From positions 1 through 64,000 of the forward strand of contig JAFDVY010000001.1 in assembly GCA_018268785.1 (NCBI GenBank): a stretch of 64,000 nt of DNA. Reading direction: 5' to 3'. This DNA is from Acidobacteriota bacterium (GTDB lineage Bacteria; Acidobacteriota; Terriglobia; Acidiferrales; UBA7541). The notes below the pieces were generated by a model. The model was not told the origin of the DNA. It did not search any database and was given only the letters and a program-made list of their open reading frames with translations. Each line of letters starts with the position of its first letter. Within the stretch, counting starts at the first letter, position 1. Made by a program: the position numbers and the translations under genes. This document shows, piece after piece, positions 1 to 64,000 of the stretch.

Positions 1-739
1 TTTTCGGAGCTTCGATGGGGCAACCGGGGCGGCGTTCGAGTTCTTCGCCGGCAGTGCTTTGGCAGATGTCTCCGGGGCAGAGATTGTAGGTTTTTCCGGC
101 AGTGCGAATGCGGATGGCGTACAGATACTTTCCGCCGAGAACTTCGACGCGCGTGATGATGCCGTCGCGCGGAGTAAAACATTCCTGCACGAGCGCGGTT
201 TGATCCATTCCGAAGCTGAGGCGGTTTTCCTGGACCGCTTTCTTGAGCTGATCGGGAGAATCGAAACGTTCGATGCCAGCGCCGCTGCCGCCGATATTAG
301 GTTTTACAACAAGCGGGTAGCCGATGGCTTCGGCTGCTGCCATGACCTGCGAAGCTTGGTTGACCACGCGGGCCTTTGGAAAGTCCAGGTCGAGTGATTT
401 CAGATTTGTGAGCTGAATGGCTTTGGAGATTTCGTGGGCGAAAGCGCGGGAACCGTTGACGACGCGGACGCCTTTTTCTTCAAGGTGTTTTAAATAATTC
501 AACGTGTAGAAGATGCCGTGGCCGTTGCCGCGCTGCCAGGCGGAAGGGCTCATGCGATTGAAGACAAGAGAGTATTCGGGTTCCGCGCTGGGATCGTATT
601 GGTGATTACGGGCATCAACGCGAATCCAGTTGGCGTTGCGCGCATCGAGTTGATTGAAAAGTGGGACGAACCAGCTTTGCTGCTCGTAGTAAATGGCGAT
701 TGGCTTTTTGAGCGTTGCGGTTTGCGCGGTTACGGCCAT
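1..739 (-). CDS. ATP-grasp family ligase, 3' end cut by window edge
   Basis: This reading frame starts at ATG 739 and runs off the left edge after about 246 codons with no stop. The protein begins MAVTAQTATLKKPIAIYYEQ and contains an ATP-grasp-like stretch, YPLVVKPNIGGSGAGI, at about residue 140-155. A lysine followed by a glycine-rich loop is the nucleotide-binding part of RimK/D-Ala-D-Ala-ligase-like ATP-grasp enzymes. These enzymes join a carboxylate to an amine or thiol through an acyl-phosphate. The substrate cannot be told, because the C-terminal metal-binding half is outside the window. It is on the same strand as trmD and lies 75 bases downstream of it, so it may be co-transcribed with the ribosome-maturation operon. 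The family assignment is fairly secure; the reaction is unknown. Confidence 0.7.
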   Translation of the reverse strand, partial: MAVTAQTATLKKPIAIYYEQQSWFVPLFNQLDARNANWIRVDARNHQYDPSAEPEYSLVFNRMSPSAWQRGNGHGIFYTLNYLKHLEEKGVRVVNGSRAFAHEISKAIQLTNLKSLDLDFPKARVVNQASQVMAAAEAIGYPLVVKPNIGGSGAGIERFDSPDQLKKAVQENRLSFGMDQTALVQECFTPRDGIITRVEVLGGKYLYAIRIRTAGKTYNLCPGDICQSTAGEELERRPGCPIEAPK

Positions 740-814
740 AAATCCCCTAGTAACGAACTGAGCTTAATTGGATGCGATATCCCGTTAAAAGAGGCGACCA
801 GTATATCGCCAGCT

Positions 815-1588
815 TTATTCCGGGGGGAGCAGGTCCGGGCGGTTGCGACGGGTCTTTTCCAGCGCTCGCTGGCGGCGCCATTTGGCGACTTCCGCGTGGT
901 TGCCGCCGATGAGGACTTCGGGGACGGTCCAGCCGCGAAAGTCGGCGGGGCGGGTGTAGTGGGGAAAATCGAGAAGCGAACGGCTCGCAGCGAGGGCTCG
1001 ATGAATTTGTGCGGCTTCGGATTTTTCGGCGCGTTCGAGCAGGCTGAAGGATTCGTTCTGGGAAGAAGCTTCGTTGCCGAGCGCGCCAGGGAGAAGGCGG
1101 GTGACGGCGTCGACGACAAGCGCGGCGGGGAGTTCGCCGCCACTGAGGACGAAATCGCCGATGGAAATTTCGTCCGTAGCGAGATGTTCGGCGACACGTT
1201 CGTCCACTCCTTCGTAACGGCCGCAGATGAAAACGAGGCGATCCTGCTGGGCGAAGCGGCGCGCGGCTTCCTGGTCAAAGCGTTTTCCAGCGGCAGAGAG
1301 AAGAATGATCGAAGTTCCTTCTTCGAGGGAGCGCTTTTGTGACGCGTCTCCTATGGAATGACCGAGCAGCGATTCGACGGCTTCAAAGAGTGGCTCGGGC
1401 TTGAGAACCATGCCTTCGCCGCCGCCAAAAGGGCGATCGTCCACGGTGCGATGACGGTCTTTCGTAAATTCGCGGAGATCCTGCACGTGAACTTGCACGA
1501 TTCCGGCTTCCCGTGCGCGGCGAAGGATGCCGTGATTGAGTGGGCCTGCGAAAAACTCAGGAAAAATCGTGATGAGATCGAAGCGCAT
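815..1588 (-). CDS. trmD: tRNA (guanine37-N1)-methyltransferase TrmD
   Basis: The 257-residue protein starts [13 protein letters not shown], the standard TrmD N-terminus. It carries the SPOUT-fold cofactor-knot signatures [12 protein letters not shown] and [13 protein letters not shown], and ends with the usual basic C-terminal domain. TrmD transfers methyl from S-adenosylmethionine to N1 of G37 beside the anticodon, preventing +1 frameshifting. I chose ATG 1588 rather than an in-frame start 10 codons upstream because family members begin at MRFD. No strong Shine-Dalgarno is visible. It is the last ribosome-maturation gene of the minus-strand run rpsP-khpA-rimM-trmD, 237 bases after rimM, a rather wide gap. 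Confidence 0.97.
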
Positions 1589-1825
1589 AGTATGGTGGAA
1601 ACAGTTTAGCGAAACCACGGCGAAAGCGTGAAGGAAGGGCGAAGGAAATTCGGCACGAGAGGGCAGTATTGCAGTTGCGCCGGAACCAAGTGACTACTGG
1701 CTCTAAGTCCTTAAACAATTTGGCGAAACAAAACCCAATGAAACTGGGTCACAACACAAAACAACTGCGCCGTGAAGAGCGCTGTTGAAAAGAACCCACA
1801 GGATTTGCGGCGTGCGCGACATGGC

Positions 1826-2434
1826 TCACTCGACACTATCTTGATCACGGAGGCCCTCCGGGAGGAGGACTTCGATGCGGCGGGCAGTGATGTCAATGCG
1901 CGTGCAGATATCTTCGGCGAGAGGAACCAAGAGTTCGCCAGAGGAAGTGTCTACAGCGAGGAGCGGCGTGCCGGGTTGGGATTCACCGGGGAAGAAGACA
2001 TCACGGACTCTGCCGAGTAGCGTGGGCGCTTCGGAGAGCGAACAGGGAGATGAAGAAACCGAAGGTGACACGAGCGGAAGTTCAAAGACTGAGCAGCCGA
2101 TCAGGTCGGTGACAAAATATTTTCCGGCGGGGAGAGCGACTCGCTGTTCGAATGGAATCTGGATTTCGAGGCCGCGGAGTTTTTCGGCATCGCTGATGGA
2201 TGCGGCTCCTTCGAAGTGGAAAACGCCAAAACCGGGATGATTGCGGTCGGCCCAGAAGGATTTAAGTTGAATGGAACGTGGTGCGGATTTTCCATCGGCG
2301 AGGAAAATCTCGCGAAGCGTTTGCAAACGCCCGGGAAAATCGGTGAAGAGTTCGGCTGCGACTTCGCCTTTGTTGCCGCGAGGGCGGAGGATGCGGGCTA
2401 CGGTGACGAATTTCGGCTTCGCAGTTTCAGGCAT
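1826..2434 (-). CDS. rimM: Ribosome maturation factor RimM
   Basis: The 202-residue protein has the RimM layout. The N-terminal beta-barrel begins FVTVARILRPRGNKGEVAAE (about residues 9-28), and the C-terminal PRC-barrel holds DLIGCSVFE and LLAVDTSSGELLVPLAEDIC. RimM binds S19 and the 30S head and aids 16S rRNA maturation in the cytoplasm. The linker around residues 120-140 is serine-rich (LVSPSVSSSPCSLSEA) and longer than in many homologues, making the protein slightly larger than the usual 165-180 residues. It sits between khpA and trmD on the same strand, the conserved bacterial order. No clear ribosome binding site precedes ATG 2434. Confidence 0.95.
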   Translation of the reverse strand: MPETAKPKFVTVARILRPRGNKGEVAAELFTDFPGRLQTLREIFLADGKSAPRSIQLKSFWADRNHPGFGVFHFEGAASISDAEKLRGLEIQIPFEQRVALPAGKYFVTDLIGCSVFELPLVSPSVSSSPCSLSEAPTLLGRVRDVFFPGESQPGTPLLAVDTSSGELLVPLAEDICTRIDITARRIEVLLPEGLRDQDSVE

Positions 2435-2551
2435 TGGTTAGGGACGAGTTGAGGTCCTTCGCGCGCAAAGAACGCGCACTCAGGATGACAAAACGCCAGA
2501 TTGATTGCTATCGCGCGATTCCAGGAGAACAGGTACGAATGGCCGTGCCAC

Positions 2552-2785
2552 TCAATCTTCGACGATTTCGAGGGTATAGCGCTTTCGAAGCTTCGTTCCG
2601 CCGGCGGAGAGGATCGTGCGAATCGCTTTTGCGGTGCGACCCTGCTTGCCAATCACTTTGCCAAGATCTTCCACATGCACGCGGAGTTCAAGGACCGCGC
2701 TTTGCGGTCCTTCCACCACGGTAACCTGCACGTCCTCGGGATGGTCTACGAGAGCCCTGGCGATATGCTCGACCAGTTCCTTCAT
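2552..2785 (-). CDS. khpA: KH-domain RNA-binding protein KhpA
   Basis: This 77-residue protein is a single KH domain with the motif [16 protein letters not shown] (about residues 44-59), whose GxxG loop is GKQG. KhpA (YlqC) proteins bind RNA, often with KhpB/Jag, and influence cell size and RNA stability in Firmicutes. Its role here is inferred from family only. ATG 2785 is preceded by a GGAGG ribosome binding site about four bases upstream. It lies 62 bases downstream of rpsP and upstream of rimM, the position conserved across many phyla, so co-transcription is very likely. Confidence 0.95.
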
Positions 2786-2847
2786 AGGGCACCTCCACGA
2801 GCAAAAACATTCGAACCGGGGAGAGGCCTAACCTGAGTTGGGGACGA

Positions 2848-3087
2848 CTACGCGATCTTCTGCAATTTGATGAAGCTGCGAACGGTATCGCTCGGCTGAG
2901 CACCCTTGCTGAGCCAGTGCTTTACACGGTCTGCGTCCAGCTTAATCCCTGCCGGCTTTTGCAGCGGGTCATAGGTGCCCACGGCATCCACAACGCGGCC
3001 ATCGCGGGGGCGGGTTCTTTCAATCACCACCACGCGGTAAAAAGGCTTCTTTTTCTTGCCAATGCGAGACAGACGAATCGTCAACAC
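2848..3087 (-). CDS. rpsP: 30S ribosomal protein S16
   Basis: The 79-residue protein begins (GTG)LTIRLSRIGKKKKPFYR and continues with VVVIERTRPRDGR and GTYDPLQKP, the S16 signature. It is an assembly protein of the 30S body. There is no in-frame ATG. GTG 3087 is chosen because AGGAGGA at 3096-3102 lies eight bases upstream and the resulting N-terminus fits the family; a TTG follows as the next codon. It heads the rpsP-khpA-rimM-trmD operon. The gene usually upstream, ffh, is on the same strand but about 2 kb away behind inserted genes, so rpsP must have its own promoter in the short space before the divergent hydrolase gene. Confidence 0.97.
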   Translation of the reverse strand: MLTIRLSRIGKKKKPFYRVVVIERTRPRDGRVVDAVGTYDPLQKPAGIKLDADRVKHWLSKGAQPSDTVRSFIKLQKIA

Positions 3088-3239
3088 GAAAACATTCCTC
3101 CTGAACCTATCAATTCTACAGGGGAAGAGGATTTGGGGCAATGCGAGATTGGTAAGATCGGCCGCGACGAGAGATAGCCGCTCGCTGTTAAGAGCAGATG
3201 AATGGAGCAGCAAATGGTAAGCTGCGGCACGGAGGGAGC

Positions 3240-4379
3240 ATGAGATTGAAGGCGTTGTGGATAGCAGCAGCGGCCCTATTAGGCGTATCCAGCGTGTTGG
3301 GTCAAGCTCAGGACTCGAGCCAACCGGGCGAGAAGCAAATTGCCGCTGTGTTTGATGGCCTGGCGACGGATAAGACGCCTGGATTAGCTGTCCTGGTAAA
3401 GAAGAACGGGAGGGTGGTCTTCGAGCGAGGCTACGGAGTGAAGGAGCTGAAGACAGGCTCAAGGATCGATTCTAAAACGGATTTTCGTTTGGCTTCCGTC
3501 ACCAAGCAATTCACGGCAATGGCGATCATGCTGCTCGTTCATGACAAAAAGTTGAGCTACGAAACGACGCTCGGCGAGGTTTTTCGCGAATTTCCAGAAT
3601 ATGGAAGAAAGATTACGGTCCGGCAGCTTTTGAATCACACAGGCGGATTGCCCGATTACGAAGATTTGATGGAGGCAAGGGAAAAAGAGAAGGGCCCGAT
3701 GTGGAGTCCGGAAAAACAGATTCAGGATGCGGAAGTCTTGCAGTTGCTTGAGAAAGCGACAAGAGCAAAATTCGCACCGGGAACGAAATGGGATTACAGC
3801 AATTCGGGGTATGTCGTCCTGGGGCTGATCGTTGCGAACGTATCGGGAAAAACCTACGGAGATTTCCTGCACGAACGGATTTTTGCGCCACTGAAGATGG
3901 CCGACACACTTGTCTATCAAAAGGGAAAAAATTCCGTGCCCAATCGCGCCTATGGCCATTCGAAAGAAAAAGATGCATTCAAGGAAACGGACCAGAGTTC
4001 GACATCGGCCACGCTGGGGGACGGTGGTGTCTATTCGAGTGTGGAGGATCTGTCGAAGTGGGACGACGCGCTGCGGAAGCACACACTGCTGAATGAAGAA
4101 GAGATGAAGCCGGCACTGACGCCCGGAAAATACGGCTCGAGCACGCTGCCCGGCGACGCGCCAGCATCGTTACATGGCGTGAAGGTTGAATACGGTTTTG
4201 GATGGTTTCTCGACCCGTACAAGGGCCATAAGCGTATGTGGCACTACGGGGACACCACAGGGTTCAAGACGGCGATTCAGCGATTTACGAAAGACGGACT
4301 GACAGTGATCGTTCTCTGCAATCGAACGGACCTGGATCCGGGCGCTTTGGCTGAGCGGATTATAGATTTATATGAGTGA
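3240..4379 (+). CDS. Secreted beta-lactamase-family serine hydrolase (class C/PBP-like)
   Basis: The 379-residue protein has an N-terminal signal peptide (MRLKALWIAAAALLGVSSVLGQAQ) followed by a serine-beta-lactamase fold. The three active-site motifs are visible: SVTK (SxxK, residues 86-89), YSN (186-188) and HYG (335-337, in the KTG position). HxG instead of KTG is typical of esterase or D-aminopeptidase-like members of the class C/EstB group, so this is more likely a peptidase or esterase than an antibiotic-degrading enzyme. ATG 3240 was chosen over an upstream in-frame ATG because GGAGGGAG directly precedes it and the signal peptide then starts correctly. It is divergent from rpsP and sits inside the interrupted ffh-rpsP region. 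Confidence 0.9.
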   Translation: MRLKALWIAAAALLGVSSVLGQAQDSSQPGEKQIAAVFDGLATDKTPGLAVLVKKNGRVVFERGYGVKELKTGSRIDSKTDFRLASVTKQFTAMAIMLLVHDKKLSYETTLGEVFREFPEYGRKITVRQLLNHTGGLPDYEDLMEAREKEKGPMWSPEKQIQDAEVLQLLEKATRAKFAPGTKWDYSNSGYVVLGLIVANVSGKTYGDFLHERIFAPLKMADTLVYQKGKNSVPNRAYGHSKEKDAFKETDQSSTSATLGDGGVYSSVEDLSKWDDALRKHTLLNEEEMKPALTPGKYGSSTLPGDAPASLHGVKVEYGFGWFLDPYKGHKRMWHYGDTTGFKTAIQRFTKDGLTVIVLCNRTDLDPGALAERIIDLYE

Positions 4380-4399
4380 GGCAACACTAAAGCTTTCGG

Positions 4400-4792
4400 C
4401 TAACCCTCGCAGTCCGAGTGAAGGCGAATCCACGCGGCAAATTCATCTTCCGACAACTTCCCTGCAGCCACAGCGAGCATCGTTTGAATTTCTTCCATTC
4501 GATTCGAATTAAGGCGACATCCGTTCAGGCGCAAAAATGTTGCGGTCGCTATGAACGCGATTCTTTTGTTTCCGTCGACGAACGGATGATTTTTCGCCAA
4601 GCCAAACCCGTACGCCGCGGCCAGCTTCGCGATATCGGCTTTCGGCGCGTAAGCAAATTGGTTCTTGGGACGAGCCAGAGCTGATTCAAGCAGCCCTTCA
4701 TCTCGAATCCCCGAGCTCCCTCCGTGTTCCGAGAGCGATTGTGAATGGAAAGAAACGATCGCACGACTGTCCAGCCACTCGGGCTCCTTCAT
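4400..4792 (-). CDS. doc: Doc-type Fic-domain toxin
   Basis: The 130-residue protein matches death-on-curing proteins. The Fic-core motif HPFVDGNKR lies at residues 69-77, after a helical N-terminal part containing GIRDEGLLESALARP, a conserved Doc segment. Doc of phage P1 phosphorylates EF-Tu, whereas ordinary Fic proteins AMPylate. P1 Doc has DANK where this protein has DGNK, the more Fic-like spelling. The exact reaction is therefore uncertain. The start codon overlaps the stop of the AbrB-like gene by four bases (ATGA), the translational coupling expected of a toxin-antitoxin operon. It is tail-to-tail with the serine hydrolase gene, 20 bases apart. Confidence 0.92.
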   Translation of the reverse strand: MKEPEWLDSRAIVSFHSQSLSEHGGSSGIRDEGLLESALARPKNQFAYAPKADIAKLAAAYGFGLAKNHPFVDGNKRIAFIATATFLRLNGCRLNSNRMEEIQTMLAVAAGKLSEDEFAAWIRLHSDCEG

Positions 4793-5010
4793 TTGGCCAG
4801 AGCTCGGAGGGTATCCCTATGTTCCTTCATAACTTCTCGGCCAATTGCCAACTGTCTTTCCAATTCAGGGTCATAAGGAGTGAGCAAATATCCGTCTGGA
4901 GTTTCCACAGCAAAGAGCGTGTCACCCTGCTTCACGTTCATGCGCTGCAGAGTTTCCTTCGGGAGAACAATTCCAGTAGACGTGCCAACAGCTCTGAGTT
5001 TGAGTTTCAT
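4789..5010 (-). CDS. AbrB/MazE-like antitoxin paired with Doc
   Basis: The 73-residue protein starts MKLKLRAVGTSTGIVLPKET, a swapped-hairpin AbrB/SpoVT DNA-binding domain (residues 1-45). A charged C-terminal tail, RQLAIGREVMKEHRDTLRALAK, is likely the part that wraps the toxin. Such antitoxins neutralise the toxin and repress their own promoter. ATG 5010 is preferred over in-frame ATGs at 5022 and 5028: a TATAAT box lies at 5033-5038, so the upstream ATGs would be at or next to the transcription start, and family members begin at MKLKLR. The gene overlaps doc by four bases and lies in AT-rich DNA unlike its surroundings, suggesting acquisition. Confidence 0.87.
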   Translation of the reverse strand: MKLKLRAVGTSTGIVLPKETLQRMNVKQGDTLFAVETPDGYLLTPYDPELERQLAIGREVMKEHRDTLRALAK

Positions 5011-5032
5011 GTAAGCATCCATACCCATTGAT

Positions 5033-5038
5033 ATTATA
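5033..5038 (-). promoter_or_regulatory. Candidate -10 box of the AbrB-doc operon
   Basis: On the minus strand the sequence reads TATAAT, 23 bases upstream of ATG 5010. No convincing -35 box is seen 16-18 bases further upstream. The surrounding 60 bases are much richer in A+T than the neighbouring genes. Autoregulation by the AbrB-like protein would act here, by analogy with other toxin-antitoxin operons. Confidence 0.5.
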
Positions 5039-5101
5039 ATTTAATTTTACGGAATTTCACTATCTTTATAAAGCATTGAAAACACTGTGATTATGGGTAA
5101 A

Positions 5102-6445
5102 TCAGGATAGTCCGGCTAGTTTGCCGAGGCCCTTCATTTTGGCGCGGGCAGCCATCGCGCCATATTGCTTCATCATGGTGCGCATTTGCATGTACTGCTT
5201 GAGGACGGAGTTGACGTCCTGCACGGAGGTGCCGCTTCCCTTGGCGATGCGCTTGCGGCGTTTGCCATCAATGACGTTGTGGTCGAGCCGCTCCTGATTC
5301 GTCATGGAATTGATGATGGCTTCGACCTGTTTCAGTTTCCCTTCGTCCACTTTGGCGTCTTTGGGGATATTTTGGAGTGGGCCCATTTTCGGCAGCATAT
5401 CCACGATTTGGTCGAGCGGGCCCATTTTGCGAATCTGTCTTAACTGGTCGCGGAAATCTTCCAGCGTGAATTCGTTTTTTCGCAGTTTGCGTTCGAGTTC
5501 GATCGCAGCTTTTTTGTCAACGGCCTGCTCGGCGCGCTCGATGAGCGAAAGAATGTCGCCCATGCCCAAGACGCGAGAAACGATGCGCTCCGGATAAAAT
5601 GCCTCAAGCGCATCGTATTTCTCACCGAGGCCGACGAACTTTACCGGGGCACCGCTGACTTTGCTGATGGAAAGCGCAGCGCCGCCTCGCGCGTCGCCGT
5701 CCAGCTTAGTTAGAATCACGCCCGTAAGGCCAAGGCGCTTGTGAAATTCACCGGCGGAGCGCACAGCGTCCTGGCCGATCATCGCGTCCGCAATGAACAG
5801 AATCTCGCTCGGCTGCAATTCCTTCTTGAGCGTCGCAAGCTCGTTCATCAGTTCGTCATCAATGTGCAAGCGGCCAGCGGTGTCCACGAGGATCACGTCC
5901 GACGCGGAAAGTTTCGCTTCCTTGATGGCGCCGCGAACAATCTCCAGCGGCTTGTCTGTGCCAGCTCCGGGCCATACTGCAGTGCCAATCGCTTTTGCCA
6001 CCTGGGCCAACTGTTCACGCGCCGCGGGGCGGTACACGTCGGTTGAAACCACAAGCGGACGGTGGCCATGTTGCGTGAGCCATTTGGAAAGTTTTCCAGT
6101 GGTGGTGGTCTTGCCGGAACCCTGCAAACCGACAATCATCCAGACCGAAGGCGGCTTTGACGCAAAGAGCGGCTTGGCATGTTTACCCAGCATCGTCGCC
6201 AGCTCGTCGCGCACAATTTTCAGAACTTGCTGATCCGGGGAAAGCTGTAGCATGACTTCGCTGCCGAGCGCCTTGCTGCGAATATTGGCGAGCAGCTCTT
6301 CCACTACGCTGACAGCCACGTCACCTTCGAGCATGGCTTCGCGGATTTCCGCTAGTGCGGCGTCCAGGTGCTCTTCGGTGAGCTTGCCCTGACCGCGAAG
6401 ATTCTTGAATGTGCGCTGAAGCTTTTCTGTAAGGTTTTCAAACAT
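5102..6445 (-). CDS. ffh: Signal recognition particle GTPase Ffh
   Basis: The 447-residue protein has the complete SRP54 layout. The N domain is residues 1-95, and the G domain holds GLQGSGKT (106-113), DTAGR (188-192) and TKLDGDARGG (246-255). A methionine-rich M domain follows from about residue 300 (MGPLDQIVDMLPKMGP, MKQYGAMAARAKMKG). Ffh binds signal sequences of nascent membrane proteins together with 4.5S RNA and docks to FtsY. It has the same orientation as rpsP, which it normally precedes directly, but here about 2 kb separates the two. No 4.5S RNA gene was recognised in the window. Confidence 0.98.
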   Translation of the reverse strand: MFENLTEKLQRTFKNLRGQGKLTEEHLDAALAEIREAMLEGDVAVSVVEELLANIRSKALGSEVMLQLSPDQQVLKIVRDELATMLGKHAKPLFASKPPSVWMIVGLQGSGKTTTTGKLSKWLTQHGHRPLVVSTDVYRPAAREQLAQVAKAIGTAVWPGAGTDKPLEIVRGAIKEAKLSASDVILVDTAGRLHIDDELMNELATLKKELQPSEILFIADAMIGQDAVRSAGEFHKRLGLTGVILTKLDGDARGGAALSISKVSGAPVKFVGLGEKYDALEAFYPERIVSRVLGMGDILSLIERAEQAVDKKAAIELERKLRKNEFTLEDFRDQLRQIRKMGPLDQIVDMLPKMGPLQNIPKDAKVDEGKLKQVEAIINSMTNQERLDHNVIDGKRRKRIAKGSGTSVQDVNSVLKQYMQMRTMMKQYGAMAARAKMKGLGKLAGLS

Positions 6446-6703
6446 TAGAAATCGACTCGTCGTTGTTCATCTTCATTTTAGGGGTGTGTCCAGGCAGGGT
6501 CAAACAGTTGCGCAAAAGCGATTTCGGGGGCTCCGCCGAGGGAAAGCAAGATGCAGAGTGTGACCGTACCCTCGGCAGAGCTTTGGAATGAATCAATCGG
6601 CCAACACCCGATTTATTGTTGAGATAGACGTGCGCCGCGGCTGGCAGGTTACAGTCAAAAACCCCAAAGTTCCATGCTGACCTGACCGGGTAGGGAGAGA
6701 AGT

Positions 6704-8545
6704 TCAGTGGAAAAACTCGGCCATTTGCTTGTCTATGGCCTTGAGCTGTTCCCGGGCCGCACTATTTTCAGGATGGAATTGCAGCTCCTTCTGCATTTCT
6801 TCCCGTGCGGTGGCCAGTTGGTTCATTTTGAGATAGACGATGCCGAGCGCGAAGTGGTATCCGATCTGGTCCGGTCTGCGAGCAATCCCCTCTTGGATTT
6901 GGCGCGCGGCCTCCTGCAGCCGATTCTGCTTAAAGTAAGTCGTCCCAAGATAGACGTACTGGTCGGCATTTGCCGCGTCGATGGCAATTGAGCGTTGCAA
7001 AAACTCTTCGGCAAGCGACAAATTGCCCAATTTGTAGTTGGCGTAGCCGAAATTGTAGTTAGCAAGCCATAAGTCTGGATGTTCCTTAAGCAGCGGCTTC
7101 AAAATTTCGATTGCTTCGAGATAGCGGCCGCGCCCCGCATACTCGCTGGCGAGGTTGTTTCTGGCTAAGGCATTTTGCGGGGCCATGTGGAAGGCGTTCG
7201 TGTAGAGCAAGAGATTGTTTTCCCAGGGCCGTGCCTGAATTGAAGCAAAGAGTCCCAGGCCCGCAATCAATGCTCCCGCAAGAGAAATGGCGACTCTCTG
7301 CCCTTGAAGCCCGCGCGCCAACTTTGAAACATAGTCGGCCAGCATGACGATCAATATGGAAAGGGCAAAAGAGGGAAGGTACAGATACCTGTCATGGGCA
7401 AAATCGTCGCGGTGGAACACGCCAATGTACAGAACCGGCGCCAAGGGCAGCAAGAACCATTGCATCCCTGCCAATATGTTTGGGTTTCTGACTTTTCGGT
7501 ACCAAACCATGAAACCTGAAAAAAGAATGGCAAGAAAAAGAACCGGAAGCCAAAACCGTGGCTCTGTCACGCGAGCTACCACCGGCAAGTCGTACGCGAA
7601 GCTCAGACTCTGCGGCCAGATCAAATGAAAAACGTAAAAGAGGATCAGCGAAGGAACGGTAAACAATGCATGCGACACGTGAATCCAAGGCGCTTCGTCC
7701 GGGAGGCCGCGAAGAATTTGCCAGCGCGCAGCCAGGTAGAGCGCTGAAAGCGCTGCATACGGCAGCGTCTGTAAAATTGCAGAACGCACTGTTTGGAGCT
7801 TCGTTAAATCCGATGAGCGCCTTCCGAACCCGCTTAGCGCATGTAAAAAAACGATCGCGGAAAAGACGATCGCCGTTTCCTTTGAGAGCAGGGCGAGCAA
7901 AAAGCAAAGCAGCGAACCCAGCTTCAGGAGAGATGAGGAGCTTTCTCCGCTTTTCAGCCATAGATAAAAGCTGCCGAGCAATCCCAACGCCATCAGGCTA
8001 TCGGTGCATCCCGAGACCCAAGCGACCGTTTCCGCGTGAACGGGATGAACCGCAAAAATCAGCGCACCGAATAGCGCCCACTTCGAGCCAGGGAAATATT
8101 TGCGCAGAACGAGAAGAACGAGAATGGAAACGGCGGCATGCAGAAGAATGTTCGTAAGATGCCAGCCCCAGGCCTGTTTGTGCCAGAGAAAATAGTTCAA
8201 TCGCAGCCAAATGAAGAAGAGGGGGCGATAGTAGTGCGCGGATGCAAGCCCCGGGTAGAACCCCGCAATAGGCTTTAAGAAATAGGCGGGAAGGAAATGC
8301 CAACTGGTAATTGCAGGGTTGTCCAGAACTTGTATGTCGTCGTCGTAGACGAAGCCGAATCTCAGTGTCGGGAGATAAGTCAGAATTGCTGCAAGAGCGA
8401 CGAGAAGTGTCTGTGCTTTGGTTCCGATTCCAGCGACAAAGTCTGCCGGGTCGCGAAGGCTGTTTGTTTCCGTATTTGATGACGAATTTTCCAAGCGAGA
8501 CCCCGTGTGCAGGCTACCAAAAGCAATCGGGAGGCAGCAGAGCAC
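6704..8545 (-). CDS. TMTC-like multi-pass membrane protein with C-terminal TPRs
   Basis: The protein is up to 613 residues long. About the first 430 residues form roughly ten membrane segments, with the signatures FVYDDDIQVLDNP, HPVHAETVAWVSGCTDSLMA and SKETAI. These are typical of GT-C-fold glycosyltransferase-like proteins related to eukaryotic TMTC O-mannosyltransferases and bacterial DUF1736 proteins. Four or so tetratricopeptide repeats follow (ARNNLASEYAGRGRYLEAIE, ANYNFGYANYKLGNLSLAEE and so on). The acidic DDD near the first external loop is the probable metal/catalytic site. A dolichol/undecaprenyl-linked sugar transfer to exported proteins is the likely role but unproven. The GTG start at 8545 has a poorly placed ribosome site; a TTG about 18 codons in is a plausible alternative. 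Confidence 0.8.
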   Translation of the reverse strand: MLCCLPIAFGSLHTGSRLENSSSNTETNSLRDPADFVAGIGTKAQTLLVALAAILTYLPTLRFGFVYDDDIQVLDNPAITSWHFLPAYFLKPIAGFYPGLASAHYYRPLFFIWLRLNYFLWHKQAWGWHLTNILLHAAVSILVLLVLRKYFPGSKWALFGALIFAVHPVHAETVAWVSGCTDSLMALGLLGSFYLWLKSGESSSSLLKLGSLLCFLLALLSKETAIVFSAIVFLHALSGFGRRSSDLTKLQTVRSAILQTLPYAALSALYLAARWQILRGLPDEAPWIHVSHALFTVPSLILFYVFHLIWPQSLSFAYDLPVVARVTEPRFWLPVLFLAILFSGFMVWYRKVRNPNILAGMQWFLLPLAPVLYIGVFHRDDFAHDRYLYLPSFALSILIVMLADYVSKLARGLQGQRVAISLAGALIAGLGLFASIQARPWENNLLLYTNAFHMAPQNALARNNLASEYAGRGRYLEAIEILKPLLKEHPDLWLANYNFGYANYKLGNLSLAEEFLQRSIAIDAANADQYVYLGTTYFKQNRLQEAARQIQEGIARRPDQIGYHFALGIVYLKMNQLATAREEMQKELQFHPENSAAREQLKAIDKQMAEFFH

Positions 8546-8673
8546 CCTTACGAGGCTGTGCCAAATAGTTAATCGGAATTGTCGAGGAAGAGCTCAAGAG
8601 GAGAGGCAGCAATGGTTGTTGGGCGGCGCGGGAACGCGTAGAATCCGCTCCAAACAATTTGCAGGAGGCTACG

Positions 8674-9957
8674 ATGCCGGATCGCCGTGGATTTTTGTCG
8701 TCGGTAGGCGGAGTGGTAGGAGCGCTTGGGCTCGCGCCACGAATGGAGTCGTTGTTCGATGATGCCGCGCCGCAATTGCCTGCGTCCTCTCTTTATGAAA
8801 AAGACGAAGAAGCCTATTGGACCGAACTCCGCAAACAATTCCTGATTCCCGCCGACGAAGTCTATTTGAACAATGGAACGGTCGGCTCTTCGCCGCGTCC
8901 TGTGTTGAAGGCCATCTTCGATTCCTACGAAGAGTCCGAGCGGCTCGCGCAGACGGAGCCCGAAGACTATCCGATCTGGGGCTACGCTGCGTGGAATCAA
9001 TATCGCGATCCGCTGGCGGAGTTCATTGGCTGCAAGCGCGATGAGATTGCACTGCTGCGAAACGCAACAGAGGCGAACAGCTACGTTGCAAATGGCCTCG
9101 ATCTGAAAGCCGGCGACGAGGTTTTGATAACCGATCAGGAGCATCCCGGCGGCGAACATCCCTGGGACTTGCGCGCAAAACGCTACGGCATTGTGGTGAA
9201 AAAAATCACGCTGCCGAAGCCCGTGCTGAACGCCGCTTCTGTACTGAATCTCTTTAACGACGGAATCACACCGAAGACGCGCGTGGTTTTCTTCAGCCAC
9301 ATCACGACCACGACTGGTGTCGTTTTGCCGGCAAAAGAAATATGCGCGCTGACGCGCTCGAAGGGAATTTTGAGTGCCGTGGACGGCGCGCACGTACCGG
9401 GCATGATGAAGCTCAATGTGCACGACCTGGGCTGCGATTTCTACTCCTCCAGTCCGCACAAATGGCTGCAGGCGCCAAAAGGCAGCGGCTTTTTGTATGT
9501 ACGCGATGAAGTGATTGACCGCGTGTGGAATACCATCGCGACGGAAGGGTGGGACGACGTAAAGATTCGCGCAGAGCGTTTCCAGCGAATCGGCAGCTCC
9601 AATGTCCCCGCTCTTGCCGGGCTACGAGCTGCAATTGCGTTCGCCAATCAAATTGGAATGGACCGCATCGAAAAGCGGCACCGCCAAATGGCCGACTATG
9701 TTCTCGGCGAAATGTTGAAGCGCGGGGCAGAATCCTGGACCTCACCCGATGCAGCGTTGCGCTGCGGAATCACAACGGTAACCGTTGCTCCCGCAAAAAT
9801 GCCCGATCTCGAAAATTGGATGTGGAAAGAAAAGAAAATCCGCATCCGGGGCGGCGCACCCCACAAGATTCGCCAATCCACACCCTATTTCATCTTGCGC
9901 AAGGATGTGGACCGTTACCTCGCCGCCTTCGACGAATACCGGAACACTAAAACCTAA
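8674..9957 (+). CDS. Tat-exported class V aminotransferase (isopenicillin-N-epimerase-like)
   Basis: The 427-residue protein starts MPDRRGFLSSVGGVVGALG, a twin-arginine-type signal. A pyridoxal-phosphate fold-type I domain follows, with the cofactor-lysine segment SSSPHKWLQAPKGSGFLYV and the aspartate motif SAVDGAHVPG. Closest family resemblance is to isopenicillin-N epimerase or cysteine desulfurase-like enzymes acting on amino acids. A PLP enzyme with a Tat signal is unusual but recurrent in soil bacteria. The ATG is fixed by AGGAGG at 8663-8668. It is divergent from the TMTC-like gene and is followed by an exported protein on the same strand. The substrate is unknown. Confidence 0.88.
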   Translation: MPDRRGFLSSVGGVVGALGLAPRMESLFDDAAPQLPASSLYEKDEEAYWTELRKQFLIPADEVYLNNGTVGSSPRPVLKAIFDSYEESERLAQTEPEDYPIWGYAAWNQYRDPLAEFIGCKRDEIALLRNATEANSYVANGLDLKAGDEVLITDQEHPGGEHPWDLRAKRYGIVVKKITLPKPVLNAASVLNLFNDGITPKTRVVFFSHITTTTGVVLPAKEICALTRSKGILSAVDGAHVPGMMKLNVHDLGCDFYSSSPHKWLQAPKGSGFLYVRDEVIDRVWNTIATEGWDDVKIRAERFQRIGSSNVPALAGLRAAIAFANQIGMDRIEKRHRQMADYVLGEMLKRGAESWTSPDAALRCGITTVTVAPAKMPDLENWMWKEKKIRIRGGAPHKIRQSTPYFILRKDVDRYLAAFDEYRNTKT

Positions 9958-10051
9958 TCTGCCGCCAATCGCTCGATATTTCCCGTGGGAGAACTGCGTA
10001 TAAAGGTTTACCAGCGACGCGAATCTTTATGAAAGTTAAGAGGTATCGCCA

Positions 10052-10846
10052 ATGAACCGGAAATTCACGTATTTTGGCTTGGCTTCCATCTTCCTTATTT
10101 ACACCGGTCCAGCTCATTCTCAGACGACTCCCGCACCAAAAGACCCTCCCGCTGCCGAAGCAAAATTGCCTACCGCCGACGAACTCTCGGAAAAGTGCAC
10201 CAAGGGGAGCGGCGGGAAGGACGCCTGGGCCAAGCTGAACACCATGGTCATGACCGGCACGGTGGACATTCCTACGTTTGGCGTATCCGGCAAAATCGAA
10301 GTCTTCGCGAAGCGCCCGAACAAGATCCTGCGGACTACCAACGTCATGGATGGCCAATTCGTTCAAAAAGAGGCGTTCGACGGCCAAACTGGGTGGGCTT
10401 CCGATCCACAAAAGGGGTTGCGCGCAGTAACGGGAGCCCAACTGGAGCAACTAAGAGTCGAATCGGTCTTTGATACCGATGCGCGCCTTAAGGAGGTCTA
10501 TCCGGACCTGAAAGTCACGGGCCGCACCAAAGTGGGCGATCGCGAAGCCTATATCGCCGTGGCGCACGAAGCGGGGAACAAGACCATCACCATGTACTTT
10601 GACGCTCAATCCGGCCTCCGCATCGCCGAGGATTCCGAAGGCCCGGATGAAACGGGAACCGTCATGAAAGCCCACATGCTTTTCGAGGACTACCGCGCCG
10701 CAGGCGACGTTCAGCTTCCTCGCACAATTCGCATTGAAGCTCCGAACGTTTCTCTGGTCATCAAGATTGAAGAGGTCAAATTCAACGATCCGGTGGATGA
10801 CGCGAAATTTGCGATGCCTGCTGCGGATTCCGGACAGACGCACTAA
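10052..10846 (+). CDS. Exported protein, LolA/outer-membrane-lipoprotein-sorting-like
   Basis: The 264-residue protein has a signal peptide cleaved near AHSQ (residues 21-24). A proline-rich linker follows, and then a domain beginning GKDAWAKLNTMVMTGTV and containing repeated beta-strand pairs (GKIEVFAKRPNKI, QKEAFDGQTGWASDP, REAYIAVAHEAGNKTITMYFD). This pattern of strands and the GxxAW...M.G opening are typical of LolA/LppX-like half-barrel proteins common in Acidobacteria. They may bind lipid or lipoprotein. The function is inferred from fold-like pattern only. It lies 94 bases after the aminotransferase gene and convergent with the MlaE-type permease, another lipid-transport family member. 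Confidence 0.6.
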   Translation: MNRKFTYFGLASIFLIYTGPAHSQTTPAPKDPPAAEAKLPTADELSEKCTKGSGGKDAWAKLNTMVMTGTVDIPTFGVSGKIEVFAKRPNKILRTTNVMDGQFVQKEAFDGQTGWASDPQKGLRAVTGAQLEQLRVESVFDTDARLKEVYPDLKVTGRTKVGDREAYIAVAHEAGNKTITMYFDAQSGLRIAEDSEGPDETGTVMKAHMLFEDYRAAGDVQLPRTIRIEAPNVSLVIKIEEVKFNDPVDDAKFAMPAADSGQTH

Positions 10847-10888
10847 CGCACTACTGCGGTTGACGTACGGCAGCAGGCTCGCTGCATT

Positions 10889-11701
10889 TCACAAATTGAA
10901 CGCGTAAAGCAGGAGCTTGGTGATGAACAGATCCACCACAAGCACACCCAGGGAGCCCACGACGAATGCGGTGATTGTTGCGCGGGCTACTCCCGCGGTC
11001 CCACCTTCCACACGAAAGCCGTGATAACAGCCCACGGTCGAGATAATAAATCCAAAAACGATCGCCTTGATGAAGGCCATGCACAGGTCGCCAAAAACGA
11101 GCGCTTTGATGGCATGGCTCATGAATTCCTCGGGGCCGAGGTGCAGTACGAAATTGGCAATCAAGAAACCGCCAAGAAGTCCCGCAACAACGCCGATTGC
11201 CACGAGCAGCGGAAGCATTAAGACGGTCGCGAGCACGCGCGGCGTCATCAGCTTGCGAATTGGATCGATTCCAAACACGCGAATGGCATCCACTTGTTCG
11301 GTCACCACCATGGAACCCAACTCGGACGCCATGGCCGTGGCATTTCGACCGGCCACCAGAAGCGCTACGAACACTGGACCAAGTTCGCGCATCAGCGCAA
11401 TCGAAACGGCGTTGCCGGTCAAAACTGTCTCGCCGAAACGCTGAAACTGCGATGCCGCGTTCAAGACAACCACGCCGCCGACACAAAAGAGCGCAACGAT
11501 GACAATCAATGCCGAGCCTACTCCGATCTGATCCATCTGTTTGATTAGATCGGCGGAGAAGTATCGCGAGGCCGCAAACATGTTTCGCACCGATTGCATG
11601 GTGAGGAGCGTGTAGTCCTGGAGAAAGTAGGTCCACATCTTCAACGCGTTCCCGATTGCCGAGGGAACCGAAGGTGGGCTCATCGTTTCATCGTTTAACA
11701 T
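10889..11701 (-). CDS. mlaE: MlaE/YrbE-family lipid ABC transporter permease
   Basis: The 270-residue integral membrane protein has the MlaE signatures FGETVLTGNAVSIALMRELGPVFVALLVAGRN and GSMVVTEQVDAI (spread over about residues 88-140), and five to six membrane segments. MlaE is the permease of the Mla pathway, which moves phospholipids between inner and outer membranes with an ATPase (MlaF) and an MCE protein (MlaD). Neither partner gene is adjacent: it is a single gene between a convergent exported protein and the divergent rpmH. ATG 11701 is used because AGGGA lies about nine bases upstream; an ATG six codons later lacks such a site. Confidence 0.93.
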   Translation of the reverse strand: MLNDETMSPPSVPSAIGNALKMWTYFLQDYTLLTMQSVRNMFAASRYFSADLIKQMDQIGVGSALIVIVALFCVGGVVVLNAASQFQRFGETVLTGNAVSIALMRELGPVFVALLVAGRNATAMASELGSMVVTEQVDAIRVFGIDPIRKLMTPRVLATVLMLPLLVAIGVVAGLLGGFLIANFVLHLGPEEFMSHAIKALVFGDLCMAFIKAIVFGFIISTVGCYHGFRVEGGTAGVARATITAFVVGSLGVLVVDLFITKLLLYAFNL

Positions 11702-11940
11702 AGGCGGAATCCCTCCCCAGAGTGAGGCAAGCCATTGTGAGGCAAAGCTCGATTACCAAAAACATGCAATTTGAAAATGTTCCGGGCAGCGCGGCCCCGG
11801 TCATTTTCTTGACCCTGCGTGAGCCTGCAAAGTACACTTGTAGATTCGAAAACTGGCGCGAAAGCGGCCAGTAGAGTGTCGTTTGGGCTTTTCGTGAAAG
11901 ATTTGCCTTGCGCGACGCGTAACCAAATAGGGGGATTGCT

Positions 11941-12081
11941 TTGCCAAAGCGCACATATCAACCGCGCAAGCGCCGTCGCGCAAAAACGCACGGATTTCGC
12001 TCGCGCATGAAGTCCGTAGGCGGCCGCAAGGTGCTTGCGTCTCGCCGTAAGAAGGGACGCCATCGCCTTACGCCCGAGTAA
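11941..12081 (+). CDS. rpmH: 50S ribosomal protein L34 (TTG start)
   Basis: The 46-residue very basic protein reads [18 protein letters not shown] at its start and ends GRHRLTPE, the L34 signature. There is no ATG; TTG 11941 is the only sensible start and is preceded by AGGGGGA about six bases upstream. L34 is one of the smallest large-subunit proteins. It starts the plus-strand run rpmH-rnpA-yidD-yidC, the standard order next to the bacterial origin, although dnaA is 34 kb away here. Confidence 0.96.
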
Positions 12082-12415
12082 ATCCGGGCTGGAGTATCCG
12101 CGCGAAGCGCGACTGGTGCAGAAGGCGCAATTCGACGCCGTCTACCGCGCCGGTAAGCGCCGCTCGAGTTCCCACTTCACAGCTTTTGTAAAGGCGAACA
12201 ATCTGCCGCAGAGCCGGTTTGGCTTCAGCATCAAGAAGGCTCTTGGCGGCGCGGTTGTGCGCAATCGAATCCGGCGGCGAATGAGAGAGATCGCTCGTCT
12301 GCACCGGGAGGAGATTCCCGCGGGATGGGACATCGTCATTCATCCGAAGAGTTCCGTGGCGAAAGCGCCGTTCGAGGCGCTGATTGCGGACTTTCTCCGG
12401 CTTCTGAAACTGTAG
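12035..12415 (+). CDS. rnpA: Ribonuclease P protein component
   Basis: The 126-residue basic protein has the RnpA motif [19 protein letters not shown] (about residues 75-93) and the family opening [20 protein letters not shown]. It binds the 5' leader of precursor tRNA and helps the RNase P RNA cleave it. The frame contains no ATG. TTG 12035 gives a 47-base overlap with rpmH; a CTG at 12089 would give a family-sized protein without overlap. Long rnpA/rpmH overlaps are known in Thermus, so both remain possible. The stop codon TAG lies inside a TGTAG-type repeat element that begins at 12411. Confidence 0.95.
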
Positions 12416-12768
12416 CGCCGGGCTTCAGCCCGGCATCGCGCGCCGACGCCAGCAAAGATGCCGCCCTAAACTTCAAGGGCGGCGCTACAAAGTCGGTCTT
12501 CGCCGGAGCGGCTCTTTTTGCTTTACGTTGCTACAAGGCATATTTCTCGGTCTTCTTTGCAGGAAGCTGCCGCTTTGAGCCGACTTGTTCGATGTACGCC
12601 TACGAAGCGATTGAGCGCTTCGGCGTACTGCGCGGCACATGGCTTGGCACGAAGCGACTCCTGCGCTGCCATCCACTCTCGAAAAAATTTGGCTACGACC
12701 CTGTTCCGGAGACTTACAAAGAAATGAATCCGAATCACATCAACGGAAATTCCGAGGTACGTTCGTGA
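12325..12768 (+). CDS. yidD: Membrane protein insertion efficiency factor YidD, with repeat-encoded N-terminus
   Basis: Residues about 60-130 are a typical Yid[21 protein letters not shown], then [13 protein letters not shown] and [20 protein letters not shown]. YidD is a small membrane-associated cytoplasmic protein that helps YidC/Sec insertion. The preceding 55 residues are foreign to the family. They are translated from the end of rnpA in another frame and from the 79-bp repeat at 12411-12489. No ATG, GTG or TTG exists in frame between ATG 12325 and the conserved domain, and ATG 12325 has GGGAGGAG about 11 bases upstream. The protein is therefore probably made as an unusual 147-residue form, unless a non-standard start is used. 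It overlaps yidC by four bases (GTGA). Confidence 0.88.
12411..12489. repeat. 79-bp palindromic TGTAG repeat element
   Basis: The element has 9-bp terminal inverted repeats, TGTAGCGCC at 12411-12419 and GGCGCTACA at 12481-12489. Inside are two hairpins, GGGCTTCAGCCC near the left end and CCGCCCT...AGGGCGG near the right end. It resembles a REP/BIME-type or miniature transposable unit. A half copy of the left part is at 32124-32150. It supplies the rnpA stop codon and is read in frame by yidD. Confidence 0.8.
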
Positions 12769-14516
12769 GCGACGCTTCTCAACGAAAAAATTTGCGGCCG
12801 GAGCTTCGTATCTTCATCGCTTCGGCTCTTTCCATTGTCGTCATTCTGATCTGGGCGAAGTTTTTTGGGCCAAAGCCGCCAGCGCAAACTCCTCAATCGA
12901 ATAACACCGCTGTCACAGCGCCAGCCACTAGCGGAACGCAGGCAAACGACGCGCAATCCAGTACTCCACCTTCTTCGACTCCTGCAAAGCCTGCGTCGAT
13001 TGCCGCCGCTCCGCCAGCCGTTGTGCTCGGCGAAAAGCAGGAACGCCCCATCGTGGTGGAAAGCGATCTCTACCGGGTGGAATTCTCCAACCGTGGTGGT
13101 GTGGTGAAAAGCTGGCAGTTGAAAAAGTATCTTGACGATGCAAAACCCCGCCAGGTGCTTGACCTTGTCCACGAGAAGACCTCTCAAGAAGAGCGCAGCT
13201 GGCCGCTTGCTCTGACTCTTGACGATCCTGCCCTGGAAACGACGGCTAATTCCGCTCTCTACGTTTCCTCGGCCTCCGGCAATTTGACAGCACCAGCGGA
13301 CATTTCCTTCTCCTGGAGCGACGGCCACCTCGAAATCACCAAGAAATTTCACTTCGATGAAAGCTATACGACCCAAGCCGAAGTCACGGTCAAATATGAC
13401 GGCAAGCCGGTAACCGCCGGCCTCTCCTGGTTAGGCGGTTTTGGCGATTTGACCGTCACCAATCCCCGTCCCATTGAAACCGTCAACATCGTCTACAGCG
13501 AACAGGGCAAGCTAAACTTGCTCCCTTACAAGAAAGTAGAAGATTGGGACAAAGTGCCTCGCGGCGCCTGGGTAGGGGGCAAGGACTGGACCGGTATTGA
13601 AGACCGCTATTTTGCGGCCATTTTCCTGCCGGCAAACGGCAACGTCACCGGTTCCATGGAAACGCGGTACTGGAAGGTTTGGCATACGGTACAAATTGCA
13701 GGCAAAGACGTTCCCGAACCAGTACCCCAGATTTCAACCGCAATTGCGCCGCAAACCTCCCTGCGTCTTTTCGTCGGCCCCAAAGACTACGACCTGCTCA
13801 AGAAAATGTCGCCGCCGCTCCACTCGCTTGTCAATTTCGGCTGGCTCGAAATTATTGCCGATCCGCTCTTCCACGGCATGAAGTGGCTCCATGACTACAT
13901 TCCCAACTGGGGCTGGACCATCGTGGTCCTCACGCTGATCATCAACATGCTGCTCTTCCCGCTGAAAATTGCTGGTTACAAAACGACGCTGAAAATGCAG
14001 CGCGTGGCGCCGGAAATCAAAGCAATTCAGGACCGTTACAAGAAGTACAAGATGAACGATCCTCGAAAAGCCGAGATGAACAAGGAAGTGATGGCCGTCT
14101 ACAGCCGCGAAGGGATCAATCCGGTTGGCGGTTGTATTCCCCAGCTCCTGCAAATGCCCATTTGGTTCGGGCTCTACCGGGCTTTGAACGGAACCATCGA
14201 ATTGCGGCACGCGCCTTGGATCGGATGGGTTACGGATTTGTCTGCGAAAGATCCTTACTACATTCTGCCGTTGTTGATGGGCGCATCCATGTACCTCTCG
14301 ACAAAGATGACGCCGATGACCGCTACCGATCCGCAGCAGCAGACCATGATGAAGTTCATGCCGCTCACGATGGCCGGCATGTTCTTCATCATCCCGTATC
14401 CTAGCGGACTTGCAGTTTACATTTTGACGAGCGGCCTGGTCGGCATCGCACAGCAGTATTATTTGAACCGCAGGCACCCGCTGAACCCGACGAATAAGCT
14501 GGCAAAAGCAAAATAG
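12765..14516 (+). CDS. yidC: Membrane protein insertase YidC
   Basis: The 583-residue protein starts (GTG)[19 protein letters not shown]. The first membrane segment follows (residues about 14-33), then a proline/alanine-rich linker, a large periplasmic beta-sandwich domain (about 80-370) and the C-terminal Oxa1/YidC core of five membrane helices. Core motifs seen are [38 protein letters not shown] and [20 protein letters not shown]. It inserts membrane proteins alone or with SecYEG. GTG 12765 is chosen because it overlaps the yidD stop and gives the expected hydrophobic N-terminus. The presence of the periplasmic domain indicates a Gram-negative-type cell envelope. Confidence 0.98.
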
Positions 14517-14540
14517 CCCGGCCTAAAGGGACTTTTGGGG

Positions 14541-15758
14541 CTAGCGGCGCCAGCCCTGGGAAACCACGTTGCCGCTCGCATCGAACCGCACTCGGTAAGT
14601 GAACGCGGCCGGGCGGTCTGGGCGCATCCTTGGAAATCGCAAGTCTGAAATGTCCACGATCGCTTCGCCGTTTTCCATGTGAAATTGCGTCACCGGAAAT
14701 CGCGCAAACCAAAGAACCTTTTGCACTTCTGGAAGACGCTTTGCGCGCATGATCCACAGGTTGAGCGGAGCGTCCGGGGAATACTTGTATTCAATTGATG
14801 GAGCGTTCGAGTCGCTCAGAGAGGCTCCCTTTTCCCCGGCGAACGAATTGCGCTTGCTCAAATCGATCGGCACTTCATAGACACCGCGGGAAGTTCGCAC
14901 AAGTCCGTCCCAGTTCAACAGCGACGGCGGGTAAGGCAAAGCTGCAAAAGATTCCGGTGCGATTTTTTCCAACTCCAGGAAGCTCTGCACACGTTCAAGG
15001 GCAACGTGATGTCCGTACAATGCAAGAAGCAAATAGACGCTGGCGACTGCGAACCCGCCGCGATTCCACGCGACCGGCTTGATGCGCGCGCCCCAACCGC
15101 GAAATGCCGGCAACAAGAAGATCAGAGAGAAAGACAAGCTGGCTAGGATCACCCCCGCGTCAGAAATCGGCGCGCCGACAATTCGTCCGATATAAGCAAT
15201 CAAAAACGGAGCCGGAACAAAAATCACCCACATCATCAATGCCCGTCGTTTGGCATGAAGTGAATCGCGATTCACCCATTCCAGTAGTTGAGGAATTAGC
15301 AGAATCCCTGTAAACGAAAAATCCACAATGAAAAGAAGGTCCCAGGCGGGGCGTGACCATTCCAGCGGCGACCAAATCATCGTGCCAAACGACGTGACCA
15401 GGTCCAGAAAGATGTGGCTGGAAATCCCTGCCGCATAAATTCCGATGAGCACCGGCAAAGACGGCGATTCCCATTTGCGCCACCGCGCAAACCATTGCGT
15501 GAGCAACGCAAGAAGCACGGCGAAAATCGGCAAGCACAGCAACGAATGAGTGATGCCGCGATGCCAGGTGATCATCAGCATGTCATTGCTGGAAAACATG
15601 TCGCGGATCGTGTCCGAGTCCGGGAAAATCGCGCCAAGCGTCATCGCCCATGTAATCACACGAGCGCGGTTCATCTCCCGCCGCGACAGCAAGTCTTCTC
15701 CGCGAAAAAGCGCTTTGCCAATCAGCGCGCCGGCAACGCCGTGAGTGATTGTGTCCAT
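14541..15758 (-). CDS. YdjM/DUF457-type membrane-bound metal-dependent hydrolase
   Basis: The 405-residue protein starts MDTITHGVAGALIGKALF and contains the metal-ligand motifs AIFPDSDTI and WHRGITHSLL, then HIFLDLVTSFGTM. These are the conserved D and HxxxTHS signatures of the YdjM family, which has about seven membrane segments here. YdjM of E. coli is SOS-induced; the substrate is unknown. The C-terminal 150 residues are soluble and not part of the core family. It is convergent with yidC, with 24 bases between stops. In other origins trmE or jag would follow yidC; they are absent here. Confidence 0.85.
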   Translation of the reverse strand: MDTITHGVAGALIGKALFRGEDLLSRREMNRARVITWAMTLGAIFPDSDTIRDMFSSNDMLMITWHRGITHSLLCLPIFAVLLALLTQWFARWRKWESPSLPVLIGIYAAGISSHIFLDLVTSFGTMIWSPLEWSRPAWDLLFIVDFSFTGILLIPQLLEWVNRDSLHAKRRALMMWVIFVPAPFLIAYIGRIVGAPISDAGVILASLSFSLIFLLPAFRGWGARIKPVAWNRGGFAVASVYLLLALYGHHVALERVQSFLELEKIAPESFAALPYPPSLLNWDGLVRTSRGVYEVPIDLSKRNSFAGEKGASLSDSNAPSIEYKYSPDAPLNLWIMRAKRLPEVQKVLWFARFPVTQFHMENGEAIVDISDLRFPRMRPDRPAAFTYRVRFDASGNVVSQGWRR

Positions 15759-15791
15759 GTGTTTAGTTTTTGGGAGTCGAGAGTACGAGCA

Positions 15792-16871
15792 TCAGCTTAC
15801 GTGAAGCAACGGAGATTTTTTCTGTACAACGATTCCAACGGGAGACGCCAGTGCGCCATGCTGTTGCAAGAGTTGATGTGCAAGCTCCGCAGCACGGGCA
15901 TCAATTGCGATCAGCAATCCTCCGGACGTCTGTGGATCGAAAAGCAAGGACCGGTGCTCCTCCGAAACGTTAGGCCCGAACCCTACGCAGTCGCCAATAA
16001 AGGCGCGGTTATTTTTGAGCCCACCGGATAGATGCCCTTCTCGCGCCGCTTCTACGGCGCCCGGCAAGTAACTGAATGCAGTGTGCTCGATCTCGAAAGA
16101 GACTGGATCGATGCCAGCGGCAGGATTTCCCAGCGCCATTTCCCGCGCGTGACCCAAAAAACTGAATCCAGTCACATCCGTCACCGCGTGTATTGGATTT
16201 TTTGTCTTCGAATTTTCTTCCACCTCGCGAAGCGCTTCGGCAGCGGATGCATTTAGAGTGGTCATCGCCCGGATTGCCGCATCAAGCGATTGCTGGGGCG
16301 CGCAATCCTTTTTCAGTGCGGTCGTAATCACTCCGGTCCCCAATGGTTTTGTGAATAAAAGCACGTCGCCTGTACGCGCGCCGACATTTCGCCAAATTTT
16401 TTCCGGATGAATTGTTCCCGTCACTGCATAACCAAACAGCATGTCGTCTGTGCGAATCGAATGGCCGCCTACCACGCTGCATTTCGCTTCCTGCATCTTT
16501 GAAAGTCCGCCGCGAATAATGCGCTCCAGGATTGTTGGGTCCGCCTTTTCAGGAAATCCGACCAGGGAAAGGGCGGAAATTGGCTTGCCGCCCATTGCAT
16601 AAACATCGCTTAGCGCATTCGCGGCTGCGATTGCTCCAAACAATTCCGGCTCATCCACAATCGGCGTGAAGAAATCCACCGTCTGCACAAGCGCGAGTTC
16701 ATCGCTCACTTTGTAAATTCCCGCATCGTCGTTCGTGTCGAATCCCACGAGAACATTGGGGTCCGTCTGGCGCGGAAGTTTTCTCAACACGCTTTCGAGC
16801 GTCGCCGGGTTTAATTTCGCCGCGCACCCCGCGGCTTTCGCCATAGCCGTCAATTTCAAGGTTTCCGTCAA
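15792..16871 (-). CDS. selD: Selenide, water dikinase (selenophosphate synthetase)
   Basis: The 359-residue protein begins MTETLKLTAMAKAAGCAAKL, placing the catalytic Cys at residue 16 and Lys at 19. It continues with GFDTNDDAGIYK, ALVQTVDFFTPIVDEP, NALSDVYAMGG, VTDVTGFSFLGHA and LFDPQTSGGLL, all SelD signatures. It makes selenophosphate from selenide and ATP for selenocysteine or selenouridine. The catalytic position is Cys, not Sec. TTG 16871 was chosen because GGAAGGGG lies upstream at good spacing and a TATAAT box is at 16905-16910; a longer upstream reading has no family similarity. No selA, selB or mnmH is nearby. Confidence 0.95.
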   Translation of the reverse strand: MTETLKLTAMAKAAGCAAKLNPATLESVLRKLPRQTDPNVLVGFDTNDDAGIYKVSDELALVQTVDFFTPIVDEPELFGAIAAANALSDVYAMGGKPISALSLVGFPEKADPTILERIIRGGLSKMQEAKCSVVGGHSIRTDDMLFGYAVTGTIHPEKIWRNVGARTGDVLLFTKPLGTGVITTALKKDCAPQQSLDAAIRAMTTLNASAAEALREVEENSKTKNPIHAVTDVTGFSFLGHAREMALGNPAAGIDPVSFEIEHTAFSYLPGAVEAAREGHLSGGLKNNRAFIGDCVGFGPNVSEEHRSLLFDPQTSGGLLIAIDARAAELAHQLLQQHGALASPVGIVVQKKSPLLHVS

Positions 16872-16904
16872 AGCAGTTTCCCCTTCCAGTACCTGAGCGT
16901 TCCT

Positions 16905-16910
16905 ATTATA
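16905..16910 (-). promoter_or_regulatory. Candidate -10 box of selD
   Basis: TATAAT is read on the minus strand, 34 bases upstream of the proposed TTG start of selD. No good -35 match is visible at the usual distance. It argues against the longer N-terminal reading of selD, which would begin upstream of the promoter. Confidence 0.45.
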
Positions 16911-16990
16911 GAGATGTTGGGCACACACATTTGGGAACATCCGGTCCGCGCAACTTGCGTCGCGCACTCGTCTCATGCTCTTATCGCACG

Positions 16991-17683
16991 ATGCCCTGGG
17001 ACTTCCTCTTCATTTTTTTTGTGCTGATTGTAATCGTCCCATGGCGAGGCTGGGCGCGTTTGCAGCGGTTGCTGGCTTTACCTTATATTTCCAGCCGCGA
17101 CCGCATCTTGCTTTACCTCACCTCGATCACGACACAATGGATCATTACGGCGCTTGTAGCCTGGCGGTCTTTCGCCCGCGGTCTCTCCCTTCGGCAACTC
17201 GGCCTGAATTTCAAACCGACGTTGGAACTCCTACTAATCGGCATTCTCGGCGGGATCCTGATAAGCGTTGCACACTGGTTCAATCTTCGCCGCGTTGGGC
17301 GGTCGAAGAATCCGGCTGTCGACAAGATACGAGCCCTAGCGGCCAAAATCTTCCCCCATTCAAATCAGGAGGCGTTTGTTTTTTGTGGCCTCGCCGTGAC
17401 GGCAGGCATCTGCGAGGAATTTCTCTATCGCGGTTTCGTTTTCGCCGCTCTCTCTCATCTATCTGTCCCGGCTTGGGCCATTCTTTTCATCTCATCGGTC
17501 ATGTTCGGCCTGGCTCACGCCTATCAGGGTCGAAGCGGCATGATTGGCACCCTGCTACTTGGGACAGTATTCGGATCGGTGAGAATCTTGTACGATAGCC
17601 TGGTTCCTATCGTTTTCTGGCACGCGGCAGTGGATATTGTCGCCGGATTTGCAGGAAAGCGATATCTGATTGAAAATAAATAG
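16991..17683 (+). CDS. CAAX/CPBP-family intramembrane metalloprotease
   Basis: The 230-residue polytopic membrane protein has the three Abi/CPBP motifs in order: EEFLYRG (EExxxR, about residues 153-159), FGLAHAY (FxxxH) and FWHAAVD. These glutamates and histidines form the metal site of CAAX-prenyl-protease-like enzymes. Bacterial members act in bacteriocin immunity, protein processing or unknown roles. ATG 16991 is used because the first membrane helix begins right after it (MPWDFLFIFFVLIVIV). It is divergent from selD and followed after 49 bases by rsmG. Confidence 0.9.
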   Translation: MPWDFLFIFFVLIVIVPWRGWARLQRLLALPYISSRDRILLYLTSITTQWIITALVAWRSFARGLSLRQLGLNFKPTLELLLIGILGGILISVAHWFNLRRVGRSKNPAVDKIRALAAKIFPHSNQEAFVFCGLAVTAGICEEFLYRGFVFAALSHLSVPAWAILFISSVMFGLAHAYQGRSGMIGTLLLGTVFGSVRILYDSLVPIVFWHAAVDIVAGFAGKRYLIENK

Positions 17684-17732
17684 GTTATTGCATATTTCAG
17701 GCAAAGAAACTCCGGGGATTTAGATTACTATT

Positions 17733-18380
17733 ATGCAAACAGGGAAACCCCAGCTCCCTTCGACAGAGGCAATCCAGCGAGCTCTCGCGGAATTTCAGGT
17801 TTCCGCTACTTCAGAACAAGTCCTGCAAATTCAACAATATATAGACATTTTATTGCGCTGGAATGAGAAGATGAACCTCACCGCGATTCGCGATCCCCTG
17901 GAGATACTATATCGTCATTTCTGCGAATCCATGTTTGGCACCGTCGTCCTGTCTGTGGAAAAGTGTCGGCTGGCCGACGTAGGCTCTGGAGGCGGCTTTC
18001 CCGGGATTCCAATGAAGATCATTCGCCCAGAAATAGACCTCTTTCTGATCGAATCGAACATGAAAAAGGCGACTTTTCTTACGGAAGTTGTTCGTGAGCT
18101 TAGCCTTACGGGCGTACGTGTCCTCGTCAGCCGTTACGAGGAACTCTCGGAAGAAGTGGCTCCGCTAGACATCGTTTGCTCCAGAGCTGTCGGAGAGTTC
18201 GGTCCGTTTCTCGAGTGGGCCTCACTTCCGGTTATTGGCGCTCAAAAAGTGGGCCTCTGGATCGGGGCACAAGACGCGGAGTCAGTGCGCCGACTGCGAA
18301 CCTGGTCCTGGGAAGAGCCGAAGCCAATTCCACATTCGCTGCGCCGGTTCATTCTGGTCGGAACACGTCCGGCGCAATAG
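17733..18380 (+). CDS. rsmG: 16S rRNA (guanine527-N7)-methyltransferase RsmG
   Basis: The 215-residue protein has the RsmG/GidB signatures LLRWNEKMNLTAIRDP, LADVGSGGGFPGIPMKI (S-adenosylmethionine site, about residues 80-96) and CSRAVGEF. It methylates N7 of G527 in 16S rRNA. In many genomes rsmG lies between mnmG and parA; here it directly precedes the parS cluster and parA, but mnmE and mnmG are missing from the neighbourhood. No clear Shine-Dalgarno precedes ATG 17733. Confidence 0.96.
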   Translation: MQTGKPQLPSTEAIQRALAEFQVSATSEQVLQIQQYIDILLRWNEKMNLTAIRDPLEILYRHFCESMFGTVVLSVEKCRLADVGSGGGFPGIPMKIIRPEIDLFLIESNMKKATFLTEVVRELSLTGVRVLVSRYEELSEEVAPLDIVCSRAVGEFGPFLEWASLPVIGAQKVGLWIGAQDAESVRRLRTWSWEEPKPIPHSLRRFILVGTRPAQ

Positions 18381-18398
18381 ATCTTCCGTGACTCCAAA

Positions 18399-18414
18399 TG
18401 TTTCACGTGGAACA
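18399..18414. promoter_or_regulatory. parS site 1
   Basis: The 16-bp site TGTTTCACGTGGAACA matches the near-universal ParB target TGTTNCACGTGAAACA with one change in the right arm. It is the first of four sites between rsmG and parA. Confidence 0.95.
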
Positions 18415-18458
18415 ATCTCCAAGCGCCAGTCTCATTCCTGTCTCCACCCGCTCCGCTT

Positions 18459-18474
18459 TGTTCCACGTGAAACA
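18459..18474. promoter_or_regulatory. parS site 2
   Basis: The site reads TGTTCCACGTGAAACA, a full match to the ParB consensus. Its centre is 60 bp from that of site 1. Confidence 0.96.
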
Positions 18475-18509
18475 CTTTGGCCTTTAAGCGAGAGCGCATA
18501 CCGAAGGAA

Positions 18510-18525
18510 CGTTCCACGTGGAACA
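18510..18525. promoter_or_regulatory. parS site 3
   Basis: The site reads CGTTCCACGTGGAACA. The first base and one right-arm base deviate from consensus, while the central CCACGTGG palindrome is kept. Its centre is 51 bp from site 2. Confidence 0.9.
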
Positions 18526-18560
18526 CTTTGAAGTACTAGACTCTTCCACAGCCTTCAGTA

Positions 18561-18576
18561 TGTTCCACGTGAAACA
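18561..18576. promoter_or_regulatory. parS site 4
   Basis: The site reads TGTTCCACGTGAAACA, a full match to the consensus and identical to site 2. Its centre is 51 bp from site 3 and about 60 bp upstream of the parA start, so ParB binding may also affect the parAB promoter. Confidence 0.96.
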
Positions 18577-18628
18577 TCTTGCTTCGCACCTCGACCTTTG
18601 CTAAATTTTCGCGGGGTTGGGGGATCGC

Positions 18629-19435
18629 TTGGCTCGTATCATTGCTGTGGCTAACCAGAAAGGCGGGGTCGGCAAAACCACTTCAGCCGTAAATTTGGCC
18701 TCTTGTCTCGCGGCCGCCGACCAACCCACTCTTCTCGTCGACTGTGACTCACAGGCTAACGCAACCGCAGCCATCGGATTCCCAAAAGACCCATCCCGCA
18801 GAACTCTATACCACGCCCTCATTTTGAACGAGCCCTTCGAGAAAATCGTTCAGAAATCGCAAGTTGACCACTTGGATGTCGTCCCCGCCGACAAGAATCT
18901 GGCCGGAGCCGCCGTCGAGCTAGTAACCTCAGAAAACCGTGAATACAGGCTCCAAAGTTTTCTTCGCGAAGTTAAGGATCGCTATCGTTTCATCGTGCTG
19001 GATTGCCCGCCAGCCCTGGATTTGCTTACTTTGAACGCATTAGTTGCAGCCAATTCCGTCCTTGTACCCATCCAATGCGAGTATCTAGCCCTGGAAGGCG
19101 TCTCCGAACTGTTGGACACCTTGATGCGAATTCGCAGAACCTTGAATCCCAGCCTCGAAATCGAGGGAATTCTGCTGACAATGTACGATGAGCGGACGAC
19201 ATTATCGCGTCAGGTGGCAACAGATCTCCGCAGCTTCTTCGGCGCACAAGTCTTTCAGGCTGTAATCCCACGTAACGTCCGTTTGGCGGAAGCGCCTAGT
19301 TTTGGTAAGCCTATTATTTTCTACGATATCCATAGTAAGGGCGCAGAAGGCTATACACAGCTCGCCCAGGAGGTTATCAGCAATGCCGAGAAACGCGTTG
19401 GGGCGGGGGCTCGGAGCGCTCATTCGGGAGCCTGA
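18629..19435 (+). CDS. parA: Chromosome-partitioning ATPase ParA (Soj)
   Basis: The 268-residue protein begins (TTG)ARIIAVANQKGGVGKTT with the deviant Walker A motif at residues 11-18. DCDSQANAT and VLDCPPALDLLTLNAL complete the MinD/ParA ATPase site. ParA forms ATP-dependent gradients on the nucleoid and moves ParB-parS complexes. TTG 18629 is preferred over TTG 18617 because GGGGGA is correctly spaced before it and the family usually starts M-A/G-R-I-I-A. The 3' end overlaps parB by 53 bases. Confidence 0.97.
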   Translation: MARIIAVANQKGGVGKTTSAVNLASCLAAADQPTLLVDCDSQANATAAIGFPKDPSRRTLYHALILNEPFEKIVQKSQVDHLDVVPADKNLAGAAVELVTSENREYRLQSFLREVKDRYRFIVLDCPPALDLLTLNALVAANSVLVPIQCEYLALEGVSELLDTLMRIRRTLNPSLEIEGILLTMYDERTTLSRQVATDLRSFFGAQVFQAVIPRNVRLAEAPSFGKPIIFYDIHSKGAEGYTQLAQEVISNAEKRVGAGARSAHSGA

Positions 19436-20300
19436 AGCTCCTGAAGCTCCAGTTCAACCACAGCAGCCAGTTGCCACGACTTCGCAAGGTGCCGCGGCGG
19501 CTCCTGCACGCGAGCCGGTCGTCAGCGGTCCGCAGCAAATTGATATTGACCTGATCGAGCCGAGTCCCTACCAGCCACGCACGCGCTTCCGCGAGGAAGC
19601 CTTGGACGAATTGGCTCGCTCCATCAAATCCAGCGGAATTATTCAACCTCTCGTTGTTCGGCCAGTCGGCAATCGCTTTCAGCTCATTGCCGGCGAACGT
19701 CGCTGGCGCGCAGCGCAACGCGCAGGAATGGGCAAGGTTTCCGTAATCGTTCGGCAAGTTCCTGATGAACTAGCCCTAGAAATGACGCTGGTCGAAAACA
19801 TCCAGCGCGAAGACCTCAATCCCATCGAAGCAGCGCGCGCATTTGAACGCCTGATGGACGAATTTGAGTTAACCCAGGACTTGGTCGCGGAAAGAACCGG
19901 AAAAGATCGCACTACCGTTGCAAACGCGATTCGCCTCTTGAAACTCGAATCAACCATCCAGGAATGGATCGAAGAAGGCAAACTTAGCGCCGGCCATGGC
20001 CGTGCCCTGTTAGCCGTAGTGGATCCCCAGTTGCGCATGCGCTACGCCCAACGAGCTGCTCGTGGCGGCCTTACCGTGCGGCAAATCGAGCGCTTGGCCT
20101 CTCGTCGCGCGCGTGGCCAGCGTGCTGCCGCTGAAGTCCATGAGGACGCAAATATCAAGGCCGCCTTGGAGGATTTGCAGCGTCACTTGGGCACGAAGAT
20201 CGTTCTTCATCAAAAAACAAAAGTCCGCCCAGGGCAATTGATCCTCGAATACTACGACGATGCCCAGTTGATGGGCCTTTATGATCGTTTGATGAAGTAA
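19383..20300 (+). CDS. parB: Chromosome-partitioning protein ParB (Spo0J)
   Basis: The 305-residue protein starts MPRNALGRGLGALI, the ParB N-terminal ParA-activating peptide. A spacer rich in P, Q and A follows, then the CTPase/ParB-N domain (IDLIEPSPYQPRTRF, IAGERRWRAAQRAG, LVENIQREDLNPIEAA) and a helix-turn-helix (LVAERTGKDRTTVANAIRLL). A C-terminal dimerisation domain completes it. It loads on the parS sites just upstream of parA and spreads as a CTP-dependent clamp. ATG 19383 is fixed by AGGAGG at 19368-19373. Confidence 0.97.
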   Translation: MPRNALGRGLGALIREPEAPEAPVQPQQPVATTSQGAAAAPAREPVVSGPQQIDIDLIEPSPYQPRTRFREEALDELARSIKSSGIIQPLVVRPVGNRFQLIAGERRWRAAQRAGMGKVSVIVRQVPDELALEMTLVENIQREDLNPIEAARAFERLMDEFELTQDLVAERTGKDRTTVANAIRLLKLESTIQEWIEEGKLSAGHGRALLAVVDPQLRMRYAQRAARGGLTVRQIERLASRRARGQRAAAEVHEDANIKAALEDLQRHLGTKIVLHQKTKVRPGQLILEYYDDAQLMGLYDRLMK

Positions 20301-20447
20301 CGCCGCGTCCGCAAAAGTACTCGGCGAAACTCTAGAGAAAAACTGACCGTTCGTTCAGTCATCGGATTCGACACCTCGCGTCGTCGGAATCGTTGACTTG
20401 TTTTTCTCCGCAGATAAAGTGGATATAGTTCGAGTTTGGGGGCATTT

Positions 20448-20861
20448 ATGGCATGGAAGTGGCCGGGATCTGGTAGCAACGGCAAGAGCGAAGAATGGAC
20501 AGGTTTCATCGATCAAGGCGTGACGATGGAAGGTACCCTGACCGTGACCGGAACGTTCCGCATTGACGGTAACGTTAAGGGAAACGTGATCTCCGAACAG
20601 ACTCTGATCCTTGGCGAAAATGCCAAAGTCGAAGGCCAGATTGAAGGGAATCGGGTCGTAATCGCCGGCCGTTATGACGGAGTGATTTTCGCAAAAGGCC
20701 GTGTTGAAATTCAGGCTAAGGGTGTAGTCACCGGCGAAGTTCACTCTCCTTGCCTGGTCATCGATCCAGGTGGGATTTTCGACGGCCGCTGCCACATGCT
20801 CGGTTCGTCGGACGCGTCTTCGACCGTTACGATTCCGATACGAGCCCTAAGCCAAGCTTGA
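20448..20861 (+). CDS. Bactofilin
   Basis: The 137-residue protein is one bactofilin domain: IDQGVTMEGTLTVTGTFRID, GNVKGNVISEQTLILGENAK and AKGVVTGEVHSPCLVIDPGG are successive turns of a right-handed beta-helix. Short unstructured ends flank it. Bactofilins polymerise without nucleotide into membrane- or nucleoid-associated filaments that act as scaffolds. ATG 20448 follows a GGGGG stretch at about seven bases. It lies 147 bases after parB on the same strand; in Myxococcus xanthus bactofilins position ParABS, so a link to chromosome segregation is plausible. Confidence 0.93.
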   Translation: MAWKWPGSGSNGKSEEWTGFIDQGVTMEGTLTVTGTFRIDGNVKGNVISEQTLILGENAKVEGQIEGNRVVIAGRYDGVIFAKGRVEIQAKGVVTGEVHSPCLVIDPGGIFDGRCHMLGSSDASSTVTIPIRALSQA

Positions 20862-20972
20862 GGGCAAAGGTTCTTTCCTGAACGCTTCCACAATTTTCGC
20901 GGGCATTGACACGCCTGCGTGCTCCGTCTATCGTCAAAACTGCAGCTTTTGTCCTCGCAAAAGGATTGCCTA

Positions 20973-22262
20973 GTGAACGTGTTGGTCATTGGCGGCGGCG
21001 GAAGGGAGCACGCCCTCGTCTGGAAATTGCGCGAAAGCCCACGCGTCGAGAAAATTTGGTGCGCCCCAGGAAACGGCGGAATCGCCGCAGAAGCTGAATG
21101 TGTTGCCATCGATCCGGGCGACGTCGCGGGGCTGACCACATTCGCAGAAAAGAACCGTCCGGATCTTACCGTGGTCGGACCCGAGCTTCCCCTTGTAAAC
21201 GGAGTGGCTGACGCATTTCGCGCCAGAAACCTTCCAATTGTTGGTCCTTCCCAAATTGCGTCACAGCTAGAGGGAAGCAAGATTTTCTCAAAAGAATTCC
21301 TGCTTCGGCACAAGATTCCAACGGCAAAACTCTTCGGTACTTTCGAATATCCCGAGGATGCCGCCGCCGCATTGAAAGAAGTTCAGTATCCGCTAGTCAT
21401 GAAGGCGGACGGCCTCTGCGCCGGCAAAGGCGTTGTCCTGGCAACCAACGAGGATGAGGCTCTAGCTTTCATCGATAGCGCCATGCGCAAGAACGAGCTA
21501 GGACCTGCCGGGCGAAAGTTAATGTTCGAAGAAACGCTCGTCGGCGAGGAACTCTCGTTCATTATCCTGACCGACGGCGAGAAATATGCGCCGCTCGTCC
21601 CCACACGAGATCACAAGAGAATCTTTGACGAAAACCGCGGCCCTAACACAGGTGGCATGGGCGCCTTCTCTTTGGACGAATTGCTACCAAATTCACTGCG
21701 TGAAACCATTACCCGCACTGTTGTCGAACCGACCCTGCGCGGCCTTGCTGCTGACGGCATTCGCTATCAAGGCTTCCTCTACATCGGGCTGATGATTACT
21801 TCGGGCGGCCCCAGAGTTCTCGAGTTCAATTGCCGCCTTGGCGATCCGGAAACACAAGCCATCCTGGCGCGGCTCGATTGCGATCTTGCAGAGATTCTTT
21901 ACGATCTGGCTGTGCGTCGATTTGATCCAGCGAAGTTCAGGTGGAAGGCGGGAGCGAGCGTGTGCATTGTTCTTGCATCGGAAGGTTATCCAGGAAAATA
22001 TCCGACGGGAAGACCAATTTCAGGACTAACCGCTTTAGCAGATAAAACCGGTGTAAAGGTTCTTCATGCTGGCACACGGCTTTTTGGCGATGTAATCGCC
22101 ACATCTGGTGGTCGCGTTCTCGGCGTCACAAGTGCGGCCGCAACTCTCGACGAAGCCGTTTCTAGAGCTTATGAGGCAGTGAGTTCGATCAGGTTCGACG
22201 GAATGCAATTCCGCCACGACATCGGTACACAAACCGGTCTGGCACACTCCGCCGGGAATTAG
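20973..22262 (+). CDS. purD: Phosphoribosylamine--glycine ligase (GAR synthetase)
   Basis: The 429-residue protein starts (GTG)NVLVIGGGGREHALVWKL. It contains VVGPELPLVNGVAD, LVMKADGLCAGKGVV (ATP-grasp lysine and loop), FEETLVGEELSFIIL, ENRGPNTGGMGAF and LEFNCRLGDPETQ. These are the complete PurD signatures. It joins phosphoribosylamine and glycine in step two of purine synthesis. GTG 20973 is chosen over an upstream start because AAGGA precedes it and the Rossmann-like N-terminus then begins correctly. It is followed after three bases by a MOSC-domain gene. Confidence 0.97.
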   Translation: MNVLVIGGGGREHALVWKLRESPRVEKIWCAPGNGGIAAEAECVAIDPGDVAGLTTFAEKNRPDLTVVGPELPLVNGVADAFRARNLPIVGPSQIASQLEGSKIFSKEFLLRHKIPTAKLFGTFEYPEDAAAALKEVQYPLVMKADGLCAGKGVVLATNEDEALAFIDSAMRKNELGPAGRKLMFEETLVGEELSFIILTDGEKYAPLVPTRDHKRIFDENRGPNTGGMGAFSLDELLPNSLRETITRTVVEPTLRGLAADGIRYQGFLYIGLMITSGGPRVLEFNCRLGDPETQAILARLDCDLAEILYDLAVRRFDPAKFRWKAGASVCIVLASEGYPGKYPTGRPISGLTALADKTGVKVLHAGTRLFGDVIATSGGRVLGVTSAAATLDEAVSRAYEAVSSIRFDGMQFRHDIGTQTGLAHSAGN

Positions 22263-22265
22263 TCC

Positions 22266-22682
22266 ATGCCCCGCGTTGCACACATTTTTCGAGCGCTCAA
22301 GAAGCGTTTGCCCATGGAACCGCTGCTCGTTGCCAACTTAGTCGAAAATCATGGGGTCGAAGGTTGCGCCCATGCTCGCCCCAACGGCGCAAGGCAAGTG
22401 TTGCTCGTGGACCTGGAAACGCTAAGTGCGATGAATCTTCAGCCAGGCATTATTCGCGAAAACATCACCACCGAAGGGCTCAACGTGAATGGTCTTGCTC
22501 CTGGCCAGCGTTTGCGAGTTGGCCAAACGCTTCTGGAAGTTAGCATGGTCTGCACGCCCTGCGATCAGTTGGAAAAAGTTCGTCCCGGCTTGCGCAGGGA
22601 ACTTTACGGCAGGCGTGGCATGTTGTGCCGGGTGATCGAAGGCGGAACGATCGTTCCCTGCGATTCGATCGAGCGCGTTTAA
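22266..22682 (+). CDS. Small MOSC-domain protein
   Basis: The 138-residue protein is a compact MOSC domain. GCAHARPNGARQVLLVDLETL and GIIRENITTEGLNVNGLAPG form the beta-strand core, and VSMVCTPCDQLEKVRPGL holds the conserved cysteines thought to bind a sulfur or a molybdenum cofactor. MOSC domains transfer sulfur to or from metal centres (as in MOCOS and YiiM). The partner is unknown. It is separated from purD by only three bases, so they are co-transcribed; no molybdenum-cofactor gene is near. Confidence 0.85.
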   Translation: MPRVAHIFRALKKRLPMEPLLVANLVENHGVEGCAHARPNGARQVLLVDLETLSAMNLQPGIIRENITTEGLNVNGLAPGQRLRVGQTLLEVSMVCTPCDQLEKVRPGLRRELYGRRGMLCRVIEGGTIVPCDSIERV

Positions 22683-22691
22683 ATTCCTATT

Positions 22692-23717
22692 TTATTGCGG
22701 GGTCGGGCGCTTCCGCAGGGAAGGCGCTTCCGGCGGCTGATTTTTGTCGTTCTTGTCGACTTTTTCAATCGGCTCTTCCGGCGCCACAATCCAATCAAAT
22801 CCCCGCTGCCCATCCATTTTTCCGATAAAAAAATCCTGCTTGGGATAGAGCAGTGGCACAGCCGCTCGCAGGAATTGCTCCGCTTCGGCAGGCTCCGCTT
22901 TCTGTGCCTGGCCCTTGGCGATCAAGTCGAGCTCCTTTGCCATTTTCTGATCGCTGCGAAACGCGGCAAATCGCGGATCGTTTCCTTCCAGTAGCGTTTG
23001 CAGCGTGGGTGTCTTTTCGTCTGCAGGATAAGCAATTTCCACGATCACTTTGGGCGACTTTTTTTCGGGCGGATAGATCTGCGTGAATCGTGGCCGCAGC
23101 ACGCGCGTCTGCCAGTAATTATCTCTCGTGGTCAGCAGCTCCTGCGTTATGCGGTACTCCACGGTCCACGCTTCCGGACCGTAGTTCTGCGGTCCGTAAC
23201 CAATCACCACCATTTCAAAAATCGGCTGGTCGGCAGGGAAATCGATTTTCCGCCGCAATTGCGCTGCGAGGGGCTGCAATTTCTCCAGAAACGCTGTCCC
23301 CATAATTTCCAGATCGGGATCCGCGTCCCCGTTGTAACTCCCTTCGTAGCGGGAGTCCCGGCCACCGATGCGCTGCATATTGCGGTCAAGCCGAATCGGC
23401 TTGGGGTCCGCTGGCGAACGCCATTCCGATGCGCCAAACAAAATTGCTACATGCTGCCCATCGAGGTCTACGAGTCGCGGCGGCGGCGCCCCCTGTTCGA
23501 CAGGTTGATCAATCGCTGCAAAGAGGATTACGCCATCTTTTGCCACATGTAAGATCACACGCCCACCGGTGAGACTTGTGACAATCTCATCGTCATGCTG
23601 CTGGTTTTGGGCAAACGTAGTTATAGCCGCCGGACCGAGGAAAAAAAGAAGGGCAAAGAGGGACGCGCAGGGCAATTGGTGCCAAAAACCAAACCGGTTG
23701 AGGTGCCCGTAGCCCAC
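22692..23717 (-). CDS. Exported protein of unknown function
   Basis: The protein (about 341 residues) has an N-terminal hydrophobic segment (LFALLFFLGPAAITTFAQ) typical of a signal peptide. A soluble domain with DDEIVTSLTGGRVILHVAKDG and VVIGYGPQNYGPEAWTVEYRI follows, and a highly charged C-terminus ends EKVDKNDKNQPPEAPS. I do not recognise a family. GTG 23717 is a tentative start; the frame stays open upstream but would run into the promoter region of the divergent pentapeptide-repeat gene. It is convergent with the MOSC gene, nine bases apart. Confidence 0.7.
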   Translation of the reverse strand: MGYGHLNRFGFWHQLPCASLFALLFFLGPAAITTFAQNQQHDDEIVTSLTGGRVILHVAKDGVILFAAIDQPVEQGAPPPRLVDLDGQHVAILFGASEWRSPADPKPIRLDRNMQRIGGRDSRYEGSYNGDADPDLEIMGTAFLEKLQPLAAQLRRKIDFPADQPIFEMVVIGYGPQNYGPEAWTVEYRITQELLTTRDNYWQTRVLRPRFTQIYPPEKKSPKVIVEIAYPADEKTPTLQTLLEGNDPRFAAFRSDQKMAKELDLIAKGQAQKAEPAEAEQFLRAAVPLLYPKQDFFIGKMDGQRGFDWIVAPEEPIEKVDKNDKNQPPEAPSLRKRPTPQ

Positions 23718-23819
23718 AATGAAGCCACAGTAGCACACTCGCGTATCGGGATTGCGCGTTTCGCTCGTGCGCCAGATTCCGGTAAAATAGTGGTTGAATC
23801 TTCTGGAAGGAAGTGAACC

Positions 23820-24383
23820 ATGGGTCTCAAGAAGCCCAAATCCGTAAAGCACAACGGTAAGCGTCTCTCAGACATTCTCGGCGCCCACGATAAGTTTTTT
23901 TCAGGTAAGGATGGCGGCGTTCGCGCCGACCTGACTGGAGCCAATCTGAGCGGGACGGACCTCAGCGGCACAAACCTCAGCGGCGCAATTCTGGAAAATG
24001 CAAATCTTGAGGGCTCCGACCTGCGCAAATCCAAACTCGCTCATGCCAACCTGTCTGGGGCCAATCTTCGCAAGGCCGACTTGCGCAACGCGGATTTGAC
24101 CGAAGCCGTTCTCCCGAATGCAAATCTCTCGGAAGCTCAGGCCAGTGGCATCGAGTTCTTTCGCTGCGATATGGCTAATGTGAACTTCCAAAAAGCCAAC
24201 TTGCGCAACACGAATTTCCGCAGCGCAATCCTCAATGGCGCAAATTTCGCCGGGGCCGATCTTGGAGTGGCCATCCTCCGCGAGACCGATCTTTCCCAAG
24301 TCGACCTCTCGGGTCTGGATCTTTCCACGACGCTTTTGCCCCGGGGATACACCGTCGCGGCTGCAAAAAAGACCTCCGCTTGA
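23820..24383 (+). CDS. Pentapeptide-repeat protein
   Basis: The 187-residue protein has about 25 consecutive pentapeptide units of the A(D/N)LXX type (TGANLSGTDLSGTNLSGAIL, then HANLSGANLRKADLRNADL and more) from residue 38 to 170. It thus forms a right-handed quadrilateral beta-helix. A 35-residue charged N-terminus precedes the helix and a short tail TVAAAKKTSA ends it. Some members of this family (Qnr, MfpA) mimic DNA and protect gyrase, but most have no known role and nothing here supports that function. The start is fixed by GGAAGG about eight bases upstream. Confidence 0.93.
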   Translation: MGLKKPKSVKHNGKRLSDILGAHDKFFSGKDGGVRADLTGANLSGTDLSGTNLSGAILENANLEGSDLRKSKLAHANLSGANLRKADLRNADLTEAVLPNANLSEAQASGIEFFRCDMANVNFQKANLRNTNFRSAILNGANFAGADLGVAILRETDLSQVDLSGLDLSTTLLPRGYTVAAAKKTSA

Positions 24384-24458
24384 CTCGTACCGCCGGTGGC
24401 AATCTGCAATCTTGCGTGATAGCCTCACGCTGAAATACGCAAGCCTCTACAGGTCACA

Positions 24459-27386
24459 GTGGCTACGCCGACCACACAACTCGATAGCTCCGCACTGCGC
24501 GCGCGCGTTCTGGAAATTGTGCGCCAACTTCTTATCGAACTCGGCAGCCAGGGCGCTGTGCCTTTGCTCACGTTGCGCTCGAACTTGGATCGCGATTTGG
24601 GCCTCGGCAGCCTCGAGCGAGTCGAACTTATCGCGCGCCTCGAACTGGAATTTGGTGTTCGCCTGCCCGATCTCGCTGCCGCGGAAGCCAGTACTCCGGA
24701 GGATCTAGCCGCACTCATGGACGGCCGAAACGCCTCCTCTGCCGAGACGAAAGAATCCCCTTCTGCCTTCCGTACTGCAATCGAAACGCAAAAGCTCAGC
24801 CGCGAAGCCGAAGACAAGGGCATTTACTCAGCTCAAACGCTGAACGAAGTCCTTCGCTATCGCGCGCTGCATGACGGCACCCGTGTCCATCTAGACGTCA
24901 CCGAAGATGCCGAAGCCGGCGAAATAAACCATACGCTTACGTTCGCGGAACTCTACTCCGCAGCGCAGCGGTGCGCAGCGGAACTCGCTCGTCTCGGCGT
25001 TCCTCCGGGCGGCCGCGTTTCCTTGATGCTTCCCACCTCGCGCGCCTTCTTCGTTTCATACGCGGGCATCTTGCTTGCAGGCGCCATTCCCGTCCCCATC
25101 TATCCGCCGTTTCGCGCCGATCGTATCGAAGAATACGCCGGACGCCAGGCCGCCATTCTCAACAACGCGGAAGTTTGTCTGCTCCTGACGTTTCGCCGCG
25201 CCGAAGCCGTGGCAAAACTTCTCAAGCCCCGCGTCAAATCCCTTAAGTCCGTGCTCGACGCGGAAAAACTGCTCGATGCAGCGGACAAAGTTCCGCCACT
25301 TGCACCCGGCGCCCTGCCTGCCGACCTCCGCGGCAGCCGCATTCGCAAACCAAACGACATCGCTCTGCTCCAATATACGTCGGGCTCAACCGGCAATCCC
25401 AAAGGCGTGACGCTCACGCACGCAAATCTTCTCGCCAATATGCGTTCCATCGGCGAAGCCGTTGGGCTCACTGCAAACGATGTCGGTATCAGTTGGCTTC
25501 CGCTCTATCACGATATGGGCCTCATCGGCGCCTGGCTCACCCTTCTGTATTTCGGCACTCCGCTCGCCGTCATGTCCCCACTCGCGTTTCTCTCGCGCCC
25601 CGAGCGCTGGCTCCAGGCCTTCCACAAGCATCGCGGCACCATCGCCGCCGCGCCAAATTTCGCCTACGAACTCTGCGTCCGAAAAATCGCGGACAAAGAT
25701 ATTCAGGGCGTTGATCTCAGCTCCTGGCGCGCCGCGCTCAATGGCGCCGAGCCGGTCAATCCGGAAACGCTCGATCGCTTCGCCGAACGCTTCGAGGCGT
25801 ACGGCTTTCGCCGCACATCGCAACTTCCCGTTTACGGCCTCGCCGAAGCTTCGCTCGCAGTCACATTCCCTCCGCAAAATCGCGGCCCTCTCGTCGATCA
25901 GGTCGACCGCGAAATTTTCACTTCGCAAGGCAAAGCTGTCCCCGCATCCAATGCCGATACTTCCATCTCGTTCGTTTCCTCGGGCATGCCCATACCGAAT
26001 CACGAAGTCCGCATCGTGGACGATTCTGGCAACGAAGTTCCCGATCGGACGGAGGGGTTCCTCTGGTTCCGCGGCCCTGGCGCAACCCGCGGCTACTTCA
26101 ACAATCCGGAAGCCACCGAAAAACTCTTTCCGCAAGGACCGGCGCGCGAGGGCGAATTCGCTTGGGTCAACTCCGGCGATCGCGCCTATCGCGCTGACGA
26201 CGAAATTTTCGTCACTGGCCGCGTCAAGGACATCATCATCAAGGGCGGCCGCAATCTTTACCCGCACGAAGTCGAAGAACTCGCGGGCCGCGCCGCGGGC
26301 ATTCGCAAGGGATGCATCGTGGCGTTCGGATTGAAGGACGGCGCCACCGGTACGGAAAAGCTTATCGTCGTGGCCGAATCGCGCGAAACGGAAGCCGCAG
26401 CAAAATCCGCCATCGCCGCTGCCGTTACGGAACAAGTTTCCCAGGGCCTGGGGCTTCCGCCTGATCGTGTCGAACTCATTCCGCCCGGCAGTATTCCAAA
26501 AACGTCCAGCGGAAAATTGCGCCGCGAAGAAACCAAGCAGCTTTACGTCGCAGGAACGCTCTCCGCCAAAAAAGTTCCGGCCTGGGTGCAGATCGCGCGC
26601 CTCGGCGCATCCAGCACCGCTCGCACCGCATCCCAAAGCTTCGTCTCCGGCCTCCGCAAAATCTGGGACGCGATTCGCGGCGTCTACTTCATCTGCCTCT
26701 TCATCGCGTGGATTATTCCCTCTTGGATCATCGTTCTCTTTTTCAAAGATGAACGCGCCGCCGGCCGCTACACCAGTGCCGCATTAAAAGCCCTCTTCGC
26801 GCTCGGCGGGTGCAAAGTCCATGTTGTCGGCAAGGAGTATATGGACACGCCCGGAGCAAAAATCTACGTTTCGAATCACACGAGTTTCTTTGACGTGCTT
26901 CCTTTGATGATGGGCCTCGGCGTCCCGTATCGTTTCGTTGCCAAAAAAGAAGTCCACGCCATGCCATTCATCGGCACGTTCCTGCGCAAAATGGGCCACC
27001 TTTCCTTCGATCGCACCGCCAACGTATCCCGCCGTGAAGCCGCGCAAAATATCGAAGACTCGATTCGCGCTGGAGATTCCGTTTTTGTTTTTCCCGAGGG
27101 CACATTCGTTCCAGAGCCTGGCATTCGCCCGTTCCAGCTTGGCGCATTCAAGGCCGCCGTGGATACCGGCGCGCCCCTCATTCCTGTATCTCTTGCAGGC
27201 ACACGCAATTTTCTGCGCGACGGAAAAATTCTCCCAACGCCTAGCGACGTCACCATCACTCTTTCCCCGCCCATCTATCCTCAGCGCGCCGGAAAATCCC
27301 AGACCGAAAATTGGCAGGAACTGGTCCGCCTCCGTGACACCAGCCGCGAAGCCATCGCCAAATATTCCGGCGAACCCGTCCTGTAA
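24459..27386 (+). CDS. Three-domain fusion: acyl carrier protein, acyl-adenylate ligase, PlsC acyltransferase
   Basis: The 975-residue protein has three parts. Residues 10-90 are an acyl carrier domain with the phosphopantetheine serine in DLGLGSLERVEL (Ser51). Residues about 125-720 are an adenylate-forming ligase with YTSGSTGNPKG (306-316), WLPLYHDMGLIG, YGLAEASLAV and KDIIIKGGRNLYPHEVE, closest to fatty-acyl-AMP ligases. A membrane segment (about 745-766) is followed by a PlsC acyltransferase with NHTSFFD (about 805) and FPEGTF (about 877). It could activate a free fatty acid, load it on its own carrier domain and transfer it to a lysolipid. GTG 24459 begins the carrier domain. E. coli Aas has the last two domains in reverse order. 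Confidence 0.93.
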   Translation: MATPTTQLDSSALRARVLEIVRQLLIELGSQGAVPLLTLRSNLDRDLGLGSLERVELIARLELEFGVRLPDLAAAEASTPEDLAALMDGRNASSAETKESPSAFRTAIETQKLSREAEDKGIYSAQTLNEVLRYRALHDGTRVHLDVTEDAEAGEINHTLTFAELYSAAQRCAAELARLGVPPGGRVSLMLPTSRAFFVSYAGILLAGAIPVPIYPPFRADRIEEYAGRQAAILNNAEVCLLLTFRRAEAVAKLLKPRVKSLKSVLDAEKLLDAADKVPPLAPGALPADLRGSRIRKPNDIALLQYTSGSTGNPKGVTLTHANLLANMRSIGEAVGLTANDVGISWLPLYHDMGLIGAWLTLLYFGTPLAVMSPLAFLSRPERWLQAFHKHRGTIAAAPNFAYELCVRKIADKDIQGVDLSSWRAALNGAEPVNPETLDRFAERFEAYGFRRTSQLPVYGLAEASLAVTFPPQNRGPLVDQVDREIFTSQGKAVPASNADTSISFVSSGMPIPNHEVRIVDDSGNEVPDRTEGFLWFRGPGATRGYFNNPEATEKLFPQGPAREGEFAWVNSGDRAYRADDEIFVTGRVKDIIIKGGRNLYPHEVEELAGRAAGIRKGCIVAFGLKDGATGTEKLIVVAESRETEAAAKSAIAAAVTEQVSQGLGLPPDRVELIPPGSIPKTSSGKLRREETKQLYVAGTLSAKKVPAWVQIARLGASSTARTASQSFVSGLRKIWDAIRGVYFICLFIAWIIPSWIIVLFFKDERAAGRYTSAALKALFALGGCKVHVVGKEYMDTPGAKIYVSNHTSFFDVLPLMMGLGVPYRFVAKKEVHAMPFIGTFLRKMGHLSFDRTANVSRREAAQNIEDSIRAGDSVFVFPEGTFVPEPGIRPFQLGAFKAAVDTGAPLIPVSLAGTRNFLRDGKILPTPSDVTITLSPPIYPQRAGKSQTENWQELVRLRDTSREAIAKYSGEPVL

Positions 27387-27564
27387 CGATAACTTCGAAA
27401 AGCTTTTTCCCTGCAACCTGCGCGAATCCCTCAGCATCTCTATAGACAAACAAGCGAGAGAGTCTTCGCGGCATCCTGCTTCCTCTGCCTGAGGCGGCCC
27501 GCGCACGCGAGGTAGCGCCACTGGCGCGTAAACCTGCGCAAAAACCAAACCTAATGGAGGCTGT

Positions 27565-28125
27565 ATGAAACTGAAGGTCGTAGTGTGTCTGCTTGCATTT
27601 CTTTCGTTCTCCGCCGCGTCCGCGTTCGCGCAGGACGTTCCCAAACTCGACATCTTCGCCGGATATTCCTACGTCCGCGAAAATCCCAGCACTTCCGGCG
27701 TCAGCGGGTTCAATCTCCACGGCGGCAGCGCGAGCGTCGCGTACAACGCAAATCACTGGCTCAGCGCCGTCGCCGATTTCGGCGGCTACCATGCCAACAA
27801 TATTCTCAATTCTCACGTTGACGGCACGGTTTCCACCTACCTTTTCGGCCCGCGCTTTTCTTATCGCAAGTTTGAGCGGGTAACTCCTTTCGCCCAAACT
27901 CTCTTCGGTGTCGCTCACGCCAGCGGCAGCGGCTTTGGCGCAACGAGCACCAACAACGCATTCGCTGCATCATTCGGTGGCGGCGTGGATGTAAAACTCT
28001 TCCACCGTTTGTCGTGGCGCCCCGCGCAAGTCGAGTACCTGCTGACGCGCTTCGACGAAACGACAACCAGCCGAGAGACACAAAACAATCTCCGCGTTTC
28101 CACTGGCTTCGTCTTTCACTTTTAA
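27565..28125 (+). CDS. Small outer-membrane beta-barrel protein
   Basis: The 186-residue protein has a clear signal peptide (MKLKVVVCLLAFLSFSAASAFAQ). Alternating strands follow, including DIFAGYSYVREN, HGGSASVAYNANHWLSAVADF and TYLFGPRFSYRKFERVTPFAQTLFGVAHA, and it ends RVSTGFVFHF with a terminal phenylalanine. This is the pattern of an eight-stranded OmpA/OmpX-like barrel. The role is unknown. GGAGG precedes ATG 27565 by five to six bases. A strong terminator lies about 100 bases downstream. Confidence 0.88.
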   Translation: MKLKVVVCLLAFLSFSAASAFAQDVPKLDIFAGYSYVRENPSTSGVSGFNLHGGSASVAYNANHWLSAVADFGGYHANNILNSHVDGTVSTYLFGPRFSYRKFERVTPFAQTLFGVAHASGSGFGATSTNNAFAASFGGGVDVKLFHRLSWRPAQVEYLLTRFDETTTSRETQNNLRVSTGFVFHF

Positions 28126-28223
28126 TTTTCCGCTCTAACGATGTTGGTTGCCTGGCGCGACTTGGGGCTGCGGACAAACTAGGCAGATCCGCGGCCTCCG
28201 CTCCTTGCAAAAAAATCGCCAAC

Positions 28224-28263
28224 AAAAAGGGCCGCGCTCGATCAATAGAGTCGCGGCCTTTTT
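28224..28263. terminator. Bidirectional Rho-independent terminator
   Basis: AAAAAGGGCCGCG is followed by a loop and CGCGGCCTTTTT, giving a strong GC stem with a U tract on both strands. It sits between the convergent barrel gene and TonB-like gene and probably stops transcription from both. Confidence 0.88.
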
Positions 28264-28287
28264 CTGTACCGGTGTCCAAATTCCCTG

Positions 28288-29064
28288 CTACTGATTTAAC
28301 GTGTACACGACCGTGATGACAGTTTCGACCTCGACCGGAGAACCATTCAAGGTCGTCGGTCGATAACGCCACTGCCTGACTGCATCCATGGCACACTGAA
28401 CAAACAACGGATCGCCGTCCATCAACTGCAATGATTCGACCGTCCCGTCTGTCGAAATCACGGCGCGCAGTCGCAACTGTCCGGACCTTCGGAGCTGCCG
28501 GGCGAGAGGCGGGTAGCAGGGTTCAACTCTATGCAGCAACATTGCCTGTTGCACGTCGCCACCCTTTGAGATTCGTATCGTCTGATTCCGGTTCGTATCC
28601 TCAGGCGGCTTTGGACCGCTTTTGCCCGTAAAAAATTCGGTACCGCCTTCTGTTCCCGGAACCGGGACGGAACTATTCCAGTCGGGCGCATCTGCGCCGT
28701 TCTGCCCGGGGTTTTCTATCGGCTTGTCACGTAACGAAATCGTGGGCGGAATATTTGTCGGTTGGAAAAAACCTGTGGGCTTCTGTGGAGGCTGCACTGG
28801 TTTGTGTTCTGTAATTGGCTTATTCGGCAGCGGCCGGTACGGCGGCATCGGAATCGCGCCGCGATAACTGATCTTCTCCGTATGCCCCAGCAACGGAACC
28901 ATCACGATCGCTACAAGCGCCACCGACTGCAGCAAAATCGAAATCGTCAGCGCACTCCGCTTCGTTATCCGTTCACGCGCTTTTTGCTCTGAATCTCCTT
29001 CGATCAAACAACCGCCCAACACGCTGATCTGCGCGGCGGCTCTTGCATTTTCTTCGCTGGACAT
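28288..29064 (-). CDS. TonB-family energy-transducer-like protein
   Basis: The 258-residue protein has a cytoplasmic N-terminus, one membrane helix (SALTISILLQSVALVAIVMV, about residues 37-56) and a proline-rich periplasmic stretch. The C-terminal TonB domain holds HRVEPCYPPLARQLRRSGQL, LRAVISTDGTVESLQLMDGD and VRQWRYRPTTLNG. Such proteins couple the proton gradient to outer-membrane receptors; the receptor at 51.9-54.5 kb could be one partner. No exbB or exbD is adjacent. ATG 29064 is chosen because GGGAGAGG precedes it. Confidence 0.88.
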   Translation of the reverse strand: MSSEENARAAAQISVLGGCLIEGDSEQKARERITKRSALTISILLQSVALVAIVMVPLLGHTEKISYRGAIPMPPYRPLPNKPITEHKPVQPPQKPTGFFQPTNIPPTISLRDKPIENPGQNGADAPDWNSSVPVPGTEGGTEFFTGKSGPKPPEDTNRNQTIRISKGGDVQQAMLLHRVEPCYPPLARQLRRSGQLRLRAVISTDGTVESLQLMDGDPLFVQCAMDAVRQWRYRPTTLNGSPVEVETVITVVYTLNQ

Positions 29065-29410
29065 CACACACCTCTCCCAAAATTTTGTTCTCATGCGAGC
29101 AAATCTTTTTTGCCGCGCCGGCAGATGCAGGTTGCCTTGCCTCCGCCGGCGTGGCGCTCGCAGGGATGTGAGGTACGCGCGTCCTCTCCCTAGCTTTGAC
29201 ACCGCCAGTCATTCCCGGTTCCCGCCTATTTACTGTTCAATTAGTTTTCTGTTCAAGATGGCGCTTGGCCAGCAGTCTATTTCTGTCCAAATGCGCTCAA
29301 AAAGCCGTCAATAACCATTGTCTCTTCAATAAGTTGCGGCCCATGTATCAAAACTGCCCATTCGCGCATCTATTGTCTTAGGACGTGGATCCGCTAGGAG
29401 GGCCAATCTC
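29065..29410. other. Divergent intergenic region
   Basis: This 346-bp stretch separates the divergent TonB-like and zinc-ribbon genes and must hold both promoters. The only pattern noticed is a direct repeat CTGTTCAA at 29233-29240 and 29249-29256. No RNA gene or reading frame with coding character was recognised. Confidence 0.4.
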
Positions 29411-29725
29411 ATGGAACGGCACTACCCCGAAACTCTGGGCGTGCGCCGCACCGGCTGGGCCGCCCTGGACCGCGATCCGCAGCAGGACACCGTTGAATTC
29501 GCCTGTCCGCACTGCGGCGCGCGCGACCAGAAAAATGCCCGCCGCGAACGCACGCTCTATCGCTTTACTGATGGCTTTTTGCAGGACTTGCAGGGCGAAG
29601 TAACCGTTTGCCACTCATGTAAACGGCAGCTTCGCGTTGTGCCCGTCGTGCTCTTGCACGATCAGGACGAAGAGCGCCGTTTCGGCGCCGTCTTCTCCGA
29701 TGATTTCGCGCTTATCGCAAAATAA
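29411..29725 (+). CDS. Small zinc-ribbon-like protein of unknown function
   Basis: The 104-residue protein has two cysteine pairs, CPHCGARDQ (residues 32-35) and CHSC (67-70), spaced as in a zinc ribbon. A basic stretch, KNARRERTLYRF, lies between them. A DNA-, RNA- or protein-binding role is likely but not defined. AGGAGG lies about ten bases before ATG 29411, and a strong terminator follows the stop, so it is a single-gene transcript. No homologue with known function is recognised. Confidence 0.75.
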   Translation: MERHYPETLGVRRTGWAALDRDPQQDTVEFACPHCGARDQKNARRERTLYRFTDGFLQDLQGEVTVCHSCKRQLRVVPVVLLHDQDEERRFGAVFSDDFALIAK

Positions 29726-29743
29726 GCTTCTGTCCCCATGCAA

Positions 29744-29786
29744 CAAAAAAAAGGCGCTCCGATCCGGATCGGGGCGCCCTTTTTTC
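29744..29786. terminator. Rho-independent terminator
   Basis: GGCGCTCCGATCCGGATCGG then GGCGCC forms a GC-rich stem-loop flanked by an A tract on the left and a T tract on the right. It can therefore work for the zinc-ribbon gene on the plus strand and for the LOG gene arriving on the minus strand. Confidence 0.88.
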
Positions 29787-29917
29787 TTTCTCCATGTTTT
29801 TCGGAAAAGATATTGGCAGCACTATCTGCGGTTGTCATTCCTCGAGCGTTTTTGGCCCGAGGAACCTGCTTTTCCTTTCCTCGGTCTGTAACTCATTCCA
29901 CTGGGAGTGATTTCTGC

Positions 29918-30796
29918 CTAGTACGCTTGCAAGAACGGATCCACTTCCATGTGGTACTTCTCAAGTCCTGACCGCACAATCTCGAACGCCTCATCCACAT
30001 TGTCCGCAAACTGCAGCAGCTTGTACTCGTTTTCGTTGATCGTGCCCCAGCGCACCATCGCCTTCCAGTTCAAAACCTCGTCCCAGTATTTTTTCCCGTA
30101 AATCAGGATCAAATTATTCTTCGGAAGCTTCCCCGTTTGCAGCAGCGTCATCATCTCCCAAAGTTCGTCCATCGTTCCGAACCCCCCCGGAAAAACAATC
30201 AGCGCTTTCGCAATCTGGGCGAACCACAATTTGCGCATGAAAAAGTAGTGAAAATTGAAACTTAGTTCGGGGCTGATATACGGATTCGCAAATTGCTCGT
30301 GAGGGAGCTCAATCGAAAGCCCGATCGATTTTCCTCCCGCTTCATACGCTCCCCGATTGGCCGCTTCCATGATTCCCGGCCCGCCTCCCGAGCAAACTAC
30401 AAACCTGCGCGGCCGAGGACCGAGCGACAGAGCCCACGTCGTCAATTTGTGGGAAAGCTGGCGAGCTTCTTCGTAGTAGCGCGACATTTCCAGCGCGCTC
30501 TTTGCTTCGCGCAACGCCATTCGATGCTTCGCTTTTTCTTCTTTGTTCAGTTTGGATACTTTTCTTTCTTTCAGCCGCGTCAGCCGGCCGGCCGCCACTT
30601 CATGCGAATCCAGCCTCGCCGAGCCAAACATTACAATCGTGTCGCCGATTCCCTCGCGTTTTAGCTGGGCCAGCGGATCGATGTATTCCGCCAGGATTCG
30701 CAGCGGCCTTGCCGGTACGCTTTCCAGGAACTTTTTGTCTTCATGCGGCGCCTTCGGCGCGTGCTGCGGCTTCAATTTCGGGCGTGCATCGGACAT
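29918..30796 (-). CDS. LOG-family nucleotide-binding protein (TIGR00730-like)
   Basis: The 292-residue protein has the LOG signatures GGGPGIMEAANRGAYEAGG and PGGFGTMDELWEMMTLLQTGK, the PGGxGT(xx)E motif that binds a nucleotide 5'-phosphate. Family members cleave cytokinin riboside monophosphates or related nucleotides; older annotations as lysine decarboxylase are wrong. A lysine-rich N-terminal extension of about 90 residues (LKERKVSKLNKEEKAKHR) precedes the fold, so the protein is larger than the 190-residue simple form. GGAGG precedes ATG 30796. Confidence 0.9.
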   Translation of the reverse strand: MSDARPKLKPQHAPKAPHEDKKFLESVPARPLRILAEYIDPLAQLKREGIGDTIVMFGSARLDSHEVAAGRLTRLKERKVSKLNKEEKAKHRMALREAKSALEMSRYYEEARQLSHKLTTWALSLGPRPRRFVVCSGGGPGIMEAANRGAYEAGGKSIGLSIELPHEQFANPYISPELSFNFHYFFMRKLWFAQIAKALIVFPGGFGTMDELWEMMTLLQTGKLPKNNLILIYGKKYWDEVLNWKAMVRWGTINENEYKLLQFADNVDEAFEIVRSGLEKYHMEVDPFLQAY

Positions 30797-30828
30797 GCTC
30801 TTGCCTCCGGCTGGATGAGACCTTCCAT

Positions 30829-30853
30829 TGTAGGAATCGCCGCCTTCGGCGGC
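30829..30853. repeat. TGTAG-initiated short palindromic repeat
   Basis: TGTAGGAATC is followed by GCCGCC-TTC-GGCGGC, a perfect 6-bp stem with a three-base loop. It lies in the spacer upstream of the LOG gene and shares the TGTAG start and GC hairpin with the other elements listed here. Confidence 0.55.
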
Positions 30854-30894
30854 AACGTCCCCGCGCGCCCCTGCGTCGAATCAAGTACACTCCG

Positions 30895-30919
30895 TGTAGC
30901 GTAGCCACTCATGGCTGCG
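30895..30919. repeat. TGTAGCGTAGCCACTC repeat, copy 1
   Basis: The 25-bp sequence begins TGTAGCGTAGCCACTC and matches 32841-32865 at 23 positions. It lies upstream of the VWA-domain gene. The sequence that follows contains CCCACAGCTGGG but does not extend the match to copy 2. Confidence 0.7.
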
Positions 30920-30960
30920 TCAACGCTGCCCACAGCTGGGCGCCGACGGAAAAACGCCCA

Positions 30961-32112
30961 ATGCCAACACGACTTCAGCTCTCTCTGCTATTTCTTCTCG
31001 CTGCTCTCGTCCCATGCCGCGCCTTCGCCCAATCCCCAGACGGACCCATGGTTCCCCGCCCGGACGTTTCCATCCAGCAGCCGCCAAAGCGCTCGGAAGC
31101 CACCATCAAAGCCAAAGTCGTTCTCGTCAACGCGCCGGTTACCGTTCGCGATTCGAAAGACCAGATCGTCACCAGCCTCGAAGCCAAGGATTTTCAGCTC
31201 ACCGATCACGGCGTCGCTCAAACCATTACCCATTTCGACGTCGGTGGCGATCCCATCTCCCTGGTCGTTCTGTTCGAAACCAGCTCGCGCATCGTCCCCA
31301 TGCTTCCCGCCATTCAAAAATCCGGCATTCTCATCACCGAAACGATTCTCGGAGCAAATGGCGAAGCCGCTATCGTCGGCTTCAACGACTCGATAGACAA
31401 GCTGCTTCCCTTCAGCAAAAACGCCGACGAAATTCAAAGTTCTGTCTGGCACTTGCAGGCGGGTACGTCCGGCTCGCGTCTTTACGACGCGATGAATGTC
31501 GGCGTCGAAATGCTCACCGGCTTGCCGGAGGCCACGGCTACAACTCCCGGCCGCCGCCGCATTCTGTTGATTGTTTCGGAAGCGTCCGATTTCGGCAGCC
31601 AGGCCAAACTCGGCGAAGTCCTCCGTAAAGCGCAGCTCCAGAACATCACCATTTACAGTGTGGGCCTCTCCACCACGCGCGCCTTGCTGCAGCAGGAACC
31701 AAAGCAAAATCACACGGACATTTCGCCGCCCGGCACCTATCCGCTTCCGCCAATTCCAGGTAAGCCTCCGGTTCCGGAAGAAGAAGATCCGCGACTAAAC
31801 AATACTGTGGACTTAATGGCCCTTGCCGTCTGGGCCGTCAGTCATGTCGCTGACAAAGTCAGCGCTCACGCGCTCGAAGTCGCCGCAACAGCCACCGGGG
31901 GCGCTCACTTCGCCACCTTCAAAGACCGCACCATCGAAAAAGCCCTGGACGAAATCGGCGGCGAGCTCCACACCCAATACACCATCGGTTACACTCCCAC
32001 GAACACCACCGCCACCGGCTACCACGAAATCAAAGTCAGTCTGCTCGATCCCAAGTATAAGAATCTAAAACTCCGCTCCCGCCCCGGCTATTACGTCGCC
32101 TCGGACGAATAA
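30961..32112 (+). CDS. VWFA-related exported protein of the acidobacterial type
   Basis: The 383-residue protein has a signal peptide (MPTRLQLSLLFLLAALVPCRAFAQ). A short N-terminal beta domain follows (VLVNAPVTVRDSKDQIVTSL, AKDFQLTDHGVAQTITHFDV), then a von Willebrand A-like domain (ISLVVLFETSSRI, AAIVGFNDSIDKLLPF, GRRRILLIVSEASDFGS) and a C-terminal strand region ending LRSRPGYYVASDE. This layout equals the VWFA-related domain family that is strongly expanded in Acidobacteria. The usual DxSxS metal motif reads ETSSR, so metal binding may be altered. It probably acts in protein contacts at the cell surface. ATG 30961 is chosen because the signal peptide begins there. Confidence 0.92.
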   Translation: MPTRLQLSLLFLLAALVPCRAFAQSPDGPMVPRPDVSIQQPPKRSEATIKAKVVLVNAPVTVRDSKDQIVTSLEAKDFQLTDHGVAQTITHFDVGGDPISLVVLFETSSRIVPMLPAIQKSGILITETILGANGEAAIVGFNDSIDKLLPFSKNADEIQSSVWHLQAGTSGSRLYDAMNVGVEMLTGLPEATATTPGRRRILLIVSEASDFGSQAKLGEVLRKAQLQNITIYSVGLSTTRALLQQEPKQNHTDISPPGTYPLPPIPGKPPVPEEEDPRLNNTVDLMALAVWAVSHVADKVSAHALEVAATATGGAHFATFKDRTIEKALDEIGGELHTQYTIGYTPTNTTATGYHEIKVSLLDPKYKNLKLRSRPGYYVASDE

Positions 32113-32123
32113 GTCCACTGTTT

Positions 32124-32150
32124 TGTGGCGCCGGGCTTCAGCCCGGCATC
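32124..32150. repeat. Half copy of the TGTAG palindromic repeat
   Basis: The 27 bases match the left half of 12411-12489 with one change (TGTGGC for TGTAGC) and carry the same GGGCTTCAGCCC hairpin. The right half is absent. It lies 11 bases after the stop of the VWA gene. Confidence 0.8.
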
Positions 32151-32287
32151 TTCTGATTTTCTCCGCGATCTCTGTGCTCCCGTCTCTGTGCCCTCTGTGC
32201 TAAATCTTTTTCCAACTCCTCTTTTTTCTCCGACTCTGCGGGCTCAGTGGCTCTGTGGCTATCCCTCTTCCGTCGTATCATCGACCC

Positions 32288-32845
32288 ATGTCCTCTGCCT
32301 ACCACGTCCGCCTCGCCACCAGCACCGACATCCCCACTCTCCACGCGCTCATCGAATCCTCCGTCCGCGTTCTCCAATCCGGCGACTACACTCCCGCACA
32401 AATCGAAGGCGCCCTCGGCACCGTCCTCGGCCTCGACACCCAACTTATCGAAGACGAAACCTACTTCGTCATTGAAGCAACAACTCAACCCAATGAAAAG
32501 GTAATCGTCGCCTGCGGCGGCTGGAGCAAACGCAAAACTCTCTTCGGCAGCGACCACGCCGCAATTCGCGAATCTCAGCTTCTCGATCCAAAAACCGACG
32601 CCGCCAAAATCCGCGCTTTCTTCGTCCATCCCGATTGGGCACGCCGCGGCCTCGGCTCTCTTCTCCTCGAAACCTGTGAAAACGCCGCCAAATCAGCCGG
32701 CTTCACTCGTTTCGAAATGGGTTCCACGCTCACCGGAGTCGCCCTCTACAAACTCCGCGGCTACCACGTCGTCGAACCCATCTCCGTCCCCCTCCACAAC
32801 GGCGAATCCCTCCCCGTCATTCGCATGGCTAAATCCCTACTGTAG
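32288..32845 (+). CDS. GNAT-family N-acetyltransferase
   Basis: The 185-residue protein has a GNAT fold: YHVRLATSTDIPTLHALIES at the start, the acetyl-CoA site IRAFFVHPDWARRGLGSLLL (Q/RxxGxG/A as RRGLGS) and GVALYKLRGY near the end. It transfers acetyl from acetyl-CoA to an unknown amine. ATG 32288 is preferred over an in-frame start 11 codons upstream because the fold begins there. The stop codon TAG falls inside a TGTAG repeat that starts at 32841. Confidence 0.87.
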   Translation: MSSAYHVRLATSTDIPTLHALIESSVRVLQSGDYTPAQIEGALGTVLGLDTQLIEDETYFVIEATTQPNEKVIVACGGWSKRKTLFGSDHAAIRESQLLDPKTDAAKIRAFFVHPDWARRGLGSLLLETCENAAKSAGFTRFEMGSTLTGVALYKLRGYHVVEPISVPLHNGESLPVIRMAKSLL

Positions 32846-32865
32846 CGTAGCCACTCTTGGCCGCG
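32841..32865. repeat. TGTAGCGTAGCCACTC repeat, copy 2
   Basis: This is the second copy of the element at 30895-30919. Its first five bases supply the stop codon (TAG 32843-32845) of the acetyltransferase gene. Confidence 0.7.
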
Positions 32866-33027
32866 ATTGTGCGACCCTGGCCGGCCCGCCGTTCTCTGTT
32901 CTTTGACAACCAAGTCTCCGTGCGACTCAGTTTCGTCCCAAAATGGAACTAAAGGAGGTCTACCTCTGCTCTAACTCTTTTAGAATGAATACTTACAGAA
33001 TTTGGGGGAATTGTGGAGGTGGACAGC

Positions 33028-33405
33028 CTACACTACCTGCGTCCAGAACGTAGCGTCGCGCGATGCCAGCAGTGCATCCTTCCGCGCATTCCAACGCAGA
33101 AAATGATCCGTCTTCGTATGCGCAGTGTGGTGCTCTTTCGATTCCCACACTTCATGCAGCAGAAAAGCTCCAGTCCCGTCCGAAGCGCGATGCAGATCGT
33201 ATTGCAGGCACCCATCTTCCTTTCGCGTCGGCGCTACCAGCGCGCGAAGCTCCGCTTCCAGAAAAGGTTCGTGCCCGCCGCGAGCGCGCAGTACCACCAC
33301 AATGGTCAGTCCGCTCTTCGGCAGTTTTGTGTGATGGTGCGCACCGCTCGCTCGTCGCGAACTCTTGCTGCGCTTTCCAGCCTTCCTTGCCTTCTTCTTT
33401 GCCAT
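33028..33405 (-). CDS. Antibiotic-biosynthesis-monooxygenase-domain (ABM) protein with basic tail
   Basis: Residues about 32-120 of this 125-residue protein form an ABM-type dimeric alpha/beta barrel: LTIVVVLRARGGHEPFLEAE, TRKEDGCLQYDLHRASDG and FLLHEVWESKEHHTAHTKTD. These domains degrade or oxidise quinones, haem or signalling molecules. Here the first 30 residues are a lysine/arginine/histidine-rich stretch (MAKKKARKAGKRSKSSRRAS) not usual in the family. It could bind nucleic acid, or the true start could be further in. No gene nearby suggests a substrate. Confidence 0.8.
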   Translation of the reverse strand: MAKKKARKAGKRSKSSRRASGAHHHTKLPKSGLTIVVVLRARGGHEPFLEAELRALVAPTRKEDGCLQYDLHRASDGTGAFLLHEVWESKEHHTAHTKTDHFLRWNARKDALLASRDATFWTQVV

Positions 33406-33492
33406 CGCGGCGGGGATTGTACTCTAACCGTCCCAATTGGCAAGCGATATGGAGTGCAGCAGTTGAGCTGACGGCTTTTGCCAGGCCTTGGT

Positions 33493-36400
33493 CTACTTTG
33501 CGGTCTCTTTCTTCCCCACATTCAGATTGTCGAAGTTCATCACGGCGTTCAGCACCAGCGAATATGTCCCGCGGGTCTCGCCGCGATAAATTGGATTGAT
33601 GGAAAACAGCACCACATGTCCTTGTCCTACCGGCATGTCCAGCACCGCGGGATGCTGTGCAATCTCTCCGCCATTTTCAATCAAACCGGAAACGAGCAAG
33701 TCCTTCGCGTCCGCAAATCTCATCACCACGCGAGCGCGGTTCGCCGCCGGAATCACTCGCGCGTTGTTATGCGCCTGTTCGTCACTCACCGGAGGATACT
33801 CCCAGGTCTCCGCTTCCGCCTCTTCGGGGATTTCCGAAGCGGCGCGACCCACGGCATAATCCGCTTCGTCTTTTTTCCCGCGGCCCGTCGGCCGTTCCCG
33901 CATATCGGGGCCAAGATGGCGGCGCCGCCGTCCTCCGGCAATGCCGCTCAGCGAAAAAATGATTCCGTCGTCGCAGTATGCGGAATTTTTCTCTTCGTAA
34001 CCGTACGCAATTGGGCTTGCGCCGTCCACAATTTGCGTTCCCACAATCGCGCCGACCATTTTCATTTTCTCGCTGCGCGCCGCGTTCACGCCCATCCCCA
34101 TTCCCACGCTGAGCGCGAACTGCGCCGTGTCGTCCACAGCCACGAGCACGCCGCCCTTGTTCACAAAGTCCTGAAGCTTCAGCAAACCGTCGTAGCCAAG
34201 GCCGGGCCGCATGTCATCCGTTGAATCGTTTTTTCCAACGAGATTGGGAGTCAGCTCCGTTGTTTTCCACGGCAACGGGTTTCCCCACGACGTCGGCAAT
34301 CCTTGAATGATCGCAGTTGCGGACGCGTTGATTCCAACAGGAGGAAAGAGAATCACGTCGTACTTCTCGCGCAAATCCGGAATCTTCGCAATGGCTTGCG
34401 TGCTCATGTAATCGTAGGGAACTTGCATCGAATCGAGCGCAAGCCGCCACCAGCCCTCGGATTGCGTGTTCAGCCAGGTATGGACGTACGCGATGCGCGC
34501 GGCACGAACAGGATGTGTTTTCACGCTGGGCGCGGCGCCAAGCGCAATAGCCTGCAAGCCAAGTTCCTTGGCGGCGGATTCCACGTCGGAGCGCTTTGCG
34601 CCATGAATCAAAAATGTTCCGCGCGTGAATTTTGTTCCACCGGCTTCAAACGCTTCTTCCGCGGCGTCGATGCTTGCATCTTTCAGTTTGTAGCGCAGAG
34701 TGGCGAGCGCGGGTTCCGCGTGATTGCTGATGGCAAAAATCGCGCCTTCGCCTTTCACGCCGCCCGCCGCGTGGACATTCGCGACTTTTTCCATCGGCGC
34801 GTCGAGAACTCTTGCATCCGTCACGCGAACAACTTGCACGCCGAAGAGCTCGCTGAACGACCAGGCGGTATCGTCATAAGGAGTCTTCTGCGGATCTTCC
34901 GGGCTCCAGTACTGATGATCCAAAAGAGCATCCGCGATGCGCGAATACGGCTGATCCATGCGAATCACGTAGCTCCCGGCGGGGAAACTGCGTGTGGTTG
35001 GTTCCTTTTTTTCGTCTTTCGCGTCTTTTGTTTCGGTGGATTTTTCGCCCTCTTTTTTCTTTTCTTTTTTCATCGGCAAACTGACCGTGAAGGCAGATTT
35101 CGCTCGCGAAACTTCCACTTTCTGCTTTTGCAAAGTTTGCAGCAATTCCACTTGCAGCGTCGCGCGCGGCTCATCCGCCGGCAAGACGTACGCAGCAGGA
35201 CCTTCCGCGCCAGGCTTGGTCACGGACCTCTTTGCCTTCAAGTAGAAATTCTTCAGAAAGAGTTGCTTGTTTTCGTTGAAGTAGTGAAGCGAAGTCAGCA
35301 AGCCGGTCTCTTCGTAATTGTTGTTGTCTCGCTGCGACCAAAGCGCCTTTGGCAGCGGCGGATTCTGCTTGTACCAGGTGCGGGCGTATTCTTCGGGTTC
35401 GAGCGTGCGCTCGCGCGTGTCGGCATTTCCGTTGCCGAACGTTTCATAAAGGCGGCTGATTCCGTTGTGCATCGCCGCGATAAACATCAAATATCCCGGC
35501 GACCAGGTATCGAAATCGCCGTGCGTGAAAACTCCCGGCATTCCGAATTTGGTCATGTCGGCCACGTTGCGCGACGCGATCATGTTCCATTCGTCGGCAA
35601 GCAGCGGATCAATCCACGCGTTGTACGGCCCGTCACCGACGGTGTTGTCGTAAAGATAGGGCACCGATTCGTGCAGATCATGCAGCACTTGGGCGTTCCA
35701 GCTTACGTAGGTGTTCAGAACGTTTTCCGTCAACTTCAGCGTGACGGCCATCGCGTCGCGATTGTTGTCGTGAGCGACGTATTTGCCCCAGTAAATGAGC
35801 GGCGGATAAAACTCCTTCGGGTGTGCCAGGTGCCATTTGTAGATGTCCACTACACGCGCTCGGCCGTCCACTTCCACAACCGGCGTGATCAACGTGATGA
35901 CGCCGTCGCGAATGTCCTTGATGTATGGGCTTTCGTCCACGGCGAGACGGTACGCCAATTCCATCAACGCGGTCGGGGCGCCGGTTTCCGGCGAGTGAAT
36001 CGTGCCGGTAATGTAATAGACCGGCGTGCTTTGGGCGACGAGTTTGTCCGCTTCCGCGTCGTTTAACTGAATGGTTCGCGGATCGGCCAGTTTTGCGAGA
36101 CGTGCGCGATTCTCTTCGAGCTTTTTGAGATTTTCCTCGGAGGAAACCGCTACCGCAATCATTTCGCGGCCTTCTTCGGTCGTGCCGATGGAAATCACTT
36201 TCACGCGCGGGCTCTTGCTTTCGAGCAGGCGCATGTATTTATAAACTTCTTCGGGATAAGGAAGGATTCCCGGCGCGCCGGCAACATCGCCCAATACGAC
36301 TTCCGGTGTTGGCACAGTTTTTGAAGCGGGCAAATAATCCACAAGCGGCGAAGCGAAATAAGCAGCGGTGGTGTATTTCTTGATTTTCGCGGTGTACGCC

Positions 36401-36522
36401 TCGTCCACCGGCTGCTTGGGATCGCGCGCAGGCGCAGATTCCCCGTCAGCCCAAGTCACGGGCGCGAGCACCAGAATAAGCAGGACGAAGAAAGAAAGTT
36501 TTGAGAGAAGGCCGCTTTTCAT
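33493..36522 (-). CDS. Large secreted M14-family zinc carboxypeptidase
   Basis: The 1009-residue protein has a signal peptide (MKSGLLSKLSFFVLLILVLA). An M14 carboxypeptidase domain follows, with HSPE (His176, Glu179) as first zinc ligands, HDNNRD (251-256) as the substrate-binding region and LHDLHES (His284 or His281) as third ligand. The second half contains a lysine/glutamate-rich linker (KKEKKKEGEKSTETKDAKDE) and a domain resembling a glutamine-amidotransferase-like fold. Such long forms are common in Acidobacteria and Bacteroidetes and digest external peptides. ATG 36522 is preferred over an upstream start because GGAGA precedes it and the signal peptide starts there. Confidence 0.9.
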   Translation of the reverse strand: MKSGLLSKLSFFVLLILVLAPVTWADGESAPARDPKQPVDEAYTAKIKKYTTAAYFASPLVDYLPASKTVPTPEVVLGDVAGAPGILPYPEEVYKYMRLLESKSPRVKVISIGTTEEGREMIAVAVSSEENLKKLEENRARLAKLADPRTIQLNDAEADKLVAQSTPVYYITGTIHSPETGAPTALMELAYRLAVDESPYIKDIRDGVITLITPVVEVDGRARVVDIYKWHLAHPKEFYPPLIYWGKYVAHDNNRDAMAVTLKLTENVLNTYVSWNAQVLHDLHESVPYLYDNTVGDGPYNAWIDPLLADEWNMIASRNVADMTKFGMPGVFTHGDFDTWSPGYLMFIAAMHNGISRLYETFGNGNADTRERTLEPEEYARTWYKQNPPLPKALWSQRDNNNYEETGLLTSLHYFNENKQLFLKNFYLKAKRSVTKPGAEGPAAYVLPADEPRATLQVELLQTLQKQKVEVSRAKSAFTVSLPMKKEKKKEGEKSTETKDAKDEKKEPTTRSFPAGSYVIRMDQPYSRIADALLDHQYWSPEDPQKTPYDDTAWSFSELFGVQVVRVTDARVLDAPMEKVANVHAAGGVKGEGAIFAISNHAEPALATLRYKLKDASIDAAEEAFEAGGTKFTRGTFLIHGAKRSDVESAAKELGLQAIALGAAPSVKTHPVRAARIAYVHTWLNTQSEGWWRLALDSMQVPYDYMSTQAIAKIPDLREKYDVILFPPVGINASATAIIQGLPTSWGNPLPWKTTELTPNLVGKNDSTDDMRPGLGYDGLLKLQDFVNKGGVLVAVDDTAQFALSVGMGMGVNAARSEKMKMVGAIVGTQIVDGASPIAYGYEEKNSAYCDDGIIFSLSGIAGGRRRRHLGPDMRERPTGRGKKDEADYAVGRAASEIPEEAEAETWEYPPVSDEQAHNNARVIPAANRARVVMRFADAKDLLVSGLIENGGEIAQHPAVLDMPVGQGHVVLFSINPIYRGETRGTYSLVLNAVMNFDNLNVGKKETAK

Positions 36523-36635
36523 GAAAAGTCTCCTGGGGTCAAGGGCAACTGCGGGCGGGATTGTAGCGCAGAAATGCGCCTCGCGGCGCGCGGGAATCAC
36601 TGTTTCGAGGATTTGTTGGTTGATTCGGCTCGTAA

Positions 36636-37799
36636 CTATTCGGCAGCGATAAACTTCAAGCAAACGGGCGAGGGAACGGAGACGTTGTCTCCGGTCGGAG
36701 TGAGTTGCCCTGAGTTTGCGTCGATGTGGAAGGCCACGATGGTGTCGCTCCACTGATTTTCGACAAAGAGAAAATTTCCAGACGGATCGAGCGTAAAGTG
36801 GCGCGGCTCTTTTCCTCCGGTCGGAATGTGTGCCAACTGTGACAGTGTTCCTTTTTTCGGATCAATTGCGAAAATGACGATGCAGTCATTTCCCCGATTG
36901 GAAACATAAAGAAAGCGCCCGTTCGGATGCACGGCGACTTCGGCGACATCGTTACGGCCGGAAAATTCCGGTGGAAGTGTAGAGGGGCTGTTGATCTGTT
37001 TTAGATCGCCGGTTTTGGAGTCGTAGGAAAAGCTGGTGGCGGTGGAGGCGAGTTCGCTGGCGACAAAAAAGAATTTTCCGTTTGGCGAGAAGATTCCGTG
37101 GCGTGGGCCCGACCCTGCTTTCAAAGCGGCGGAGGGTGGTATGTGCGGGCCAAGGGTGCCTTTTTTTGCGTCGAACTGAAAAATCAGGACCTGGTCGAGG
37201 CCCAAATCCACGGCGAGAACGTAGCGATTGTCGGGACTGGTCTCGATCCAGTGCGCGTGCGGACCGTCCTGATTTTTGTGAGGGCCGAGTTTGCCGCTGT
37301 CCTGGTTTACGGCCGTTTTTTCGCCGATTTTTCCGTCAGGAAGAATGGGAAAAATGGCAAGCGTCCCGGATGTGTAGTTTGCAACGAGGATGTATTTGCC
37401 TGTTTGGTCAAGTGAAATGTAGCAGGGATCTTCGCCAAGAGAGGGGACTTGATTGAGTTGCGTGAGTTTTCCGGTTTTCGCATCGAGAGCAAACGAAGTG
37501 ACGAAACTGGCCTTGCCGCCTTCGTTGACGGCGTACAGAAATTTTCCGCTGGGATGAATGGCGACAAAGGAAGGGTCGGGTGTTTCAGCGGCAACACCCA
37601 TCGGTGTCAGTTTGCCACTCTTCGCATCGTAGCGAAATTCGTAAATGCCTTTGCTTTGCGTTTTCGTGGTGTACGTTCCAACGAAGGCGAAGAAATCCGT
37701 CGGCTGCGGCTTCTGCGGTTTCTTGTCTTTCGCAAATCCGAAGAAAACAGGGATGAGCAGCACAACCGAGAGGGACAGGGCGCGGCGAAAAGTTTTCAT
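36636..37799 (-). CDS. Secreted 6-phosphogluconolactonase-like beta-propeller (lactonase family)
   Basis: The 387-residue protein has a signal peptide (MKTFRRALSLSVVLLIPVFFGFA). A seven-bladed propeller follows with the repeated motif HPSGKFLYAVNEGG, SPDNRYVLAVDLG, SPNGKFFFVASEL, HPNGRFLYVSNRG and DPSGNFLFVENQW. This matches the YbhE/Pgl lactonase family. The signal peptide means it cannot serve the cytoplasmic pentose phosphate pathway, so a periplasmic lactone is more likely. It is on the same strand as, and upstream of, the M14 peptidase gene. Confidence 0.88.
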   Translation of the reverse strand: MKTFRRALSLSVVLLIPVFFGFAKDKKPQKPQPTDFFAFVGTYTTKTQSKGIYEFRYDAKSGKLTPMGVAAETPDPSFVAIHPSGKFLYAVNEGGKASFVTSFALDAKTGKLTQLNQVPSLGEDPCYISLDQTGKYILVANYTSGTLAIFPILPDGKIGEKTAVNQDSGKLGPHKNQDGPHAHWIETSPDNRYVLAVDLGLDQVLIFQFDAKKGTLGPHIPPSAALKAGSGPRHGIFSPNGKFFFVASELASTATSFSYDSKTGDLKQINSPSTLPPEFSGRNDVAEVAVHPNGRFLYVSNRGNDCIVIFAIDPKKGTLSQLAHIPTGGKEPRHFTLDPSGNFLFVENQWSDTIVAFHIDANSGQLTPTGDNVSVPSPVCLKFIAAE

Positions 37800-37883
37800 G
37801 GCTTTGGGATTCTAGCATCCAAGGGGGTCAAAAAATCGCCGGACTGCCTGAATGCCGGTTTTGTTTTCGCTGGTTCCTACATA

Positions 37884-37912
37884 GAGAGGAGCGCCGATGA
37901 GGCACTCCTCTC
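37884..37912 (-). terminator. Stem-loop after gyrA, possible terminator
   Basis: On the minus strand, GAGAGGAGTGCC and GGCGCTCCTCTC form a 12-bp stem with one wobble pair and a five-base loop, 19 bases after the gyrA stop. There is no U tract, so it may stabilise the 3' end instead of terminating. Confidence 0.45.
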
Positions 37913-37930
37913 ACGTTTGCTTTAGGAAAA

Positions 37931-40594
37931 CTACTTCTTTTCTTCTTCCTCTTCTTCGTGGAGGACGGCGGCGGCGGCGATGGAATCGTCTCCATCGAGC
38001 TTTAGTAACCGCACGCCTTGGGTCGAGCGGCCGGCTTCTCGAATTTCGTTCGCGTGGACGCGGATGACCTTTCCGTGCTCGGTGATGATCATGACGTCGG
38101 ACTCTTCGGTGACTTGCAGAGTGGCGACGACGGAGCCGTTGCGGTCGGTGGTCTTCATGTTGACGACGCCTTTGCCGCCGCGTGAAGTGATGCGGTATTC
38201 GGCGAGTGCGGTGCGCTTTCCGTAACCCTTTTCGGCGACAGTGAGCATCAGCGTGGTAAGGGAATCTTTGATGTGTTCGTTTTCGAGCTCTTCGAGATTC
38301 TGCGTGGTCTTCTTGTGTTCCTTGGCGATGATTTCGAAGTCGGGCTGAACGGCGTCCATGCTAACGACGTAGTCGTCCTTGTCGAGATCCATACCGTTCA
38401 CGCCGCCGGCGTTGCGGCCCATGGCGCGGACTTCGGTTTCGCGGAAGAGAATCGCCTGGCCTTCATGGCTGGCGAGGAAGATCATTTGCTTGCCATCGGT
38501 GAGCTTGGCGCCGATGAGCTCGTCTTTGGCTTCGAGGTTGATGGCGATGATGCCTGTTGAGCGCGGGTTTGAGAATTCCGTGAGCGAGGATTTTTTCACG
38601 GTGCCATTTTTGGTGGCCATGAAAACGAAGCGGTCCGCTTCTTCCAGGTTTGTGGCGGCGACGAGAGCGGTGAGCTTTTCGTCTTCCTGGAATTTCACCA
38701 AGCTGGTGATGGCTTTTCCGCGCGTCGCGGCAGCGGCTTCGGGCAATTCGTAGACTTTCTGCCAGTAGACGCGGCCCTTCGAAGTGAAAAGCAGAATGTA
38801 GCTGTGCGCGGAGGCGACGAAGAGGTGTTCGACGAAATCCTCGTCCTTCGTCTTGGCGCCGATGCGTCCTTTGCCGCCTCGCGTTTGATGGCGGTAGGTG
38901 TCGGCCGGGGTGCGCTTGATGTAACCGGCGTGGCTCACAGTGATGAGCTGGTCGGTGTCGGCGATCAAGTCTTCGAGCTTGATTTCGTCGACTTTGTCCA
39001 CGATTTGCGTGCGGCGGTCGTCGCCGTAGGCTTTGTGAACTTCTTTTAGTTCGGCGGTGATGACGGCTTTCAGCTTGCGCTCGCTGGCCAGGATCTCTCG
39101 CAATTCGGCGATCAAATCGCGGATGGATTTCAGTTCGCCGAGAATTTCGTCGATGGAGAGCTGCGTCAGGCGATGCAACTGCAGTTCGAGGATGGCGTCG
39201 ATTTGTTTGTAGCTCAGATTGAGCGAATTACTACGGCCTTGCGCTTCGATTTCCGCCGCACCGACAAAGCGATACTTGCGACCATCGAGCTTTACGCCTT
39301 CGAGCTTTTTCTGCTTGCCGTTTTCGGTGATGGTGACGTCCTGCTCGCTGAAATACTTGAACAGGTTTTCTTTCGCTTCCGCGCGGCTGGAAGATCCGCG
39401 GATGATGCGGATGACGTTGTCGAGATGGTCGAGCGCGATCTGATAGCCGACTAAAATGTGTTCACGTTCTTCGGCTTTGCGCAATTCGAAGATGGTGCGG
39501 CGGCGCACGACTTCCATGCGGTGTTCGATGAAGAGCTTGATGAGCGGAATAAGGCCAAGTTCGCGCGGCTGGCCGCCGACGATGGCGAGCAGGATCATGC
39601 CGAAGGATTCCTGCATCTGGGTGTGCTTGAAGAGATTGTTGAGGATGAGCTGCGATTCCTCGCCGCGCTTCAGCTCGACGACGATGCGCATGCCTTCGCG
39701 CGAGGATTCGTCGCGCACGTCGGAGATGCCTTCAATTTTTTTGTTTTGTACGAGATCGGCGATGCGCTCGATCATTTTCGCTTTGTTGACCTGATAGGGA
39801 ATTTCTGTGATGACGATATTTTCGCGGTCTTTGCCGGCTTCTTCGATGGCGGCTTTGGCGCGCATGGTGAAGCTGCCTCGGCCGGTTTTGTACGCGGATT
39901 CAATGCCTTCACGGCCGGCAATGTACGCGCCCGTTGGAAAATCGGGACCGGGCACGATCTTCATGACTTCTTTGAGCGTTGCGTCGGGCTTTTCGATCAG
40001 AAGGATCGCGGCATCCACGATTTCGCGCAAGTTGTGCGGCGGAATGTTCGTGGCCATGCCGACGGCGATGCCGCTGGCACCATTGACGAGCAAGTTTGGA
40101 ATACGCGACGGAAGAACGACGGGCTCTTCACGGGTCTGATCGAAGTTGGGAACGAAATCGACGGTTTCTTTTTCGAGGTCGGCGAGAATATCTTCGGAAA
40201 TTTTCGCAAGGCGCGCTTCGGTGTACCGCATCGCCGCGGGAGGATCGCCGTCAACGGAGCCGAAGTTTCCCTGGCCGTCGATGAGCGGATAGCGCATGTT
40301 GAAATCCTGCGCGAGGCGAACGAGCGCGGGATAGATGACGGCTTCGCCGTGCGGGTGATAGTTGCCGGAGGTGTCGCCGCAGATTTTTGCGCATTTGCGG
40401 TAGCCGCGATTTGAAGCGAGGCCGAGATCGTTCATGGCGACGAGGATGCGGCGCTGGACGGGTTTTAGCCCATCCCGAACGTCGGGGAGCGCGCGAGCGA
40501 TGATGACGCTCATGGAGTAGTCGAGATACGACTTCCTCATCTCCGCTTCGATATCGATCGGGAGCACTATCGATTGTTTTATTTCGTCCGCCAT
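37931..40594 (-). CDS. gyrA: DNA gyrase subunit A
   Basis: The 887-residue protein has the winged-helix/tower domain with catalytic tyrosine 124 in RYTEAR, and six C-terminal beta-propeller blades. The GyrA box is QTRGGKGR. The region matching E. coli residues 78-87 reads HPHGEAVIYP (80-89), so Ser83 is Ala85 and Asp87 is Pro89. GyrA with GyrB introduces negative supercoils. GAGGAAAA precedes ATG 40594. It follows gyrB on the same strand with two small genes and a fragment between; the acidic C-terminal tail (EEEEEKK) is a usual feature. Confidence 0.98.
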   Translation of the reverse strand: MADEIKQSIVLPIDIEAEMRKSYLDYSMSVIIARALPDVRDGLKPVQRRILVAMNDLGLASNRGYRKCAKICGDTSGNYHPHGEAVIYPALVRLAQDFNMRYPLIDGQGNFGSVDGDPPAAMRYTEARLAKISEDILADLEKETVDFVPNFDQTREEPVVLPSRIPNLLVNGASGIAVGMATNIPPHNLREIVDAAILLIEKPDATLKEVMKIVPGPDFPTGAYIAGREGIESAYKTGRGSFTMRAKAAIEEAGKDRENIVITEIPYQVNKAKMIERIADLVQNKKIEGISDVRDESSREGMRIVVELKRGEESQLILNNLFKHTQMQESFGMILLAIVGGQPRELGLIPLIKLFIEHRMEVVRRRTIFELRKAEEREHILVGYQIALDHLDNVIRIIRGSSSRAEAKENLFKYFSEQDVTITENGKQKKLEGVKLDGRKYRFVGAAEIEAQGRSNSLNLSYKQIDAILELQLHRLTQLSIDEILGELKSIRDLIAELREILASERKLKAVITAELKEVHKAYGDDRRTQIVDKVDEIKLEDLIADTDQLITVSHAGYIKRTPADTYRHQTRGGKGRIGAKTKDEDFVEHLFVASAHSYILLFTSKGRVYWQKVYELPEAAAATRGKAITSLVKFQEDEKLTALVAATNLEEADRFVFMATKNGTVKKSSLTEFSNPRSTGIIAINLEAKDELIGAKLTDGKQMIFLASHEGQAILFRETEVRAMGRNAGGVNGMDLDKDDYVVSMDAVQPDFEIIAKEHKKTTQNLEELENEHIKDSLTTLMLTVAEKGYGKRTALAEYRITSRGGKGVVNMKTTDRNGSVVATLQVTEESDVMIITEHGKVIRVHANEIREAGRSTQGVRLLKLDGDDSIAAAAVLHEEEEEEKK

Positions 40595-40609
40595 TTTTCC
40601 TCACTCTGC

Positions 40610-40885
40610 CTAAATCTTGCGCTTCTGTTGCTGTGCCCGCTGGATAGCTTGGACGTCTGCTATATCCTGTGGTCGTCCGCTGGCGATTTTTGCGGCTACC
40701 AATCCTTCCGCCGAGATGAAGTCTGCGCTGCCCAATTCGAGCGGGACTTCAACGCGATTACGCCAGCATTCCACAAAATCAATCCCCGGAAGGTCCGGAA
40801 AGATGTCCACCTGACAACGCGGAACACCGACGCGAAAAAACGTTCCCGGCTTCAGCAAAGCTTCAAAGACCGACTCAATATTGGA
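40610..40885 (-). pseudogene. C-terminal remnant of a nucleotidyltransferase (DUF6036/AbiEii-like)
   Basis: The frame reads SNIESVFEALLKPGTFFRVG, then GIDFVECWRNRVEVPLELGS and VAAKIASGRPQDIADVQAIQ. This is the second half of nucleotidyltransferase-superfamily proteins found in type IV-like toxin-antitoxin loci and elsewhere. The N-terminal half with the GS/DxD catalytic motif is missing; the frame is closed by TGA just upstream (at about 40911). A 13-codon frame beginning ATG AGC ACA ahead of it belongs to another frame. It is therefore probably a decayed gene. A TTG at 40858 could still start an 82-residue protein. Confidence 0.6.
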
Positions 40886-40924
40886 CGCGGACCGTCTTGT
40901 CCGTTCCTGTGCTCATTGGAGCCC

Positions 40925-41176
40925 TCAAGTCCGCCTCGCGGCGCGTTCGAGCACGTAGGCTTTCACCGTGTCGAACGCGTCGGCTGCGTTTGTAAAACGC
41001 TGCGGAGCAAATTCCGCTTCAAGTTGCTGCAAAAATTCGTCGCGCTCTACTTCTGTCGTGAACTCTGCGGCCACTCCGTTTGCTAAGTCCGGGGCATCCG
41101 TTGCTACGGCGCGAAATTCCGAACAGCTCAAGCCACGCAAACCGGGCAATGTTGTCCATCCAAGCTGGTAAATCAT
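40925..41176 (-). CDS. Small protein of unknown function between gyrB and gyrA (second)
   Basis: The 83-residue acidic protein contains SEFRAVATDAPDLANGVAAE and FTNAADAFDTVKAYVLERAA. No membrane segment or signal is visible and no family is recognised. Its ATG overlaps the stop of the preceding small gene by four bases (ATGA), so translation is coupled to that of the preceding gene and to gyrB. It ends 40 bases before the nucleotidyltransferase remnant. Confidence 0.65.
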   Translation of the reverse strand: MIYQLGWTTLPGLRGLSCSEFRAVATDAPDLANGVAAEFTTEVERDEFLQQLEAEFAPQRFTNAADAFDTVKAYVLERAARRT

Positions 41177-41420
41177 TGTGCCGCCATTGCCGCACTAAGC
41201 CACTCCACTCTACCCTTGGCCTCACGAATCGCATCTTCTAGCGTTGCCAAGCGAGATCCGTCACCGATCCCGGTCGGCGCCCAACTATCCTCAGGCACCC
41301 AGAACCTCCACTCCTGAAAACCGAACGTCCCGTCCAAGCGTCGCTGAAACGTGACGCGCCGTTCGTCACGGCTGTCATAAATCGTAAGCAAGCTGTCTCC
41401 TTCTTGCTTACGAGCGCCCA

Positions 41421-41421
<1 letters not shown>
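41173..41421 (-). CDS. Small protein of unknown function between gyrB and gyrA (first)
   Basis: The 82-residue protein reads LLTIYDSRDERRVTFQRRLD and then FQEWRFWVPEDSWAPTGIGD, with a C-terminal helix TLEDAIREAKGRVEWLSAAM. Many aromatic residues and a short length suggest a small single domain. No family is recognised. ATG 41421 shares one base with the gyrB stop (TGATG), so it is translated by coupling with gyrB. The next small gene overlaps it by four bases. Confidence 0.7.
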
Positions 41422-44495
<3,074 letters not shown>

Positions 44496-45608
44496 TCAGA
44501 TGCGCATCGGCATGATGATGTAGCGGTAGCGATAGGATTCGTCGGCGAGGGGACGCATCTGGCCGGCGGACTGTTCATCTTTTAGTTCGATGCTGATGGG
44601 ACCCTCCGCCGCGGCCGCGAGAAAATCCAGCATGTAGCTGGAATTGAAGCCAATCGAAATCGTGTCGCCTTTGTATTCCTTGTCGATCGTTTCCCTGGCT
44701 TCGCCGTATTCGGGGCTGGAGGCGGAAATTTCCACGCCTTCCCTGGAAATGGAAAGTTTGACCGCGTGCGAACGCTGATCGGCAAGTTGCGAAACGCGGC
44801 GGACTGCATCGGTAAGTTCTGTGCGCTCCAGAACAATGCTTTTGTTGTTATCGCGGGGGAGCACGGCTTCGTAGTTCGGGAACTGGCCAGTGAGAATGCG
44901 CGAAATGAGCAAGCGATGGCCAGCCTGGAAGAACAAGTGGCTTTCGTCTTTAGCGAATTCCATCTGCGCATCGGAGCCCGATGCGGCCGCCAGTTTTTCG
45001 ACTTCATCCATCGCCTTCTTGGGAATGAGCACTTTTACTTCGCCGTTGAGGCCGGCGAGCTTCTGATCGGTCTCCGCGAGAGCCAGACGGTGGCCGTCGG
45101 TCGCGACCATGGCGACGGTGTCCGGCTTAAGGATTAACAAGCCCCCATTGAGCGTGTAGCGAGACTCTTCCATAGAGATGGCGAATTTTGTTTTTCCAAT
45201 CAGGCTCTCAAGTGTCGCAGTGGAAATCTTGACCATTACATGCGGCATAGCAGGCAGGGCGGGAAAATTTTCTTTGGCCATGCCGACAAGTTTGTATTTT
45301 TTCTTGTCGCTGACGATTTCGACCCAATGATTATCCAGAAGCTTGAACTTGATTTCGCCTTCTGGCAACAGGCGGACCAACTCAAGCAGTTTCTTGGCAG
45401 GGATGGTTCCGGCGCCCTCTTTTTTGATTTTGGCTTCGCAAGAGGTGCGGACACTGAGTTCGAGGTCGGTCGCCGTGATGGTCAGGCGGCTTCCCTTCGC
45501 CTCGACCAACAAGTTCGAGAGGATGGGGATTGTGGTCTTGCGCTCGACGACGCCTTGCGTGGCGGTGAGTTCATTCAACAGCGCTGATTTTGTGACGCTG
45601 AATTCCAT
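44496..45608 (-). CDS. dnaN: DNA polymerase III beta sliding clamp
   Basis: The 370-residue protein starts MEFSVTKSALLNELTATQGV. It has three repeated clamp domains (LVEAKGSRLTITATDLELSV, LLILKPDTVAMVATDGHRLA, DTISIGFNSSYMLDFLAAAA) and ends with the classic YRYIIMPMRI. It encircles DNA and tethers polymerase III. ATG 45608 is preferred over an in-frame start 13 codons upstream because GAGGA precedes it and family members start M-(K/E)-F. It follows dnaA on the same strand with a 549-base gap that holds origin-like sites. Confidence 0.98.
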   Translation of the reverse strand: MEFSVTKSALLNELTATQGVVERKTTIPILSNLLVEAKGSRLTITATDLELSVRTSCEAKIKKEGAGTIPAKKLLELVRLLPEGEIKFKLLDNHWVEIVSDKKKYKLVGMAKENFPALPAMPHVMVKISTATLESLIGKTKFAISMEESRYTLNGGLLILKPDTVAMVATDGHRLALAETDQKLAGLNGEVKVLIPKKAMDEVEKLAAASGSDAQMEFAKDESHLFFQAGHRLLISRILTGQFPNYEAVLPRDNNKSIVLERTELTDAVRRVSQLADQRSHAVKLSISREGVEISASSPEYGEARETIDKEYKGDTISIGFNSSYMLDFLAAAAEGPISIELKDEQSAGQMRPLADESYRYRYIIMPMRI

Positions 45609-46157
45609 GGATTGACTATCCTCGCGTGCGGTTCCAGGTGCTGTCATTGCGCAAGAACCTTTCTTGGGGACACAGCTTTACCAGGCGCTACTTTACTCGC
45701 ATTTCAGGCTGGTGAAAAGTGGTCTGATCACCAGGACTCTGTGGAAATTGTTGGGTAATTCTTCGGTTCCGAGTTTTTACCGGGGCAACATTTCCCGTTT
45801 CGGAAAAACCCACAGTCAAAAGCAACATGCAACAAGAAGTGATTTTTTATTCTTGAAAAATAAAACTACCCTTGTTGTTGTGATAGTGCCTGTGAATCTG
45901 TGGAAAGCGCCATAACACCGTTTGTTGGTATGGCTTGGGGGTTCTGCTTTCCAGTGGCGAATTGTGCAAACAGGAGAAAACTCTTCGCGCGCTTTCAGGA
46001 CAGGCTACCAGAACAAGATTTCTTGCACGCGATTCAACAATCTGTCCGCAACATTTCCGCCGTTTCTCCACAGCGGAGAGTTGGCGCAAAAACGATCAGT
46101 CGCGCCGAGAATACAGCGCGACGGTAATTTCAGGGCAGATTTTATAAACAGAGAGAA
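45609..46157. other. dnaA-dnaN intergenic region with DnaA-box-like sites (candidate oriC part)
   Basis: The region contains TGTGGAAAT (45740-45748), TGTGGAAAG (45899-45907) and TTCTCCACA (46064-46072), each within one or two mismatches of the DnaA box TTATCCACA, plus TGTGAATCT at 45891. An AT-rich stretch lies at 45841-45866 (GATTTTTTATTCTTGAAAAA and onward) and could be an unwinding element. No gene is seen. The exact origin cannot be fixed from sequence alone. Confidence 0.55.
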
Positions 46158-47519
46158 CTACTGGAGCGCATCCATCAATCTCGTGATGGTGCGATTAAGG
46201 TCTTTATCGGAGCGGCGCATCTCTTCAATCTTGTTGATGGAGTGAAGAACAGTGGTGTGGTGCTTGCCGCCGAATTGCCGGCCGATTTCGGGCAGCGACG
46301 CCGTGGTGAGCTGCTTCACGATGTACATGGCCACTTGCCGCGGAAACGCGATGGCGCGCGTGTTGCTTCTGATCTTCAGATCCTGTTCGCGTAAATTGAA
46401 GTGTTCGCTGACGCGCTTCTGGATCAGGTCGATGGTAACGCGCTTTTCCTGCGACGCGATAATATTGCGTAAAACCTGCTGGGCGGTCGCCAGGGAAATC
46501 GTTGCGCCAGTAAGCGAGGCATAAGCCATCAGGCGCGTCAGAGCGCCTTCCAACTCGCGAACGTTCGACTTGATGGCCCGGGCAATGTATTCGGCGACTT
46601 CATCGGGCAAGCCGAATCGGTCGTTTTCCGCCTTTTTCTGCAAAATCGCAATTTTGGTTTCAAGATCGGGCGGTTGAATATCCGCAATCAAGCCCCATTC
46701 AAAGCGGGAGCGCAGCCGCTCTTCGATCGAATTGATGTCTTTGGGCAGACAATCCGACGAAATCACGATCTGTTTGCCCTGCTCGTAGAGCGCGTTGAAG
46801 GTATGGAAGAACTCTTCCTGGGTGCGCTCCTTGCCTGCGATGAACTGGATGTCGTCCACGAGCAATACGTCCACGGTGTGGAAACGGTCGCGGAAGGAGA
46901 TCATCTTGTCGAAGCGGAGGGAGTTGATGACTTCAATGGTAAATTTTTCGGCGCTGACGTAGCAAAGCCGCGCAGCGGGGTTCTTCTTCTTGATCACATG
47001 CCCAATGGCGTGCATCAAATGGGTCTTGCCCATGCCCACACCACCGTAGAGGAAGAGCGGGTTGTAAGCTTTTGAAGGCTGCTCGGCAACAGCTTGCGCC
47101 GCGGCACGCGCAAACTCGTTCGACTTGCCGACAACGAAGGTGTCGAAGGTATAGCGCGCCTGCAGCTGGTTGTCGCTGCTTTCGAAGTCCAATTTCGATT
47201 GCTTGATGGGGGTAGCGGAGGCAACGGGAACCGGCGCAGCCTCTTCCTCGGTGCAAACATACTGCACCTTCAAATTCGGCATGCCCAATTCATGGAAAAC
47301 GGCCCGAATGATCTCGCCGTAGGTCCGGGTAAGGACCTGGCGGAAGACGACGGTGGGAATCTGCACGTAAATCGTATCGCCATCGGCCTTGTTCAGGCGG
47401 GTAGGCGCAAACCAGGTCGTAAACGTATTGAGGCTGACCCGGGACTTCACACGTTCCAGAAGCTTATCCCACATTCCAGAGGTTTCTCGTTCCTTTGCGA
47501 TATGCGCAGCAGTCGTCAT
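46158..47519 (-). CDS. dnaA: Chromosomal replication initiator DnaA
   Basis: The 453-residue protein has domain I (WDKLLERVKSRVSLNTFTTW), the AAA+ domain with GGVGMGKTHL and LLVDDIQFIAGKE, and the DNA-binding domain with GRQFGGKHHTTVLHSINKIE. It binds DnaA boxes and opens the origin. ATG 47519 is used; the internal ATG 47474 (MWDKLLE) is a common family start and possible, but neither has a strong Shine-Dalgarno. DnaA-box-like sites lie on both sides of the gene, as in Bacillus. Confidence 0.98.
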   Translation of the reverse strand: MTTAAHIAKERETSGMWDKLLERVKSRVSLNTFTTWFAPTRLNKADGDTIYVQIPTVVFRQVLTRTYGEIIRAVFHELGMPNLKVQYVCTEEEAAPVPVASATPIKQSKLDFESSDNQLQARYTFDTFVVGKSNEFARAAAQAVAEQPSKAYNPLFLYGGVGMGKTHLMHAIGHVIKKKNPAARLCYVSAEKFTIEVINSLRFDKMISFRDRFHTVDVLLVDDIQFIAGKERTQEEFFHTFNALYEQGKQIVISSDCLPKDINSIEERLRSRFEWGLIADIQPPDLETKIAILQKKAENDRFGLPDEVAEYIARAIKSNVRELEGALTRLMAYASLTGATISLATAQQVLRNIIASQEKRVTIDLIQKRVSEHFNLREQDLKIRSNTRAIAFPRQVAMYIVKQLTTASLPEIGRQFGGKHHTTVLHSINKIEEMRRSDKDLNRTITRLMDALQ

Positions 47520-47960
47520 TAGACAAAAATTCCGTACTCAACTATTTCCACAAGTGTGGAATACCTGTGGAAAGCAACTTTGTGGCTAACTTCCCTTTTG
47601 ACTTTCGAGTTTTCCCGCGCCCACTTCGTGCAAGAGGTCCCTGATGTCCAGCGCGCGGCGTCCCGATGTTGTTGGCCCGTTTACCGCCGCTTTTTCACAG
47701 CGCGGGATTGTCTCCGATTGGCCTTTATCGAGCAAGCGAAAAGTGTGCGAAGACTTCGAACGCCATGCACATTAGACTAACAGGATTTCCACAAGCACAA
47801 AAATTGTGCAATTTGCAGCCCGGCGCAGCGAGCGCGCATTTATTTTCTGGGAAAAACGCAAAATTGCAAAATTCGAGGGCGAAGGAAAAGTTTTTATAAA
47901 GTACTGCACGATAACTCGGGGCTGTGGAAAAGAATTTTTCAATGAAAATTTATTTTGCAT
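47520..47960. other. Region upstream of dnaA with DnaA-box-like sites (candidate oriC part and dnaA promoter)
   Basis: Sites sharing the core TTTCCACA or TGTGGAA occur at 47544-47552, 47555-47563, 47566-47574, 47785-47793 and 47923-47931 (the last one mismatch from consensus). The three first sites are tightly clustered just upstream of dnaA and may serve autoregulation. The part from 47881 to 47960 is AT-rich (TTTTTATAAAGT, AATGAAAATTTATTTTGC). No reading frame with coding character is present. Confidence 0.55.
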
Positions 47961-49094
47961 TTAATGCGCTTCCGGCCGTGAGAATTCATAAATACCAATC
48001 GGGTCGCCGCCGATGATGAGACGGTCTTTCAGCACGAGGATCACGTTCGCTTCGAGGCGGGAATTGTCCGGCGTGTAGAGGAGATAGGTGGCGCGACGGT
48101 TTCCGTCCTTGTCGAAGTGCAACAAGGTGTCGCCCATGGCCATCCAGACTTCTCCGGTCTCGCGGTCGACGCCGATCGCCGTCAGTATCCGCTTGAAAAT
48201 CGGCGGATCGCCTTTGCGCTCCTGTTTTTCAATTTCGCGGCGCAGCGCTTGGGCTTGCGGCTCGGCATCGAGCGCCGTATAGCGAACTTCCTGCTTGGCG
48301 TAGCCGAAGCGGTCGAACTGTTTCACGGTTGGTTCTGGAAAATAGTTATAGCCATAATAAAGATGCGCGTGATCGTCCGTGGCCAGCTCGCCGATATTCA
48401 GGAAGCGGTTCAGCTCCGAGCGTTCGGTGAGCGTATCCATGTCACCGAATTCGCGCACGCGGCGGCCATTCTTGTCGAAAACGACCACCAACGAAGGATC
48501 GCGAAAGGTTGCGACAGCGACTTCGCCGTCCGGCAACGCGGCGACGGAAACCGGGGCATTGACGGGAATTGATTTCAGGTGGCGGCCTTCTTTTGCGTAC
48601 ACCTGTATGGCATTTGCGCCGCGGTCGGCCACGTAGATTGTGCCGTCCGCGTCCACGTCGCAGTCTTCCCCGAATTGCGTGAGCACTTCGCCGGATTTGC
48701 GCAATTCCTCGAGAGCGGCGGGCTGCAATCCCGAGGATTCCTTCATGGCGAGAAGTTTTTTCCCGTCAGGAGAGAAGACAACCAATCCGGGATTGGGCGA
48801 GGCCAAAACATAGAACTTGCCATCCGCGCCATGGCGGACCGCTTTCAAGCCCGGACCAATAGGGGCATAGACGCGCCGCTTGGCGACGAGTTCGTCATCC
48901 ACCTGAGCTGCGGCTCCATAGGCCGCGCCCAGCACCAGACACAACACTGCAATTGCCTTCAAACTCGTTTTCGATACCGCTTTCAAGGCTGGGTCCAACC
49001 CTTCTTCCGTCTTTCGATGTCTCTTGAGATTAACTTCCTTGTTTTCAGGTTGCTTCGCGGTCCTGGAAAGTCCGCGGCTCTTGTGTTCAATCAA
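47961..49094 (-). CDS. Exported NHL/beta-propeller-like protein
   Basis: The frame codes for up to 377 residues. A signal-like helix, SLKAIAVLCLVLGAAYGAAA, is followed by propeller-type strands FYVLASPNPGLVVFSPDGKK, VDADGTIYVADRGANAIQVY and VDRETGEVWMAMGDTLLHFD. The pattern resembles six-bladed NHL-type propellers. It is probably periplasmic and binds a protein or small ligand, but no function can be assigned. The TTG start at 49094 overlaps the ymdB-like gene by eight bases; TTG codons nearer the hydrophobic helix would give a more usual signal peptide. Confidence 0.75.
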   Translation of the reverse strand: MIEHKSRGLSRTAKQPENKEVNLKRHRKTEEGLDPALKAVSKTSLKAIAVLCLVLGAAYGAAAQVDDELVAKRRVYAPIGPGLKAVRHGADGKFYVLASPNPGLVVFSPDGKKLLAMKESSGLQPAALEELRKSGEVLTQFGEDCDVDADGTIYVADRGANAIQVYAKEGRHLKSIPVNAPVSVAALPDGEVAVATFRDPSLVVVFDKNGRRVREFGDMDTLTERSELNRFLNIGELATDDHAHLYYGYNYFPEPTVKQFDRFGYAKQEVRYTALDAEPQAQALRREIEKQERKGDPPIFKRILTAIGVDRETGEVWMAMGDTLLHFDKDGNRRATYLLYTPDNSRLEANVILVLKDRLIIGGDPIGIYEFSRPEAH

Positions 49095-49887
49095 TTCTCA
49101 AACATACCCGTTCAATGGACTTGGCCTGCAACCGGCCGCCGTTTCGCGGGCCAACGTCGTCCGTTTCAATCAGCACGCAGTTCATTTGGACATTGCCCTG
49201 CGCCACTTCAAAGCGCGCGGGCATGCCGTCCAGGAATTTCTTCACGATAGCGACGCGATCCATGCCGATGACACCGTCGTGCGGGCCGGTCATCCCGACG
49301 TCCGTGATGTAAGCCGTGCCTCGCGGCAAAACGCGCTCATCCGCCGTGGTCACGTGCGTGTGCGTGCCCACCACAGCGGTGACGCGGCCGTCGACATACC
49401 AACCGAATGCAATTTTTTCGCTGGTGGTTTCCGCGTGCATGTCGATCAAGACAAAACTGACATCCAAGGGCAGGCTTGCCAGCAATGAATCCGTTTCTCG
49501 AAACGGATCGTCGTTCGATGCCATAAAAACGCGCCCTTGGACGTTAATTACGGCGTATTTCACGCCGTTGCGCGCTGTTCCCATATATACGCCCGCCCCA
49601 GGACTGCCCTCGGGAAAATTGGCCGGGCGAAGCAATCGCGGCTCGTGTGGCATGAATTCGAGAATCTCGCGCTTGTCCCAACTGTGGTTGCCGCCGCTGA
49701 GCACGTCAATGCCGTAACTGAAAAGTTCTTCGGCGATGCGCGGCGTAATGCCGAATCCCGCGGCGGAATTTTCCCCGTTGGCGATGACCAGGTCAATTTG
49801 CTTCGTCGAAACGAGATCCGCCAGCCGCTCGCGAACAATCTCGCGTCCGGGGGCGCCGACAATATCTCCAATAAAAAGTACGCGCAT
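49087..49887 (-). CDS. ymdB: YmdB-family metallophosphoesterase (TIGR00282)
   Basis: The 266-residue protein has the family signatures MRVLFIGDIVGAPGREIV, LVIANGENSAAGFGITPR, LSGGNHSWDKREI, DMHAETTSEKIAFGWYVDGR and VGTHTHVTTADERVLPRGTA, with all metal ligands (D, E, N, H, H, H). Bacillus YmdB hydrolyses 2',3'- and 3',5'-cyclic nucleotides and affects biofilm decisions. In many bacteria it neighbours rny; no rny is seen here. It overlaps the propeller gene downstream. Confidence 0.95.
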   Translation of the reverse strand: MRVLFIGDIVGAPGREIVRERLADLVSTKQIDLVIANGENSAAGFGITPRIAEELFSYGIDVLSGGNHSWDKREILEFMPHEPRLLRPANFPEGSPGAGVYMGTARNGVKYAVINVQGRVFMASNDDPFRETDSLLASLPLDVSFVLIDMHAETTSEKIAFGWYVDGRVTAVVGTHTHVTTADERVLPRGTAYITDVGMTGPHDGVIGMDRVAIVKKFLDGMPARFEVAQGNVQMNCVLIETDDVGPRNGGRLQAKSIERVCLRID

Positions 49888-50358
49888 AGAAAGTCAGTAG
49901 TAAGTTGCAAGTTTTCAGTTGTCTGTCAGAAGCCGGACGCGCTGTAAAACTGCGTGCCCGAAGTCGCTCAAGACTTAACTTATGACCGAAAACTAAAATG
50001 GAGCGGACTGCTTTGCCGTGGGGAGCTAGGCCGTGAACCTCTGAATTAGGTGGGCACCACGAGCCAACCGTTAGGCTTTCCTGCCCCGCTCGCGCGTCGC
50101 CTCAGGTTCAACGAGCCAGCGGGACAGGCCGTGCACACGGGCTGTCTATCCGCAGCGCCTCAGAGATTCTGCATTGGTTCAAACAGCTTTCGCACCCACA
50201 CCTGCTTCGAAGTACCGCTCCGCATCCATTGTAGCCGCAGGGCGGAAGCGGCGTCCAACTGGCGGGATGGATTGCCTGATTTGAGGCGAAAAGATTCTTC
50301 GCCAGAGTTTCGGTTGAGGCGCTAGAATCAGGCCGTCCTAAAAAACGGAGCGTTTGTC
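49888..50358. other. Intergenic region holding a 6S-RNA-like structure
   Basis: This 471-bp stretch lies between the divergent ymdB and TPR genes. Apart from the 6S-like candidate at about 50020-50185 nothing with coding character is seen. The part near 49888-49920 is an AT-richer spacer. Confidence 0.5.
50020..50185 (+). ncRNA. ssrS: Candidate 6S RNA (ssrS-like)
   Basis: The stretch folds by eye like 6S RNA. The closing stem GAACCTCTGA (50035-50044) pairs with TCAGAGATTC (50160-50169), with GGTG (50049-50052) and CGCC (50156-50159) inside it. A long terminal stem, CCTGCCCCGCT (50080-50090) with AGCGGGACAGG (50118-50128), has one mismatch. Unpaired stretches between them would form the central bubble, with a small hairpin CCGTGCACACGG at 50129-50140 on its 3' side. 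6S RNA mimics an open promoter and sequesters RNA polymerase. Ends are approximate and the strand is inferred from the order of parts. No SRP-type GGAAGCAGC is present. Confidence 0.45.
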
Positions 50359-51918
50359 ATGAAAACACTTTTTTCCGCCGCGGCTTTGTCGATGTGCTTG
50401 TTCGCGTCAACGATCGGTTCTTGCGCGCCGGCCTCGGACGATCATCTTGGCAAAGTGGAGTTCCCTTCTTCGTGCTCGGCGGCCGCGCAGCCGCTGCTTG
50501 AAAAAGGCGCAGCGCTTCTGCACTCTTTCCAATATTTGCAATCCGAGAACACGTTTGGCGAAGCGGTGAAGCAAGACCCAAAGTGCGCCCTGGCTCACTG
50601 GGGCAAAGCGATGGCGCTCTATCACCAACTCTGGGATTTTCCGGAAAAGAAAACGCTGGATGCAGGGCGCAAGGAGCTCGAAAGCGCCAAGAAATTGAAG
50701 AGTGGGACGCCGCGCGAAAAGGGATTCATCCAAACTGCCGGCGTCTTCTTTCAGAAGAATAACAAGCTCGACGAAAAGGCGCGCATTGCCGCGTACTCCG
50801 CGGCTTTGGGAAAGTGGTATGACTCCGTCCCGGGAGACGTCGAAGTCGGCAGCTTTTACGCGCTTTCTTTGGTAGCACTGGCGTATCAAGAGGACGCGGT
50901 CAAAGGGCTCGAGCTGCGGCAAAAAGCCATAGCTGTACTCAATCCGTTCTTTGAGAAAAATCCCGATCATCCCGGCGTTGCTCACTACTTGATTCACGCT
51001 GCCGACGAACAATCGCTTGCACCGCAGGGACTTGCCGCTGCGCGGCGCTACGCAGCCATCGCTCCCGATTCGTCGCACGCCATTCACATGCCGTCGCATA
51101 TTTTTGTCCGGCTCGGAATGTGGCAAGACTCGATTGCGTCGAATATCGCGGCGCAAGCCGCGGGAGCCCGCGCTGCGGAAGCGCATGAGGCCGAATCACA
51201 CTACCAAACACACGCAATGGATTTTCTGAACTACTCGTATCTGCAGAGCGGACAAGTCACCAAGGCCCGCGCCGTGATTGCGGACGAGCACCACGTCGTG
51301 GGAGCAACCGACAAATCCATGAAGGCCCACATGGACGAACTCAATGAACGAATGGTGATGGAGCTTCATCACTGGGATGAAGCCAAGGATCTGCCGGCTG
51401 AATTTACTTTTGCCAAGACGGTTGCTTCGGCGCGTTCCGGCGCTTTGGCGGCTGCGCACTCCGAACTCGCGCAACTGCAAGCTGAGGCAAAAAAGCGCGC
51501 CGGCGAAAAAAAGGGCAACTATACGGGAGCGTCGGACAACGAAATCCAGCTTCACAAAGCCGAAGCCTGGGTTGCATTTGCGGAGGGAAGAATAGATGAC
51601 GCGCTGAAAACAATGCGCGCAGCCGCAGAAACCGAAGAAGCGCAGCGTCTGGACTCGTTCAACGTGTCCGCGCGCGAAATGCTCGCGGATATGTTATTGG
51701 AAGCCAAGCGGCCGACAGAATCGCTCGCCGAATACAAGACGGCGCTGAAAAATTCGCCAAACCGCTTCAATCTGCTTGTAGGCGCCGCGCGTGCCGCGAA
51801 TGGAGCGCAGGAGTTCGATGAAGCTCATTCCTATTATGCGAGATTGCTGGAGATGTGCGGGAGCTCCGGGGACAGGCCGGAGCTCGCCGAGGCGCGCGCA
51901 CTGATTGCGAAGAACTAG
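50359..51918 (+). CDS. Exported tetratricopeptide-repeat protein
   Basis: The 519-residue protein has a signal peptide with a possible lipobox-like end (FASTIGSCAPAS). Helical repeats of TPR type follow: LLHSFQYLQSENTFGEAVKQ, KCALAHWGKAMALYHQLWDF and MLADMLLEAKRPTESLAEYK. The middle contains ADEQSLAPQGLAAARRYAAI and HMPSHIFVRLGMWQDSIASN. Such proteins are frequent in Acidobacteria and have no defined activity. GGAG precedes ATG 50359. It is convergent with the TonB-dependent receptor gene, whose stop is adjacent. Confidence 0.85.
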   Translation: MKTLFSAAALSMCLFASTIGSCAPASDDHLGKVEFPSSCSAAAQPLLEKGAALLHSFQYLQSENTFGEAVKQDPKCALAHWGKAMALYHQLWDFPEKKTLDAGRKELESAKKLKSGTPREKGFIQTAGVFFQKNNKLDEKARIAAYSAALGKWYDSVPGDVEVGSFYALSLVALAYQEDAVKGLELRQKAIAVLNPFFEKNPDHPGVAHYLIHAADEQSLAPQGLAAARRYAAIAPDSSHAIHMPSHIFVRLGMWQDSIASNIAAQAAGARAAEAHEAESHYQTHAMDFLNYSYLQSGQVTKARAVIADEHHVVGATDKSMKAHMDELNERMVMELHHWDEAKDLPAEFTFAKTVASARSGALAAAHSELAQLQAEAKKRAGEKKGNYTGASDNEIQLHKAEAWVAFAEGRIDDALKTMRAAAETEEAQRLDSFNVSAREMLADMLLEAKRPTESLAEYKTALKNSPNRFNLLVGAARAANGAQEFDEAHSYYARLLEMCGSSGDRPELAEARALIAKN

Positions 51919-54540
51919 CTAAAAGTGAAAACCAAGTTCGGCGGAATAGCTTCTTGGAGACACGAAGTGTGTTCCGCTGAAGGTGCTCAGAAAATTGTAG
52001 AGCGCCACCTTGTTGGTCAGATTGATCACCGTAAAGCGCAAACTCCATTTGTAGCGGTCGCCGTGGAAGAGATTGTCGTGGCCCACGGCAAGGTCAAATA
52101 GATTTCGCGGCGCGATGCGCGGCGGGTTTTTATCGTCATTTTCCGTGCCTTCTTCGGGAATGTTCACGCGCACGGCGCCGGTTCCGGTTGGGCTGGCTCC
52201 GCAACTCGAGGTGGCGTTGCTCAAGGGAGAAAAGAGGGAGGCAAAGATTCGCTGGCCGCTGGGTCCCGCGCAGAAGAGACCGATGGCGGCCTGCTGATCG
52301 CCGTTGAAAGCCAGCGCCGTGGCAAAATCGGGCACGGCGCCCGCGACGAGCCCACTGTCATAGCGCCAGTTGAAGCCGACCCAGGGGCCGCGCTTCCACG
52401 GTTGGTATTGCAGGTGTGAGGTTTGATTGAATTTTTCGTCGTGGTCGATGCGGAAGACGGAGCCGCTTTGGCCGACGGTCACGCCCAGCCCGCCGACTTG
52501 AGGCGGAAAGTAACGCGCGGCGACGCTGGACATCACGACAAGCGCAGTCAATCCGTGAAAATTCGGCATGCTCGCGCGAATTGCGTAACCCGGAATTTTA
52601 GAATTGTGCCAGACAATCGGAAATGTGATTGGCGTATTGCCCAGAACGCTGAAGTCGAAGGAATTGTGGGTGTATTTCCACAAATACTCGCCGTCAATGA
52701 CGAGATACTTGCCGAACGCCTGCTCGAATCCGGCGTGAAATTCATTGCGGAAGCCCGCAGGCGAATTTGCCGGAACACAGGGGATCAGCGCAGCGATTAC
52801 ATCCACGTTGCAGCCCGTTGTCGCCACGATGAGGTTCTCGTTGAATGGCGTTTCCATCGTACGCGCATAAGAAATGCGCAACACGGTGTTGGTCGGCTTG
52901 ATGTTGTAAGCAATGCCGAGCCGGGGCTGAAGTTCCGTGGCCGAGGAAAGGCCTCTATAGAAATCGCCGCGTAGACCGAGATTGAACGACCAATTTCCCT
53001 TTGTGATCGTGTCCTGCACGTAGAGCGCGAGTTCCTTCACGTCGGTATGGCCGCGAAACAGAAATTGGCTTCCACCGCGCGTCAAATCAATGGGAAGAAG
53101 CGTTGCGCACGGCGTTCCGGGAACGGCGGAATCCGTTGTGGAGTCGAAACACGGAGCGCCGCTGGCATCCGTCGTGGAAGGGAGCAGATTCGGATCGATG
53201 ATGCCAAACCGGTTGTTCTCCGTCAGGAAGGTCTGCTGATACACTGCGCCAGCTTTGACGTTATGAATCCCTTTCACCCAGGATAGATCGCCGCGGACGC
53301 CGGCGTTCGTCAGTTGGCGGTCCTGCGTAATCGTTTCTGAGTTGATCGGTCCCAGATCTGCGAACACGTTGTTGCTCGGATAGTAGTTGTATTGGTCGTG
53401 CCGCACGAAGCCGCCAAAGTTGAAGACGGCTGTCGGGCCAATCGTGTGCGTCCAGTTGGGGGCGATGTTGTACGAGCCTATTTGCGAGCGCTGGTCGGCA
53501 TCTCCGGCGGGATTTCCGTTGACCGCGCTCAAGTTGTCAAAAGTGTTCGGGGTCTGGAACCACGAGCGCGAATACTGAAGGTTCAGACGTAGCGTGTCCA
53601 TTTTGGTCAGGTTGTAGTCAACGCGATCGAAGAAATTTTCTTCATTTCCTTTGTCGTGAATCGCGACGAATTCTGGGGGATCAAGAAAGCGGCCGCTGTT
53701 CAATCCGCTCAACGAAACAAAATTCCCCCACTTCTCGCTGCCATAGGCCATGTTGAATCCGGCCGTGGACGTGCCAAAACTTCCGAACGATCCTGTCACC
53801 GCGCCGGTCGGAGTCGTTACGCCCATGCCAGATCGCGTCGTTACCTTGATCACCAGGCTGGTCTTGTCCCCAAATTCCGCCGGCGGGGCGCCGGAAATTA
53901 CTTCCAGCGACTGAATCGAGTCGGCGGGAATCTGATTGGAAAAGACTTTGCTCGTCTGATCGGTGACCATCTGCCCGTCGATCGAAAACGCCGTTTGTGC
54001 GTGATCGCCCAGCGCGTGCATGTTTCCGTTGGAATCGGCCGCAATACCCGGCGACACCAGGGTCACAAGAGATGTCGCGGAAGATGAAGCGCTCTCCAGC
54101 GGCATCTTGTCGAAAAGGCCGCGGTCGACGTCTGTGTGGAACGTAGAATCGTTTTCGACCAAATCCGTTCCGCTCGATTCCACGGTCACCGTCGTCGCGG
54201 CTGACGCGACCTTGAGCGTCACAACGATCGCGGAAGGAACGGCGGAGCGCACTTCCACGTCCATGCTCGTGGCTGCAAAACCCTCCGCTCTCGCCACGAG
54301 GTGATAAGGATTAAACGGGACATTCGCAAACCGGAATTTCCCGTCCGCGTCCGACGTCGTGCTTCGGTCATAATGGCTGACCGGGTTGTGAATTTCCACA
54401 GTGGCCCCGGGCACCGAGCCGCCGGTAGCGTCCGTGACTATTCCGTCCAAAATTCCTGAAGACTGCGCGCGAACCACTCCTGAAAACAGAATCACAAAAC
54501 CAAAACACACAACAACATGACGACTCAATCTCTTCAGCAT
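51919..54540 (-). CDS. TonB-dependent receptor with carboxypeptidase-regulatory-like domain
   Basis: The 873-residue protein has a signal peptide, then a CarboxypepD_reg-like beta-sandwich (ILDGIVTDATGGSVPGATVE, residues 30-110). A plug domain (SIDGQMVTDQTSKVFSNQIP, IQSLEVISGAPPAEFGDKTS) and a beta-barrel ending YSAELGFHF follow. It is the Oar-like type abundant in Acidobacteria. Such receptors take up large substrates or siderophores driven by TonB. GGAGGAA precedes ATG 54540. The metal-efflux operon lies divergently upstream, so a metal-complex substrate is possible but unproven. Confidence 0.92.
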   Translation of the reverse strand: MLKRLSRHVVVCFGFVILFSGVVRAQSSGILDGIVTDATGGSVPGATVEIHNPVSHYDRSTTSDADGKFRFANVPFNPYHLVARAEGFAATSMDVEVRSAVPSAIVVTLKVASAATTVTVESSGTDLVENDSTFHTDVDRGLFDKMPLESASSSATSLVTLVSPGIAADSNGNMHALGDHAQTAFSIDGQMVTDQTSKVFSNQIPADSIQSLEVISGAPPAEFGDKTSLVIKVTTRSGMGVTTPTGAVTGSFGSFGTSTAGFNMAYGSEKWGNFVSLSGLNSGRFLDPPEFVAIHDKGNEENFFDRVDYNLTKMDTLRLNLQYSRSWFQTPNTFDNLSAVNGNPAGDADQRSQIGSYNIAPNWTHTIGPTAVFNFGGFVRHDQYNYYPSNNVFADLGPINSETITQDRQLTNAGVRGDLSWVKGIHNVKAGAVYQQTFLTENNRFGIIDPNLLPSTTDASGAPCFDSTTDSAVPGTPCATLLPIDLTRGGSQFLFRGHTDVKELALYVQDTITKGNWSFNLGLRGDFYRGLSSATELQPRLGIAYNIKPTNTVLRISYARTMETPFNENLIVATTGCNVDVIAALIPCVPANSPAGFRNEFHAGFEQAFGKYLVIDGEYLWKYTHNSFDFSVLGNTPITFPIVWHNSKIPGYAIRASMPNFHGLTALVVMSSVAARYFPPQVGGLGVTVGQSGSVFRIDHDEKFNQTSHLQYQPWKRGPWVGFNWRYDSGLVAGAVPDFATALAFNGDQQAAIGLFCAGPSGQRIFASLFSPLSNATSSCGASPTGTGAVRVNIPEEGTENDDKNPPRIAPRNLFDLAVGHDNLFHGDRYKWSLRFTVINLTNKVALYNFLSTFSGTHFVSPRSYSAELGFHF

Positions 54541-54679
54541 GTTTCCTCCGTCCCGGATCGCCGGGATTTTCTCTAGGTGCGGATCAACGCCGCAGCAAAA
54601 TGTGCGGCTGCGCCAAAGCGACGTGCGTTTGCGAGCGCTTGGGCGGCGGAAACGATTTGGACTTCAGTATTGGAGGAGA

Positions 54680-54982
54680 TTAAGCGCGAGGAGGGGCGCG
54701 TCCTGCGTGATGAATCGAGAACGCTTCGCTGGGAACCGAATGAACAGGCTGCGACAGATACCACGAAACAAATTCGGGAGCGGGAACGGATGCCGCACCA
54801 GCCGCAGCCAGAGCCGGCATGTGCAACGCCTGGCAAACGTGGCAAGGAGTATCGCCACGGCCGTCTTTGTGCTCGTGGAGATTGGCGCCTCCAGCCGCAA
54901 AATAAAAAAGAGCGAGACAGGCCAGAAAGGCCAGCGCGCGCCGCGCGGTAATTTTGTCAAAAATGTGCTTTCCGAAAGTCAT
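54680..54982 (-). CDS. Small exported CxxC protein (DUF2946-like)
   Basis: The 100-residue protein has a hydrophobic N-terminal helix (ALAFLACLALFYFAAGG). CHVCQALHMP then gives a CxxC motif at residues 47-50, with a His near each side, and a C-terminal tail IHHAGRAPPRA follows. This layout resembles DUF2946-type proteins often found beside copper and heavy-metal genes. Binding of a metal by the CxxC/His motif is inferred. It is divergent from a similar small gene at 55135 and lies 140 bases upstream of the receptor on the same strand. Confidence 0.65.
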   Translation of the reverse strand: MTFGKHIFDKITARRALAFLACLALFYFAAGGANLHEHKDGRGDTPCHVCQALHMPALAAAGAASVPAPEFVSWYLSQPVHSVPSEAFSIHHAGRAPPRA

Positions 54983-55134
54983 TCCCGCTTCAGGTTACAC
55001 TACATCGTGCCCAATTAGACGTTCCCATTTGCACAACGGTTGCCAGCAAGAAAACTCCCCGCCGAATCGCTTGACCGCGGTAACCCTTATTGCATAACCT
55101 TCGTCTTAGGGTATATAGGCAGCCTTTGCCCAAG

Positions 55135-55410
55135 ATGTCTGCACGCGTTCACAAGCTAACGTTTGTAGCTCTTCTGCTCGCAGTTCTTTTCCTCGCGGCG
55201 CAGTTCCACCAGTGTGCCGATCTGAGCGCCAATTCGTCGTCTTCTCACATTTGCCCGATTTGCTCCGTGGCTGGGACGGTGGTTACGACTGCATCCCCTG
55301 TGATTTCTTTTGTTTCCACGGACACGCAATTCGCGGCACAGCCCGCTCCACGGGTCGTTTCGTCGCATATTCCGTACGCAGCTTCTCCTCGCGCCTCTCC
55401 TGCTCTGTAA
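55135..55410 (+). CDS. Small exported CxxC protein (DUF2946-like), second
   Basis: The 91-residue protein has a hydrophobic N-terminal helix (LTFVALLLAVLFLAAQFHQC) and then SSHICPICSVAG with CxxC. A Ser/Thr/Ala-rich tail ends SPRASPAL. Its plan parallels that of the protein at 54680-54982 although overall identity is low. ATG 55135 is chosen because the hydrophobic helix begins right after it; a TTGCAT/TATATA promoter-like pair lies upstream (about 55090-55117). It precedes the efflux operon by 76 bases and is probably co-transcribed with it. Confidence 0.65.
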   Translation: MSARVHKLTFVALLLAVLFLAAQFHQCADLSANSSSSHICPICSVAGTVVTTASPVISFVSTDTQFAAQPAPRVVSSHIPYAASPRASPAL

Positions 55411-55486
55411 TCTCTCACGCTCTCTGACCTGAGTCTGTCTCTTATTGTCTTTGCCGCCCGCGTTGCGGCTTTCGAGGAGTTTTTCA

Positions 55487-56824
55487 ATGAAGAAGTTTTT
55501 AGTGCCGGCTCTGGCCCTGCTGGCCATGAACGCTGGCGCCCTTGGTCAACAAACGTCGCAAAAGCCGCCAACGCCGGCGCCTCCTGGCGCTCCAGCGGCC
55601 GCAGCACCCATTCCCGTGACTCCAGCTAACGCTTCCGCCCACATCACTTTGGATGAGGCCATTCGCCTGGCCCTTCAGCACAATCATGCGCTGCAGGCCG
55701 TCCGCTCCACAATTCTCATCAGCCAGGCTGATGAGATCACCGCGAATCTGAGGCCGAACCCAACCATCTCCTGGGATTCGCAGTTCTTCCCGCTCTTCCA
55801 TCCCGATCAATTCAACAGCGACTATCTCGCCAATCAGGCCCAATTTGACCTCAACATTGGCTATCTCTTCGAGCGCGGCAAGAAACGCCAACACCGTTTG
55901 CAAGCAGCCAAGGCTGCGACGGCGGTTGTACGTTCACAGGAAACGGACAGCGAACGCCAGCTTGTCTTCAATGTCGCGCAGCAATTCATCGCAGTTCTTC
56001 TCGCGGAATCGACCCTCGATTTTGCGCAGAAGGATCTCGATAGCTTTCAGCAAACCGTTTCCATCAGCGAGTCACGCTTCAAGGCCGGCGACATGAGCGA
56101 AGGTGACTATCTGAAAATCAAGCTGCAGCTTCTGCAATTTCAAACCGACGTCTCCGCCGCCCAGCTCGCAAAAGTGCAAGCGCTTGCCGCGCTTCGCCAA
56201 TTGCTGGGCTTCGATTCGGTCCCCGACAACTATGCGTGCGATGGAGATCTGTCTTACGAAACTGTTCACGGCAACGTGGAAGATCTAAAGGCCCTGGCGC
56301 TCCGCAGCCGTCCCGACCTTACCGCAGCCATCCTCGGGGTAAGCGCTGCGCGCGACCAGGAATCTCTTGCAGAAGCGAACGGCAAACGCGATCTCGGCGT
56401 CAGCTTCAGCTACACGCACACGGCTGGCCAAAGCAGCGGCGCCCTTTTCTTCAACATGGAACTTCCGATTTTCGATCGCAACCAAGGCAACATCGCCCAT
56501 GCACGCTACGCCGTCACGCAGGCCCAGGAACAAGCCAGCGAATCCGCCGAGCAGGTGATGACGGACGTTACCGACGCGTTTGAAAATCTCAAGACCAACG
56601 GCAAGATTATTCAGCTCTATCAAGGCGGCTACGTCGATCAGGCAAAGCAATCGCGGGACATCAGCGAATACGCCTACAAGCGCGGCGCCGCGAGCTTGCT
56701 CGATTTTCTCGACGCGGAGCGCACCTATCGCGCCAATCAGCTCGCGTACCGCCAGGCTCTTGCCGGTTACATGGCGGCTGTCGAACAGATGCGCCAGGCC
56801 GTCGGAACAAGGAATCTCCCATGA
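55487..56824 (+). CDS. TolC-family outer-membrane efflux protein (CusC/CzcC-like)
   Basis: The 445-residue protein has a signal peptide (MKKFLVPALALLAMNAGALG). Two outer-membrane-efflux repeats follow: ITLDEAIRLALQHNHALQAV, SESRFKAGDMSEGDYLKIKL and YAYKRGAASLLDFLDAERTY, typical of TolC coiled-coil tunnels. It forms the outer channel for the adaptor and pump encoded downstream. GAGGAG precedes ATG 55487. The stop overlaps the adaptor start by four bases (ATGA). Confidence 0.93.
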   Translation: MKKFLVPALALLAMNAGALGQQTSQKPPTPAPPGAPAAAAPIPVTPANASAHITLDEAIRLALQHNHALQAVRSTILISQADEITANLRPNPTISWDSQFFPLFHPDQFNSDYLANQAQFDLNIGYLFERGKKRQHRLQAAKAATAVVRSQETDSERQLVFNVAQQFIAVLLAESTLDFAQKDLDSFQQTVSISESRFKAGDMSEGDYLKIKLQLLQFQTDVSAAQLAKVQALAALRQLLGFDSVPDNYACDGDLSYETVHGNVEDLKALALRSRPDLTAAILGVSAARDQESLAEANGKRDLGVSFSYTHTAGQSSGALFFNMELPIFDRNQGNIAHARYAVTQAQEQASESAEQVMTDVTDAFENLKTNGKIIQLYQGGYVDQAKQSRDISEYAYKRGAASLLDFLDAERTYRANQLAYRQALAGYMAAVEQMRQAVGTRNLP

Positions 56825-58035
56825 CCATGATGCCCAGACTTCGCAATCCAGCTCCCAGGAAACTTTTCATGCAAAAACTTTCTCTAAACAGGGGCGTACT
56901 CGCCGCCGCGTTGTTTCTCGCTTCGTGCGGAAACCCTCCCGGCTCAAACGAAGCCAAGATGACGTCCTACAACGGCACCGAATCCAAAGCCGACACCGCT
57001 GATCTTTTCTCTGTTCCGCAGGACCAGATGGCGCACGTCAAAATCTCAACCGTCGAGAAATCCAATTTTCCCCGTGTTTTGCGTTTCACGGGTTCCGTTG
57101 CGTACAACGCTTTCAAAACGACGCCAGTTTTCTCCCCGGTCGGCGGTCCGGTCCAGGAAATTCTGGTCACACCCGGCCAGGTCGTGAAAGCCGGCCAAGC
57201 TTTGCTGACGGTCTCGAGCCCGGACTACTCCACGGCACGATCCGCGTTCATCAAAGCGAAGAGCGTTTTCGCGCTTGCCGACAAGAACTACGAGCGAGCC
57301 AAAGATCTATACGAACACAAAGCCATCGCCGAACGTGATTTACAACAAGCTGAATCCGACCGCGCCGCAGCGCAGGCGGACATGGTCTCCAGCGCGGATG
57401 CTCTTCGCGCGGTTGGCATCAAGGATCCCGAGTCGGTGCTGAAAAACTCCGCGGTGAGCTCCGGAGCAACGCCGGTTCCCGCGCCCGTTGGCGGCGAGAT
57501 TACCGATCGTCTTGTCGGCCCCGGCCAGCTTCTGCAAGCCGGCGCCACGCAGTGCTTCACCATTTCCGACATGAGCACAGTCTGGGTTCTCATGAACGTC
57601 TATCAGAATGACCTCGCCTACGTTCACAACGGCGATTCCGTCGAAATCACCACAGACGCCTATCCCGGATCTTTCCACGGAACAGTTTCTTACATTGCTG
57701 CTGCGCTCGATCCAACGACGCGCACGCTGCAAGCGCGTATTGTCACGCAAAATCCCGGCGAGAAATTGAAGAACAACATGTATGTCACGGCTACGGTGCA
57801 AGCTGGAGCGGTCAAAGACGCGCTCACCGTTCCCGATTCCTCGGTACTTCGCGACACGGAGAATCAGACCTTCGTTTACGTCCTGCAAGACCAGAACAAA
57901 TTCGCGCGCCGGCTTGTTTCCATCACGGAGGGCGGCAACGGCCGCACCATTATCACCAGCGGCCTCAAGGAAGGCGAACGCGTCGCCGGCGATGGCGCAC
58001 TTTTTCTGCAATTCAAAAATTCTTTGCAGCGGTGA
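56821..58035 (+). CDS. RND efflux periplasmic adaptor (CusB/CzcB-like lipoprotein)
   Basis: The 404-residue protein has a lipoprotein-type signal (ALFLASCGNPPG). A split biotinyl/lipoyl domain (GGPVQEILVTPGQVVKAGQA, PVPAPVGGEITDRLVGPGQL), an alpha-hairpin (DKNYERAKDLYEHKAIAERD) and a beta-barrel domain follow. It links the inner-membrane pump to the outer channel. Unlike true CusB it shows no clear N-terminal methionine cluster for copper. It sits between the TolC-like and pump genes in one operon. Confidence 0.93.
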   Translation: MTMMPRLRNPAPRKLFMQKLSLNRGVLAAALFLASCGNPPGSNEAKMTSYNGTESKADTADLFSVPQDQMAHVKISTVEKSNFPRVLRFTGSVAYNAFKTTPVFSPVGGPVQEILVTPGQVVKAGQALLTVSSPDYSTARSAFIKAKSVFALADKNYERAKDLYEHKAIAERDLQQAESDRAAAQADMVSSADALRAVGIKDPESVLKNSAVSSGATPVPAPVGGEITDRLVGPGQLLQAGATQCFTISDMSTVWVLMNVYQNDLAYVHNGDSVEITTDAYPGSFHGTVSYIAAALDPTTRTLQARIVTQNPGEKLKNNMYVTATVQAGAVKDALTVPDSSVLRDTENQTFVYVLQDQNKFARRLVSITEGGNGRTIITSGLKEGERVAGDGALFLQFKNSLQR

Positions 58036-58061
58036 GGACGGCTGACCAGCCCAACTGACAA

Positions 58062-61000
58062 ATGATCCATCGCATCGTCGATTTCGCTCTTCGCCAGCGC
58101 TTCGTGATCCTTATGATCACGGTTCTGATCGTTTTTGCCGGCGCCTACTCGTTCCAGCAAATGCCGGTTGACGCGTATCCCGATCTCTCTCCGCCGATGG
58201 TCGAACTCATCACCCAATGGCCAGGCCATGCTTCCGAAGAAGTGGAGCGCCTTACCACCCTTCCGCTTGAACTTGCCATGAACGGGACGCCGCGCCTGAA
58301 GGTGATGCGTTCCATCTCGCTCTATGGACTTTCCGACATTCGTCTGACATTTGACGAAGGCGTCGATCCCTACTTTGCGCGGCAAGTCGTTTTCGAGCGC
58401 ATCGGGGATGCCACGCTGCCCTCAGGCGTCGCGCCCGGCATGGCGCCGCTGTTCAGCCCAAGCGGCCTCGTCTACCGCTACGTAATTGAAAGTCCCGATC
58501 GTTCGCCGATGGAATTGCACACGATGGAAGAATGGGTCATCGAGCGCGCCTATCGCAGCGTCCCGGGGGTCGCGGACGATTCCGGATTCGGCGGCCCGAC
58601 CATGGAGTATCACGTCCTGCTCGACCCGGTTAAGCTCTATAACTTTCACCTTCCCGTCACGCAAGTGTTGAACGCTCTACAAGCCAACAACTCGAACACT
58701 GGCGGCGGCTTTTACACGCAGGGCGGCCAGTTCTATTACGTGCGTGGGCTTGGCTTGATTAAAACGACGGATGACGTTGGCGAAGTTGTCGTTGGCAGCA
58801 ACAACGGCGCGCCGGTTCGCGTGAAAGATATCGGCCGAGTTGAGATTGGCCACCCGCCCCGCCTCGGCATTTACGGTTTCCAGGACGCGAAGAAAAATAA
58901 CGACGATGCCGTCGAAGGCGTCATCCTGATGCGCCGCGGCGAACAAACGCAAAACGTTCTCGAAGGAGTCGAGAAAAAGACCGAAGAGCTCAACAAGAGC
59001 ATCCTTCCGCCCGACGTAAAGATCCACCCTTTTTACGACCGTAGCGACCTCGTAAAAATCACCACCGACACCGTCGAATGGAATCTCATTCGTGGAATGA
59101 TTCTTGTTCTCATCGTCCTGATTTTTTTCCTGGTCAGCATTCGTGCCGCAATCATCACAGCCCTCACGATTCCACTCGCGCTGCTGTTTGCTTTTATTTT
59201 CCTGCATCAGACGGGCGAAGCGGCGAACCTGCTCTCGATCGGCGCCATCGACTTCGGCATCATCATTGACGGCACCATCGTCATGGTCGAAAACATCTAT
59301 CGCGAGCTAAGCCTCCGCCACGGCCAGGACTACAAGCTCAGCGAAGTCATCCTTCAGGCCGCCCGCGACGTGGACCGCCCCATTTTTTATTCCGTTGCTG
59401 TCATCATCGCAGGCTACTTGCCGATTTATGCGCTTACCGGACCGGCCGGAAAGCTTTTTCACCCCATGGCGGACACCATGGCCTTCGCGCTCATAGGGGC
59501 CCTCATTCTCACGCTGACGTTTGTTCCGGTTCTTGCGTCTTACCTTTTCAAAAACGGTGTCAAAGAAAAAGAAAATCGCATCTTCAATTGGATACGCGAC
59601 AACTACGCGGGCCGCCTCGATTGGTGCCTGGACCATCCGAAAACTACCGTCGCGGCCAGCGTTCTGATTTTCGGCGCCACTCTGCTTCTTGTCCCGCTCA
59701 TCGGAGGCGAATTTCTTCCGCACCTCGACGAAGGAGCCCTTTGGGTACGCGCTACGATGCCCTATACGATTTCCTTCGAAGACTCCGCGAAATTCGCCCC
59801 GCAGGTCCGCGACATTCTGGTCAAATATCCGATGGTTACCGTTGTCGGCTCCGAACTCGGCCGGCCCGACGACGGCACGGACCCTACCGGCTTTTTCAAT
59901 TGCGAGTTTTACGTCGGACTGAAGCCCTACGATGATCCAGCGTGGCGGAAGACCTCCGTTCACAATAAGGAAGAACTCACGCGGGATCTCGAGAAAAGGC
60001 TTGATGCCTATCCAGGCGTCATCTTCAACTTTACGCAGCCCGCGGAAGATGCCGTGGACGAGGCGCTCACAGGTCTAAAATCGGCGCTCGCTGTCAAAAT
60101 TTTTGGCGAGGACTTGAATGTTCTCGAGAAAAAAGCCGTGGAAATTCGCAACGTCCTCGACAAAACCCCCGGCTTCACCGAGCTTACGGTTGTTCGCGAA
60201 CTCGGCCAGCCCAGCCTTATCGTTGACGCCGATCGCGCAAAAATCGCCCGCTATGGCATCAACGTTTCAGATGTTCAGGCCGTCATCAACGCTGCTGTTG
60301 GTGGGCAGACCGCCACGCAAGTAATCCAGGGCGAAAAACTCTTCGATCTCGTTGTTCGCATGGAGCCGCAGTACCGCTCCAGCGCGAAACAGATCGGCGA
60401 TCTGCTCGTTCCCGCTCCGGCTGGACAGCAAATTCCGCTCAGTGAACTCTGCGATATTCACGAAGCCTCAGGAGCGTCTTTCATCTATCGCGAAAATAAT
60501 TCGCGCTACATTGGCATCCAGTTTTCTGTCACTGGCCGCGACCTGGAAGGCATCGTCAACGCCGGGCAAGCCGCCGTCGCGAAAAATGTCAAATTGCCGG
60601 AAGGGTATCGTCTCGATTGGGGCGGCGAATATAGCGAGCTGCTTGAAGCGAAATCGCAGCTTTATGTCATCGGTCCGCTCGCAATTTTACTGATTTTCCT
60701 GATTCTTTTTGCGCTTTACGGCAACTTCAAATTTCCCGTCACCATCGCGCTTGGAGTCATCCTCACCGAACCGGTCGGCGCATTCATCGCGCTCAAACTC
60801 ACGCATACCCCGCTCAGTGTTTCCAGCGGCCTCGGGCTGCTCGCCCTGCTCGGCGTTAGCGTCGAAACCGCCGTCATTCTGGTCAGCTACATCAATAAGC
60901 TCCGCAACGAAGGCAAGTCCATCCGCGATGCCACGCGAGAAGCCTCGCTATTGCGTCTTCGCCCGATCATGATGACCGCTCTCGTCGCGTGCCTCGGCTT

Positions 61001-61160
61001 GCTGCCCGCCGCAATGTCCACTGGTGTTGGCAGCGACACGCAAAAACCATTTGCTATCGTAGTTGTGGCTGGCTTGCTCTCGCGCTTGTTCCTCGGATTC
61101 TTCGTCAATCCAGTTTTGTACGAAGTAGTTGCCCGCGAAGGCGACGTCCTTCAAGTCTGA
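58062..61160 (+). CDS. Heavy-metal RND efflux pump (CusA/CzcA family)
   Basis: The 1032-residue protein has twelve membrane segments, two large periplasmic loops and the heavy-metal-efflux signature SIGAIDFGIIIDGTIVMVEN in helix four, with the proton-relay aspartates. Other RND motifs are DAYPDLSPPMVELITQWPGH, GEFLPHLDEGALWVRATMP and LLALLGVSVETAVILVSYIN. It exports cations such as Cu, Ag, Zn, Co or Cd using protons; which one is not readable. It is the last gene of the operon 26 bases after the adaptor. Confidence 0.95.
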   Translation: MIHRIVDFALRQRFVILMITVLIVFAGAYSFQQMPVDAYPDLSPPMVELITQWPGHASEEVERLTTLPLELAMNGTPRLKVMRSISLYGLSDIRLTFDEGVDPYFARQVVFERIGDATLPSGVAPGMAPLFSPSGLVYRYVIESPDRSPMELHTMEEWVIERAYRSVPGVADDSGFGGPTMEYHVLLDPVKLYNFHLPVTQVLNALQANNSNTGGGFYTQGGQFYYVRGLGLIKTTDDVGEVVVGSNNGAPVRVKDIGRVEIGHPPRLGIYGFQDAKKNNDDAVEGVILMRRGEQTQNVLEGVEKKTEELNKSILPPDVKIHPFYDRSDLVKITTDTVEWNLIRGMILVLIVLIFFLVSIRAAIITALTIPLALLFAFIFLHQTGEAANLLSIGAIDFGIIIDGTIVMVENIYRELSLRHGQDYKLSEVILQAARDVDRPIFYSVAVIIAGYLPIYALTGPAGKLFHPMADTMAFALIGALILTLTFVPVLASYLFKNGVKEKENRIFNWIRDNYAGRLDWCLDHPKTTVAASVLIFGATLLLVPLIGGEFLPHLDEGALWVRATMPYTISFEDSAKFAPQVRDILVKYPMVTVVGSELGRPDDGTDPTGFFNCEFYVGLKPYDDPAWRKTSVHNKEELTRDLEKRLDAYPGVIFNFTQPAEDAVDEALTGLKSALAVKIFGEDLNVLEKKAVEIRNVLDKTPGFTELTVVRELGQPSLIVDADRAKIARYGINVSDVQAVINAAVGGQTATQVIQGEKLFDLVVRMEPQYRSSAKQIGDLLVPAPAGQQIPLSELCDIHEASGASFIYRENNSRYIGIQFSVTGRDLEGIVNAGQAAVAKNVKLPEGYRLDWGGEYSELLEAKSQLYVIGPLAILLIFLILFALYGNFKFPVTIALGVILTEPVGAFIALKLTHTPLSVSSGLGLLALLGVSVETAVILVSYINKLRNEGKSIRDATREASLLRLRPIMMTALVACLGLLPAAMSTGVGSDTQKPFAIVVVAGLLSRLFLGFFVNPVLYEVVAREGDVLQV

Positions 61161-61163
61161 TCC

Positions 61164-61190
61164 TGTAGGGGCCGGCTTCTGAGCCGGCCC
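61164..61190. repeat. TGTAG-initiated palindromic repeat
   Basis: TGTAG is followed by GGGCCGGCTTC-TGA-GCCGGCCC, a GC stem with a short loop. It lies just after the pump stop codon and resembles the elements at 12411 and 32124 in plan though the stem sequence differs. It could also act as a terminator-like hairpin. Confidence 0.6.
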
Positions 61191-61233
61191 TTGTCCAGCT
61201 ATACTTATCCCTCCAGAATTAACGAGGTGCTCC

Positions 61234-61482
61234 ATGTCTGAACCGACTTACGAAGAACTCAAAGCCCGCTTGGCTCAGCTCGAAAAGGAAAAAGGCGGCA
61301 AGCGCAGCGGCGCGCTCGATTTTCGCGTTGGTGAAAAAGGCGGAGTCAGCGTTTACGGTCTCGGCCGCTTCCCGGTTACTCTCTATTACGAACAATGGGT
61401 GCGTTTGCTCGATGTCTCCAAAGACCTGCGCGAATTCCTGGAAGAAAATAAATCAGCGGGCAAACTGAAATTGAAGGAATAG
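61234..61482 (+). CDS. Small conserved-looking protein of unknown function
   Basis: The 82-residue protein begins with a coiled-coil helix (EELKARLAQLEKEKGG, residues 6-21). GALDFRVGEKGGVSVYGLGR and FPVTLYYEQWVRLLDVSKDL, then a charged end, follow. No membrane segment is seen. The plan, a short coiled coil plus a compact domain with YGLGRFPVTLY, is seen in small bacterial proteins of unknown role. GAGGTG precedes the ATG. It lies alone between the efflux operon and the convergent glycosidase gene. Confidence 0.8.
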   Translation: MSEPTYEELKARLAQLEKEKGGKRSGALDFRVGEKGGVSVYGLGRFPVTLYYEQWVRLLDVSKDLREFLEENKSAGKLKLKE

Positions 61483-61500
61483 TTCGCGCAAAAGCAGAAA

Positions 61501-62697
61501 TTACTTTGCGCCCCTTCCCGTCAGATTCTTGATCAAAGTAACTTCTTCTTCCTTGTACGGCTTTCCGTCATTGCGAAAAATCTCGTGGAACCACACTTCC
61601 GGCTCGCGGTCCGTGTATGGATTCTTCCATGAATCCCAGGGCAAATACGTCTGCGTCTTTCCCGCCACCAATCCCCAGTTAATCGCACCCACGCCGTATT
61701 TCTTCGCAATGGGCAGCGAGCCTTCAAAGGTCGAACCATTTCCCCGCGCCATGTATTCCGTGCAAATCAACGGCCGTCCGTATGGTTGCAGCCATCCAAT
61801 TCGTTTTTCGAATTCCTCGCCCTTGTCGTAGTTGTGGAAACTGATTACGTCCGATTCATCCAGTTGAATCTTTTCCGTCGCCCCCAGCTTTGCCGGATCC
61901 GACCAGTCTCCGTGCCAAACACCGCTGGTTAGCGGTTGCTGCGCGCCCGCCTCGCGGGCCCATGCAAACACTTTTGGCAGCAATTCATTCACGCGCTCCA
62001 CTTTATCTTTTGGATCGGTGTAGCTTCCGCCGTTCGTGTTATCAGGCTCATTCCACACATCCCATGCCAGAATTCTCTCGTCACGCCCGAATTTTCCCAC
62101 CACGCCGCGCACGTACGCCTCAAGCCGTGGATACTCAGCTCGATCTTCCAGCGCCTTCGCTCCCGGGCTCTGCAGCCAGCGCGAATTGTGCACACCCGGA
62201 CGCGGCGGAGCTTGTGGCCCCAGCTTGGGATCCGGGTCCCACACGGAGTCGAACAGCACCAACATCGGCCGAATACGGTGTTTCGCGCAAATCGCAAGAA
62301 ATTTATCCAGCCGCTTTGAAAATCCCGCCGCGTCCTGCCTCCACAGCAGATCGTGCAGGAACACGCGCATCGTGTTCAGGCCGATTGATTCCGCCCATCC
62401 CAGTTCCAGGTCAATTCGCTTCGGATCGAATGTTTCCGCCTGCCACATCTCCAATTCGTTCGACGCCGTCGCTGGAGTGTAGTTGCTCCCCACCAGCCAC
62501 GGCTGCTTCGCATACCACTCATGCGCCTTCTCCGCTGACCATCGGGGAATCTTTTCACTCTTTTGTGGCACAGCTATTCTTGCTTGTCCCGGTCGCCTTT
62601 CCGGGGGCCGTGCGCTCTTTTCTGCAACGGCGCAAACGCCGCATGCAAATAGCAACATTGTCGCAATTCCAGCCGCAATTCTGCGCACGCTTCGCAT
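61501..62697 (-). CDS. Secreted GH5-like glycoside hydrolase
   Basis: The 398-residue protein has a signal peptide. A TIM-barrel hydrolase follows with LAWDVWNEPDN (acid/base Glu, about residues 215-225) and PLICTEYMARG (nucleophile Glu, about 310-320), plus SDVISFHNYD between them. These are clan GH-A features and most resemble GH5. The substrate could be a beta-mannan, cellulose or other beta-glycan. ATG 62697 is preferred over one five codons upstream because GGAGGAAG precedes it. Confidence 0.85.
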   Translation of the reverse strand: MRSVRRIAAGIATMLLFACGVCAVAEKSARPPERRPGQARIAVPQKSEKIPRWSAEKAHEWYAKQPWLVGSNYTPATASNELEMWQAETFDPKRIDLELGWAESIGLNTMRVFLHDLLWRQDAAGFSKRLDKFLAICAKHRIRPMLVLFDSVWDPDPKLGPQAPPRPGVHNSRWLQSPGAKALEDRAEYPRLEAYVRGVVGKFGRDERILAWDVWNEPDNTNGGSYTDPKDKVERVNELLPKVFAWAREAGAQQPLTSGVWHGDWSDPAKLGATEKIQLDESDVISFHNYDKGEEFEKRIGWLQPYGRPLICTEYMARGNGSTFEGSLPIAKKYGVGAINWGLVAGKTQTYLPWDSWKNPYTDREPEVWFHEIFRNDGKPYKEEEVTLIKNLTGRGAK

Positions 62698-62801
62698 CGT
62701 CTTCCTCCGCACTCTCGGTTATATCACTACTCGCTCCAGCCATTCGCGTCGCTGCCTTATACTGAGTTGCTCTCAAATCGCGCGAGGAGAACTTTCGCAC
62801 C

Positions 62802-63773
62802 ATGAAACTGCGCCGCTTTGGCCGAACCGGCTGGCAAGTCAGCGAAATTGGATACGGCATGTGGGGAATGGCCGGCTGGACTGGTTCGGAAGACGCCGAA
62901 TCGCTCGCCGCGCTGCAGCGCTCCATTGATCTCGGTTGTAATTTCTTTGACACCGCGTGGGCCTACGGCGACGGCCACAGCGAAGAACTCCTTGGCAAAA
63001 CGCTCCGCGCGAATCCATCAAAAAAACTCTACGTCGCCACAAAAGTTCCGCCGAAAAATCGCCGCTGGCCCGCGCTGAAGGAATTTTCACTCGACGATTG
63101 TTACCCGCCCGACTACGTTTTCGAATACGTGGATAAGAGCCTCAAGAATCTCGGCACGGCTTCGCTCGACCTAATTCAATACCACACGTGGATGGATTCC
63201 TGGCTCGACGACCCGCGCACGCAATCAACAATCGAAAGACTTCGCGCCTCAGGAAAAGTCCGCGCCGTGGGCATCAGCCAGAATCGCTGGGAACCCGAAA
63301 ATGGAATTCGCGCAGTGAAATCTGGCCTGATTGACGCTGTACAGGTCATCTACAACATCTTCGATCAAAATCCCGAAGACGAACTTTTCCCCGCCTGTGG
63401 CAAGCACGATGTCGCCGTGATTGCACGCTGCCCCTTCGACGAAGGCGGCCTGACAGGAACTCTTACAGCCGACACAAAATGGCCTGCCGGAGATTGGCGC
63501 AACGGCTATTTCAACCCGGAAAATTTGAAAGCGACAGTCGAACGTGCAGAAAAACTGAAATCGCTCGTTCCAAGCGGCTCATCGCTACCCGAAATGTCTC
63601 TGCGTTTTATCTTGAACAATCCGGATGTTGCCACCATCATTCCCGGTATGCGCAAGATTCGAAACGTCGAATCCAATCTCGCCGCAAGCGACAAAGGTCC
63701 GCTCACTGCCGACCTTCACGCAAAACTCCGTCCCCACCGCTGGGTCCGCCGCCCCACCCACTGGTCACAATAG
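62802..63773 (+). CDS. Aldo/keto reductase
   Basis: The 323-residue protein has the AKR catalytic tetrad in DTAWAYGDGHSEELLG (Asp, Tyr), ATKVPP (Lys) and IQYHTWMD (His), and a C-terminal NADPH-binding stretch PGMRKIRNVESNLAAS. It reduces carbonyls or acts on sugars with NADPH. GAGGAG lies about 11 bases before ATG 62802. It is divergent from the glycosidase gene, so both might handle sugars, an inference from position only. Confidence 0.93.
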   Translation: MKLRRFGRTGWQVSEIGYGMWGMAGWTGSEDAESLAALQRSIDLGCNFFDTAWAYGDGHSEELLGKTLRANPSKKLYVATKVPPKNRRWPALKEFSLDDCYPPDYVFEYVDKSLKNLGTASLDLIQYHTWMDSWLDDPRTQSTIERLRASGKVRAVGISQNRWEPENGIRAVKSGLIDAVQVIYNIFDQNPEDELFPACGKHDVAVIARCPFDEGGLTGTLTADTKWPAGDWRNGYFNPENLKATVERAEKLKSLVPSGSSLPEMSLRFILNNPDVATIIPGMRKIRNVESNLAASDKGPLTADLHAKLRPHRWVRRPTHWSQ

Positions 63774-63926
63774 CTGTCTTAGGTGGCATAGGCTTCAGCT
63801 TGTGCTCCGACGACCACGCTCGGAATTTCAAGGCAAGGAGTGATGGCGCAGCGCCCATGCTAACGAGCAAAGGAAACTCCTGCGACTGTTGTTGATAACC
63901 GGCGACCGACTACTCGGGGCTAACTC

Positions 63927-64000
63927 TCAAGCCGTCTGCTTTAACGCTCGCTCCACTAGCGTCAAGCAACGCTCAGCTTGCTCTTTCAACATCTCTTCCC
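63927..64000 (-). CDS. C-terminus of a gene cut by the window edge
   Basis: On the minus strand a frame enters at the right edge and ends EEMLKEQAERCLTLVERALK-QTA at TGA 63929-63927. The short helical stretch gives no family. It could also be a chance open frame because only 24 codons are visible. The 150 bases between it and the reductase gene show nothing recognisable. Confidence 0.3.
   Translation of the reverse strand, partial: EEMLKEQAERCLTLVERALKQTA

Follow-up and report, generated by a model that had tools for sequence, protein, structure and literature searches.

What controls a divergent metal locus that has no regulator gene beside it? The window, meaning the whole 64,000-nucleotide stretch analysed, covers positions 1-64,000 of the forward strand of contig JAFDVY010000001.1 from a soil acidobacterium (Acidobacteriota bacterium, GCA_018268785.1). 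In it the gene of a TonB-dependent receptor, probably one for metal uptake, and an operon for an export pump diverge, and each is headed by a small ORF with a hydrophobic export segment and a CxxC. We consider it highly probable that these ORFs, uORF A and uORF B, are cis-acting leader peptides of the CruR/CutF kind and that the downstream genes are their targets.

Results

Layout of the divergent locus

The two small ORFs, the receptor gene and the three pump genes lie where the preliminary description had placed them. uORF A (54680..54982, minus strand, 100 aa) heads the receptor gene. It has an export helix, a CxxC read from the sequence as CHVC (54833..54844, minus strand), His at residues 35, 37, 48 and 54, and the C-terminus HHAGRAPPRA, in which RAPP is followed by Arg-Ala-stop. 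The RAPP codons CGC GCC CCT CCT (54689..54700, minus strand) are 44 residues past the CxxC. A leader of 139 nt (54541..54679, minus strand), with more C than G in its first part and the Shine-Dalgarno (SD) sequence GGAGG at 54545-54549, separates uORF A from the receptor gene (51919..54540, minus strand). The receptor matched an N-terminal CarboxypepD_reg domain (3.3e-17), and its Plug match was under the cut-off.

uORF B (55135..55410, plus strand, 91 aa) heads the pump operon. Its start was set at ATG 55135 and not at TTG 55090 of the ORF list; several relatives align from the ATG. It also has an export helix, a CxxC read from the sequence as CPIC (55252..55263, plus strand) and the C-terminus SPRASPAL, in which RASP is followed by Ala-Leu-stop. 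The RASP codons CGC GCC TCT CCT (55390..55401, plus strand) are 42 residues past the CxxC, and a predicted anti-SD, CTCCT (55397-55401, plus strand), is inside them. The gap between uORF B and TolC is 76 nt. It holds a hairpin (55453..55469, plus strand), with compensatory changes among relatives, directly 5' of the TolC SD GAGGAG (55474..55479, plus strand). Domain matches identified a TolC-type outer membrane efflux protein (55487..56824, ATG at 55487) and a CusB/CzcB-type adaptor (56821..58035); a CusA/CzcA-family RND pump (58062..61160), which matched TIGR00914, follows on the same plus strand.

As previously noted, no regulator gene is nearby: none was found in the five flanking ORFs scanned or in 61234-61482. 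No Rfam match at E<=1 was obtained in 54400-55600. In 54450-55600 no sigma-70-type promoter was found, and terminator-like sites numbered 3 against 1.5 in shuffled sequences.

The two uORFs form one family

A profile of pump-side uORFs finds uORF A at 1e-12. Against DUF2946 (PF11162) the window uORFs scored 15.5 and 8.8 bits, under the gathering cut-off of 23.7, which counts against the leader-peptide reading. A DUF2946 search of the same genome gave nothing over the cut-off; uORF B ranked fourth (E 1.85) and uORF A was not among the matches listed. Among relatives, DUF2946 was matched at E<=0.01 by 11/51 pump-side and 10/19 receptor-side uORFs. A profile match elsewhere in the genome (C294, E 0.0017) was rejected as a further uORF, having a stop inside; C199 is another profile match there (E 0.0033).

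Relatives were the best 80 of 193 reported pump relatives. Nine of these 80 loci had no usable TolC start or 600 nt upstream, and 20 had a testable receptor. TolC starts were chosen automatically and are uncertain for some genes. We used a loose filter (CxxC, a tail of 44-58 aa, and R or K..P among the final ten). The preliminary description had looked to a conserved neighbourhood in related genomes, and this was found: with the window included, such a uORF stands ahead of 51 of the 72 pump operons and 19 of the 21 receptor genes tested. The receptors of L010 and L013 have none. Even under a relaxed filter 19 of the 72 pump operons had no such ORF, which also counts against leader peptides. 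The 80 related loci contain 3200 ORFs of 80-160 aa; the loose filter passed 83 of them, and 68 of the 83 are these uORFs. On reversed sequence, as a chance control, it passed 5 of 2421, and the strict motif passed none.

The distance from CxxC to Arg is 42-45 in all 70 uORFs, though the filter permitted tails of 44-58. The C-terminal motifs were RAPP (53), RPPP (12), RGPP (2), RASP (2, among the 51 pump-side uORFs) and RSPP (1), always 1-6 residues ahead of the stop (70/70). A hydrophobic 13-mer (mean KD at least 1.9) precedes the CxxC in 70/70, which marks an export signal by hydropathy alone. The CxxC is invariant in 19/19 receptor-side and 51/51 pump-side uORFs, in sets chosen for CxxC. Differences by codon position (148/103/251 and 129/89/256) indicate coding sequence, with a third-position excess in 12 of 12 comparisons.

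A second search, with the pump-side profile, covered 297 Acidobacteriota genomes, of which 68, among them the window's own, gave matches. Twenty-nine loci were taken as a second set: 17 have a receptor behind the ORF, 49-61% identical to the window receptor, and one has TolC. A strict-motif ORF is present in 26 of the 29; in L109 and L114 the loose filter chose an ORF other than the profile match. Second-set uORFs are at most 59% identical to those of the first set, with none over 90%.

Predicted pairing between the end of uORF B and the TolC SD

In the window the end of uORF B and the TolC SD have a predicted mean pairing probability of 0.92, compared with 0.07 for synonymous variants. We extended this to 57 of the 70 leaders (clear SD, gap of 20-160 nt). 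Pairing of tail and SD was 0.361 for natural and 0.197 for synonymous tails (p 0.0025); in 26 non-redundant leaders the values were 0.518 and 0.306 (p 0.0011), and the SD was less open (p 0.0003). Natural tails exceeded synonymous ones in only 32 of the 57 leaders, a count against the leader-peptide reading.

Across 10 pump leaders, pairing amounts to 95.0% in the helix of arrest codons and SD and to 81.7% in the neighbouring hairpin, which has four doubly changed pairs, in a consensus structure derived from the same alignment on which the pairs were counted. The arrest-codon/SD helix has no doubly changed pairs, which again counts against. Complementarity to SDs is higher for the tails than for the remaining uORF segments (14.12 vs 12.31). 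Locus-specific co-evolution of tail and SD was not supported: complementarity was 14.12 for true partners and 14.04 for permuted ones, which counts against the leader-peptide reading. CCT at the first Pro was in excess in the first set (43/68; 19/33 Pro codons after thinning). As a general rule this excess was dropped, since in the second set it was not significant (7/26 vs 19/137, p 0.14), another point against.

Pump, receptor and the metal

The pump scored 885.7 bits against TIGR00914, the CusA/CzcA heavy-metal RND family, above the cut-off of 701.45. The earlier term "CusA-like" is thus right at the level of family; within it the pump is nearer to ZneA, its nearest solved structure (738.8 bits), than to CusA (487.4 bits). 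Its TM4 stretch reads DFGIIIDG, compared with DFGIIVDG in ZneA, and among 81 pumps the eight commonest forms of this stretch (65 pumps) all read DFG...DGT. The CusA methionine triad (Met573, Met623 and Met672) is absent: at the aligned columns the window pump has V, N and E. A Cys adjoins the Met623 column. In 21 receptor orthologues nine His and three Cys, and no Met, are kept at 85% or more. The receptor had no sequence match at E<=0.01 to solved structures.

Near the uORF, 4 of the 80 related loci (best 80 of 193) have an FrmR/RcnR-type repressor gene, so there may be a transcriptional layer of control in some relatives. Two CsoR/FrmR-type genes were listed in the genome itself, neither in the window and one beside a second RND pump.

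We put at about even the chance that a divalent metal (Zn, Co, Ni or Cd), and not copper, is what is sensed. The ZneA-like score and TM4 stretch, the residues in the CusA Met columns, the prevalence of DFG...DGT, the His and Cys of the receptors and the repressor genes in four loci all point to a divalent metal. On the other side stand the copper response of the characterised relatives CruR and CutF and the Cys next to the Met623 column.

Receptor-side leader and sign of response

No pairing between the uORF A tail and the receptor SD was predicted (0.00), and this counts against the leader-peptide reading. The receptor SDs of L049 and L078 each show perfect ten-base complementarity to the end of their own uORF. 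In the 60 nt past the uORF stop, C exceeds G in 76% of 51 pump-side and 89% of 19 receptor-side leaders; at the stop this bias is partly forced by the RAPP codons, a further point against. Receptor leaders of the five-sequence window clade gave a putative consensus structure with a mid-leader hairpin, and a set of ten receptor leaders gave none.

On a tree of the uORFs receptor and pump copies changed places 9 times, at least 5 of these forced by supported branches, and in L030 the two copies are sisters; this tree was built on 100 columns, and its bootstrap had yet to converge. Judged from sequence, the repeated interchange suggests one shared signal. Both leaders might have the same sign, with receptor and pump on together (e.g. 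in a metal or metallophore cycle), instead of uptake off and efflux on. We regard this as somewhat short of an even chance. The interchange, the sister copies of L030 and the complementarity in L049 and L078 favour it. Against it, the window-clade leaders differ in gap (139 vs 76 nt), predicted SD pairing and sequence, the tree has the limits given above, and CruR and CutF, within one family, are reported with different signs in the available part of PMC9973294.

Discussion

The presence of the small ORFs and of coding sequence in them, their motif, spacing and neighbourhood, their mutual homology and the predicted pump-side pairing were all computed here; arrest, metal binding, a role of Rho and the sign of the response we infer. 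Each uORF would be translated toward the Sec export machinery. Metal at the CxxC, with nearby His or Cys, would alter how firmly the ribosome arrests at RAPP (uORF A) or RASP (uORF B), 44 or 42 residues downstream. The arrest state would set expression of the next gene, and the finished peptide is probably disposable. On the pump side control would be translational: since pairing is predicted between the TolC SD and the arrest codons, a ribosome parked on those codons would uncover the SD, so that stalling turns the pump on, as in CutF. On the receptor side, with no such pairing predicted in this clade, the leader is long and rich in C, as would suit a Rho-sensitive gap of the CruR kind, and stalling would again mean receptor on. 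As far as the available excerpts of the literature go, RASP is listed only among motifs of SecM-clustered uORFs, which counts against arrest on uORF B, and one reported stall motif has Ser at its third place.

Alternatively, both could work in the periplasm as mature metal-binding proteins, in the role of chaperone or sensor, and pass metal to the pump or receptor, as first proposed. Part of that proposal stands: the small proteins resemble metal sensors, belong together and link the receptor with a metal pump. The export segment and the conserved CxxC with His agree with such a role, and CutF was itself initially conjectured to be a chaperone (PMC9426467, in part). A periplasmic function is nevertheless improbable here. 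What is conserved besides the CxxC is an arrest-type motif at the extreme C-terminus, at a fixed distance from the CxxC and 1-6 residues before the stop; each uORF lies 5' of its controlled gene on the same strand; and synonymous codon choice at the uORF end affects the downstream ribosome-binding site. These three features argue for cis-acting leaders, which would also explain the "missing" regulator. In the accessible parts of the reports, CruR has no function in trans and was undetected by proteomics (PMC9426467), and CutF likewise shows no action in trans and was undetected in cells (PMC9973294). That both are remnants or chance ORFs of leader regions, as their shortness and scores under the Pfam cut-off might suggest, is ruled out with near certainty by the frame, motif and spacing kept over 70 leaders and by the third-position excess in every comparison.

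The leader-peptide reading places the uORFs close to known systems, compared here with the available portions of the cited papers. CruR (bp2923, DUF2946) of Bordetella pertussis controls a TonB receptor (PMC9426467) and arrests in vitro at RAPP (PMC12992588). Like uORF A it heads a TonB-dependent receptor gene across a long gap (162 nt, here 139), and it has an export signal, CXXC and C-terminal RAPP with a spacing of 45 (here 44) (PMC9426467). The CXXC is present in both window uORFs, whereas uORF B has RASP and a spacing of 42, three short of CruR. Here, unlike CruR, the receptor has a CarboxypepD_reg domain, the Pfam score is under the cut-off, and a second uORF of the same family faces the first and heads a pump.

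Translation of CutF in Rhodobacter capsulatus leads to unfolding of a stem-loop that masks the SD (PMC9973294). CutF and CutF-like proteins have an export signal and a C-terminal Pro motif, most often neighbour OEP genes and are mostly separated from the next gene by less than 100 nt (PMC9973294). Masking of the downstream SD by RNA structure is predicted here for uORF B and TolC (0.92) and not for uORF A by its own tail (0.00). The anti-SD of CutF is in an intergenic stem-loop, while here it is predicted to be the arrest codons themselves. The metal motif is CxxxC in CutF and CxxC here, and under the CutF-like filter of Pro-Pro in the last 15 residues uORF A passes and uORF B, with RASP, does not (PMC9973294). 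CzcI, upstream of czcCBA in Cupriavidus metallidurans, is likewise a small CutF-like protein ahead of a CzcA-type pump, but has no C-terminal proline motif (PMC9973294).

RAPP/RGPP arrest uORFs, SecM, ApdA and ApdP are also small and exported, end in a RAPP-like motif and lie ahead of the gene they control, and TonB-related arrest uORFs are reported across Gram-negative bacteria (PMC10987492, PMC12992588). They differ from the present case, in which a putative cysteine sensor has two targets at a single divergent locus, and the available sections of these papers describe no Acidobacteriota locus among the RAPP/RGPP arrest-peptide uORFs. In the open-licence literature we found nothing on DUF2946 in Acidobacteriota and, in the titles and abstract starts of the papers listed, no work on this locus. 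The kind of regulator is already known, and the pairing of receptor and pump is a new variant.

A wider reading, tentative and on balance doubtful, is that in Acidobacteriota a single nascent-peptide metal sensor serves interchangeably ahead of uptake receptor and efflux pump as a unit of two-sided control, has repeatedly been swapped between them and reads a divalent metal (Zn, Ni or Co) and not copper. The pump-side arrest codons would double as anti-SD, so that four codons carry the peptide and the RNA code at once.

To the question of where the regulator is, the answer is that the small ORFs are most likely the regulators. Annotating a small exported CxxC ORF as a chaperone because it precedes metal genes is not advisable without a test. 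The locus extends cysteine-bearing leaders of the arrest-peptide type to many Acidobacteriota. It also provides a natural pair, in which one sensor family heads both a receptor gene and a pump operon on the two sides of a divergent region. With both in one system, it becomes possible to test how the sign of a metal response is set by a nascent peptide.

Two small ORFs at a divergent locus

The window derives from an assembly of 4.24 Mb in 316 contigs. ORF A (54680–54982, minus strand) lies 139 nt ahead of the TonB-dependent receptor gene and ORF B (55135–55410, plus strand) 76 nt ahead of the TolC/adaptor/RND pump operon, with 152 bp separating the two divergent ATG codons. Coordinates, gaps and domain matches confirmed the preliminary description of two small ORFs beside receptor and pump operon. 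Its suggestion that both might be metal chaperones is unlikely, and the case for reading both as regulatory upstream ORFs (uORFs) is strong. ORF A ends in RAPP-Arg-Ala-stop with CHVC 44 residues before the motif, and ORF B ends in RASP-Ala-Leu-stop with CPIC 42 residues before it. A block conserved at 55070–55109 and upstream of uORF B in the related loci L005, L007 and L011, CTTGACC...TTCGTCTTA (ending TCCGTCTTA in L005), is possibly the uORF B promoter.

CruR, a DUF2946 member, and CutF, also assigned to this family, are studied uORFs; the first controls a TonB receptor and the second a multicopper oxidase (available text of PMC9426467 and PMC9973294). The CXXC-to-RAPP spacing of CruR is 45 residues, compared with 44 in ORF A and 42 in ORF B; it is kept to within one or two residues, and adding five impairs control (available text of PMC9426467). 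During CruR arrest in vitro, motif residues three and four are apparently in the P and A sites (available text of PMC12992588). RASP is among the motifs of uORFs clustered with SecM, and Ser occurs at position three of the stall motif (available text of PMC10987492).

Pfam DUF2946 matched ORF A and ORF B weakly, below cut-off (E 0.031 and 3.6). In a whole-genome DUF2946 search ORF B ranked fourth (E 1.85) and ORF A was absent from the list. A profile built from pump-side uORFs, ORF A not among them, recovered ORF A from the genome at 1e-12; two other matches were weak (E 0.0017 and 0.0033).

Conservation of the uORFs

From 193 pump relatives the best 80 were taken as the first set; their names are of Acidobacteria type (Acidobacteria, Terriglobia, Acidiferrales and similar). 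A usable TolC start was present in 71 of these loci, 72 with the window. A filter-passing uORF preceded TolC in 51/72; two more had the motif further from the end, and 19 had no such uORF. On the receptor side (20 loci and the window), 19 of 21 testable genes had one. All 70 uORFs carry a hydrophobic stretch ahead of CxxC and a CxxC-to-Arg spacing of 42–45, the filter itself allowing tails of 44–58 residues. Their motifs are RAPP (53), RPPP (12), RGPP (2), RASP (2) and RSPP (1).

As a control, the loose filter was applied to 3200 ORFs of comparable size, of which 83 passed. Sixty-eight belong to the uORF set, and four of the other 15 meet the strict motif and resemble further uORFs. Reversed sequences passed in 5/2421 (loose) and 0/2421 (strict) cases. 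Codon-position differences were 148/103/251 on the pump side and 129/89/256 on the receptor side in twelve pairwise comparisons, some with a sequence in common, which indicates that the uORFs are selected as proteins.

The pump-side profile matched 68/297 Acidobacteriota genomes (E≤1e-5, own genome counted) in 42/167 genera. Among 29 loci taken from this search, 26 contained a strict-motif ORF, at most 59% identical to any first-set member. The gene behind the uORF, assigned in 20 of the 29, was a receptor 49–61% identical to the window's in 17, a weakly similar protein in 2 and TolC in 1. Longer stretches from four genomes showed the order uORF-TolC-CusB-CusA-uORF-receptor (L134), uORF-receptor with no pump nearby (L135, L136) and an additional divergent uORF pair (L132, genome G206). 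This last genome, of a distant acidobacterium, has six profile matches (L132:4107–4745 and L133:3858–5680); among them are this divergent pair and two copies whose ends are almost identical.

Receptor and pump copies form one family

When the 70 peptides are placed on a tree, nine switches between the labels "pump" and "receptor" are required, and strong branch support forces at least five of them. The tree rests on a short alignment of 100 columns and leaves 32 of 67 inner branches open, without a settled bootstrap. The two copies of locus L030 are sisters. The peptide tree therefore suggests that one sensor lineage came to stand in front of both targets on several occasions. In L005, L007, L011, L012 and the window the gap is 76–85 nt before the pump and 125–139 nt before the receptor. 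This is reversed in L030, L049 and L078 (90–113 nt and 49–59 nt).

Leader RNA

The predicted fold of the window joins the Ser-Pro codons of RASP (CTCCT) to AGGAG in the TolC Shine-Dalgarno sequence (SD); the predicted pairing of the SD with the uORF end is 0.92, vs 0.07 for synonymous variants. Such pairing was absent from the predicted fold of ORF A. Ten pump leaders of the window's clade (window and nine relatives) were aligned. The arrest-codon/SD helix is 95.0% paired with no pair altered on both sides, and the hairpin directly 5′ of the SD is 81.7% paired with four pairs altered on both sides. The whole structure is 88.3% paired, a level that none of 500 shuffles reached, and the best of the slid controls gave 52.5%; deriving the structure from the same alignment favours this score.

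Eleven pump leaders of a sister clade (L020, L021, L031, L034, L036, L041, L044, L053, L062, L066, L084) have another hairpin mid leader, GTGCCG..CGGCAC; its three doubly changed pairs were matched in 108/500 shuffles and its covariation score in 0/500.

Across 57 of 70 leaders, natural tail-SD pairing was 0.361 vs 0.197 for synonymous tails (higher in 32/57, p 0.0025), and natural tails left the SD less open (p 9.4e-06). For 26 non-redundant leaders the values were p 0.0011 and p 0.0003. Two results speak against such pairing: its absence from ORF A, and the lack of a locus-specific tail-SD match when partners were permuted. In the receptor leaders of L049 and L078, the uORF 3′ end forms a perfect ten-base complement to the receptor SD.

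C exceeded G around the uORF stop in 51/51, 19/19 and 26/26 leaders, partly because RAPP codons force C. Over the 60 nt past the stop the excess was 0.089 and 0.096, compared with −0.015 to 0.013 after TolC, CusB and CusA. This fits a putative Rho site without demonstrating one.

Metal identity

By alignment the pump is closer to ZneA than to CusA and has a ZneA-like DFG...DG. Where ZneA has E599, D602 and E610 (numbered from the alignment), residues with a role in zinc binding, it carries D, D and E; in the columns of the CusA methionine triad it has V, N and E. Nine His and three Cys, and no Met, are kept in 21 receptor orthologues. An FrmR/RcnR-type repressor gene occurs near a uORF in 4/80 loci: adjacent in L005 (6739–7017, minus strand, Trns_repr_metal match, between two divergent uORFs), L006 (7033–6758) and L066 (15421–15146), and about 1.1 kb off in L012 (5876–5601). 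The window's own genome encodes a second heavy-metal RND pump on contig C13 (378–4951; L094, L096), 41% identical, with a ZneA-like motif and an FrmR/RcnR-type gene nearby. The uORF profile had no match on this contig.

Proposed mechanism

Computation shows paired, coding uORFs of shared ancestry with arrest-type C-termini and fixed geometry, and predicts SD masking on the pump side. By analogy with CruR and CutF, the nascent CxxC would bind metal, the ribosome would arrest at the C-terminal motif and the stalled ribosome would turn the downstream gene on. Provided that the pump serves detoxification and the receptor import, metal would be expected to strengthen arrest on ORF B, a likeness to CutF (available text of PMC9973294), and to relieve arrest on ORF A, a likeness to CruR (available text of PMC9426467). 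Same-sign control of both leaders is a live alternative, raised by the interchange of uORF copies between receptor and pump. This interchange also argues for a common signal.

The literature on such uORFs that we covered, mostly without subscription papers, yielded no description of a receptor-and-pump pair, and neither the CruR nor the CutF paper uses the words "divergent" and "Acidobacter" in its main text (PMC9426467, PMC9973294). The uORF class and its TonB-receptor and OEP neighbours are already published; we regard the pairing of receptor and pump uORFs as a new form of this class.
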